The notes beneath the pieces are model-generated. The model was not told where the DNA came from. It searched no databases and worked only from the letters and a program-made list of their open reading frames with translations. A stretch of DNA of 41,173 bases from an uncultured Kiloniellales bacterium (GTDB taxonomy: Bacteria > Pseudomonadota > Alphaproteobacteria > Kiloniellales > JAKSDN01), in contig CAMYKD010000042.1 of the NCBI GenBank assembly GCA_947258885.1, forward strand, positions 1 to 41,173. The letters are read 5' to 3'. Of this stretch, positions 1 through 41,173 are shown one piece after another. How positions within the stretch are numbered: position 1 is the stretch's first letter; the number at the start of each line of letters is the position of its first letter. A program made the translations under genes and the position numbers.

Positions 1-100
1 CCGGGGCGCAAGGCCCGGATGGGGTCTTCGGACCCTACGTCTCCCAGACGTGAAGCCTCCCTGTTCAACTTGCCGGGCCTTAGAGCCCGGCATTTTTTTT
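1..100 (+). ncRNA. 3' end of a structured RNA, possibly 6S RNA
   Basis: The first 100 bases can fold into consecutive hairpins: CCGGG 1-5 with CCCGG 14-18, GGGTC 22-26 with GACCC 31-35 closing a TTCG loop, and ACGTCT 37-42 with AGACGT 46-51. They end in a strong intrinsic terminator at 72-100. No reading frame with a start covers this stretch. The serial hairpins plus terminator look like the 3' part of a stable RNA whose 5' part lies outside the window. 6S RNA is my best guess from general resemblance, not from an alignment. It could also be an mRNA 3' end. Confidence 0.4.
72..100 (+). terminator. Intrinsic terminator
   Basis: A perfect 7-bp stem, GCCGGGC (72-78) with GCCCGGC (85-91), closes a 6-base loop and is followed by A and eight T. 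It ends the transcript entering from the left edge and insulates the gene starting at 216. Confidence 0.85.
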
Positions 101-215
101 GCGCTGACGTCGACGCCGCACGGGTGCTTTAAGGCTTCGTTAACTTGGGCCGGAGACTTTTGGTGAGCGAGAATCGCGGCTGCACGGTTGGCAAGGCGAT
201 CTCGGGGGAGTTCAA

Positions 216-773
216 ATGCAAACGGTGACGTTTCAGATTTCGCCCAGCGCGCGCTTCTTGGACAGACTGACGCTGTTGCAGTGGACGGTTATGGCCCTCG
301 CTGTTATAGCCGTTCTAGCTTGCGCGACGATTCTGTTCACGCAGCCGGTAAGTTGGGGCCAGCCACGTGCCGTCTTCTTCGTCCCACTCCTGGTGATCTG
401 CACAGCTCCAGTCTTCGTGCTGTCCAAGCGCTTTTCTCATCTGCCAGCACAGAACTTCATGCTGTTAGATGAAACGGGTCTCATTCTTGTCCGATTTGGA
501 CGGAAAATCAGCTGGAGTTGGCGAGATTTGCCGGCTTGCGCGGTAAGATCCCATGCGGCCCGGGGAAAGGTCATCGAGCTTCAACTACCGCCGGCCGCTA
601 AACGGCTCTCCCTTCTAGGATCATGGAAGGCGTGGCTTGCTGGCGATTGGTTCGACCGAAGCCGTCAGGTCATCCGAATGGACGACATTTTCGACGCGCC
701 TCTCGATGAAATCGCCAAGACCATGAATGCATACCGCGACCACGCCCTAGGCGATGCGGGCGCATCTACATGA
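216..773 (+). CDS. Small two-TM membrane protein, PH-like C-terminal part
   Basis: A 185-residue protein of unknown function. Two hydrophobic segments, about residues 22-43 and 50-70, form a membrane hairpin. After it comes a soluble part with alternating beta-type segments (LLDETGLILVRFG, then an SWSWRDL stretch) that resembles bacterial PH-like domains behind a membrane hairpin; that fold call is inference. The ATG at 216 follows a GGGGGAG ribosome site at a good distance, which favours it over the overlapping frame starting at 188. It is convergent with msrP, whose native stop (766-768) overlaps its last codons. It sits alone behind the RNA terminator, so it probably has its own promoter between 100 and 200. 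Confidence 0.7.
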   Translation: MQTVTFQISPSARFLDRLTLLQWTVMALAVIAVLACATILFTQPVSWGQPRAVFFVPLLVICTAPVFVLSKRFSHLPAQNFMLLDETGLILVRFGRKISWSWRDLPACAVRSHAARGKVIELQLPPAAKRLSLLGSWKAWLAGDWFDRSRQVIRMDDIFDAPLDEIAKTMNAYRDHALGDAGAST

Positions 774-1816
774 ACAGCTTTTCGCCCTCGAGGCCCTTGT
801 AGAGGTCGGCGACGAACTCGCCGTAGCCGTTGAAGAGCTGGGTCTCGAGCCGATGGTTGGCCGTTGAAGAGCTGGGTCTCGAGCCGATGGTTGGCGCCCA
901 GCACGCGCTCGGAAGCCTGGCTCCAGCGCGGGTGCGGCACGTTGGGGTTGACGTTGGCCCAGAAGCCGTACTCGGCGGCCTGGACCTCCTCCCAGAAGCT
1001 CACCGGGCGGATCTCGGTGAACTGGAAGCGCACGATGCCCTTGATCGACTTGAAGCCGTACTTCCACGGCACGGCGAGGCGCAGCGGGGCGCCGTTCTGC
1101 TTGGGCATGGGCTTGCCGTAGATGCCGGTGGCGATGAACGCCAGCTCGTTGGTCGCCTCGGCGACCGTCAGGCCCTCCTCGTAGGGCCAGGGGTACCAGG
1201 GCGCCTTCTGGCCCGAGGCCACCTCGGGGTCGTGGAAGGTGGTCATGCGGACGTACTTGGCCGAGGACAGCGGCTTGGCGAGGTCGACCAGCGCCTTCAG
1301 GGGAAAGCCGCTCCAGGGCACGGCCATGGACCAGGCCTCGACGCAGCGGTGGCGGTAGAGCCGCTCCTCCAGCGGCATCTTGGCCAGAAGCTCGTCGATG
1401 CCGATCTCGAAAGGCCGCTCGACCAGGCCGTCGATCACCACTGTCCAGGGCCTGAGCGGCAACGCTTGGGCCTTCTTCCAGATGTTTTTGGACGAGCCGA
1501 ACTCGTAGTAGTTGTTGTAGGTCGTGGCGTCGGCCTCGGGCGTCTGGTCGCGGTCGAGCCGGTAGCGCAGGTTGCGCGTTACTGGATAGAGGTGGGCCGA
1601 AGGGTCGGGCTCGGCCGCCACGGCTTGCGCCACGGCCCCGCCGGCGCGGGCGGTCGGCGCGGGCGCCTCGTCGCAGGCGCTCAGCAGCGCCGGGGCCGCC
1701 AGCAGGATCGGTCCGGCCGCCGCGGCCTTGAGCAGGCGCCGCCGGTCGTGGAAAACCGCCTCGGGCGTGGCCGCGCGCTCCGGCAATTCCCAACCGCGTT
1801 TGAGCTTGATCAGCAT
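665..1816 (-). CDS. msrP: MsrP, periplasmic methionine-sulfoxide reductase catalytic subunit, C-terminus frameshifted
   Basis: Molybdopterin enzyme of the YedY/MsrP family, which reduces methionine sulfoxide in periplasmic proteins. A Tat motif (RRRLLK, residues 25-30) and hydrophobic stretch precede the sulfite-oxidase-fold domain. The molybdenum-ligand cysteine is in RCVEAWSM (Cys158). The start at 1816 has a GGGAAG ribosome site; the longer frame from 1867 does not. A 34-bp direct duplication at 827-894 shifts the frame, so the last 19 native residues (ending EGEKLFM, stop 766-768) are replaced by a foreign tail reaching a stop at 665. With one copy removed the gene is 339 codons, the normal family size. 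It is last in the minus-strand exported-protein set. No msrQ (haem membrane partner) lies beside it. The core may still fold, as only the tail is changed. Confidence 0.9.
   Translation of the reverse strand: MLIKLKRGWELPERAATPEAVFHDRRRLLKAAAAGPILLAAPALLSACDEAPAPTARAGGAVAQAVAAEPDPSAHLYPVTRNLRYRLDRDQTPEADATTYNNYYEFGSSKNIWKKAQALPLRPWTVVIDGLVERPFEIGIDELLAKMPLEERLYRHRCVEAWSMAVPWSGFPLKALVDLAKPLSSAKYVRMTTFHDPEVASGQKAPWYPWPYEEGLTVAEATNELAFIATGIYGKPMPKQNGAPLRLAVPWKYGFKSIKGIVRFQFTEIRPVSFWEEVQAAEYGFWANVNPNVPHPRWSQASERVLGANHRLETQLFNGQPSARDPALQRLRRVRRRPLQGPRGRKAVHVDAPASPRAWSRYAFMVLAISSRGASKMSSIRMT
827..894. repeat. 34-bp perfect tandem duplication inside msrP
   Basis: Bases 827-860 and 861-894 are identical, each running from CCGTTGAAGAG to CGATGGTTGG. 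Because 34 is not a multiple of 3, the duplication shifts the msrP frame. Deleting either copy restores the conserved C-terminus and a frame of exactly 339 codons. It is either a recent slippage mutation or an assembly or consensus error. Confidence 0.97.
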
Positions 1817-1826
1817 CTGGCTTCCC

Positions 1827-2372
1827 TCACTGTTTCTCCAGATAGTCCTTGTCGGCCTCGGTGCCAAGGCCCAGCACGCCGTCGCGCCCGATCACGGCCT
1901 TGACCTGCGGGTCGTTGCGGAACCACTGCTTGGCCTCGGGGCCGCCCGCCTGGAAGCCGTTCGCCTCGGCCCACTTGGTCAGGAAGCGGTTGGCCCGCCG
2001 CCACTTGCCGTCCGGCGCCTCCTTGACGAACTGCAGCGCGAAGATCTTGGTGTCCCGGTTTGTCGTGAACAGCCCGTCGGCCACGACCCGCTTGCCGCAG
2101 AAGTCGATCAGCTCGGCCGCCGCGCCCGAGAAGGCCGTGAAGTTTTTGACCGGCAGCACGAGGACGCCGGCGTCGGTCACCAGGCCCAGTTGGCGGTTGC
2201 CGGCGCCGCAGTCCCCGGGACAGTCGCCGGTCAGCTCGCAGAGCACGTCGACCACCTTGGCCTCGAAGCGCGCCACCTCCTCCTCGGGCAAGCCCCACTC
2301 CTCGGCGGCCCAGGCCGGCGCCGCGGCCAGCAGGCCGGCGATCAGGGCTGCCGCGCTCGAGATTCTCTTCAT
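1827..2372 (-). CDS. Exported Cys-containing protein, OB-like pattern
   Basis: A 181-residue protein with a classical signal peptide (residues 1-22, cleavage after PAWA). The mature part carries a cysteine cluster in a VVDVLCELTGDCPGDCGAG-type stretch, then short beta-type segments, and a further Cys in IDFCGKRVVADG. The order of features (Val-Val-Asp before the first Cys, a Gly-Leu turn, then a G-x-x-V-x-x-D-G-L-F strand) parallels the gene just upstream, so the two may be distant paralogues with an OB-like fold. No function is recognised; metal, haem or disulfide chemistry are possibilities only. It starts 4 nt after the upstream stop and its own stop is 10 nt before msrP, so co-transcription is nearly certain. 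Confidence 0.8.
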   Translation of the reverse strand: MKRISSAAALIAGLLAAAPAWAAEEWGLPEEEVARFEAKVVDVLCELTGDCPGDCGAGNRQLGLVTDAGVLVLPVKNFTAFSGAAAELIDFCGKRVVADGLFTTNRDTKIFALQFVKEAPDGKWRRANRFLTKWAEANGFQAGGPEAKQWFRNDPQVKAVIGRDGVLGLGTEADKDYLEKQ

Positions 2373-2376
2373 CGTC

Positions 2377-2811
2377 TCACTTCCCGAAGGGCTGAACGCC
2401 CCATTCCTCGTGGTTGACCTTGACGATACCCTCGTCGGCGAGCACCCGGTCGACTATCAGATAGTTGATGCCGTCGCGCTTGTAGAGCGCGCCGTCCACC
2501 TTGACCCGGTGGGTCTGGATCTCGAGCACGGCCGGGTTGGCGACGCTGGTCGCGTCGTCCCCCATCTTGAGCACCATGTAGACCGTGCCGTCGTCGCCGA
2601 GGATGCCGACCGGAATGCCGCCCGCCGCGCACCACACGGCGCACTGGTGATGGGCCGAGCCCTCGGGAAACATGATCTCGGTGATATAGCACCAGCTGTC
2701 GATGACCTCGCCGGTCACCTTGACCCGCTCGCCCGCCGCCAAGGCGGGCTCCGCTGTCACGGCGGTCAGGGCCAGGCCGGTGGCGGCAATCCAAGCAGGA
2801 ATTCTGGACAT
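2377..2811 (-). CDS. Exported OB-like protein with Cys/His cluster
   Basis: A 144-residue protein with a signal peptide (residues 1-25, ending ALAAG). The mature domain opens with VTGEVIDSWCY and continues to an HHQCAVWC cluster and a GGIPVGIL turn, then strands and a final DGALYKRDGINYL stretch. One Cys in the first strand plus two Cys and two His in the next segment suggest a metal or redox centre, but I cannot name the ligand. The pattern matches the downstream gene. The start at 2811 has a GGAGG site 4 nt upstream; the longer frame from 3099 lacks a signal peptide and overlaps the spondin gene. It lies between the spondin gene (67-nt gap) and its relative (4-nt gap). Confidence 0.8.
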   Translation of the reverse strand: MSRIPAWIAATGLALTAVTAEPALAAGERVKVTGEVIDSWCYITEIMFPEGSAHHQCAVWCAAGGIPVGILGDDGTVYMVLKMGDDATSVANPAVLEIQTHRVKVDGALYKRDGINYLIVDRVLADEGIVKVNHEEWGVQPFGK

Positions 2812-2878
2812 GTGGCCTCCATCCGGAATGAGGCGCGGCGCGGCGGATCGCGCGAGAGCGATCCGCCGCGCCGGACCG

Positions 2879-3550
2879 TCAATCTTTGGGCGCGCGGCGG
2901 ATAATGACCCGCGCGACGGGATTGCGCCAGTCCCGTTGGGCGTCGTCGAGATCGCCGATGCCGTGGATGCCGGCGTGCACGTGGACGTGGCCCTCGCCCT
3001 CCGGCGACCCGGACCCGCCGGGGCAGACGAACGGCGGTCCTGGGATCGAATCGCAAGATTCGTCGTTGGCCTCCGTGCCGGCGTCATAGGCGAGCGCAAG
3101 GAAGGCTCCGGACCTCTTGCCCTTGGGGGCGCGGACGCCGTTCAGGGCGACGAAGGCGTCGTTGGTGGGCACCAGCATGGCGGCCAGGCTGACCCGCGTG
3201 AAGTCGTCGTCGGCTTCGACTTGCAGGCTCACCGACTGGCCGGGCGGCAGTACGCCGTCGCCCGTGGCGACATCGCCTACGTAGGGATTGCCGGCGAGCG
3301 CGGCCACGAAGGGCGCGGTGTCGCCCCCCTCGGCCAGGCTCTCCAACTCGTCGCTCGCGGCCTCGCCCGGAGTGAAGAGTTGGACCCCGGGCTTATGCGA
3401 CACCACTAGGAAGGGCGTAAAGAACTGGCCCCGCGTGAGGTTCGTGATGGTGACCTCGTAGGTGGCGTCGTCGTCGGCCAGCGCGGCTCCGGCGGTGACC
3501 AGGGTGCCGGCGGCCGCAAGCAACGCCAGGGCCCTGTTGATAGGATTCAT
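2879..3550 (-). CDS. Spondin_N domain exported protein
   Basis: A 223-residue secreted protein. The signal peptide (residues 1-25, ending GAALA) is followed by a spondin_N domain, recognisable from YEVTITNLTRGQFFTPFLVVSHK, a long acidic middle part, and VSLAAMLVPTNDAFVALNGV. The C-terminal part has a two-Cys loop (SCDSIPGPPFVCPGG) and a His-rich stretch (GHVHVHAGIHG). In animals the N-spondin domain is an extracellular adhesion module; bacterial members are exported and of unknown role. I chose the ATG at 3550 because GAGGAA lies 9 nt upstream, while the ATG at 3559 overlaps that site. It is second in the exported-protein set, 51 nt after the CNPC-repeat gene. Confidence 0.85.
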   Translation of the reverse strand: MNPINRALALLAAAGTLVTAGAALADDDATYEVTITNLTRGQFFTPFLVVSHKPGVQLFTPGEAASDELESLAEGGDTAPFVAALAGNPYVGDVATGDGVLPPGQSVSLQVEADDDFTRVSLAAMLVPTNDAFVALNGVRAPKGKRSGAFLALAYDAGTEANDESCDSIPGPPFVCPGGSGSPEGEGHVHVHAGIHGIGDLDDAQRDWRNPVARVIIRRAPKD

Positions 3551-3601
3551 CGTTTCCATTCCTCTCGTCAAACAGTCGACTCTCGATGGCAGAATCGGGC
3601 C

Positions 3602-3916
3602 CTAGTTGGCCGCGCAGGGATTGCAGGGGTTTTTCGCGGCGCAGGGGTTGCACGGAGTCTTGGCCGCGCAGGGGTTGCAGGGGCTGGCCGCGGCCGCGCA
3701 GGGGTTGCACGGGTTCTTGGCGGCGCAGGGGTTGCAGGGATTGCACGGGGTCTTGGCCGCGCAGGGATTGCAGGGGCTACAGCCCGCCGCGACCTGAACG
3801 GGGGTCGCCGCGGCATGGGCCACGGCGGCCGGCAGGGCCGCGGCGCTGCTCAGGAGGACCGCGGCGCTCAGGGCCACGGCGGTCTCTTTCAGCCTGGGGG
3901 GGATGGTCTTGGTCAT
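3602..3916 (-). CDS. Exported Cys-Pro-Asn repeat protein (14 Cys)
   Basis: A 104-residue protein with a signal peptide (residues 1-36, ending AVAHA) and a mature region made almost wholly of CNPCAAK/CNPCAAN-type repeats: 14 cysteines, each in an x-P-C or C-x-P-C setting, separated by AAK or AAA. It has no other domain. Such a regular CxPC ladder could bind soft metals or form a disulfide-rich wall or matrix protein; neither is shown. The ATG at 3916 has GGGAGA at about 9 nt. It is first in the set of five exported proteins and lies about 95 nt downstream of the CTTTA-type site array. The repeat may vary in copy number by slippage. Confidence 0.85.
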
Positions 3917-4010
3917 GTGTCGTTGTCTCCCAACTCGGGTTTGTGTTCGCCGGCCGGCCCTGTATCGGAGGGCCGCAGCCCTGCGGGCCCGGCATGACCA
4001 AGATGGGAGG

Positions 4011-4054
4011 CCTGTGTAAAGCGCGGATAACGACGCCTTAAAGATTGTGTAAAG
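4011..4054 (-). promoter_or_regulatory. Candidate OmpR-family binding array, 11-bp phased
   Basis: Read on the minus strand, the stretch divides into four consecutive 11-mers: CTTTACACAAT, CTTTAAGGCGT, CGTTATCCGCG and CTTTACACAGG. Three begin with CTTTA and the other is a partial match. Direct repeats with an 11-bp period are the usual site form for OmpR/PhoB-family regulators, and such a regulator is encoded at 5306-6016. The array ends about 95 nt before the start of the CNPC-repeat gene, so it could activate the exported-protein set. The link to that particular regulator is inference. Confidence 0.5.
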
Positions 4055-4114
4055 GCCGATCACATTGCCGTTATGCCAAGGGCCAAGATCGGTGACCTTT
4101 GGCTTCGGCCCGGC

Positions 4115-4201
4115 GGAGAAATAGGGTCAGACCCCAATTTCTCCAATTTCTGAATTTTCGGATTTCTGCTGGAAACGGAGAAATAGGGTCTGACCCTATT
4201 T
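4115..4201. repeat. Paired palindromic element with GGGTC-n-GACCC core
   Basis: Two related palindromes start 62 bp apart, each with GGAGAAATAGGGTC followed by n and GACCC. In the first (4115-4144), GGAGAAAT pairs with ATTTCTCC and GGGTC with GACCC. In the second (4177-4201), AAATAGGGTC pairs with GACCCTATTT. This resembles dispersed REP/MITE-like palindromes common in proteobacterial intergenic DNA; that identification rests on recall. It fills the gap between the kinase stop (4222) and the site array. The second hairpin ends in only four T and is not an ideal terminator for either strand. Confidence 0.6.
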
Positions 4202-4221
4202 TCAAACTGCCAGGTTTGGCT

Positions 4222-5286
4222 TCAAGCCGGCAGGGTGAACCAGATCCGGACCCGGCCTTCGGCGCTCTCGGCGCCGACCCGGCCGCCGTGGGCTTCGACC
4301 AGCTCCTTGACGATCGCGAGCCCGATCCCGGCGCCGCCGCTGTCGCGCGAGCGCGACTTCTCGGCCCGGTGGAAGCGTTCGAAGATGAGCTTCAGGTCGG
4401 TCTCCGCGATCTCGGGCCCGGAATTGGCGAAGGTCGCCTTGATCCCCTCGGCCACGCGCTCGGTCGAGATCGAGAGGGCGCCTTTGCCGGGGGTGTATTG
4501 GCAGGCGTTCTGGATCAGGTTGCGCAGCACCTGCAGCAGCTTGTCCCGGTCGCCCGTCACCCGGCCAGCCGCCTCGGCGTAGTGCGTCTCCAGCGAGATG
4601 CCGCGCGATTCGAACTGATAGCGGTAGAGCTCGAGGACCTGTTCGATCAGGTCGGGCAGGGCGATCTCCTCGCGCTGCAGATAGGCCCGGGCGGCGTCGG
4701 CCTTGGTCAGCTGGTTGATGTCCTCGGCCAGCCGGACGAGCCGCAGGATCTCCTCCTGGAGCATCTCGAAGGTCTCCTTCGACGGCGGCACCACGCCGTC
4801 GGCCAGGGCCTCGAGGTAGCCGCGGATGTTGGTCAGCGGCGTGCGCAGCTCGTGCGCCATGTCGACCACCATGGAGCGGCGCAGCCGCTCGACCCGCTCC
4901 AGGCCGTCGGCCATCTGGTTGAACGCGCGCGCCAAGTGGCCGACCTCGTCGCGCGAGGCGGCCTCGACACGGTCGGTATAGTCGCCCGCGGCGATCCGCC
5001 TCGATATCGCCGCCATGTCGGAAAGCGGCCGCAGGACCTTGCGGGTCAGCAGAAGGCTCAGCAGGACGGCGAGCGCCAGGGCCGCCACGCTGACCTGGAT
5101 CAGATAGCGGTGTATGGCGTCCAGGAACATCTGGTGGCTTTCGGCCGGGTCGATGTTGTACTGCTTCATGAGGACGGAGAAATAGTCGGCCGCCAGGAAG
5201 TCGACGGCCAGCCAGACCACCAGAAAGACCACGCCGATCATGGCCGCGTTGATCGCCAGGAGCTTCCACAGCAGGCGGCTTTTCAT
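4222..5286 (-). CDS. Sensor histidine kinase, HAMP-HisKA-HATPase
   Basis: A 354-residue membrane sensor kinase. TM1 is about residues 8-30, a short periplasmic loop of roughly 30 residues follows, and TM2 is about 63-82. Then come HAMP (to about 135), HisKA with phospho-acceptor His145 in DMAHELRTPL, and the HATPase domain with N-box NLIQN (Asn260) and the glycine-rich DSGGAGIGLAI. All catalytic motifs are intact. The organisation is BaeS-like. The small periplasmic loop suggests that it senses through the membrane or via a partner. It follows its response regulator by 19 nt. Its neighbours downstream are exported redox and Cys proteins including MsrP; in E. coli the HprSR (YedVW) pair controls msrPQ, which is a suggestive parallel. 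Confidence 0.92.
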   Translation of the reverse strand: MKSRLLWKLLAINAAMIGVVFLVVWLAVDFLAADYFSVLMKQYNIDPAESHQMFLDAIHRYLIQVSVAALALAVLLSLLLTRKVLRPLSDMAAISRRIAAGDYTDRVEAASRDEVGHLARAFNQMADGLERVERLRRSMVVDMAHELRTPLTNIRGYLEALADGVVPPSKETFEMLQEEILRLVRLAEDINQLTKADAARAYLQREEIALPDLIEQVLELYRYQFESRGISLETHYAEAAGRVTGDRDKLLQVLRNLIQNACQYTPGKGALSISTERVAEGIKATFANSGPEIAETDLKLIFERFHRAEKSRSRDSGGAGIGLAIVKELVEAHGGRVGAESAEGRVRIWFTLPA

Positions 5287-5305
5287 GCCCGGCCCCCGGC
5301 GCTCA

Positions 5306-6016
5306 TCACGTATCGTCCCGCTCGGCGAAGCGGTAGCCGACGCCGCGCACCGTCAGGATGTAGCGCGGCTCGGAGGGGTCGGCCTCGATCTTCTGCCGGA
5401 GCTTGCCGATGTGGACGTCGATCACCCGGTCGACCACGGCCTCGCCGTGCCGATGGAGATGGCCCAGCAGGACGTCGCGCGAGAAGACCCGCCCCGGCGC
5501 GCTCATCAGGGTATAGAGAAGCGTGTACTCCGACGGGGTCAAGGGGATCGAGCGGCCGTCCAGGGTTACTTTGTGCTTGTCCGGCTCGAGGACCAGCTGC
5601 CCGTGCCGCAGGCGCGCGTCGGCGTCCGGCCCTGCGGGCCGCGACCGGCGCAGGATGGCCTTGACCCTTTCGACCAGCTCGCGCGGGCTGAACGGCTTGA
5701 CCACGTAGTCGTCGGCCCCCAGGGAGAAGCCCAGGATCCGGTCCAGCTCCTCCTCGCGGGCGGTCAGGATCAGGATCGGAACGTCGGACTGCTTGCGGAT
5801 CTCGCGGCACAGGTCCCAGCCGTCGACGCCGGGCAGCATGAGGTCCAGGACGACGAAGCCGGGCTTGTGCCGGCGGAGGAGCTCGAGGCCCGCGGGCCCG
5901 TCGTGGGCGACGATCGGCTCGAAGCCGGCCTTCGCGAGGTAGGTCTCGACCAGCGCGGCGATGTTCCGATCGTCCTCGACGACGAGGATCGGGTTCGCTG
6001 AGCGGGGATCTTGCAT
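5306..6016 (-). CDS. OmpR-family response regulator
   Basis: A 236-residue regulator. The receiver domain (about 8-120) has the acidic pair Glu14-Asp15, phospho-acceptor Asp58 in VVLDLMLPG, Thr85 and Lys107 in VVKPFS. The C-terminal winged helix (about 135-230) contains LTPSEYTLLYTLMSAPGRVFSR and the VRGVGYRF wing. I took the ATG at 6016 because the receiver begins directly after it; the 22 residues upstream in the open frame look non-coding. No clear ribosome site is visible. It pairs with the kinase at 4222-5286. The phased CTTTA sites at 4011-4054 have the form expected for this family, and none are visible upstream of its own start, so autoregulation is not indicated. Confidence 0.92.
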   Translation of the reverse strand: MQDPRSANPILVVEDDRNIAALVETYLAKAGFEPIVAHDGPAGLELLRRHKPGFVVLDLMLPGVDGWDLCREIRKQSDVPILILTAREEELDRILGFSLGADDYVVKPFSPRELVERVKAILRRSRPAGPDADARLRHGQLVLEPDKHKVTLDGRSIPLTPSEYTLLYTLMSAPGRVFSRDVLLGHLHRHGEAVVDRVIDVHIGKLRQKIEADPSEPRYILTVRGVGYRFAERDDT

Positions 6017-6103
6017 CGGCGGGGGCCTGTTCGTCGCGATCGCTCCGGGGCGCAGGGTGCAGGCCGCCCCGCCGCGCGTCAATGGCCCGACGACAAACGG
6101 CGG

Positions 6104-6901
6104 TCAGGCGGTGAACGCGAGCCGGACCTCGCCGAGGGGCCCGAAGTCCGCGACCGCCTCGTCCCCGGCATCCAGCTCGACGAACTCGGTCACCACGCCG
6201 GTGGTGACCACCTGACCGGCCGCGACGCCCTGGCCGCGGCGCGCGCGGTGGTCGACCAGCCAGGCGAGCGCGGTCAGGGGGCCGCCCAGCGCGTTGCCGC
6301 CGACGCCGGTCCCGGCCGGCTCGCCGTTGACTCTGAGCGTGACCTCGTGCCGCGGCAGGTCGAGTTCGCGCCAGTCCGCGCAGGCCGGGCCCAGAATCAG
6401 GGCGGCGTTCACCCCGTTGTCGGCGATCAGCGAGGCCACGCCCTGGCGGCGCCAGTCCTGCAGGCCGCTGGTCACGAGCTCAATGGCCGGGTGCAGCTCC
6501 GCCACGGCGGCGGCCACCTCCTCGGGCGTATAGCCGTTCGCGCGGGGCGCCAGGTCGCGGCCCAGGCGAAAGGCGAACTCCGGCTCGATCAGGCGGAACG
6601 GGAAGCGCGCGGCGGCGAGTACGGCCGGACTGTCGTGCAGATCATCCTTCAGGACACAGCCGGCGAAGGGCGCGTCGATCCCGAGGAAGGCCTGGGCCTT
6701 GGCGCTGGTCGCACCGATCTTGAAGCCGGCCACGGCACCGCCCGACAAGGCCACGAAGGCGTCCTGGGCGAGATAGCCCTCGACCAGGGTCGCCGGCCGA
6801 CAGTCGTCCGGCAACGCCTCGATCGGCCGTCGCGCGCGCCGGGCCGCGAGCAGCAGAGCCGCCGCGCGCTCGGCCGGCCCCTGGGTGGCGCTGGTCGTCA
6901 T
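6104..6901 (-). CDS. 2-keto-4-pentenoate hydratase / 2-oxo-hepta-3-ene-dioate hydratase family
   Basis: A 265-residue cytoplasmic protein of the MhpD/FAH-related hydratase group. Family marks are FKIGATSAKAQAFLGIDAPF, the metal-site stretch EPEFAFRLGRDL, HPAIELVTSG, and the end region TGVVTEFVELDAGDEAVADFGPLGEVRL. Members add water to 2-hydroxy-2,4-dienoates or decarboxylate 4-oxalocrotonate in aromatic meta-cleavage. No other meta-cleavage genes are nearby, so the substrate cannot be stated. It lies 18 nt after the EF-G-like gene and 87 nt before the response regulator, in the same direction. The ribosome site is weak, so translation coupling to the upstream gene is possible. Confidence 0.85.
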   Translation of the reverse strand: MTTSATQGPAERAAALLLAARRARRPIEALPDDCRPATLVEGYLAQDAFVALSGGAVAGFKIGATSAKAQAFLGIDAPFAGCVLKDDLHDSPAVLAAARFPFRLIEPEFAFRLGRDLAPRANGYTPEEVAAAVAELHPAIELVTSGLQDWRRQGVASLIADNGVNAALILGPACADWRELDLPRHEVTLRVNGEPAGTGVGGNALGGPLTALAWLVDHRARRGQGVAAGQVVTTGVVTEFVELDAGDEAVADFGPLGEVRLAFTA

Positions 6902-6919
6902 GGCGCGGCCCTTGCCCGG

Positions 6920-8950
6920 CTAATCGGCGGCCTTGCGATCGGCGATCACCTTATCGGCCAGCTTGCCGGTCAGCTCCTGCAGGTGGTCGTACTTCCAGGC
7001 GAAGCTGCCGACCCCCAGGGTGAGCGAGCGCAGCTCGATCACCAGGTCGTGGATCTCGGACTGCGGCAGATAGCACTTCAGGTCGTCCCAGCCGGTCCAG
7101 CCGGGCTTGGGCTCGAAGCCGAGGATCTGGCCGCGCCGGCCGCTGACCAGGCTGTGGATCTTGTTGGTGAAGTCCGTGGGCACCGAGATGGTGACCTCGT
7201 AGATCGGCTCCAGCAGCACCGGCTGGCAGTTCGGCAGCCCCTCCTGCATGGCCATGCGGCCGGCCGTCTTGAAGGCCATGTCCGAGCTGTCGACCGAGTG
7301 GTACTGCCCGTCGAACAGCGTGACCGAGACATCGACCACGGGAAAGCCGAGCGGGCCGCTGTCCAGGTACTCCTTGACGCCATTCTCGACCGCCGGGATG
7401 TAGTTCCTGGGGATCGAGCCGCCGACGATCTTGTTGATGAACTCGAAGCCCTGGCCGCGCGGCTGCGGATTGATCTCGACCTGGACGTCGCCGAACTGGC
7501 CGTGGCCGCCGGTCTGCCGCTTGAAGCGCGAGTGTTGGGTCGTGCCCTTGCGGATGGTCTCCTTGTAGGCGGTCATCGGCGGGGCCATCTCGACGTCGAC
7601 GTTGTACTTGCTCTTCAGCCGCTCGACCGCCAGCTTCAGGTGCATCTCGCCCTGGCCCCAGAGCAGCATCTGATGGGTGCTCTCGTTGTGCTCGAGCGAG
7701 ATCGAGGCGTCCTCTTCGATCAGCTTGGCGATGCTGGTGGTCAGCTTGACCTCGTCCTGGCGGTTCTTCGGCGCGACGGCGAGCGAGAAGACCGGCGATT
7801 TCGCGTCGGGCCAGAGCATGTCGGACCCGGCGCTCCGGCCCTCGGCGGTGATCAGGTCTCCGGTCTGGAGGTCCTCCAGCCGGCCGAGCGCCACGACCTC
7901 GCCGGCCCCGGCCTTGGTGAGCTTCTGGTTTTCGCCGCCCATCATATGGTACAGGCCCGACAGGCGCTCGCCGGCCAGGGTCATGCCGTCCTCGATCTGG
8001 CCGTTCCAGATGCGGACGATGGAGAGCCGGCCGGTGTGCGCCTGGTGCAGGGTCTTGACCACCGTGGCGGTCAGGGCGCCGCCGATCGGAATGCCGAGGC
8101 GCTCGGCGGTCGTGGCCGGGTCCGGCCCCTCGTGGCGCAGCGCCTTCAACAGCCGCGTGATGCCGAACATGTGCTCGGCCGAGCCGAGGAACACCGGGAC
8201 GATCAGGTCCTTCCGCAGGTCCTCCGTGAGCTGTCCGTAGACCTCGTCCGGCGCCGGTATCTTGTCCTCCAGCAGCTGCTCGAGCAGGTCGTCGTCGAAG
8301 TCTGCGAGCGATTCGAGCATCTCCTGGCGCGCCTCGCCCTCGCGGTCCCGGACCGCCTCCGGCATCTCGATCAGGTCCGAGCCCTTGCCCTCCTGATAGC
8401 GGTAGGCCCGCTCGCTCACCAGGTCGACGAAGCCGGTCACGTCCTCGCCGTCACGGATCGGCACTTGGCGCAGCACCAGCGGGCTCGGCGAGACCGCCTG
8501 CAGCGCCTCGAGCAGGTCCTTTATCCGCGCGTTCGACTTCTCCATCTTGTTGACGAAGAGCATGTGCGGGATCTTGTAGTCCTCGAGGAAGCGGAAGATC
8601 GGCGCCAGGGTCAGCGCCCGTTCGGGCTCGGGCTCGGCGACCACGACGGCGACGTCGGCGGCCATCAGGGCGTTGCGGCTCTCCTGGCTAAGCTCGACCG
8701 AGCCGGGACAGTCGATGAAGGACCAGGCCTCGCCCAGGTATTCGGCGTGGGCGAAGTTGGGCTCGACGCCCATCTGGCGGGCGCGGGCCTCGGGCGTGCT
8801 GTCGCCGACCGTATTCCCTTCGGCGATCGACCCCTTGCGGTGGATCGCGCCCGCCGTGTGAAGCATGGCCTCGAGCAGCGTCGTCTTGCCGCTCGTATAG
8901 GGGCCGACAAGTACGGCACAACGTGGCGGCGATACCGTCTTTGTGGTCAT
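6920..8950 (-). CDS. EF-G-like translational GTPase paralogue with altered G motifs
   Basis: A 676-residue protein with the EF-G domain order: G domain, OB-type domain II (around LSIVRIWNGQIEDG), domains III-V (GGHGQFGDVQVEINP, then a C-terminal half ending in the GRRGQILGFEP region). The P-loop GPYTSGKT (16-23) is good. Other G motifs differ: the switch-II DTPGH is DCPGS (80-84), so the usual catalytic His is Ser; NKxD is NKME (134-137); and the RGITI Thr of switch I is missing (MGVEPN). This is the divergent alphaproteobacterial paralogue, not the main FusA, and it may hydrolyse GTP poorly or in another way. A strong AGGGAGGT site supports the start. It begins a minus-strand series leading into the hydratase. 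Confidence 0.88.
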   Translation of the reverse strand: MTTKTVSPPRCAVLVGPYTSGKTTLLEAMLHTAGAIHRKGSIAEGNTVGDSTPEARARQMGVEPNFAHAEYLGEAWSFIDCPGSVELSQESRNALMAADVAVVVAEPEPERALTLAPIFRFLEDYKIPHMLFVNKMEKSNARIKDLLEALQAVSPSPLVLRQVPIRDGEDVTGFVDLVSERAYRYQEGKGSDLIEMPEAVRDREGEARQEMLESLADFDDDLLEQLLEDKIPAPDEVYGQLTEDLRKDLIVPVFLGSAEHMFGITRLLKALRHEGPDPATTAERLGIPIGGALTATVVKTLHQAHTGRLSIVRIWNGQIEDGMTLAGERLSGLYHMMGGENQKLTKAGAGEVVALGRLEDLQTGDLITAEGRSAGSDMLWPDAKSPVFSLAVAPKNRQDEVKLTTSIAKLIEEDASISLEHNESTHQMLLWGQGEMHLKLAVERLKSKYNVDVEMAPPMTAYKETIRKGTTQHSRFKRQTGGHGQFGDVQVEINPQPRGQGFEFINKIVGGSIPRNYIPAVENGVKEYLDSGPLGFPVVDVSVTLFDGQYHSVDSSDMAFKTAGRMAMQEGLPNCQPVLLEPIYEVTISVPTDFTNKIHSLVSGRRGQILGFEPKPGWTGWDDLKCYLPQSEIHDLVIELRSLTLGVGSFAWKYDHLQELTGKLADKVIADRKAAD

Positions 8951-9032
8951 GGATACCTCCCTGCAGATCAGACCGTGGGGAAGGCCGATCGCGCTTCCTC
9001 ATCTGTTGCGGTCAATGGTTTCAAACTAGACC

Positions 9033-9063
9033 CCCGCCTTCAACAGAAAAGCGGGCTTTTTTT
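9033..9063 (+). terminator. Intrinsic terminator between divergent genes
   Basis: CCCGC (9033-9037) pairs with GCGGG (9051-9055), followed by C and seven T on the plus strand. No plus-strand gene precedes it, as the EF-G-like gene leaves in the other direction. It may end antisense or short leader transcription ahead of the promoter of the gene at 9170. Confidence 0.6.
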
Positions 9064-9080
9064 CGGTCCGGCCCCGGGAA

Positions 9081-9111
9081 TTGCCGTCCGGCGCCCCGAT
9101 CGTGCTATGCT
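9081..9111 (+). promoter_or_regulatory. Candidate promoter of the ribbon-helix-helix gene
   Basis: TTGCCG (9081-9086) and TATGCT (9106-9111) lie 59 nt or more before the ATG at 9170. The spacer is 19 nt, longer than the 17 ideal, so support is modest. Confidence 0.3.
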
Positions 9112-9169
9112 GAGCCAAACGCCGGGGCCCTCGGCTCAAAAATGGGCTCTCGGTCAGGGAGGTTACATC

Positions 9170-9481
9170 ATGTGTCAGATCTTTGCCGGACAGGATCCCG
9201 GCAACTACCGCTACATCACCCGTTCGCTGCGCTTGGCCGGCCACGCCACCAGCATCCGCCTGGAGGCCACCTTCTGGGATATCCTGGACGAGCTCGCGGA
9301 AAGCCAGGGCATGACCACGCCGCGCTTCCTGTCGACGCTCTACGACGAGGTCCTGGAGCAGCACGGCGGGATCGCCAACTTCGCCTCGCTGCTGCGCGTC
9401 AGCTGCGTGAACTATCTCAAGGGCCCGGCCGCAGTGGTGCACGACTCCCGCCGCGAGCTGGTCGCCGGCGCCGCCGAGTAA
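9170..9481 (+). CDS. Ribbon-helix-helix domain protein
   Basis: A 103-residue protein. The central stretch TRSLRLAGHATSIRLEATFWDILDELAESQGMT fits a ribbon-helix-helix: a short beta strand with alternating residues followed by two helices. This matches the RHH_4 type found singly in alphaproteobacteria. A DNA-binding role is expected from the fold, but partners and targets are unknown. The ATG has an AGGGAGG site (9156-9162) 7 nt upstream. It stands alone, 87 nt before the glyoxalase, so it may share that transcript. No antitoxin-type toxin gene accompanies it. Confidence 0.78.
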   Translation: MCQIFAGQDPGNYRYITRSLRLAGHATSIRLEATFWDILDELAESQGMTTPRFLSTLYDEVLEQHGGIANFASLLRVSCVNYLKGPAAVVHDSRRELVAGAAE

Positions 9482-9568
9482 GCAGGTGTAGTATCCCGCT
9501 ACCACCACCGGGGTCCCGCCAGGGGGTAGCCTAGTCCGGCCAAGAACAAGAAAAGCCGGGAGGGGGCG

Positions 9569-9964
9569 ATGGCGAAGGCCATCCATGCGATGATCCGGGT
9601 GCTGGATCTGGACAGGTCGATCGAATTCTACGGCAAGGCCTTCGGCCTCGAGGTCGCGGACCACTTCGATTTCGACGGCTTCGCGCTGGTCTACCTGCGC
9701 AACGACGAGAACGACTTCGAGATCGAGCTGACGCTGAACAAGGGCCAGAGCGAGCCCTACACCCACGGCAGCGGCTACGGCCACGTCGCGGTCTGCGTCG
9801 ACGACGCGAAGGCCGAGCATCACCGGTTCCAGGAGCTCGGGCTCGAGCCCGCCGACGTCAAGGAGTTCCACCGCGACGGCGCGCTGATGGCCCGCTTCTT
9901 CTTCGTCCAGGACCCGGACGGCTACAAGATCGAGGTGCTGGAACGGCACGGCCGCTACCGGTGA
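9569..9964 (+). CDS. gloA: Glyoxalase I (lactoylglutathione lyase) family, VOC fold
   Basis: A 131-residue VOC-superfamily enzyme, which converts the hemithioacetal of methylglyoxal and glutathione to S-lactoylglutathione. Two beta-alpha-beta-beta-beta modules are visible. The four metal ligands expected for glyoxalase I are present: His in AIHAMIRV, Glu in FEIELTLNKG, His in GYGHVAVCVDD, and Glu in YKIEVLER. Short length and lack of extra loops fit the bacterial Ni/Co-type enzyme. The ATG follows a GGGAGGGGG site. It precedes the Tat/GMC pair by 50 nt and may be co-transcribed with it. Confidence 0.85.
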   Translation: MAKAIHAMIRVLDLDRSIEFYGKAFGLEVADHFDFDGFALVYLRNDENDFEIELTLNKGQSEPYTHGSGYGHVAVCVDDAKAEHHRFQELGLEPADVKEFHRDGALMARFFFVQDPDGYKIEVLERHGRYR

Positions 9965-10014
9965 GGCGCCGGCCGCGCACCGCGGCAAGAGATCGAGAAG
10001 GGAGGAGGAACGAG

Positions 10015-10569
10015 ATGAGTAACAGTGGCATGAACCGCCGCCAATTCCTGCAGACCAGCGGCCTGGCGGCGGCCGGTGCGGCCGTGGTCGCGTCGGGATC
10101 GGTCATCATGGCCAGCGACGGCGCCTGGGCGCTCGAGCTGGACACCCTGACCGGGCACGAGGGCGTGACGCTGCTCGATATGTCGCGCCGGCTCTATCCC
10201 CACCCCTCGCTCGGCGACATGTACTACGCCGGCGTGGTCGAGCAGCTCGACGGCGCGGCCAAGGGGGACGGCGGGCTCGCCGGCCTGATCAAGGACGGCG
10301 TCGGCCAGCTCAATTCCGCCAAGGGCGTCGACTGGGTCGACCTCTCCGAGGGCTATCAGCTCGAGGTCCTGGAGTCGATGGAGGCGACGCCCTTCTTCCA
10401 GAAGGTGCGCGGCACCGCCGTGGTCGCGCTTTACAACAACCCGCTGGTCTGGCGCCACTTCGGCTACGAGGGCGCCTCCTTCGAGTTCGGCGGCTACCTC
10501 GAGCGCGGCTTCGACGACCTGAAATGGGCCGGCGAGCCGTCCGAGGACGCCAGCCCCAAGGCCGGCTGA
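10015..10569 (+). CDS. Tat-exported small subunit, gluconate 2-dehydrogenase subunit 3-like
   Basis: A 184-residue protein with a twin-arginine signal (NRRQFLQTSG, then an Ala-rich hydrophobic stretch ending WALE). The mature part is helical and Asp/Tyr-rich without Cys, matching the small subunit that accompanies membrane-associated GMC dehydrogenases. In such complexes the small Tat-bearing subunit carries the folded flavoprotein across the membrane. The start at 10015 has GGAGGAGGAACGAG directly before it. It is followed after 17 nt by the GMC subunit, which has no signal of its own. A third, cytochrome, subunit is not adjacent. Confidence 0.82.
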   Translation: MSNSGMNRRQFLQTSGLAAAGAAVVASGSVIMASDGAWALELDTLTGHEGVTLLDMSRRLYPHPSLGDMYYAGVVEQLDGAAKGDGGLAGLIKDGVGQLNSAKGVDWVDLSEGYQLEVLESMEATPFFQKVRGTAVVALYNNPLVWRHFGYEGASFEFGGYLERGFDDLKWAGEPSEDASPKAG

Positions 10570-10586
10570 GCGGGGAGGACAGGAAA

Positions 10587-12155
10587 ATGGCGAAATTCGA
10601 CCTCAACGACGAGACCGTCGTCGCCGTGATCGGCTCCGGTGCGGGCGGCGGGACCCTGGCCCACGAGCTCTGCGAGAAGGGCATCAAGGTGGTCCTGCTC
10701 GAGGCCGGCAAGCGCTACGGCATCGACGACTTCCAGAACGACGAGTGGGGCTCCTTCGGCCAGCTCTCCTGGCTCGACAAGCGCACGACCTCGGGCTCCT
10801 GGCGGGTCGCCAAGGACTTCGCGGGCCTGCCGGCCTGGATCTGCAAGACCGTCGGCGGCTCGACCGTGCACTGGGCGGGCGCCTCGCTGCGCCTGCAGGA
10901 GCACGAGTTCAAGGTCAAGTCGGCCTATGGCGGCATCGCGGGGGCCAACCTGCTCGACTGGCCGCTCGCCCTCGCGGACCTCGAGCCTTACTACGCCAAG
11001 GCCGAGGACAAGATGGGCACGACCCGGACCAACGGCATTCCCGGCCTGCCCGGCAACAACAACTTCAAGGTCATGTATGCCGGGGCCAAGCGGCTCGGCT
11101 ACAAGGGCGTGCACACCGGGCGCATGTCGATCAACAGCCGGGCGCGCGACGGCCGCGGCTCCTGCCAGCAGATCGGCTTCTGCTTCCAGGGCTGCAAGAC
11201 CGGCGCCAAGTGGTCGACGCTCTATAGCGAGATCCCCAAGGCCGAGGCGACCGGAAAGCTGGACCTGAGGAGCCAGGCCCAGGCGCTGAAGATCGAGCAC
11301 GACGCCGGCGGCAAGGTGTCGGGCGTGCTCTACGCCGACAAGGACGGCAACCAGCACCTGCAGAAGGCCCGCGCCGTCTGCGTCGCCGGCAACGCGATCG
11401 AGACGCCGCGGATCCTCCTGAACTCGGCCTCCTCGACGTTCCCCGACGGCTTGGCCAACTCCTCGGGCCAGGTCGGTCGCAACTACATGCGGCACATGAC
11501 AGGCTCGGTCTACGCGACCTTCCCAAGGCCGGTGAACATGTACCGCGGCACGACCATGGCGGGGATCATCACCGACGAGTCGGGCAACGACCCCTCGCGC
11601 GGCTTCGTCGGCGGCTACGAGATGGAGACCCTGTCGCTCGGCATCCCCTTCATGGCCGCGTTCCTCGACCCCGGCGCCTGGGGCGCGAACTTCGCCCAGG
11701 CCATGGAGGGCTACGAGACCATGGCCGGCATGTGGCTGGTCGGCGAGGACATGCCGCAGGAATCGAACGCAATCACCCTGCACGCCAGCGAAAAGGACCA
11801 GTACGGCCTGCCGGCGCCCAACGTGCACTTCGACGACCATCCCAACGACGTCGCCATGCGCAACCACGCCTACAAGCAGGGCTCGGCCGTCTACGACGCG
11901 GTCGGCGCCACGGCGACCTACGAGGTGCCGCCCTATCCCTCGACCCACAACCTGGGCACCTGCCGGATGAGCGCGCGGGCCGAGGACGGCGTGGTCAACG
12001 CCTTCGGCCAGGCCCACGACATCAAGAACCTCTTCGTCTCCGACGGCAGCCAGTTCACCACCGGCGGCGCGGAGAACCCGACCCTGACCATCGTGACCCT
12101 GGCGATCCGCCAGGCCGATCACATCGCCAAGGAGATGACGGCGGGCAATATCTAA
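10587..12155 (+). CDS. GMC oxidoreductase, FAD-dependent dehydrogenase large subunit
   Basis: A 522-residue flavoprotein. The N-terminal FAD-binding motif is VAVIGSGAGGGTLAHEL, followed by a GGSTVHWAGA stretch near the flavin. The C-terminal GMC_oxred_C part has the active-site region PYPSTHNLGTCRM and the FAD end motif FTTGGAENPTLTIVTLA. It resembles gluconate 2-dehydrogenase and related sugar or alcohol dehydrogenases; the substrate is not readable from sequence. The ATG follows GGAGGACAGGAAA. With no signal peptide it must be exported, if at all, bound to the Tat subunit encoded upstream. A strong terminator ends the transcript at 12181. Confidence 0.9.
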   Translation: MAKFDLNDETVVAVIGSGAGGGTLAHELCEKGIKVVLLEAGKRYGIDDFQNDEWGSFGQLSWLDKRTTSGSWRVAKDFAGLPAWICKTVGGSTVHWAGASLRLQEHEFKVKSAYGGIAGANLLDWPLALADLEPYYAKAEDKMGTTRTNGIPGLPGNNNFKVMYAGAKRLGYKGVHTGRMSINSRARDGRGSCQQIGFCFQGCKTGAKWSTLYSEIPKAEATGKLDLRSQAQALKIEHDAGGKVSGVLYADKDGNQHLQKARAVCVAGNAIETPRILLNSASSTFPDGLANSSGQVGRNYMRHMTGSVYATFPRPVNMYRGTTMAGIITDESGNDPSRGFVGGYEMETLSLGIPFMAAFLDPGAWGANFAQAMEGYETMAGMWLVGEDMPQESNAITLHASEKDQYGLPAPNVHFDDHPNDVAMRNHAYKQGSAVYDAVGATATYEVPPYPSTHNLGTCRMSARAEDGVVNAFGQAHDIKNLFVSDGSQFTTGGAENPTLTIVTLAIRQADHIAKEMTAGNI

Positions 12156-12180
12156 ATCTCCCTGTCTGAAGAACCTTGAC

Positions 12181-12210
12181 CCCGGGCCTCCCCTGGCCCG
12201 GGATTTTTTT
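12181..12210 (+). terminator. Intrinsic terminator after the GMC gene
   Basis: CCCGGGCC (12181-12188) pairs perfectly with GGCCCGGG (12195-12202) around a 6-nt loop, followed by A and seven T. It ends the plus-strand unit and separates it from the convergent PanE-like gene, whose stop is 8 nt further on. Confidence 0.92.
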
Positions 12211-12217
12211 CTCGGGC

Positions 12218-13138
12218 TTATGCCGTTCCTTCAGCGTAGGGCTTCAGCGCCCCGGTGACCTCGGCGTTGGCGGGGGTCTCGACGCCCAGTTCCTTGCCCA
12301 GGCGCGCGACCGTGCCGTTCAGCCAGTCGAGCTCGAGGCGGCGGCCGGCCTCGAGGTCGTGCAGCATCGAGGGCTTCATCTCGGCCGGGAAGGATTCCAG
12401 CTTCTTCAGCATCTCGACCTCGATCTCGGGCTCCAGGGCGACGCCCTTGGCCTCGCCGACCGCGATGGCCTCGGCGGTCAGGGCCTCCAGCATCCGGCGC
12501 CGCTCGGGCACGGCCAGCAGCTCGCCGGCGCTGCAGCGGTAGAAGCAGGCGGCGCCGGCTAAGGGCGCCAGGAACACGAACTTGCGCCAGATCTCGAGCG
12601 TGATCTCGGTCGAGACCGTGGCCTCGACGCCGGCGCCGATGCAGGCGGACAGCAGGCACTCCTGGCGCCACGACGGCAGGCCGTCCAGCTCGCCGAAGAC
12701 CAGGCGCGCGAAGTTCCCGGTATGGCGGATCACGCCCGGCTCGGCGATCGTGGCCGAGATCTGGGCGATGCCGCCCAGGACATGCTGCGGGCCCAGGACG
12801 CGCGCCAGGGTCTCCTCCGCCGTGACGCCGTTCTGCAGCGAGACCACGGCGCTATCGTGGGCCAGCAGCGACTTGATCCGCTCGGCCGCAGCCTCCGTGT
12901 CCCACAGCTTGACGCAGAACAGGACGATGTCGAAGAGCCCGGCCGTACGCGGGTCGTCGAAGAGCTGCGGGCTCTTTATGTGCAGGTCGCCCAGCGGCGA
13001 GAGCACGATCAGGCCGTCGTCTTCCATGGCCGCGCGGTGCGCGCCGCGGGCGACGAAGGTGACCTCGTTGCCGTCGGCGGCCAGGCGCGCCCCGAAGTAC
13101 CCGCCGACCCCGCCGGCCCCGACGATGAGGAACTTCAT
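12218..13138 (-). CDS. 2-dehydropantoate 2-reductase (PanE/ApbA) family protein
   Basis: A 306-residue NADP-dependent reductase. The N-terminal Rossmann motif is GAGGVGGYFGARLA; VVSLQNGVTAEE and the C-terminal helical domain with EIWRKFVFLAPLAGA follow. The catalytic Lys of the family is present (WRK), but the Asn four residues later in true PanE is not, so the substrate may be another 2-oxo acid. It sits 32 nt downstream of the aspartate aminotransferase on the same strand, which suggests a shared transcript. The ORF ends at a convergent junction with the GMC terminator. Confidence 0.82.
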   Translation of the reverse strand: MKFLIVGAGGVGGYFGARLAADGNEVTFVARGAHRAAMEDDGLIVLSPLGDLHIKSPQLFDDPRTAGLFDIVLFCVKLWDTEAAAERIKSLLAHDSAVVSLQNGVTAEETLARVLGPQHVLGGIAQISATIAEPGVIRHTGNFARLVFGELDGLPSWRQECLLSACIGAGVEATVSTEITLEIWRKFVFLAPLAGAACFYRCSAGELLAVPERRRMLEALTAEAIAVGEAKGVALEPEIEVEMLKKLESFPAEMKPSMLHDLEAGRRLELDWLNGTVARLGKELGVETPANAEVTGALKPYAEGTA

Positions 13139-13170
13139 GGCGCGCGCACCAGCTGCCTATCTCGCGTCCG

Positions 13171-14622
<1,452 letters not shown>

Positions 14623-14643
14623 TCAGGAACAGGGGGAACCAAC

Positions 14644-16965
14644 ATGTCCACTAGAGCAACCTCCCATCGGGCCGCCGGCGTCTTCCCGCCCCGCGCCAGG
14701 ACGATCCTGCGGCGCTCGCTCGCCGTGGTCGCGGCGACCTTGGCGACCGGCCTGGTCACGCTCCTGGCCGCTCTCCTGCTGCCCCAGGCCGTCGGTGCCG
14801 CCCAGCCCGCCGCGCCCTTCGCCGAGGGTCCGCCGCCCGCCGGGCTGTTCTTCAAGGCGGGACGCGACGATGCCCTGTTCGAGGCGCCGACCCTGAAGAG
14901 CGACGTCGCCGTGGAGGTCAACGGGCGGGTCGCCCGGGTCAAGGTTCGCCAGCGGTTCCACAATCCCTCGGCCGCCTGGCTCGAGGGCGTCTACGTCTTC
15001 CCGCTGCCCGAACGCTCGGCGGTCGACCGCCTGGTCATGACCGTGGGCCAGCGCCGCATCGAAGGCCGGATTCTCGAGAAGGAGGCCGCGGAAAAGGTCT
15101 ACCGCGAGGCCGCCGCCCAGGGCCGGCGCGCCAGCCTCCTGAGCAGCGAGCGCCCCAACGTCTTCGTCACGTCGCTCGCCAACGTCGGTCCCGGCGAGGA
15201 GGTGTCGATCGAGATCGAATACCAGGACCAAGTGGCCTACGACGGCGGCCGGTTCAGCTATCGCTTCCCCATGGTGGTGGCGCCGCGCTACACCCCCGCC
15301 CCTGAGTCCGCGCCCCTGGTCAAGGCGCCCCCGGGTCCGGCCGGGCCGCCGGCCCGGGCGCAGCCGATCGCCCTCCGGCCGTCCGCACCCGAGGCCGATC
15401 CGGCCGGCGAGGCGCGCGGCCGCGATCTCTTCGGGCCGGTGCGCCGCCCCGAGGAAGGCTTGGCGAACCCGGTCAGCCTGCGCGTCTCCCTCGACGCCGG
15501 CCTGCCCCTGGACCGGATCGCGAGCCTCTACCATCCCGTCTCGATCGAAGAGCGCGCCGAGGGCCGCTGGCTGATTACCCTGGCCGACGGCAGCGTTCCC
15601 GCCGACCGCGACTTCCTGCTGGAATGGCGCCCTGCCGTGGGCGCGGAGCCGCAGGCCGCGGTTTTCGCCGAGGAGATCGACGGCGACAGCTACCTGCTGG
15701 TCAGCCTGCTGCCGCCCCAGGCGGGCGAGAACGAGGCGGGCGAGGACGGTGAGGATCCTCGGCCGGGCCAACCGCGCGACCTGATCTTCGTGATCGACAC
15801 CTCCGGCTCGATGCACGGCCGCTCGATCGAGCAGGCCAGGCAGGCGGTGTCGCTCGCCCTCGACCGGCTCGCCCCCGGCGACCGCTTCAACGTCATCCGT
15901 TTCGACAGCACGACCCGGTCCCTGTTTCTCGGGGCCCGCCCGGCGAACCGCGACAACCTGCGGCGGGCCAAGGCCTACGTCCGGGCGCTGGAGGCCGAGG
16001 GCGGCACCGAGATGCGGTCCGCGCTCAACCTGGCGCTCGACGAGGTGCCGTTGCCCGGGCGCCTGCGCCAGATCGTGTTTCTGACCGACGGCGCGGTCGG
16101 CAACGAGCACGAGCTGTTCCTGACCATCGCCGCGCGCTTGGCCGAGGCGCGCCTCTTCACCGTCGGCATCGGCTCCGCCCCCAACAGCTACTTCATGCGC
16201 AAGGCGGCCGAGCTGGGCCGCGGCAGCTTCACCTACATCGGCGACCCGCGCGAGGTTGCCGAGCGCATGTCCGGGCTGTTCCGCAAGCTCGAACGGCCGG
16301 CGCTGACCGACCTGACCGCGGACTGGCCCGAGGCGGTCCAAAGCGCGGTGGCGTTTCATCCGGCCACGCTGCCGGATCTCTATGCCGACCAGCCGGTCGG
16401 TTTCGCCGCCCGCATCGAAGGGGTGACCCTCGACCGCCTCGAGGGCGCGCTGCGGCTGAGCGCCCGCCGCGGCGAGGCCATCTGGCAGCGAAGCGTCCGC
16501 CTCGCCGCCGTCGCGCCGGCGCCCGGCGTCGCGGCGATCTGGGCGCGCGCCAAATTCGCGGATATCCAGGACGGGCTCTACCGGGGCCGCGACCGGGCGG
16601 CGGTGCGCAAGGATGCCGTCGCGCTCGCCCTGAAGCATCGCCTGGTCACGACCTACACCAGCCTGGTGGCGGTCGACGAGGTCAAGGCGCGGCCCGAGGG
16701 GGCGCCCCTGGACAGCGCCGAGGTGCCGCGCAACCTGCCGCACGGCATGGACTACGACAAGGTCTTCGGCGCCGCCGAGCAGACCATGCCGCTGCGCAGC
16801 CTGCCGGCCCCGCTGATGCGGGAGGCGGCGGCCCGGGGCGTCGGTGTCGGCCTGCCGCAGACGGCCACGCCGGCCGAGGTGCTGGCGCTGAGCGGCCTGA
16901 GCTTTCTCCTGCTCGGCCTGGTGTTCCTGATCGCGGTCGGCCGGATTCGACAGGCAGGGATCTAG
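14644..16965 (+). CDS. VIT/VWA sortase-target surface protein
   Basis: A 773-residue exported protein. An N-terminal hydrophobic segment (about 23-52) is followed by a VIT domain (about 80-215, with RFHNPSAAWLEGVYVFPLPE) and a VWA domain near 379-560 with an intact MIDAS (DTSGS at about 385). The C-terminus has the sorting signal LPQTAT (from residue 737), a hydrophobic helix and a short basic tail. This is the layout of the marine proteobacterial sortase target family, where one substrate is paired with one sortase. Metal-dependent protein binding by the VWA and attachment at the cell envelope are expected. The sortase gene starts 1 nt after its stop. The start has GGGGGAACCAAC before ATG. 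Confidence 0.92.
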   Translation: MSTRATSHRAAGVFPPRARTILRRSLAVVAATLATGLVTLLAALLLPQAVGAAQPAAPFAEGPPPAGLFFKAGRDDALFEAPTLKSDVAVEVNGRVARVKVRQRFHNPSAAWLEGVYVFPLPERSAVDRLVMTVGQRRIEGRILEKEAAEKVYREAAAQGRRASLLSSERPNVFVTSLANVGPGEEVSIEIEYQDQVAYDGGRFSYRFPMVVAPRYTPAPESAPLVKAPPGPAGPPARAQPIALRPSAPEADPAGEARGRDLFGPVRRPEEGLANPVSLRVSLDAGLPLDRIASLYHPVSIEERAEGRWLITLADGSVPADRDFLLEWRPAVGAEPQAAVFAEEIDGDSYLLVSLLPPQAGENEAGEDGEDPRPGQPRDLIFVIDTSGSMHGRSIEQARQAVSLALDRLAPGDRFNVIRFDSTTRSLFLGARPANRDNLRRAKAYVRALEAEGGTEMRSALNLALDEVPLPGRLRQIVFLTDGAVGNEHELFLTIAARLAEARLFTVGIGSAPNSYFMRKAAELGRGSFTYIGDPREVAERMSGLFRKLERPALTDLTADWPEAVQSAVAFHPATLPDLYADQPVGFAARIEGVTLDRLEGALRLSARRGEAIWQRSVRLAAVAPAPGVAAIWARAKFADIQDGLYRGRDRAAVRKDAVALALKHRLVTTYTSLVAVDEVKARPEGAPLDSAEVPRNLPHGMDYDKVFGAAEQTMPLRSLPAPLMREAAARGVGVGLPQTATPAEVLALSGLSFLLLGLVFLIAVGRIRQAGI

Positions 16966-16966
16966 G

Positions 16967-17632
16967 GTGCCGGGGCGGCGCCTTCTCCGGCACGCCGCCA
17001 CGGCCCTCGGGATCCTGCTTGTCGGGGCCGGGCTTTGGCGGATCGGCGCGGCCGGGACGATCCATGCCAAGGCCTGGCTCGCCCAGGTCCTGCTGACGCG
17101 GGCCTGGGAGGCCACGCTTGCCGGCGCCTCGGCGGTCCGCCCCTGGCCCTGGGCCGATACCTATCCGGTGGCTCGCCTGCGAGTGCCGATGCTCGAAGTG
17201 GACCAGGTCGTCTTGGCCGGTGCCAGCGGGCGGACGCTGGCCTTCGGCCCGGGCCACCTCGGCGGCACGGCTACGCCCGGCAGGGCAGGCCACACGGTGC
17301 TCTCGGGCCACCGCGACACCCATTTCCGCTTCCTCCAGGATCTCGAGGCCGGGACCGAGCTGCGCCTGCAGCGGCCGGACGGTGCTTGGCGCAGCTACCG
17401 GGTCGTCGAGACCCGGGTGATCGACGCACGGCGCGCCCGGCTGGCCCCGGGTGATGGACGCCCGGCCCTCACCCTGGTCACATGCTATCCTTTCGACGCG
17501 GTCGTCCCCGGCGGTCCGCTGCGCTACCTGGTCTTCGCGGAGGGCGAGAGCGCTGCGGCGGGCGAGGCCTTGCACGCGGAGCTGGCCTTTGCGTCCGCGC
17601 GGCAGGGAGTCCTGATCGGACCCGGGCCCTAG
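16967..17632 (+). CDS. Class GN sortase
   Basis: A 221-residue sortase starting at GTG, directly after the stop of its target. A hydrophobic anchor (about 9-29) precedes the sortase barrel. The catalytic triad is visible: His115 in SGHRDTHF, Cys173 in LVTCYPFDAVVPGG, Arg187 in LRYLVF. Family members of the GN class are found in Gram-negative marine bacteria and act on the adjacent VIT/VWA protein. The sequence gives no other LPxT substrate in this window, consistent with a dedicated single-target system. The near-overlap with the target gene implies translational coupling. Confidence 0.92.
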   Translation: MPGRRLLRHAATALGILLVGAGLWRIGAAGTIHAKAWLAQVLLTRAWEATLAGASAVRPWPWADTYPVARLRVPMLEVDQVVLAGASGRTLAFGPGHLGGTATPGRAGHTVLSGHRDTHFRFLQDLEAGTELRLQRPDGAWRSYRVVETRVIDARRARLAPGDGRPALTLVTCYPFDAVVPGGPLRYLVFAEGESAAAGEALHAELAFASARQGVLIGPGP

Positions 17633-17776
17633 GCCGGATGACCCGCTCCGCGAAGGCTTGGCCGGGTTACTTGCAGTTGTGCTGTTGCGGATTCGAAGGG
17701 CCGGTTCGGTTAACGGGTTGTTTTCTAATTCCACGCTAAGATTTATATTAATAGACTAGTATATATAGGCTGGCCA

Positions 17777-18265
17777 ATGACTACGTTTCTGTCGGGCGAG
17801 CGGCGGCTCGTCATACGGATCCTGGAGCTTTGGGAGAATTTGCGTGGTGCACGGCGCTTTCCGAGCGTGTCCGATGTGGAGTCGGCGGATCTTGGGGCCT
17901 ACTGGGCGAACTGCTTCTTGATCGCGGTCGGCGCCCAGCCCGAGCTCGCCTCGTTCCGCTATGTCGGCGGCGGCCTCCTGGTCCCGGACTGGGACGAGGT
18001 CGCCGGGCGCGCGGTGGCGGACTGTCCTGAACAAACCGTACTCCGGCATGCGTCGTCGTACATGACCAAGGTTATCCACAAGCGCGTCCCCATTTCCATC
18101 GGAGGGGATTTCGATATCGACGAGTCCAGGATCGTGTACCGCAGCATCATCTTGCCCCTGTCAGACGACGGAACGCTGGTGAATTTCCTGTTCGGCGCAG
18201 CGAACTGCCGCCTGGTGGCCGGCGCCGGCGGGCTCGCAAGCCCGGCGGACATCCGCCAAGTGTGA
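17777..18265 (+). CDS. PAS_5-type protein
   Basis: A 162-residue protein of the alphaproteobacterial PAS_5 kind: LWENLRGARRFPSVSDVESADLG at the N-terminus, FRYVGGGLLVPDWDEVAGRAV in the middle, and a C-terminal strand region RIVYRSIILPLSDDGTLVNFLFGAAN. No output domain follows, so it may signal through a partner. A run of A+T-rich bases (17725-17770) lies just before the start and probably holds the promoter. The ribosome site is weak. The next gene begins 25 nt downstream. Confidence 0.72.
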   Translation: MTTFLSGERRLVIRILELWENLRGARRFPSVSDVESADLGAYWANCFLIAVGAQPELASFRYVGGGLLVPDWDEVAGRAVADCPEQTVLRHASSYMTKVIHKRVPISIGGDFDIDESRIVYRSIILPLSDDGTLVNFLFGAANCRLVAGAGGLASPADIRQV

Positions 18266-18290
18266 CCGGGTAGCTTGGAGATACGCGGAG

Positions 18291-18722
18291 ATGGCAATGT
18301 TGATCGCATACGAGGTCCATACATACGAAAGCGGATCGTGGCAGATCGCGTCGCTGTTCGACGACAGGGAACTCGCGCTCATCGAGGCGCGCCGGATCGA
18401 GGAGGGCCTGCGCCACCGCGAAACGCGCGTCGTGGAGGAAACCCACGACGAGGAGAGCGGCCGGACCAAGAGCAAGGTGATCTATTCCAGCCCGAAACTC
18501 CGCGCGGCCGAGAGCGCGGCAACCCAGGCGAAACAGACAGCCCAGGCGGCAAAGCCGGGGACGCCGGGGGCCGTTCGAAGACACCGGAGGCCCAGGCGCC
18601 GACGCTCGGCCGCCACGGAAAGTCAGCCGAGCCTGGGGATGATCGGTCTGACGTTCTTTCTGATCCTCGGCTTCGGAATTGCGGCCCTCATCGCGCTGCA
18701 GCACTTCTCCAACCTGGGCTGA
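18291..18722 (+). CDS. Hypothetical tail-anchored membrane protein
   Basis: A 143-residue protein of unknown function. The N-terminal half (about 1-65) is a compact acidic and basic domain opening with LIAYEVHTYESGSWQIASLFDDRELALIEARRI. A low-complexity Ala/Gln/Lys then Arg-rich linker (RRHRRPRRRR, about 95-106) is followed by one C-terminal hydrophobic helix (about 116-136). This predicts a cytoplasmic domain anchored at its C-terminus. The start is uncertain between ATG 18291 and ATG 18297; CGGAG lies at a good distance from the second. Confidence 0.7.
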   Translation: MAMLIAYEVHTYESGSWQIASLFDDRELALIEARRIEEGLRHRETRVVEETHDEESGRTKSKVIYSSPKLRAAESAATQAKQTAQAAKPGTPGAVRRHRRPRRRRSAATESQPSLGMIGLTFFLILGFGIAALIALQHFSNLG

Positions 18723-18935
18723 TTCCCAAGACCGTGATAAGGACGCATTTCTCGAATACGCGTTCGGCCGCCCGCTGGCCGGGCGCTGCGGCGTGGTGCG
18801 CGTACAAAATGCGGCGTCTTTGCTCACAGCGGGTTGATTAGACAGTTCCTTATGCGCGCGCTAGCCTGATCCGCGGTGGGCCGATCGATGGGACGGCCGA
18901 CCTTGGAGCTAAACGCAACGCAAGGGAGAGAGCCG

Positions 18936-19397
18936 ATGAGGAGAGTCCTATGCGCGCTGAGCGCTGGCCTGGCGCTGGGCCTGGCCGGTCAAGCTTTGGC
19001 GGCCGATTCGCCGGAGAACCTGGTTAAGTACCGTCAGAGCGTCATGAAGGCGATCGGCGGCCACACCGGTGCGATCGCCGCCGTGGTCAAGGGCGAAGTG
19101 AGCTATGGCGCCCACGTCGCCAATCACGCGCGCGGGATCAGGGACATGAGCCTGATCGTCCCCGATATCTTCCCGGCCAACAGCGGTCCCATGGATTACG
19201 CCGATACCGGGGCGCTGCCCAAGATCTGGGAGGAGCCCGCGAAGTTCAAGCTGGCGGTCTCGGCTTTCCAGTCGGCGGCCGCGAAATTCGCCGATATCGC
19301 CGAAGGCGGCGACAGTCAGGCCATCGCCGACGGCCTCGGCGCGCTCGGCAAGACCTGCGGCGGCTGCCACAAGCCGTTCCGCCAGAAGAAGGAATAG
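18936..19397 (+). CDS. Cytochrome c prime
   Basis: A 153-residue periplasmic haem protein. The signal peptide (1-22, ending ALAAD) is followed by a four-helix-bundle sequence beginning with LVKYRQSVMKAIGGHTGAIA. The C-terminal haem site is CGGCH (141-145), the usual position for class II cytochromes c. Family members bind NO or CO and may protect against nitrosative stress. The ATG has a GGGAGAG site; the 20 upstream codons in the frame are spurious. A di-haem cytochrome gene starts 8 nt downstream, so the two are probably co-expressed. Confidence 0.9.
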   Translation: MRRVLCALSAGLALGLAGQALAADSPENLVKYRQSVMKAIGGHTGAIAAVVKGEVSYGAHVANHARGIRDMSLIVPDIFPANSGPMDYADTGALPKIWEEPAKFKLAVSAFQSAAAKFADIAEGGDSQAIADGLGALGKTCGGCHKPFRQKKE

Positions 19398-19405
19398 CGG
19401 TCGGA

Positions 19406-20290
19406 GTGGGAGGCGCCTTGCGCCTCTTGGTCCCGGTCTGCGCCGTGTTGCTCGTTTCGGGCGCGTCGCTGGCCGGGACGGCTGCCGCCGAGCCCGACGC
19501 CGTTGCCCGCGGCAAGTATGTGCTGCGCGCCGCGGGCTGCGTCGCCTGCCATACGGACGAGAAGGGCGGCGGGACGGTCCTGGCCGGCGGCCGCGCGCTC
19601 GAGACGCCTTTCGGCACCTTCTACACGCCGAACATCACGCCCGATCCGGGTGCGGGCCTGGGCGGCTGGACGGAAGCGGATTTTCTGCAGGCGCTGAGCC
19701 AGGGCCGCGACCCGCAGGGCCGGCCCTATTATCCAGCCTTTCCCTATACCTCCTACCGCGGCATGACCGAGCAGGACATGAGGGACCTCTGGGCCTATCT
19801 GCAAAGCGTTCCGCCGGCCGATCGGGCCAACAAGCCGCACGAGCTTGGCTTTCCCTACGGCCTGCGGTTCCTGGCCACCGTCTGGCAGTGGCTCTATTTC
19901 GAGCCCGCGCCCTTCCGTCCGAACCCCGATCGGAGCGACGTCTGGAACCGCGGCGCCTATCTGGTACGCCATCTGGGGCACTGCGCCGAGTGCCACAGTC
20001 CGCGCGGCCGGCTCGGCGCGCTGGACGGCGGGCGCGAGCTGGCCGGGAATCCCGAGGGGCCGGACGGCAAGAAGGTGCCTAACATCACGCCGCACGCCAA
20101 GGACGGGATCGGCGGCTGGAGCAAGACCGATATCGCCTTCTTTCTCAAGACCGGGTTCCTGCCCGACGGCGACGTGGCCGGCGGCGCCATGGAGGACGTG
20201 ATCCGCGAAAGCACCAGCCGCCTCAGCGACGAGGACCGCGCCGCCATCGCGGCCTACGTCCAGTCCCTGTCCCCGGTGCCGGGACCGTAG
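19406..20290 (+). CDS. Di-haem c-type cytochrome
   Basis: A 294-residue exported protein with two class I cytochrome c domains. Haem motifs are CVACH (45-49) and CAECH (193-197), and each domain has a later NITP stretch and a C-terminal helix (EADFLQAL, KTDIAFFLK). It resembles the cytochrome subunits of alcohol or aldehyde dehydrogenases and of other periplasmic oxidases, but no dehydrogenase is adjacent. The start is uncertain: GTG 19406 has GGAG touching it, while TTG 19418 has GGGAGG at a normal distance and still gives a signal peptide. It is coupled to cytochrome c prime upstream and convergent with carA, 1 nt apart. Confidence 0.85.
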   Translation: MGGALRLLVPVCAVLLVSGASLAGTAAAEPDAVARGKYVLRAAGCVACHTDEKGGGTVLAGGRALETPFGTFYTPNITPDPGAGLGGWTEADFLQALSQGRDPQGRPYYPAFPYTSYRGMTEQDMRDLWAYLQSVPPADRANKPHELGFPYGLRFLATVWQWLYFEPAPFRPNPDRSDVWNRGAYLVRHLGHCAECHSPRGRLGALDGGRELAGNPEGPDGKKVPNITPHAKDGIGGWSKTDIAFFLKTGFLPDGDVAGGAMEDVIRESTSRLSDEDRAAIAAYVQSLSPVPGP

Positions 20291-20291
20291 C

Positions 20292-21500
20292 CTATCGGGG
20301 TTTCCGCCCGGCCTTGTGCTGCTCGATCAGCGCGACGAAGCGTTCGAACAGATAGTGGCTGTCCTGCGGGCCGGGCGAGGCCTCGGGGTGGTACTGGACC
20401 GAGAAGACCGGACGGCCCTCGATCCGGAGGCCTTCGTTGGAGCCGTCGAACAGCGAGACATGGGACGCTTCGAACTCGGGCGGCAGGGACGCCTCGTCCA
20501 CCACGAAGCCATGGTTCTGGCTGGTGATCTCGACCCGGCCGGTGACCAGGTCCTTGACCGGATGGTTGGCGCCGCGATGGCCCAGATGCATCTTGCTGGT
20601 GCGCGCGCCGAGCGCCAGGGCCAGGATCTGGTGCCCGAGGCAGATGCCGAAGATCGGCAGGCCGGTGCCGAGCAGCTCTTGGACGGCCGGCACCGCGTAA
20701 CGCCCGGTCGCCGCCGGGTCGCCGGGACCGTTGGACAGGAACACGCCGTCGGGCCGGTGGCTCAGGATCTCCTCCGCCGTGGCGCCGGCCGGCACCACGG
20801 TGACCCGGCAGCCGAGCGCGGCGAGACAGCGCAGGATGTTGCGCTTGGCCCCGAAATCGACCGCAACGACGTGATGTTTCGGCGACTCGAGGCGGCCGTA
20901 GCCTTCCCCCAGGGCCCAGCGGGTCTCGTCCCAGGCGTAGGTCTGGCGGCAGGTGACCTCGTCGGCCAGGTCCATGCCCTCGAGGCCCGGCCAGGCCGTC
21001 GCCGCGGCCTGCAGCGCCGCGGGGTCGAGCGCGCCGTCGGAGGCGTGGGCGATACAGCCCCGGGGCGCTCCCAGCTCGCGAATCCGGCGGGTCAGCGACC
21101 GGGTATCGATCCCGGCGAGGCCGATCAGGTCCTGCGTTTTGAGCCAGGTGTCCAGGTGCTGGGCCGCGCGCCAGCTCGACGGCTCCGTGATGTCGGCGCG
21201 CAACACCAATCCGCGCGCCGCCGGGGTCGTGGTCTCGACGTCCTCGGAGTTGGCCCCGACGTTGCCGATATGCGGGAAGGTGAAGGTGATGATCTGTCCG
21301 GCGTAGGAGGGGTCGGTCAGGATCTCCTGGTAACCAGTGATCGAGGTGTTGAAGCAGACCTCGCCCACCGCGCGGCCCTCTGCGCCCACCCCGCGGCCCC
21401 AGAACACGGTGCCGTCGGCCAGCACCAGCGCCGCGGTCGCATCGGCGGGCCGCCCGGTCCGGTCCGGGGCGGCGGCGGCGGCGATGCTCGCTTGGTTCAT
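20292..21500 (-). CDS. carA: Carbamoyl-phosphate synthase small (glutaminase) subunit
   Basis: A 402-residue protein. The N-terminal CPSase domain has [15 protein letters not shown] and [17 protein letters not shown]. The C-terminal class I glutaminase domain has the nucleophile Cys287 in GICLGHQ and the His/Glu pair in [10 protein letters not shown]. It releases ammonia from glutamine for the large subunit, feeding pyrimidine and arginine synthesis. carB is not next to it: the neighbour downstream is a convergent cytochrome gene. It is divergent from yqeY-dnaG-rpoD, an arrangement often seen in alphaproteobacteria. Confidence 0.95.
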
Positions 21501-21584
21501 GAGGACGCGTCCTTCGGGCGACAGGGGCGGATCACCAAGCGGCGGCCTGCCCGCCGGCCGGCCCGAACAGCCGGCGGCGGCACC

Positions 21585-21613
21585 TGTTTAAGCCAAGGCC
21601 GGCCCGGGGTCAA
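21585..21613 (-). promoter_or_regulatory. Candidate carA promoter
   Basis: On the minus strand TTGACC (21613-21608), a 17-nt spacer and TAAACA (21590-21585) lie about 85 nt before the carA start. The -35 and spacing are good; the -10 is weak. Confidence 0.42.
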
Positions 21614-21670
21614 GTTGGACGTATAGAAATTAATCATTATAAATCATAAGGTTACGATAAATCGGAGGGT

Positions 21671-21699
21671 TTGCCATTTGGCGGCGAATTCGCTAGTCT
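21671..21699 (+). promoter_or_regulatory. Candidate yqeY-dnaG-rpoD promoter
   Basis: TTGCCA (21671-21676), a 17-nt spacer and TAGTCT (21694-21699) precede the ATG at 21740. An A+T-rich stretch (21622-21660) lies just upstream, as is common before strong promoters. Confidence 0.42.
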
Positions 21700-21739
21700 C
21701 GCCACCGTTTCCACGGATCCTAGTGCCGGAGGCTCAGCT

Positions 21740-22195
21740 ATGCTGCGCGCCCGTTTGAACGATGATTTGAAAATTGCGCTCAAGGCGAAGGACCAGCTGG
21801 CCGTCGCCACGTTGCGCCTGATTCTGGCGGCGCTGAAGGACCGTGACATTGCGGCCCGCGGCAAGGGCAACTGCGACGGCGTGGGCGAGGACGAGATCCT
21901 CGAGCTGCTGCAGAAGATGGTGCGCCAGCGGCGCGAGTCGATCGAGGCCTACTCGAACGGCGGGCGCCAGGACCTCGCCGACCGTGAGGCCGCGGAGATC
22001 GAGGTGATCAAGCGGTTCCTGCCCAAGGAGCTGGGCGAGGCCGAGGTCCGGAGCGCCATCGACCAGACCATAAGCGAGCTCGAGGCCAGCAGCATCAAGG
22101 ACATGGGCAAGGTCATCGGCACCCTGAAGGAGCGCTATGCCGGGCGCATGGATTTCGGCAAGGCGAGCCAGCTGGTAAAGGAGCGCTTGGCCTGA
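21740..22195 (+). CDS. GatB/YqeY domain protein
   Basis: A 151-residue protein of the YqeY family, related to the tail domain of the GatB amidotransferase subunit. Marks are LRARLNDDLKIALKAKDQLAVATLRLILAALKDRDIAAR, an EIEVIKRFLPKELGE stretch, and the C-terminal MGKVIGTLKERYAGRMDFGKAS. Its precise role is not established, though tRNA-dependent amidation is often suggested from the domain. The ATG at 21740 has GGAGG 7 nt upstream. The position before dnaG and rpoD is the conserved arrangement in this class. Confidence 0.9.
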   Translation: MLRARLNDDLKIALKAKDQLAVATLRLILAALKDRDIAARGKGNCDGVGEDEILELLQKMVRQRRESIEAYSNGGRQDLADREAAEIEVIKRFLPKELGEAEVRSAIDQTISELEASSIKDMGKVIGTLKERYAGRMDFGKASQLVKERLA

Positions 22196-22297
22196 TGGGG
22201 CCGGCTGGCCGGGCCCGCAAAACGATCCCCAAGGTTTTCCCGCGGAAGTCCACCGACTTTTCCAGAACATATTGATTCGCGATCGGCATTCGCGCTC

Positions 22298-22324
22298 TTG
22301 CCGCCCGCCGGGCTCTGCTAGTAT
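22298..22324 (+). promoter_or_regulatory. Candidate dnaG promoter
   Basis: TTGCCG (22298-22303) and TAGTAT (22319-22324) are 15 nt apart, 30 nt before the dnaG ATG. The elements are good but the spacer is short. It would let dnaG-rpoD be expressed apart from yqeY. Confidence 0.4.
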
Positions 22325-22353
22325 TACGGCCCGGAGTCGCCAGCGAAAGCGCC

Positions 22354-24249
22354 ATGACCTTTCCGCCCCAGTTCCTCGACGAGATCCGTGCCCGCATCGT
22401 GCTGGCCGACCTGATCGGCCGCCGGGTCAAGCTGAAGAAGCGCGGCCGGGAGCATGAGGGGCTCTGTCCCTTCCATACCGAAAAAACGCCCTCCTTCACC
22501 GTCAGCGAGGACAAGGGCTTCTACCATTGCTTCGGCTGCGGCGCCCACGGCGACGCCATCGGCTTCGTCATGCGCGGCGAGGGGCTGTCGTTTCCCGAGG
22601 CGGTGGAGAAGCTGGCGGGCGAGGCCGGGCTGCCGGTACCGCAAAGCTCGCCGGAGGAGCGCGCCGCCGCGCGCCGTCGAACGGACCTGGGCGAGGTTCT
22701 GGAGCTGGCCTGCGCGTGGTTCGAAACGCAGCTTTCCGGCCCTGGCGGCGAGACGGCGCTGAGCTATCTGACCGGGCGCGGTGTGCGGTCCGAGACCATT
22801 GCCCAATTCCGGCTCGGCTTCGCGCCCGGCCGGCGCGGGTCCCTGCAGAAGGCGCTGAACGCCAAGGGTATCGGCGACGATCTCTTGGTCGAGGCCGGAC
22901 TGCTGAAACGGCCAGAGGACGGCGGGCCGCTGCGCGACTACTTCTTCGACCGGGTCGTCTTTCCGATCGCCGACCGGCGCGGACGGGTCGTCGCCTTCGG
23001 CGGCCGGGCGCTGGGCGAGGCCAAGGCCAAGTACCTGAACTCTCCCGACACGCCGCTGTTCCACAAGGGCCGCGTTCTCTACAACCTGGCCCGCGCGCGC
23101 CAGGCGGCCCACGACACCGGCGAGCTGATCGTCGCCGAGGGCTACATGGACGTGATCGCGATGAGCCAGGCGGGCTTTCCGGGAGCGGTGGCGCCGCTCG
23201 GCACGGCGATCACCGAGCGGCAGATCGTCGAGCTCTGGCGCCTCGCCGCCGAGCCGGTGCTCTGCCTGGACGGCGACGCGGCGGGCCGGCGGGCCGGGTT
23301 TCGGGCGGCGCTCACCGCCCTGCCGGGTCTCGCCCCGGGGCGCTCGCTCGGCTTCGCCCTGCTGCCGGCCGGCGAGGATCCGGACAGCCTGCTCGCCGGC
23401 CGGGGACCGGAGGCCCTGCGCCGGGCGCTCGATGCGGCGCTCGGGCTGAGCGACCTGCTGTGGCTCATGGAGGTCGAAGGCCGCAACCTCGCCACGCCCG
23501 AACGCCAGGCCGGCCTGCGGCAGGCCCTCAAAAAGAACATCGCGGAGATTCGCGACCCGGACGTACAGGCCGCCTACCGGCAGGCGATGGAGCAGCGATT
23601 CGAGACCGCTTTCGGCTACAACCCGGTGACCGGCCGGCGCGTCCACGGCGGCGGACGCGCCGGCGCCGGGCCCCGGCGGGGCCTCGGCCCCGGGCGGCGG
23701 CCCCCACCGGCCCTCGTCCCGGTGGGCCGCGGGCTGCGCCAGTCGCCCGGGGAATTGCGCCATCGCCGTGAGCAGGTGCTCCTGGCCGCGGCGATCAACC
23801 ACCCGGAGCTCCTGGCCGAGCACGCCGAGGACCTGGCCGGTCTCGAGCTGGCCGACACCGGGCTGCGGCGCCTCGCCGGGGCGCTGGTCGACCTTGTTGC
23901 CGGGACGCCGGACCTTGACAGCGAGGCCTTGAAACGCCACCTGTGCGAACAAGGCTTTTCGAAGGTTCTGGACGGTCTCTTGAACCGGCGGGTGTATGAA
24001 ACATGGTCCTTCGTGAAGCCGGAAACGCCGCTTGCCGAAGTGCGCCCGAACTGGGTGCACTTTTTGGCGTTGCACCGTGAGCGTCAGGCCGAGCTGGACG
24101 CGGCGCGGGCGGTGCGCGACTTGGCCGAGGATCTGAGCGAGGGACCGCTCGCCCGGTTTCAGGCCCGGCAACGCTCGGTGCAGGGGGGTGAAAGCAGACG
24201 CGTCGAGTTCGATGCCCTGAAAACGGTAGAGCCGGGCGAATCGAGCTAG
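22354..24249 (+). CDS. dnaG: DNA primase
   Basis: A 631-residue replication primase, which makes RNA primers on the lagging strand. The N-terminal zinc domain has CPFH (38-41) and CFGC (59-62). The Toprim catalytic core has EGYMD (about 263-267) and DGDAAGRRAG (about 305), and the RNA-polymerase-like part has FPIADRRGRVVAFGGRAL. A Gly/Pro/Arg-rich linker (about 425-465) leads to the C-terminal helicase-binding domain. Length and motif order are normal. It stands between yqeY and rpoD in the macromolecular-synthesis cluster. Confidence 0.97.
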   Translation: MTFPPQFLDEIRARIVLADLIGRRVKLKKRGREHEGLCPFHTEKTPSFTVSEDKGFYHCFGCGAHGDAIGFVMRGEGLSFPEAVEKLAGEAGLPVPQSSPEERAAARRRTDLGEVLELACAWFETQLSGPGGETALSYLTGRGVRSETIAQFRLGFAPGRRGSLQKALNAKGIGDDLLVEAGLLKRPEDGGPLRDYFFDRVVFPIADRRGRVVAFGGRALGEAKAKYLNSPDTPLFHKGRVLYNLARARQAAHDTGELIVAEGYMDVIAMSQAGFPGAVAPLGTAITERQIVELWRLAAEPVLCLDGDAAGRRAGFRAALTALPGLAPGRSLGFALLPAGEDPDSLLAGRGPEALRRALDAALGLSDLLWLMEVEGRNLATPERQAGLRQALKKNIAEIRDPDVQAAYRQAMEQRFETAFGYNPVTGRRVHGGGRAGAGPRRGLGPGRRPPPALVPVGRGLRQSPGELRHRREQVLLAAAINHPELLAEHAEDLAGLELADTGLRRLAGALVDLVAGTPDLDSEALKRHLCEQGFSKVLDGLLNRRVYETWSFVKPETPLAEVRPNWVHFLALHRERQAELDAARAVRDLAEDLSEGPLARFQARQRSVQGGESRRVEFDALKTVEPGESS

Positions 24250-24326
24250 AAATCAGGGATCAGGGGCGGCGGGTGCCAGGGGCGGCGTGTCGTCGTCGTT
24301 TTTTTGTGTCTTAGGCGTGAGGCTGT

Positions 24327-26323
<1,997 letters not shown>

Positions 26324-26327
26324 TTCG

Positions 26328-26537
26328 TTGAGCCGGGGCGGTGAAGGACAAGTCGAGGCTGCGATACAAGACCTGATCGGCCGTGGTCGCTTGCGCGGCT
26401 TCGTGACCTACGACGAAATCACCCAGACGATACCGCCCGAGCATGTTTCGTCCGACGAGATCGAGGATCTGATGGTACGCCTTGCCGGATTGAACATTGC
26501 CGTAGTTGACAGCGACGAAGCCGGGGACAACCCTTAG
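26328..26537 (+). CDS. Stand-alone sigma-70 region 1.1-like small protein
   Basis: A 69-residue ORF that is almost entirely a copy of sigma-70 region 1.1. Its [20 protein letters not shown] aligns without gaps to [20 protein letters not shown] of the adjacent rpoD, and IEDLM/VV matches continue to the end. Region 1.1 is the acidic DNA-mimic domain that keeps free sigma-70 from binding DNA. A separate copy could act in trans on sigma or polymerase, or may be a relic. The only in-frame start is TTG at 26328, with no clear ribosome site, 4 nt after the rpoD stop, so expression would rely on translational coupling. The frame is intact and similarity is at protein level with many silent or conservative changes, which argues for some period of selection. 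Confidence 0.6.
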
Positions 26538-26618
26538 CCGATTCCTTTTGGCCACACCGCCGCTCAGGTGGCCCCTGTTCTTACCTGCCGGCGGTGCGGA
26601 CGAAGGGACGGAGCGCCG

Positions 26619-27023
26619 ATGATCGGGACCATCCACAAGCTGGTGCGCGCCAGCCAGAAGATGCGGCAGGAGACCGGCCGCGCGCCCGGCGCGCACGAGC
26701 TGGGGATGCGCCTCGGCATGGACCCGGCCGAGGTGCGCGAAGCCCTCAAGATCGCCAAGGGACTGGTCTCGCTCGAGGGCGCGCCGGGCGACCCGGCCGA
26801 GGACGACGCGGAGGACGACGCGGAGGCTGTGGCGTCGCCCGCGCCCGAGGGCCTGACCGCGCGCGAGGAGCGCGTGCTCTGCATGCGCTTCGACATCGCC
26901 ATGGAGGCCGACCCGGCCCTGGAGCGCCTGGGCCAGCAGCTTCTGGAGAGCCGCAGGCGCCTGCGCGAGATCGAGGCGCGGGCCCGCCGCTCGCTGAAGC
27001 CCGAGGACCCGGAGGCGTCGTGA
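26619..27023 (+). CDS. Sigma-70 regions 3-4-like protein without region 2 (copy A)
   Basis: A 134-residue protein colinear with the C-terminal part of RpoD. MIGTIHKLVRASQKMRQETGR matches [21 protein letters not shown] at the start of region 3; EVREALKIAKGLVSLE follows; then an acidic linker (EDDAEDDAEA); then [19 protein letters not shown] and a region 4.2 helix-turn-helix in which rpoD's [13 protein letters not shown] has become LESRRRLREIEAR, changing -35 contact residues. A 22-nt block (26851-26872) is identical to rpoD. Without region 2 it cannot bind core polymerase or a -10 element in the usual way. The ATG at 26619 has GGACGGAG 6 nt upstream. Regulator, competitor or decaying duplicate are all open. 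Confidence 0.68.
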   Translation: MIGTIHKLVRASQKMRQETGRAPGAHELGMRLGMDPAEVREALKIAKGLVSLEGAPGDPAEDDAEDDAEAVASPAPEGLTAREERVLCMRFDIAMEADPALERLGQQLLESRRRLREIEARARRSLKPEDPEAS

Positions 27024-27044
27024 CCGGATGCGGACCCGCGGCCC

Positions 27045-27566
27045 TTGACCGACCCGATCGCCGAGATCCTGCGCCTCAGCCGGCGCATGCGCGTGGAAGC
27101 CGGCCGCGGCCCGAGCGCCGCCGAGCTGGCCGGCTATTTCCACTTGCCGCTGGCCGAGGTGCGCGACGCCCTGGCGCGCGCCAAGGACTTGGCCGCCGCG
27201 GAACTCGTGGGTGACGGGAATTCCGGCGGGGCGGAGGTGCCGGGCGGGTTGATCGAGGCCTTGACCGAGGAGGAGGAGCGGGCCCTCTGCCGGCGCTTCG
27301 GGATCGACCGTGAGGACGGAGCCGCGACCGCGCGGCCGCTCGACGCCGCGATCCAGGGCAAACTGCGCAAGACCACCAAACAGGTGTTGGCCAGCTTGAC
27401 TCCGCGCGAGCAGCGGGTCTTGAGAATGCGCTTTGGCATCGGCAGGGACACCGGCGACACCCTGGAGGACGCCCGCCAGCAGTTCTCGGTCACCCGCGAG
27501 CGCATCCGCCGGATCCAGGCCAAGATGCTCTCGAGGCTCAAGCCGAAGGACCCCGAAGACACCTGA
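27045..27566 (+). CDS. Sigma-70 regions 3-4-like protein without region 2 (copy B)
   Basis: A 173-residue protein. Residues about 1-52 match region 3 of RpoD (ILRLSRRMRVEAGRGPSAAEL). A partial extra region 4.1 copy follows (LTEEEERALCRRFGID), then a nearly complete region 4: [35 protein letters not shown] and [16 protein letters not shown]. The recognition helix is almost that of RpoD, with Gln to Arg at one -35 contact position. A 36-nt block (27475-27510) is identical to rpoD 26211-26246, pointing to recent duplication or gene conversion. The start is a TTG at 27045, 21 nt after copy A, without a convincing ribosome site, so the true start could differ. Region 2 is absent. Confidence 0.65.
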   Translation: MTDPIAEILRLSRRMRVEAGRGPSAAELAGYFHLPLAEVRDALARAKDLAAAELVGDGNSGGAEVPGGLIEALTEEEERALCRRFGIDREDGAATARPLDAAIQGKLRKTTKQVLASLTPREQRVLRMRFGIGRDTGDTLEDARQQFSVTRERIRRIQAKMLSRLKPKDPEDT

Positions 27567-27661
27567 CGGCGCGGCGGCCCGCCCAGTCCGCTTCAGGCCC
27601 GGCTTCCCCCCATCCCCGCAGGCGACGTAAACTCCTTCGAGCGACTCGGGCGGAGCGGGCG

Positions 27662-28879
27662 ATGCCGATTCTGAAATTCACGGAACAGGCGGTGGCCGAG
27701 GCCAGGGCGCCGGCCGCGGGCCGGCTCGATCTCTGGGACGAGGAGCTGCCGGGCTTCGGCCTGCGGGTCAGCGGCGCGGGCCGCAAGTCCTGGCAGGTCA
27801 TGTACCGGGTGGCGGGCCGCAAGCGGCGCCTGACGCTCGGGCGCTATCCGGCGCTGTCGCTCGAAATCGCCCGCGACGCCGCCGAGGACGCCCTCAGGGA
27901 GGCCGCGAAAGGCCGCGACCCGGCGGCCGAGCGCGCCTCGATGACCGGCGGCGCGCTGACCTTCGAGGCCTTCGCCAGGGCCTACCTCGAGCGCCATGCC
28001 AAGCCCAACAAGCTGAGCTGGGCCGAGGACGCCCGGATGATCGAGCGCGACCTGCTGCCGGCCTGGCGCCGCCGGCCGGCCGAGACCGTCACGCGGCGCG
28101 ACGTGATCGAGTTGCTCGAGCGCGTCGTCCGGCGTGGCCATCCCACCGCCGCCAACCGGCGTCTGGCCCTGGTGCGCAAGATGTACGCCTGGGGCCTCGA
28201 GGTCGACCTGGTGCCCGCGAGCCCCGTGGTCGCGGTCAGGGCGCCGGCGCGCGAGGCGCCCCGCGAGCGGGTCCTGGGCGAGGCCGAGCTGGTCGCCCTG
28301 TGGTCGGCCTGGGAGCGGATCGGCTGGCCCTTCGGTCCGCTCGGCAAGCTGATGCTGCTGACCGCCCAGCGGCGGCGCGCGGTGGCCGGATTGCGCCTGG
28401 CCGACATCGGCCTGGCCAGCCGGATCTGGACCCTGCCGCCCGAGGCGGCGGGCGGGCGGGTCGGCGGGCGGGCCGGCGGCCGGGGCGCGCACGCGGTCCC
28501 GCTCTCGTCCTTCGCGATCGAGATCCTGACCTCCCTGCCCCGGACCGACAGCCGCTACGTGTTTCCCGCGCGCGGCCATTCGGGGCGGCCGGTCTCGGGC
28601 TTCTCCAAGGCGGCCCGGCGCATGGCCGAGCTGTCCGGCGTCGGCGACTGCCGCCTCGGCGACCTGCGCCGCACCGCCGCCGCCGGCATGGCGCGGCAGG
28701 GCGTTTCGCCCCATGTGCTCGGCTGGATCCTGAACCGTGGCGTCGGCGGCCGTCCGGGTTTCGCCGGCCCGGCCGAAAGCGACATCGAGGCCACGCGCCT
28801 GGCGCTCGAGGCCTGGGCCGAACGGGTCCGCGAGATCGTCCGGGCGGGCGCTTCGGACAGGCCGGCGGCGGCGCCGTAG
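27662..28879 (+). CDS. P4-type tyrosine integrase, catalytic residues lost
   Basis: A 405-residue protein with the layout of P4-family integrases: an N-terminal DUF4102 arm-binding domain (DLWDEELPGFGLRVSGAGRKSW, LTLGRYPALSLEIAR), a SAM-like core-binding domain (about 95-190), and a catalytic domain. Arg I is present (LLTAQRRRAVAGLRLADI) and Arg II is in DLRRT. The His of HxLR is Gly (LGDLRRT), the later His is Arg (ILNR), the Lys before VPLS is gone, and the nucleophilic Tyr is absent: the region before the final ALEAWA helix has no Tyr. Recombination is therefore not expected. The frame is intact with a GGAG site, so it may be a domesticated DNA-binding protein. It lies between the sigma fragments and a tRNA gene. 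Confidence 0.82.
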   Translation: MPILKFTEQAVAEARAPAAGRLDLWDEELPGFGLRVSGAGRKSWQVMYRVAGRKRRLTLGRYPALSLEIARDAAEDALREAAKGRDPAAERASMTGGALTFEAFARAYLERHAKPNKLSWAEDARMIERDLLPAWRRRPAETVTRRDVIELLERVVRRGHPTAANRRLALVRKMYAWGLEVDLVPASPVVAVRAPAREAPRERVLGEAELVALWSAWERIGWPFGPLGKLMLLTAQRRRAVAGLRLADIGLASRIWTLPPEAAGGRVGGRAGGRGAHAVPLSSFAIEILTSLPRTDSRYVFPARGHSGRPVSGFSKAARRMAELSGVGDCRLGDLRRTAAAGMARQGVSPHVLGWILNRGVGGRPGFAGPAESDIEATRLALEAWAERVREIVRAGASDRPAAAP

Positions 28880-29232
28880 AGCGCCGAGGCGGTCCCGGAC
28901 GTCGGGCGGAACTCCGCCTCTCTGTCCGATTCTCTTTGGTACCCGACAAGGAACCCAGGCGAAACCGCTATCCGAACAAACTGGCATCAATATATTCTTA
29001 TATAATAATAATTCCGAAAACAACACGCTATAGAGCGCTTGATTATCAGTCAGATGCTCTAAAGGTGGAGCCGTGCGGCGTGCCCTCCCGCGCCGGTCGG
29101 CCAGCCGACCGGTCGGGGGTCCGACAGCGCGGCGTTCGTGCCCGCTCCGCACGGCGGCGTGCCGAAGGGCGGTGGCCCCGGCCGGCCCAAATTTCTGTCC
29201 TCTGTCCGGCCGTTTTCTGATATCTGACACAC
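28880..29232. other. 353-nt non-coding stretch before the tRNA
   Basis: No credible gene lies here. The stretch has a sharp A+T-rich part (about 28985-29025, with several TATA runs) unlike the surrounding GC-rich DNA, then a hairpin-forming tRNA-like piece (29031-29072) and a GC-rich remainder up to the tRNA. The change in composition next to an integrase suggests an old insertion boundary. The A+T-rich part could also hold a promoter for the tRNA. Confidence 0.6.
29031..29072 (-). other. tRNA-like relic (D arm and anticodon arm)
   Basis: On the minus strand GCTC-(8 nt)-GAGC can form a D arm. After one base comes a 5-7-5 anticodon-arm shape with loop CTGATAA (GAT) but only three Watson-Crick pairs and one wobble in the stem. 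No acceptor stem or T arm with TTCRA is found. On either strand TAGAGC (29031-29036) and GCTCTA (29056-29061) also form a simple hairpin. It may be a fragment left by integration at a tRNA gene, or chance. Confidence 0.25.
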
Positions 29233-29308
29233 GGGCCCGTAGTTCAGCGGTCAGAACGCGCCGCTCATAACGGCGTTGTCGCAGGTTCGAATCCTGCCGG
29301 GCCCACCA
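29233..29308 (+). tRNA. tRNA with CAT anticodon (Ile2 or Met)
   Basis: A full 76-nt cloverleaf. The acceptor stem is GGGCCCG with CGGGCCC, then the D arm GTTC/GAAC, the anticodon arm CGCCG-CTCATAA-CGGCG with anticodon CAT, variable TTGTC, the T arm GCAGG-TTCGAAT-CCTGC, discriminator A and an encoded CCA. The G1-C72 pair excludes initiator tRNA. A CAT anticodon leaves elongator Met or Ile2 (whose C34 is changed to lysidine by TilS); I favour Ile2 from general appearance but cannot prove it. It is downstream of the inactive integrase. Confidence 0.93.
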
Positions 29309-29405
29309 CCGACACCGGCGTTGGCGAAGGCGCTTGGCGCCCTCGAGAGACACGCCGGGGTGAAGCGCCGGGGCGAGCGTTCTGGAAGCGGCAAGGAGAA
29401 CGGTC

Positions 29406-30203
29406 ATGAAGAAGGGCTTGAAGATCGGGGGCGGCGCGGCCGCCGTCTTGATCGTCGTGCTGGCGGTCGTCTTCTACTTCGTGTTCACCTCGCTCGGCTC
29501 GCTCATCGTGGCGGCGGTCGAGAGCTTCGGCTCCGAGGCCACGCAAGCCGATGTCGAGCTCAACTCGGCCGAGGTCTCGGTGACCTCCGGCGAGGGCGCC
29601 CTGCGCGGGCTGCGCGTCGGCAATCCCCAGGGCTTCGCCACGGACGGCGCGGTCTGGCTGGGCGAGGTCAGCCTCAAGCTGGACGTCGCCACGGTCACCT
29701 CGGACCCGGTGGTCATCAAGGAGATCGTGATCCAGGCGCCGGAGGTGACCTATGAGCTGGGTGACGCCGGCAGCAACATCGACGCCCTGAAGCGCAACGT
29801 CGACCGCTACGCCAAGCAGATGTCCGGCGGTGGCGGCGAAGGCTCGGGCGCAGGTGCCGGCAGCGGCGGCGCCGAAGGCCCCAAGCTGATCATCGAGAAT
29901 CTCTATGTGCGTGACGGCACGGTCAAGGTCAGCGCCAGTGCGTTGGGCGGCAAGACCCTCAGCGTGCCGCTGCCCGCCGTCCACCTCAAGGACATCGGCA
30001 AGGACACGGGCGGCGCGACTCCGGACGAGGTCATGGCGGCGGTGTTCTCGAGCGTCAGCGGGACCGTCGGCAAGGCGGTCTCGCCGCTCGCCCTGGACAA
30101 GCTGACCGGCGCGGCGGAGACCGGCGCCGCCGGTGCCAAGGACGCGCTGGAGAAGGGCGCCAAGGACGCCGGCGACACGCTCAAGAAGCTGCTCGGGAAC
30201 TAG
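29406..30203 (+). CDS. AsmA-like membrane-anchored protein
   Basis: A 265-residue protein with one N-terminal TM segment (about 10-30), then a periplasmic domain with repeated beta strands: VELNSAEVSVTSGEGALRGLRVGNPQGFATDGAVWLGEVSLKLDVAT and IVIQAPEVTYEL are typical of AsmA/DUF748-related proteins. A Gly/Ser/Ala-rich linker (about 139-158) separates a second strand region (LIIENLYVRDGTVKVSA). The C-terminus is Ala/Lys-rich and helical (KDALEKGAKDAGDTLKKLL). Larger members of this family act in envelope lipid transport; a role for this short form is unknown. AAGGAG precedes the ATG by 7 nt. Confidence 0.78.
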   Translation: MKKGLKIGGGAAAVLIVVLAVVFYFVFTSLGSLIVAAVESFGSEATQADVELNSAEVSVTSGEGALRGLRVGNPQGFATDGAVWLGEVSLKLDVATVTSDPVVIKEIVIQAPEVTYELGDAGSNIDALKRNVDRYAKQMSGGGGEGSGAGAGSGGAEGPKLIIENLYVRDGTVKVSASALGGKTLSVPLPAVHLKDIGKDTGGATPDEVMAAVFSSVSGTVGKAVSPLALDKLTGAAETGAAGAKDALEKGAKDAGDTLKKLLGN

Positions 30204-30293
30204 TCGAGGGCGGACTCGGCGTGCAGTTGCCGTGACCCGTTGTGATGATGCGAAGCCCCTGGTCGGCGCGGGGCTTGGGGAGCAGGTACGCGT

Positions 30294-31772
30294 ATGGACA
30301 TGGCAGAAATCGACCACGCCGATCTGGTGATCCGGAACGCGCGGCTGATCGACGGCAGCGGCGGGCCGTCGATGCGGGGCGATATCGCGGTCACGGACGA
30401 CCGCATCGCGGGCCTCGGCGATCTCTCCCGCGTCGAGGGCGCGGTCGAGATCGAGGCGGGCGGCCGGGCCGTCGCGCCCGGCTTCATCGACGTGCACACC
30501 CACGACGACCGGGCGCTCCTGGTCGACCCCGCGATGACCTGCAAGGTGAGCCAGGGGGTCACGACCGTGGTCGCCGGCAACTGCGGCGTCAGCCTGGCGC
30601 CGCTCGCGCTTCGCCGGCCGCCGCCCGCGCCGCTCGACCTCGTCTGCGACAGCGCCGAGGGCTTCTTCGCCGACTTCGGGGCCTATCTCGACCGCCTGGA
30701 CGGCGCGCCCGCCGCGGTGAACGCGCTCTGCCAGGTCGGCCATTCCAGTTTGCGCGCGGGCGCCATGGACGGCCTGGACCGTCCGGCCAGCGGCGCCGAG
30801 ATCGCGGCCATGCGCGCCGAGCTCGAGCGGGCGCTGGAGGCCGGCGCGATCGGGCTCTCGACCGGGCTCGACTATGCGCCCGCGGCGGCCGCCCCGACCG
30901 GGGAGGTGATCGCGCTCGCCGAGGCGGTGGGCGCCGCGGGCGGCCTCCACACCACGCATATGCGCAACGAGGCCGACCGGGTCATGGACTCGCTGGAGGA
31001 GACCTTCGCGATCGGCCGCGCGGCCCGGGCGCCGGTCGTGATCTCGCACCACAAGTGCGCCGGCAAGGCGAACCACGGCCGCTCGGCCGAGACGCTGGCC
31101 CTGATCCACCGGGCCCGGCAGGGCCAGGCGGTCGGCCTCGACGCCTATCCCTACAACGCCGCCTCGACCGTGCTCGAGCGGAGCTTCATCGAGAAGGCGA
31201 GCCGCGTCATCGTCACCTGGTCGAAGGCGCGGCCCGAGGTCGCCGGCCGCGACCTCGCCGGGATCGCGCAGGAGATGGGCCTCGGGCTCCAGGAAGCGGC
31301 CGAGGCGCTGCAGCCGGCCGGCGGCATCTTCTTCACCATGGACGAGGCCGACGTGCAGCGCATCCTGGCCTACCCCGGGACCATGATCGGCTCCGACGGC
31401 CTGCCGCACGACGAATTCCCGCACCCGCGACTCTGGGGCACCTTCCCGCGCGTCCTGGGCCACTACGCGCGCGAGGTCGGGCTGTTCCCGCTCGAAGAGG
31501 CCGTGCACAGGATGACCGGCCTCTCGGCCCGCCGTTTCGGCCTCGCCGAACGCGGCGCCCTCAGGCCCGGCGCTTTTGCCGACCTGGTGCTGTTCGACCC
31601 GGAAACGGTGATCGACACGGCTACCTTCGAGGCGCCGAAGACGCCGGCCACCGGTATCGACCTGGTGCTGGTCAACGGCCGCGCGGTCTGGCGGGACGGC
31701 GAGACCACCGGCGCGCGCCCCGGCCGGGCGATCCGCCTGCGGGCGCTCGCGGAACTGGGCGCGGCCGGTTGA
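30294..31772 (+). CDS. N-acyl-D-amino-acid deacylase family amidohydrolase
   Basis: A 492-residue enzyme of the D-aminoacylase branch of the amidohydrolases, which hydrolyse N-acyl-D-amino acids (or similar amides) in the cytoplasm. Metal-site marks are HTH in GFIDVHTHDD, the bridging Cys in VVAGNCGVSLAP, His in LHTTHMRNEADR and in ISHHKCAGKANHG, and the catalytic Asp in MIGSDGLPHDEFPHPRLWG. The C-terminal small barrel ends with GLVxxGxxAD-type residues (GALRPGAFADLVLFDPETV). All expected residues are present. The start may be 30294 or 30300. A PaaK-like gene follows after 28 nt. Confidence 0.9.
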   Translation: MDMAEIDHADLVIRNARLIDGSGGPSMRGDIAVTDDRIAGLGDLSRVEGAVEIEAGGRAVAPGFIDVHTHDDRALLVDPAMTCKVSQGVTTVVAGNCGVSLAPLALRRPPPAPLDLVCDSAEGFFADFGAYLDRLDGAPAAVNALCQVGHSSLRAGAMDGLDRPASGAEIAAMRAELERALEAGAIGLSTGLDYAPAAAAPTGEVIALAEAVGAAGGLHTTHMRNEADRVMDSLEETFAIGRAARAPVVISHHKCAGKANHGRSAETLALIHRARQGQAVGLDAYPYNAASTVLERSFIEKASRVIVTWSKARPEVAGRDLAGIAQEMGLGLQEAAEALQPAGGIFFTMDEADVQRILAYPGTMIGSDGLPHDEFPHPRLWGTFPRVLGHYAREVGLFPLEEAVHRMTGLSARRFGLAERGALRPGAFADLVLFDPETVIDTATFEAPKTPATGIDLVLVNGRAVWRDGETTGARPGRAIRLRALAELGAAG

Positions 31773-31800
31773 CCGTATCGCCGCGACCGGACGTCCCCGG

Positions 31801-33186
31801 ATGACGGAGCTGCTCCTGAAGAGCTCGGTGGATGGTGTCTGCTGGCCGGCGGTGCCCGAGCCCAGGGGATCGGCGCTCCTGGCCGTTCTGTTCCAGCTCG
31901 AGCAGAGCCAGTGGTGCTCCGCCGAGCGCTTGTTGGAGCGGCAGATGCGGCAGCTGGGGTTGCTCGTGGCCCATGCCCGGCGCCGGGTGCCGTTCTACCG
32001 CGGTCGTCTGAAGGGCCTGCGGCTCGGGCCCGATGGCGGCCTGCGTCGGGACGACTGGCTGCGGCTGCCCGTGCTTTCTCGGGCCGAGATCCAGGCCGCC
32101 GGCGATACCCTGAGCAGCGGTTCCCTGCCGCCGAACCACGGCCGGACAAGCGAGATCTTCACCTCCGGGTCCACCGGCAGGCCGATCCGCGTCGTCAGGA
32201 GTCAGCTGTGGGAGCTGCTCTGGAGTGCCTTCACCGTTCGCGATCACCTGTGGCACCGCCGGGACATGAGCGGCAAGCTGGCGGTCATCCGCGAGTCGGG
32301 TGCAGGCAAGGCGCCCTATCCCGACGGCACCGCCGCCCCGAACTGGGGCGGCTCGAGCAGCCCGGTCTTCGACACGGGACCCTCGGTTGGCCTGAACATC
32401 ACCTGCGGCCTCGAACAGCAGGCGGACTGGCTCCGGCGCCAGGATCCGGACTATCTTCTCACCCACCCGAGCATCGTCCACCGTCTGGCCGAACACTGCC
32501 TCGGCGGGGGGATCCGCCTGCCCGGCCTGCGCCAGGTCGAGACGATCTCCGAAGTCCTCCGTCCGGCCACGCGCGCGCTCTGCCGGCAGGCCTGGGGCGT
32601 GCCCCTGGTCGATATGTACACGGCGCGGGAGGCGGGCTACATCGCGCTCCAATGTCCCGAGCACGAGCACTATCACGTGCAGTCCGAAGGGATCCTCGTC
32701 GAGGTCCTGGACGAAACCGGCCGTCCCTGTCCGCCCGGCGAGGTCGGGCGCGTGGTGGTGACGCCGCTGCACAACTTCGCCATGCCGCTCATTCGTTACG
32801 AGATCGGCGACTATGCCGAGGTCGGCGGCCCGTGTCCCTGCGGCAGGGGGCTGCCCGTGCTGCGGCGGATCCTTGGACGCAAGCAGAATATGCTGGTCAT
32901 GCCCTCCGGCGAGGAGCGGTGGCCACTGCTCTCGTCGGAAGACATGAGCCGGTTCCTCGCCGTTGCGCCGATCCGGCAGTACCAGTTCGCTCAAACGGCC
33001 CTCGAGACGATCGAGCTTCGCCTGGTCGTAGGGCGTGTCCTAACGCCCGCCGAGGAGACCGAGCTGCGCCGCTGGGTCGTCGACAAGTTTGGCCACCCGT
33101 TCGATGTGCGCCTCTCCTACCACGCGGAGATCCCGCGGACCGCCGCCGGGAAGTACCAGGACTTCGTGTCCGAGGTCGCGACGTGA
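31801..33186 (+). CDS. Phenylacetate-CoA ligase-like (PaaK/CapK) adenylating enzyme
   Basis: A 461-residue member of the AMP-forming family. The phosphate-binding loop is TSGSTGRPIRV, the A5-type motif is MYTAREAGYIALQCPEH, the A7 motif is RYEIGDYAE next to the CPCGRGLP signature typical of PaaK-type enzymes, A8 is RILGRKQNMLV, and the A10 lysine is in PRTAAGKYQDF. All catalytic positions look intact, so it should adenylate a carboxylic acid. The acid is not known; no paa genes are adjacent. The N-terminal WCSAERLLERQMRQLGLLVAHARRRVPFYRGRL stretch is also family-like. It follows the deacylase and is convergent with the surface-protein gene. Confidence 0.85.
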   Translation: MTELLLKSSVDGVCWPAVPEPRGSALLAVLFQLEQSQWCSAERLLERQMRQLGLLVAHARRRVPFYRGRLKGLRLGPDGGLRRDDWLRLPVLSRAEIQAAGDTLSSGSLPPNHGRTSEIFTSGSTGRPIRVVRSQLWELLWSAFTVRDHLWHRRDMSGKLAVIRESGAGKAPYPDGTAAPNWGGSSSPVFDTGPSVGLNITCGLEQQADWLRRQDPDYLLTHPSIVHRLAEHCLGGGIRLPGLRQVETISEVLRPATRALCRQAWGVPLVDMYTAREAGYIALQCPEHEHYHVQSEGILVEVLDETGRPCPPGEVGRVVVTPLHNFAMPLIRYEIGDYAEVGGPCPCGRGLPVLRRILGRKQNMLVMPSGEERWPLLSSEDMSRFLAVAPIRQYQFAQTALETIELRLVVGRVLTPAEETELRRWVVDKFGHPFDVRLSYHAEIPRTAAGKYQDFVSEVAT

Positions 33187-33219
33187 GTCCGGGCCTGTCG
33201 CGGATTGCCGTCCGCCACG

Positions 33220-33996
33220 CTACTGGAGGATTCGCCAACTTCCGTCGGGCTGGCGGCAGGCCCGTCCGTAGGCCTCCTCGACCCGGCCACCGACGATGAC
33301 GGTCTGCTGGTATTCGCGGCAGTACTGGCCCGTGTTGTCGCGTCGGCCCTCGCGAACCGGGGTGACCGTTCCGGAGTGGCCGGTCTCGGGGTTGTTCCAC
33401 CGGATTGGCGTGCCGAGGGGCGCCGTCCCCGCCCGCTGCGCGGCGTCGCGGGCACAGCCCTCGTCGGTCACGTCCAGATAGGCCCCCACTTCCCGACCTA
33501 GAAACATGCCGAGGAAGGTTCCCGCCGCGACGGCCGCGACCTTTCCGTCCCCCTTGCCGTGCTGGCTGCCGAGCAGACCGCCGATGGCGGCGCCCAGCAG
33601 CGTTCCGGCGTGCTCCTTGGAGCCGCAGGGAACGATGATCGGCGGCAGGCCGTGATGCGGCGGCCCGGCGCGGCCGCGATGATGGTAGCGGCCTTCGCCG
33701 CCTTCACCGCCCTCGCCACCTTCCCGCGTTCGCCAGCCTTCGCCGCCCTCGCCGCCCTCGCCACCCTCGTAGCGGTGCTTATGCCCGACGTAGTAGAGAC
33801 CGACGTCGGATTGCGCCCATAGAGGACCGGCGGATCCGCTTGCGGCGTCGTCATCGCCGGGATTGGGATGGCGGGTGGGCCGTGAGACCGCCGGGACAAG
33901 CGGGGGCGGCATGGCCACGCCCGCCTTCAGCTGATCAGCGAACGACGGTGCCCCGGCGACACCGGCCAGGACGACAAGGGTAAGTGGCTTGATCAT
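33220..33996 (-). CDS. Glycine-zipper surface protein (RT0821/17-kDa antigen type)
   Basis: A 258-residue exported protein. The signal peptide (1-20) is followed by a disordered Gly/Glu-rich and His-rich part with perfect GGE repeats (about 78-100), then a glycine-zipper segment (GTLLGAAIGGLLGSQHGKGDGKVAAVAAGTFLGMFLG, about 131-167), then a 17-kDa surface-antigen-like domain (WNNPETGHSGTVTP, YCREYQQTVIVGGRVEEAYGRACRQPDGSW). Such proteins are found at the outer membrane. The GGE repeat makes the DNA at about 33694-33775 repetitive and prone to length change. It is convergent with the PaaK-like gene. Confidence 0.85.
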   Translation of the reverse strand: MIKPLTLVVLAGVAGAPSFADQLKAGVAMPPPLVPAVSRPTRHPNPGDDDAASGSAGPLWAQSDVGLYYVGHKHRYEGGEGGEGGEGWRTREGGEGGEGGEGRYHHRGRAGPPHHGLPPIIVPCGSKEHAGTLLGAAIGGLLGSQHGKGDGKVAAVAAGTFLGMFLGREVGAYLDVTDEGCARDAAQRAGTAPLGTPIRWNNPETGHSGTVTPVREGRRDNTGQYCREYQQTVIVGGRVEEAYGRACRQPDGSWRILQ

Positions 33997-34113
33997 GGCA
34001 TCCCCTATAGCTCTCCATTGCAGCTCTGTACGATCCAGAAACCCCCGACCGGCAAACCCGCGCCGCGCTTGGCCTGCTGCGCCGGCAGATCCGTGGCCGC
34101 CGCGCGGGCGTCC

Positions 34114-34377
34114 CTACCTGGCGTAGGCGCCGCCGCCCGGCAGCTCGATGTTGACCTCGAGCATGGAGACGTTGCCCAACTCCTCGACGCGGACCGAGAC
34201 CTTGTCGTCCGAGATCTGCATGTACTTCTTGCACACGCGCAGCAAGTCCTTGTGCAGCTTGGGCAAGTAGTCGGGGCCCCTCACGCCGGCCCGCTCATGC
34301 GCCATCAGGATCTGCAGCCGCTCGCGCGCCGCGGGCGCCGAGGGCGGCTGCTTCCGGAACAGATCGAGAAGGCTCAT
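34114..34377 (-). CDS. minE: Cell-division topological specificity factor MinE
   Basis: An 87-residue protein. The N-terminal MSLLDLFRKQ membrane and MinD-binding segment is followed by ARERLQILMAHERAG, then the dimerisation domain ending VEELGNVSMLEVNIELPGG. MinE releases MinD from the membrane by stimulating its ATPase, restricting MinC to the poles. Its ATG overlaps the minD stop by 4 nt (ATGA), so translation is coupled. It is the last gene of minCDE. Confidence 0.96.
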   Translation of the reverse strand: MSLLDLFRKQPPSAPAARERLQILMAHERAGVRGPDYLPKLHKDLLRVCKKYMQISDDKVSVRVEELGNVSMLEVNIELPGGGAYAR

Positions 34378-35189
34378 GCCGACCTCCGCAGCAGCCTTTG
34401 GAAGATCCCGCGCCGCTCGGCGGTCAGGAAGCGATGCTCGAGCGAATCGCCGAGGAAGCGGCCGACCGCGTCGGCGTAGGCCTGGCCCGGCTGCGAGGCC
34501 GAATCGAGGATGACCGGCGACCCGAGGTTGGAGGCGCGCAGCACCGACTGGCTTTCCGGAACCACGCCCAGAAGCGGGATCGCCAGGATCTCCATCACGT
34601 CGTCGACGGTCAACATCTCGCCGGTCTCGACCCGGCCCAGGTCGTAGCGGGTCAGCAGCAGGTGCTCCTTGACCGGCTCCATCTCCAGCTCGGCGCGGCG
34701 CGAGCGGCTCGCCAGCACGCCCAGGATGCGGTCGCTGTCGCGCACCGAGGAGATCTCCGGGTTGGTCACGATGACCGCCTCGTCGGAGAAGTAGAGCGCC
34801 ATGAGGGCGCCCTTCTCGATGCCCGCCGGGCTGTCGCAGATGATGAAGTCGAACTCCTGGCGGAGCGCCCCCAGAACCCTTTCGACCCCCGGCTTCGTAA
34901 GGGCGTTCTTGTCGCGCGTCTGCGAGGTCGGCAGGATCCACAGGTTCTCGACCCGCTTGTCCCGGATCAGCGCCTGCTTCAGCCGCGCGTCGCCGTTGAT
35001 GACGTTGATGAAATCGAATACGACGCGGCGCTCGCAACCCATCACGAGATCGAGGTTGCGCAGGCCCACGTCGAAATCCACCACCACGGTCTTGTGGCCC
35101 TTGAGCGCGAGGCCGGCGGCGAAGGACGCGGCGGAGGTGGTCTTGCCGACACCGCCTTTGCCGGACGTCATGACGATTATCTTGGACAC
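34374..35189 (-). CDS. minD: Septum-site determining ATPase MinD
   Basis: A 271-residue ParA-type ATPase. The deviant Walker A is SGKGGVGKTT (9-18), with DFDVGLRNLDLVMG (switch) and FDFIICDSPAGIEKGA (Walker B region). The C-terminal amphipathic helix GIFQRLLRR is the membrane-targeting sequence. With ATP it binds the membrane and recruits MinC. It lies 36 nt after minC and overlaps minE. Confidence 0.97.
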   Translation of the reverse strand: MSKIIVMTSGKGGVGKTTSAASFAAGLALKGHKTVVVDFDVGLRNLDLVMGCERRVVFDFINVINGDARLKQALIRDKRVENLWILPTSQTRDKNALTKPGVERVLGALRQEFDFIICDSPAGIEKGALMALYFSDEAVIVTNPEISSVRDSDRILGVLASRSRRAELEMEPVKEHLLLTRYDLGRVETGEMLTVDDVMEILAIPLLGVVPESQSVLRASNLGSPVILDSASQPGQAYADAVGRFLGDSLEHRFLTAERRGIFQRLLRRSA

Positions 35190-35225
35190 GAAGTTCTCCG
35201 AGGGTTGCTGGGTTGATTGGACGGT

Positions 35226-36023
35226 TCAGGACATGGGCTCGATCACCAAGAGGTCGCCCTTCAGATAGATCTGGACGGTCCGGCCGATCAGGTGGTCGTC
35301 CATATCCTCCCTGACCAGCCAGTGTCCGGCGATCGAAACGAGTTCCGCCTGCAGGCTACGGCAGAAGATGCGGGCCGAGGTGTCGCCCGAGACGCCGGCC
35401 AGCGCGCGGCCGCGCAGGGCGCCATAGACGTGGACATGCCCGTCGGCGAGCAGTTCGGCCCCGGCACTCACGGTACTGAGCACGACCAGGTCGCCCTGCT
35501 GGGCGTAGACCTGGCGCCCGGAGCGGATCGGTCGGGTGACCAGCGTGGTCCCGCCGTCCATCTGCACGGGCGGTTCGGAGGGCTTGACGGACTGGTTTGC
35601 GGATGGCTCGGCAGGCGGCTTGGCGGGCGGCTCGGCAGACGGCTTGGCGGCGGCGGGTTCCTCCAGGGGCTGGGCCGCGCGCCACATGGGGAAAACGCTC
35701 ATGCCCGCGTTGATGGCGCCCTGGTTCTGCTCCTCGGTGCCGTTCTGGACGCCGACCGGCACCAGCTTATGCTGGCGCAGACGCCGGCCGAGTTCGGCAA
35801 AGTTGAAAGGCCCCGACCCCGCGAGGCCCTCCAGGTCGAGCACGACCGGCGCGTGCCGGTAGAAATTCGGCGCCTGGGCGATCTTGTCCAGCAGCCACTG
35901 AAAGAAGTTCGGGTTCTTGAGATCGATGAGCTGCAGCACCAGCAAGGTGTAGGAACCGCCGCGCAGCTTGAAAGCCTGGGGCTCTCCGGGCGCCGGCGCG
36001 TTGCCTTGGCTTGCCACGGTCAT
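35226..36023 (-). CDS. minC: Septum-site determining protein MinC
   Basis: A 265-residue FtsZ-assembly inhibitor. The N-terminal domain (about 17-115) has FKLRGGSYTLLVLQL and VVLDLEGL. A Pro/Ala/Glu/Lys-rich linker (about 126-156) with PPAKPPAEPSA repeats joins the C-terminal beta-helix (about 165-265), which has TRPIRSGRQVYAQQGDLVVLSTVSAGAELLADG and HVYGALRGRALAG. The ATG at 36023 was chosen since the N-domain begins soon after; the 27 codons upstream are not family-like. It is first in minCDE. Confidence 0.93.
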   Translation of the reverse strand: MTVASQGNAPAPGEPQAFKLRGGSYTLLVLQLIDLKNPNFFQWLLDKIAQAPNFYRHAPVVLDLEGLAGSGPFNFAELGRRLRQHKLVPVGVQNGTEEQNQGAINAGMSVFPMWRAAQPLEEPAAAKPSAEPPAKPPAEPSANQSVKPSEPPVQMDGGTTLVTRPIRSGRQVYAQQGDLVVLSTVSAGAELLADGHVHVYGALRGRALAGVSGDTSARIFCRSLQAELVSIAGHWLVREDMDDHLIGRTVQIYLKGDLLVIEPMS

Positions 36024-36523
36024 CCTTTCATCGGGCTCCCGCAGGGCGAATTGCCGCGAAGCGAGCAGGCGGCGGTACCGCTTGGATGGCATCGAGGCTG
36101 TCACCGTATGACCCGTCCCATGGCTTCACCAAGCCTTTCTCCCGCCAAGCCCTTGATCGCACGAACGGCACCCTGGCTGTTGCCGGTGCCGAGCCGCGTC
36201 CGCCCCCGATCCGTACCGGGCCGGCGGCGAATCGGCTCGGCGGAATCATAGCATGTAGCGACCGCCGACAACCACCGGCGTCCGCTCCCGGAAATCCGCA
36301 CGTTACAAGACACCCGTCACCACCCGAGCAAACCCAATCGCCCTCGAGCCCGGACCGAGGTTAAGGCGGCCCTTATGGAGGGGGAAAGGGGCAAAAAAAG
36401 GGCAGTAGGCACGCTCGGCACGTTATCTGCGTTATGGTTTACGAGTGGTTAACTCCTGTCGGGGGCCTGTCACGGCGGGGGCGGGCCAGGGCGATTCCCT
36501 TCGCGCCGGGAGGCGCGCGGCTC
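36024..36523. other. 500-nt intergenic stretch upstream of minC
   Basis: No credible gene is seen on either strand. On the minus strand TTGTCG (36271-36266), a short 15-nt spacer and TATGAT (36250-36245) form a weak candidate promoter for minCDE. The rest (36290-36523) has purine-rich runs but no terminator with a T tract after the acyltransferase stop, and no repeat that I can recognise. Confidence 0.5.
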
Positions 36524-37489
36524 TCAAGGCTTTTCAGGCCTGGCCGCGTCGGGCCAGCGGCGCTTCCAGCAGATCCATTGCTCGGGCCGCTTGCGGATCC
36601 AGGCCTCGAAGCGCTCGTTGATCTTGCGGGTCATCTGCAGCGCCCGTGTCTGGCAGTCGGCGGCGTCGCCGCCCGGCTTGACCGGATGGTGGAACGTTAC
36701 GCGGAACCGTGCACCGCCGGTCCGTTCGACCTGGACCGGAACGAGATCGCAATCGAACTTCAGCGCCAGCCGCGCCGGCGAGATCGAGGTGAGCGCATCC
36801 CGACCGAAAAACGTCACGGGCTCACCCCCTCGGACCCTCTGGTCGACGAGCAGGCCGACAGAGGTGCCGTTCTGGAGATCGCGCAGGAGGCGGCGGCTGG
36901 CCGCTTTCTTGGTGACGAAGTCGCAACCCACGACGCAGCGCTTGCGCTGCAGCATGCGGTCGATGAAGGGGTTCCTCAAGGGGGTGTAGACGACGGTCAG
37001 GGGAACACCCATCGCCACGGCCATGGCGGCGGTCAGTTCCCAGTTGGCCAAATGCGCCGTGACGAAGACCACGGGTTTGCCCGCGCGGCGGTAGGCCTGG
37101 ATGTCCCAGTCCAGCACCACCTCGACACGGTCCTCGGCTCCATGGATACAAAGCGCCTTGAGGTGGGCATATTCCGCCAATAGCTGACCCACGCTTCCCC
37201 AGACCTCTCGGGCCAGCTCGTCGATCTCCGGCTCGCTCTTTTCCGGGAGAACCCGGCGCAGGTTGCGCTTGATGCGCTGGGTTCTGCTGAGGCGCGGTGT
37301 CATGGCCTTCAACATCCTCCGGCCCAGCGACGTCGCCCGGTCGGTCGGCAACAATGCGGCGACTTGCCAGAACGCGCCCATCGCGAGGGCCTCGGCGAAC
37401 CACTTCAGGCTTCGGAGGAGCCGGGCCAGATGATGGGCGCCGCGGGCTTTCATTGGCTCCCGCGGCGCCTCTACGGTCATTATCGCCAT
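36524..37489 (-). CDS. LpxL/HtrB-type lipid A acyltransferase
   Basis: A 321-residue lysophospholipid-acyltransferase family protein. The catalytic HxxxxE-type motif is TAHLANWELT. Other family marks are VYTPLRNPFIDRMLQRKR, GLLVDQRVRGGEPVTFFGR and the final PEQWICWKRRWP. These enzymes add secondary acyl chains to lipid A at the inner membrane. An N-terminal helix (about 30-50) could anchor it. The start could be 37489, 37480 or 37453; the last has GGGAG at a good distance. It stands between minC and the DUF3108 gene, all on the minus strand but with large gaps. Confidence 0.87.
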   Translation of the reverse strand: MAIMTVEAPREPMKARGAHHLARLLRSLKWFAEALAMGAFWQVAALLPTDRATSLGRRMLKAMTPRLSRTQRIKRNLRRVLPEKSEPEIDELAREVWGSVGQLLAEYAHLKALCIHGAEDRVEVVLDWDIQAYRRAGKPVVFVTAHLANWELTAAMAVAMGVPLTVVYTPLRNPFIDRMLQRKRCVVGCDFVTKKAASRRLLRDLQNGTSVGLLVDQRVRGGEPVTFFGRDALTSISPARLALKFDCDLVPVQVERTGGARFRVTFHHPVKPGGDAADCQTRALQMTRKINERFEAWIRKRPEQWICWKRRWPDAARPEKP

Positions 37490-37645
37490 GTTTCAGATTC
37501 TTCGATCATGAGACTGTCGGACAGCAAATTCGCGGGGCCGGCGCTCGCCGAACTTATGATCGAGTCGGGGCCATCCGCAGCCCCAATGTTCGTCTTCCTT
37601 GCGCAAATCTTCTCTCCGGGGCCGCGGGTGCTGGCGGCAGGGCGC

Positions 37646-38467
37646 TCAGCGGGCGGCGTGTTCAATCCGGTTCTGCTGCAGGGCTTCCACCAGGTGCAGC
37701 ACCATACGGCCCTTGTTGGTTTTGCCCTCGAGGCGCACGGGCACCGCGGCCTCGCCTTCGGCGACCGGGGCCATCCACACCTTCACGGTGGACGGAAAGG
37801 CGCGGCGGGACCGCTTCTTTTTCTTGAAACCGGCCAACGGCTCGACGGCGACCCGGCACACGGTCGCCGGACCGCTGTAGATGCCGTAGCTGTTCGGCCG
37901 AAGGGTCCGCGTGCCCACCTGGGTGACCACCAGGTCGTAACGCCGCCGGCCGTCGTAGACCGGGATGCTGCCTTCGCAGCGGCCGATACGGGTAAAGGCC
38001 TCGATGATCGAGAACACGGCGCTCGCCGGATCGAGCGTGCCGGACTTCAGGGTCTCCGGCATCTCGAGCTGGCGCTTGGCATCCTTTTTCGGTTCCACCC
38101 GCACGTCGAGCGAGCCGTCGTTCAGGTAGGTGATGTCCTGGCGGCGCTTCTTGCCCCGCTTCTTGGAGGTGCTTCGGTAGTGCGTGGGCCTCAGCCCGTC
38201 CTCATCCGCGATGCCGTGGGTGCGCGCCTTCAGCTTGTACGGGTACAGCAGCTTGACCAGCCCCTCGGTGCGCGCGGAGAGTTTGACGCTGTAGGTGGTA
38301 TCGCCGCGGTCGAGGCGGGTCTCGAAGCTGAATGCGTGCAGTCCACCCTCCCAGAGGTGGTAGGAGAGGGCGACGCTTCCCGGCGCTTCCGCGGACACGG
38401 TAGCGGTCGGTAGGATGGCCGACAGGAGGATGCCGAGGAGCAGGTACCGGGTGCGTGTGCGCATCAT
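37646..38467 (-). CDS. DUF3108 exported protein
   Basis: A 273-residue protein with a signal peptide (1-26). The mature part fits DUF3108: LSYHLWEGGLHAFSFETRLDRGDTTYSVKLSARTEG, then LRPTHYRSTSKKRGKKR, LDPASAVFSIIEAF, IPVYDGRRRYDLVVTQ and VWMAPVAEGEAAVPVRLEGKT. It is predicted to be a periplasmic beta-rich protein of unknown role, common in Gram-negative bacteria. The start codon ATGATG has only a weak ribosome site (GTCGGAT). It is divergent from kbl. Confidence 0.85.
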   Translation of the reverse strand: MMRTRTRYLLLGILLSAILPTATVSAEAPGSVALSYHLWEGGLHAFSFETRLDRGDTTYSVKLSARTEGLVKLLYPYKLKARTHGIADEDGLRPTHYRSTSKKRGKKRRQDITYLNDGSLDVRVEPKKDAKRQLEMPETLKSGTLDPASAVFSIIEAFTRIGRCEGSIPVYDGRRRYDLVVTQVGTRTLRPNSYGIYSGPATVCRVAVEPLAGFKKKKRSRRAFPSTVKVWMAPVAEGEAAVPVRLEGKTNKGRMVLHLVEALQQNRIEHAAR

Positions 38468-38828
38468 ATCCGACTTACGTGGCGAGGCGGCCTTTCATCC
38501 CCGACCGGCATGCCGAGGGATAAAGGCGGAACAGTCTGCCGAACGTGTGTTTACAATTCGTTAATCTTTCGGCGGATCGCGCCGAATGCCCGGAAGCTGC
38601 GCCCCCCAAGGCTCCCTAATCTAGTACGATTGAACCAGCAATGTGAGGTAAACGGCAACCGGATTCAAGACATCACCGCCCATGTCCCATATTTGACCCA
38701 AGATCCGGGCTGCGGTTCGCCGGGCGCAGGCCGCGCGGCTCGGGATTGGCCTTGCCCGCCAATCTGTGCTAACGCATTCGCCGCGCATCCGGGACTCCGT
38801 CCGGCAATCTCGCTCGAGGGTGGCGCCG
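38468..38828. other. 361-nt divergent intergenic region
   Basis: This region between the DUF3108 gene and kbl must hold both promoters. A less GC-rich part at about 38545-38665 includes TTTACAATTCGTTAATCTTT. I see no convincing -35/-10 pair with proper spacing, no gene and no repeat. Confidence 0.5.
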
Positions 38829-40015
<1,187 letters not shown>

Positions 40016-40016
<1 letters not shown>

Positions 40017-40111
40017 AGGAAAAAGGGGACATTCTTCTTTTTCCTGGTCGGCTGTGCATAGCTGACGAGCCGGCCATCGAATGGAGAAAGATGAATGTCC
40101 CCTTTTTCCTT
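40016..40111. repeat. 96-bp inverted-repeat element between kbl and tdh
   Basis: A perfect 19-bp inverted repeat, AAGGAAAAAGGGGACATTC at 40016-40034 and its complement at 40093-40111, flanks 58 nt whose arms are themselves partly complementary (TTCTTTTTCC inside the left arm, GGAGAAAGAT inside the right). It uses the last base of the kbl stop codon. It looks like a mobile REP/MITE-like palindrome dispersed in proteobacteria; that class assignment is from recall. In mRNA it would form a long hairpin that could stabilise or separate the kbl and tdh messages. Confidence 0.75.
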
Positions 40112-40137
40112 TGCCGGCGGAAAGGAGAACCGACGCC

Positions 40138-41166
40138 ATGAAAGCTTTGGTCAAGGCGAAGCCCGAGCCGGGCCTGTGGCTCGAGGAGGTGCCCGAGCCG
40201 AAGGTCGGCCACAACGACCTGCTGGTCAAGGTGAGCAAGACCGCGATCTGCGGCACCGACATCCACATCTACAACTGGGACGAATGGTCGCAGGAGACCA
40301 TCCCGGTGCCCATGACCGTGGGCCACGAGTTCTGCGGCGTGGTGGTCGGCGCCGGCAGCGAGGTCAGCGGCTTCCGGACCGGCGACCGGGTCTCGGGCGA
40401 AGGCCACATCACCTGCGGCCAGTGCCGCAACTGCCGCGCCGGACGGCGCCATCTCTGCAGCCACACCCAGGGCATCGGCGTCAACCGGCCGGGCGCCTTC
40501 GCCGAGTATCTCGTGATCCCGGCGATGAACGCCTATCACCTGCCGGACAACATCGGCGACGAGGTGGCCGCGATCCTCGACCCGCTGGGCAACGCCACGC
40601 ACACGACGCTCAGCTTCGACCTGGTGGGCGAGGACGTTGTGATCACCGGCGCCGGGCCGATCGGCATCATGGCCGCGGCGATCGCGCGGCACGTCGGCGC
40701 GCGCCATGTCGTGGTCACCGACGTCAACGACTACCGGCTCGACATCGCCGAGCGGATGGGCGCGAGCCGCGCGGTCAACGTGGGCCGCGAGAGCCTCCGG
40801 GAGGTGATGGCGGAGCTCGGCATGGCTGAGGGCTTCGACGTCGGCCTGGAGATGTCGGGGGCGCCCGAGGCCTTCCGCGACATGCTGGAAAGCATGATCC
40901 ACGGCGGCCACATCGCCATGCTGGGCATCCCGCCGGGCGATTCGACCATCGACTGGCACCAGGTGATCTTCAAGGGCCTGACCCTCAAGGGCATCTACGG
41001 CCGCGAGATCTTCGAGACCTGGTACAAGATGACCTCGATGCTGCAGAGCGGCCTCGAGATCTCGCCGATCCTGACCCACCACTTCCCGGTCGACCGCTTC
41101 GAGGAGGGCTTCCAGGTCATGCGCTCCGGCCAGAGCGGCAAGGTGGTGCTCGACTGGAACGGCTAG
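40138..41166 (+). CDS. tdh: L-threonine 3-dehydrogenase
   Basis: A 342-residue zinc-dependent medium-chain dehydrogenase, which oxidises threonine to 2-amino-3-ketobutyrate with NAD, the substrate of Kbl. The catalytic zinc ligands Cys38 ([15 protein letters not shown]), His63 and Glu64 (VGHEFCG) are present, as is the structural zinc cluster [15 protein letters not shown]. The NAD motif is [15 protein letters not shown]. The ATG at 40138 has AAGGAGA upstream; the longer frame from 40081 runs through the inverted repeat and is rejected. Together with kbl it makes the two-step threonine-to-glycine route. Confidence 0.97.
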
Positions 41167-41173
41167 GCCTTGC

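Follow-up and report, generated by a model that had tools for sequence, protein, structure and literature searches.

We identified a gene for a small cysteine-ladder protein in a contig of an uncultured Kiloniellales bacterium; the whole stretch of 41,173 nucleotides that was analysed is called the window here. By analogy with known copper-handling systems, the protein may be an exported, probably unstructured polythiol that buffers a soft metal and/or oxidant in the periplasm, most likely Cu(I)-type ions, within an envelope-stress unit that also encodes the periplasmic methionine sulfoxide reductase MsrP. We give this reading a probability of about 45%. If correct, the biology of envelope stress in bacteria would gain a family of exported polythiols that is widespread yet unnamed, and repair by MsrP would be linked to a thiol buffer in bacteria where no MsrQ-type gene was found.

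The open reading frame occupies positions 3602..3916 of the minus strand and encodes 104 amino acids plus a stop codon, while the plus-strand reading of the same positions is unrelated to the ladder. The original prediction of a secreted-looking CxPC ladder with 14 cysteines was confirmed on this strand. Approximately residues 1–35 (3812..3916) resemble a signal peptide by eye, with a K/R n-region followed by a hydrophobic core and ending in AHA-A, and the protein is putatively exported. A K-T-x-VALSVATL-like segment within this N-terminus is common to the ladder relatives. A short linker leads to the ladder itself (residues 46–104, 3605..3781), whose 59 residues consist of CSPC or CNPC units separated by AAK, AAAA or AAN spacers and hold all 14 cysteines and eight CxPC motifs. 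None of 20,000 residue shuffles of this segment reached eight CxPC (shuffle mean 0.69). The protein is probably unstructured.

Comparison with two same-genus orthologues of approximately the same length confirms that the ladder is a real gene under coding selection. Codon changes between the window copy and these orthologues number 15 synonymous to 7 non-synonymous and 8 to 3, and the two orthologues differ from each other by 15 to 7. All insertions and deletions relative to them are in-frame, the number of units varies, and synonymous codons differ from unit to unit within the window ladder. The original prediction would have been undermined by a failure to find orthologues beyond the strain. 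They occur in two genomes of the same genus and one of another genus in the same family, and with the window protein as query relatives at E<=1e-5 were found in 37 of the 61 genomes of the order and in 29 of the 289 genomes of a class sample.

The ladder lies in a row of minus-strand genes. In the direction of transcription these encode an OmpR-type response regulator (5306..6016) and a HAMP-HisKA-HATPase sensor kinase (4222..5286), the ladder, a secreted-looking spondin-domain protein (2879..3556; NF038123, 161.9 bits against a cut-off of 40), two secreted-looking proteins without a family match, the small X2377 (2377..2811) and X1827 (1827..2372), and the MsrP catalytic subunit (665..1819; PRK05363, 392.4 bits against a cut-off of 207). 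The ladder thus leads the set that ends in MsrP, as originally proposed. Both same-genus genomes (G031 and G032) keep the gene order of the window; the spondin-domain protein is present in G032, and no match to it was found in G031. In the genome of another genus (G034), the kinase, ladder and MsrP genes lie immediately side by side, and the ladder orthologue adjoining MsrP is 65% identical over 85 amino acids. Homologues of X2377 and X1827 recur at L088 and L102, both of them distant loci, where they adjoin a protein that reads as SCO1/SenC and lie near an FGE-like gene, ladders and a DUF6969 gene.

We propose that the sensor kinase, regulator, ladder, accessory secreted proteins and MsrP would form one envelope-stress unit. 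The kinase would sense stress, upon which the ladder would be exported; its CxPC units would bind a thiophilic metal or absorb oxidising equivalents, and MsrP would meanwhile repair oxidised methionines. Export, binding of metal or oxidant and regulation by the adjacent kinase are what we infer here. Several lines of evidence point this way: the dense CxxC motifs with a fixed proline (in 76 short ladders, 587 of 610 CxxC are CxPC and 555 are CNPC), the kinase-ladder-MsrP order kept in another genus together with an MsrP match above its curated cut-off, and the recurrence of X2377 and X1827 relatives beside the SCO-like protein. The soft-metal binding suggested in the original prediction is plausible, and the gene context supports it in part, through MsrP in the window, the SCO-like protein at two loci and an FGE-like enzyme at others.

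Two known systems supply the analogies. In Escherichia coli, copper is reported to induce MsrPQ by way of CusSR, and MsrPQ to protect CusF, a copper chaperone (PMC9302797). The window resembles that arrangement in having a two-component system along with MsrP and a small protein that is a periplasmic candidate for metal handling. However, this small protein is a cysteine ladder and not a Met-rich chaperone, no efflux pump lies within the window unit, and MsrP was found without its haem membrane partner MsrQ, for which the own draft genome (97% complete) has no PF01794 match. Bufferins, in turn, are described in PMC12452194 as Sec-exported, cysteine-rich proteins that bind excess copper. Bufferins and oxazolins share with the ladder an N-terminus like a signal peptide (by eye for the ladder), a repeated cysteine motif and variable length, as well as haem and FGE company in some members; the reported Buf1-cytochrome c-FGE fusions parallel the ladder, haem and FGE-like company described below. 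Bufferins are, however, ribosomally synthesized peptides (RiPPs) modified by MNIO enzymes, whereas ladders are accompanied by DUF6969 and an FGE-like enzyme. The ladder has no match to a bufferin family model in Pfam or NCBIfam, the new profiles of that paper lying outside this comparison.

Two observations argue against this reading. No general enrichment of copper genes was found around ladders, SCO1-SenC giving two matches among the 105 ladder-neighbour proteins scanned, and the idea of such enrichment was rejected. The kinase next to the ladder cannot be placed in a metal-sensor subfamily, its scores lying below the cut-offs. One further neighbour that looked cupredoxin-like by eye was set aside, having no Pfam match.

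The ladders constitute a large family without a Pfam or NCBIfam model, comprising both short ladders and arms on c-type haem proteins. Searches of Pfam, NCBIfam, PADLOC and the PDB returned no family or relative for the window ladder other than a sub-threshold amelogenin match. No paper containing the ladder unit strings was found in the literature searched, most subscription journals being outside it. The haem-regulatory CP motif was dropped as an explanation, since the ladder unit is PC and not CP. The own genome has two further ladder proteins, one of 103 amino acids (C62) and one of 381 (C56), in the latter of which a P460-like haem domain carries a pair of ladders.

The DNA pattern for CNPCNPCAA occurs in at least 120 stretches, which among the matches listed are mostly from Alphaproteobacteria; ladder ORFs among them are also labelled Granulosicoccaceae, Hahella, Halospina, Entotheonella, Poribacteria, SAR324 and Armatimonadetes, although many of these records are metagenome bins and some taxon labels may be wrong. 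Named isolates that carry ladders include Sneathiella chungangensis, Aestuariispira insulae and Denitrobaculum tricleocarpae. Of 132 distinct closed ladder ORFs with at least four CxPC, 76 are shorter than 200 amino acids and 56 are longer; close duplicates remain in this set, and some of its ORFs begin too early. A P460-like W[RK]Y motif is present in 41 of the long ORFs and a SoxA-like C[ML][VI]xPM motif in five, and ladder-fused haem domains match PF16694 (P460) and PF21342 (SoxA-TsdA) above cut-off. These domains resemble those of the P460 and SoxA/TsdA cytochromes but carry cysteine ladders, while the window protein lacks a haem domain. With regard to the disulfide-linked matrix also suggested in the original prediction, cysteines are odd in number in 31 of the 76 short ladders, which argues mildly against full intramolecular disulfide pairing.

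To describe the neighbourhoods of other ladders, we clustered ORFs from 142 loci, 137 of which have a ladder ORF by the filter used. Three settings recur, and the window represents a fourth, with MsrP. Beside rnpA/yidC there is a conserved operon (L164, L167, L168 and similar loci) of a VTT-domain protein (30 loci), a flavin disulfide reductase (24), a short ladder and a kinase (38); these counts are inflated by several loci that were taken twice from the same contig, and the kinase cluster includes the kinase of the window. The second setting combines the sulfur transporter PF04143 (14 of 142 loci), a secreted protein without assignment (17), a secreted FGE-like protein (34), a short ladder, either a ladder-P460 protein (P460 cluster of 53 over all settings) or a ladder-SoxA-like-ladder protein (7), and DUF6969 (44). 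The third comprises SUF genes, cytochrome c, a P460-like protein, ladder-P460 and Sel1. All loci with DUF6969 or the FGE-like protein derive from the 120 pattern matches listed, and hence represent 44 and 34 of these.

The recurrence of these two genes suggests another reading, in which the ladders would form a new class of RiPP-like peptides independent of MNIO, DUF6969 and/or the secreted FGE-like enzyme modifying ladder cysteines as MNIO does in bufferins. We regard this as possible but doubtful, and are as hesitant about its consequence, that the modified cysteines in their C-x-P context would give a polymer able to handle metal or sulfur, one that c-type haem proteins would also bear as arms. 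Were the cysteines modified, there would be a second route beside the MNIO enzymes to Sec-exported modified metallopeptides; a testable role would also be gained for DUF6969 and a divergent FGE subfamily. The original suggestion of a modified peptide gains support from candidate enzymes found beside ladders elsewhere. MNIO modification is unlikely here and was rejected for the own genome, as neither this genome nor any of the seven of its family has a PF05114 match. Across the order, ladders and MNIO show no clear co-occurrence (19 of 37 genomes with ladders against 7 of 24 without, p 0.11).

In the class sample, DUF6969 is present in 28 of the 29 ladder genomes (the exception is G183) and in 34 of the 260 others (Fisher p 1e-20), and the FGE-like protein (E<=1e-60) in 15 of the 29 against five of the 260 (Fisher p 2e-13). 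These p values are not corrected for kinship, and in one part of the search only some of the initial candidates were scored. In 18 of the 29, a DUF6969 gene and a ladder are no more than 6 kb apart. Among the 61 genomes of the order, 35 have both a ladder and DUF6969, two a ladder alone, 11 DUF6969 alone and 13 neither; for the FGE-like protein (>380 bits) the corresponding numbers are 31, 6, 3 and 21. The own genome has both enzymes side by side on contig C23, which speaks for the RiPP-like reading; however, the pair lies away from all three ladder loci of this genome.

The dependence is not strict, and we rejected a strict link between DUF6969 and ladders, as both DUF6969 and the FGE-like pair are seen in ladder-free genomes too. 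By the P0002 search, DUF6969 comes without a ladder in 11 genomes at the order level and in 34 from the class sample, and the FGE-like/DUF6969 pair is present without ladders in G026–G028. We examined 36 DUF6969 loci, 31 from ladder-negative genomes and five from ladder-positive ones (L209–L212 and L214), for adjoining cysteine-rich exported ORFs. A strict filter, which missed DUF6969 itself in five of the 36, found such a neighbour in three (L221, L231 and L239). A looser filter with inspection by eye pointed to such a neighbour at six of the 20 class loci (L221, L222, L231, L232, L237 and L239), and none was found at the remaining loci, including all 16 at the order level. Most examined ladder-free DUF6969 loci therefore have no cysteine-rich neighbour. 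At such loci, the order-level ones among them, the recurrent neighbours are instead a TAXI-TRAP transporter and universal-stress genes, sometimes with a rhodanese (L198–L211), and DUF6969 probably has another role too. Ladders, in short, are nearly always accompanied by DUF6969, which has contexts beyond ladders; because both enzymes occur without ladders, cysteine modification is something we infer from the association.

In some genomes without a CNPC ladder, a different cysteine-rich exported protein lies near DUF6969. One has GCGG-type repeats (L221, 5687–6073) and lies 67 bp from DUF6969; another has GCCAAEGC-type repeats (L232, 5679–5975) at a distance of 71 bp. These are possible ladder equivalents, and they favour the RiPP-like reading. 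With the L237 ladder as query, matches were found in 4 of 45 DUF6969-positive genomes, one of them the query's own, and in none of 35 DUF6969-negative genomes; in G274, 27 bp separate the matches to this ladder and to DUF6969.

On inspection, DUF6969 (PF22308) shows nothing like a signal peptide at its N-terminus and looks cytosolic. In an alignment of 22 of the 44 proteins HxH, E, GH and FH are invariant, with HxH and GHFH motifs. Its structure model (pLDDT 91.9) has no PDB structure match, the best E being 0.72, and a sequence match at E 0.14 was treated as chance. No paper on DUF6969 was found in the same literature, again with most subscription journals outside it.

The FGE-like neighbours match the FGE-sulfatase domain PF03781 above cut-off (118.9 bits), and their model matches structures of FGE such as 2q17 and 6muj. 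They resemble FGE (SUMF1) in these respects but differ in a hydrophobic N-terminal segment, in ToxD being the best PDB sequence match, and at the active site. Human FGE has the active-site cysteine pair Cys336/Cys341. The FGE-like neighbours do not have this pair: all 26 aligned proteins, from a cluster of 34, carry a GGSWDDxGCGxCR motif in which GCGxC replaces the spaced cysteines. Compared with a CxxxxC member of the cluster (L151), these proteins retain the second cysteine, while Asp takes the place of the first; model confidence is lower in this region. L151 and L144 belong to the 34-member cluster yet fall outside the FGE-like subfamily. In L151, an Armatimonadetes record, a CNPC ladder lies within a membrane protein (1705–2358) directly before the FGE-like gene with the CxxxxC motif (2360–3304). 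The N-termini of 19 ladders have a mean identity of 28.7% and those of 12 FGE-like proteins 10.4%, a comparison of little weight because it is ungapped and differently anchored. FGE recognises the motif CXPXR, according to PMC4505483, and within the RiPP-like reading the FGE-like enzyme would use its C-x-P core. However, the ladders keep C-x-P and have no Arg at +4.

The haem and sulfur company of other ladders is the basis for a further alternative, which we consider improbable: that the ladder is a multivalent carrier of sulfur or persulfide, whose thiols would take up sulfur from species that have been transported or oxidised, the oxidation being carried out by SoxA/TsdA-like or P460-like haem domains where these are fused to the ladder. 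The PF21342 match of the ladder-flanked haem domain and the presence of PF04143 and of the flavin disulfide reductase, in the numbers of loci given above, are consistent with it. However, the SoxA equivalog model scores 28 bits against a cut-off of 110, and P460-like fusions are far commoner, with 53 loci against seven, the former counted over all settings and including P460-like proteins without a ladder. The window unit has no such genes, its partner being MsrP. The company that ladders keep elsewhere also fits a redox or sulfur role, which counts against the buffer reading. Finally, a functionless slipped-strand DNA repeat would explain the tandem repetition, which is also seen in the DNA itself, and the varying unit number between orthologues, but is scarcely credible given the synonymous excess, in-frame indels, codon variation between units and conserved gene order.

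Several features of the window were observed in addition. Towards its 3' end, msrP contains a tandem duplication of 34 bp (830–897) that leaves the last codons out of frame with respect to relatives, and that may be either a real change or an assembly error. The primary sigma-factor gene (24327–26330) is interrupted, the first ORF ending inside region 2 and the rest continuing in another frame, which is likely an assembly error. Because of these two cases, the exact number of ladder repeats in this draft genome may be uncertain, although the two orthologues in the genus differ little from it in length. Between the kinase and ladder genes (4119–4201) there are three copies of AAATAGGGTCAGACCC, two exact and one with a mismatch, against 0.01 expected by chance; two of the copies form a palindrome.
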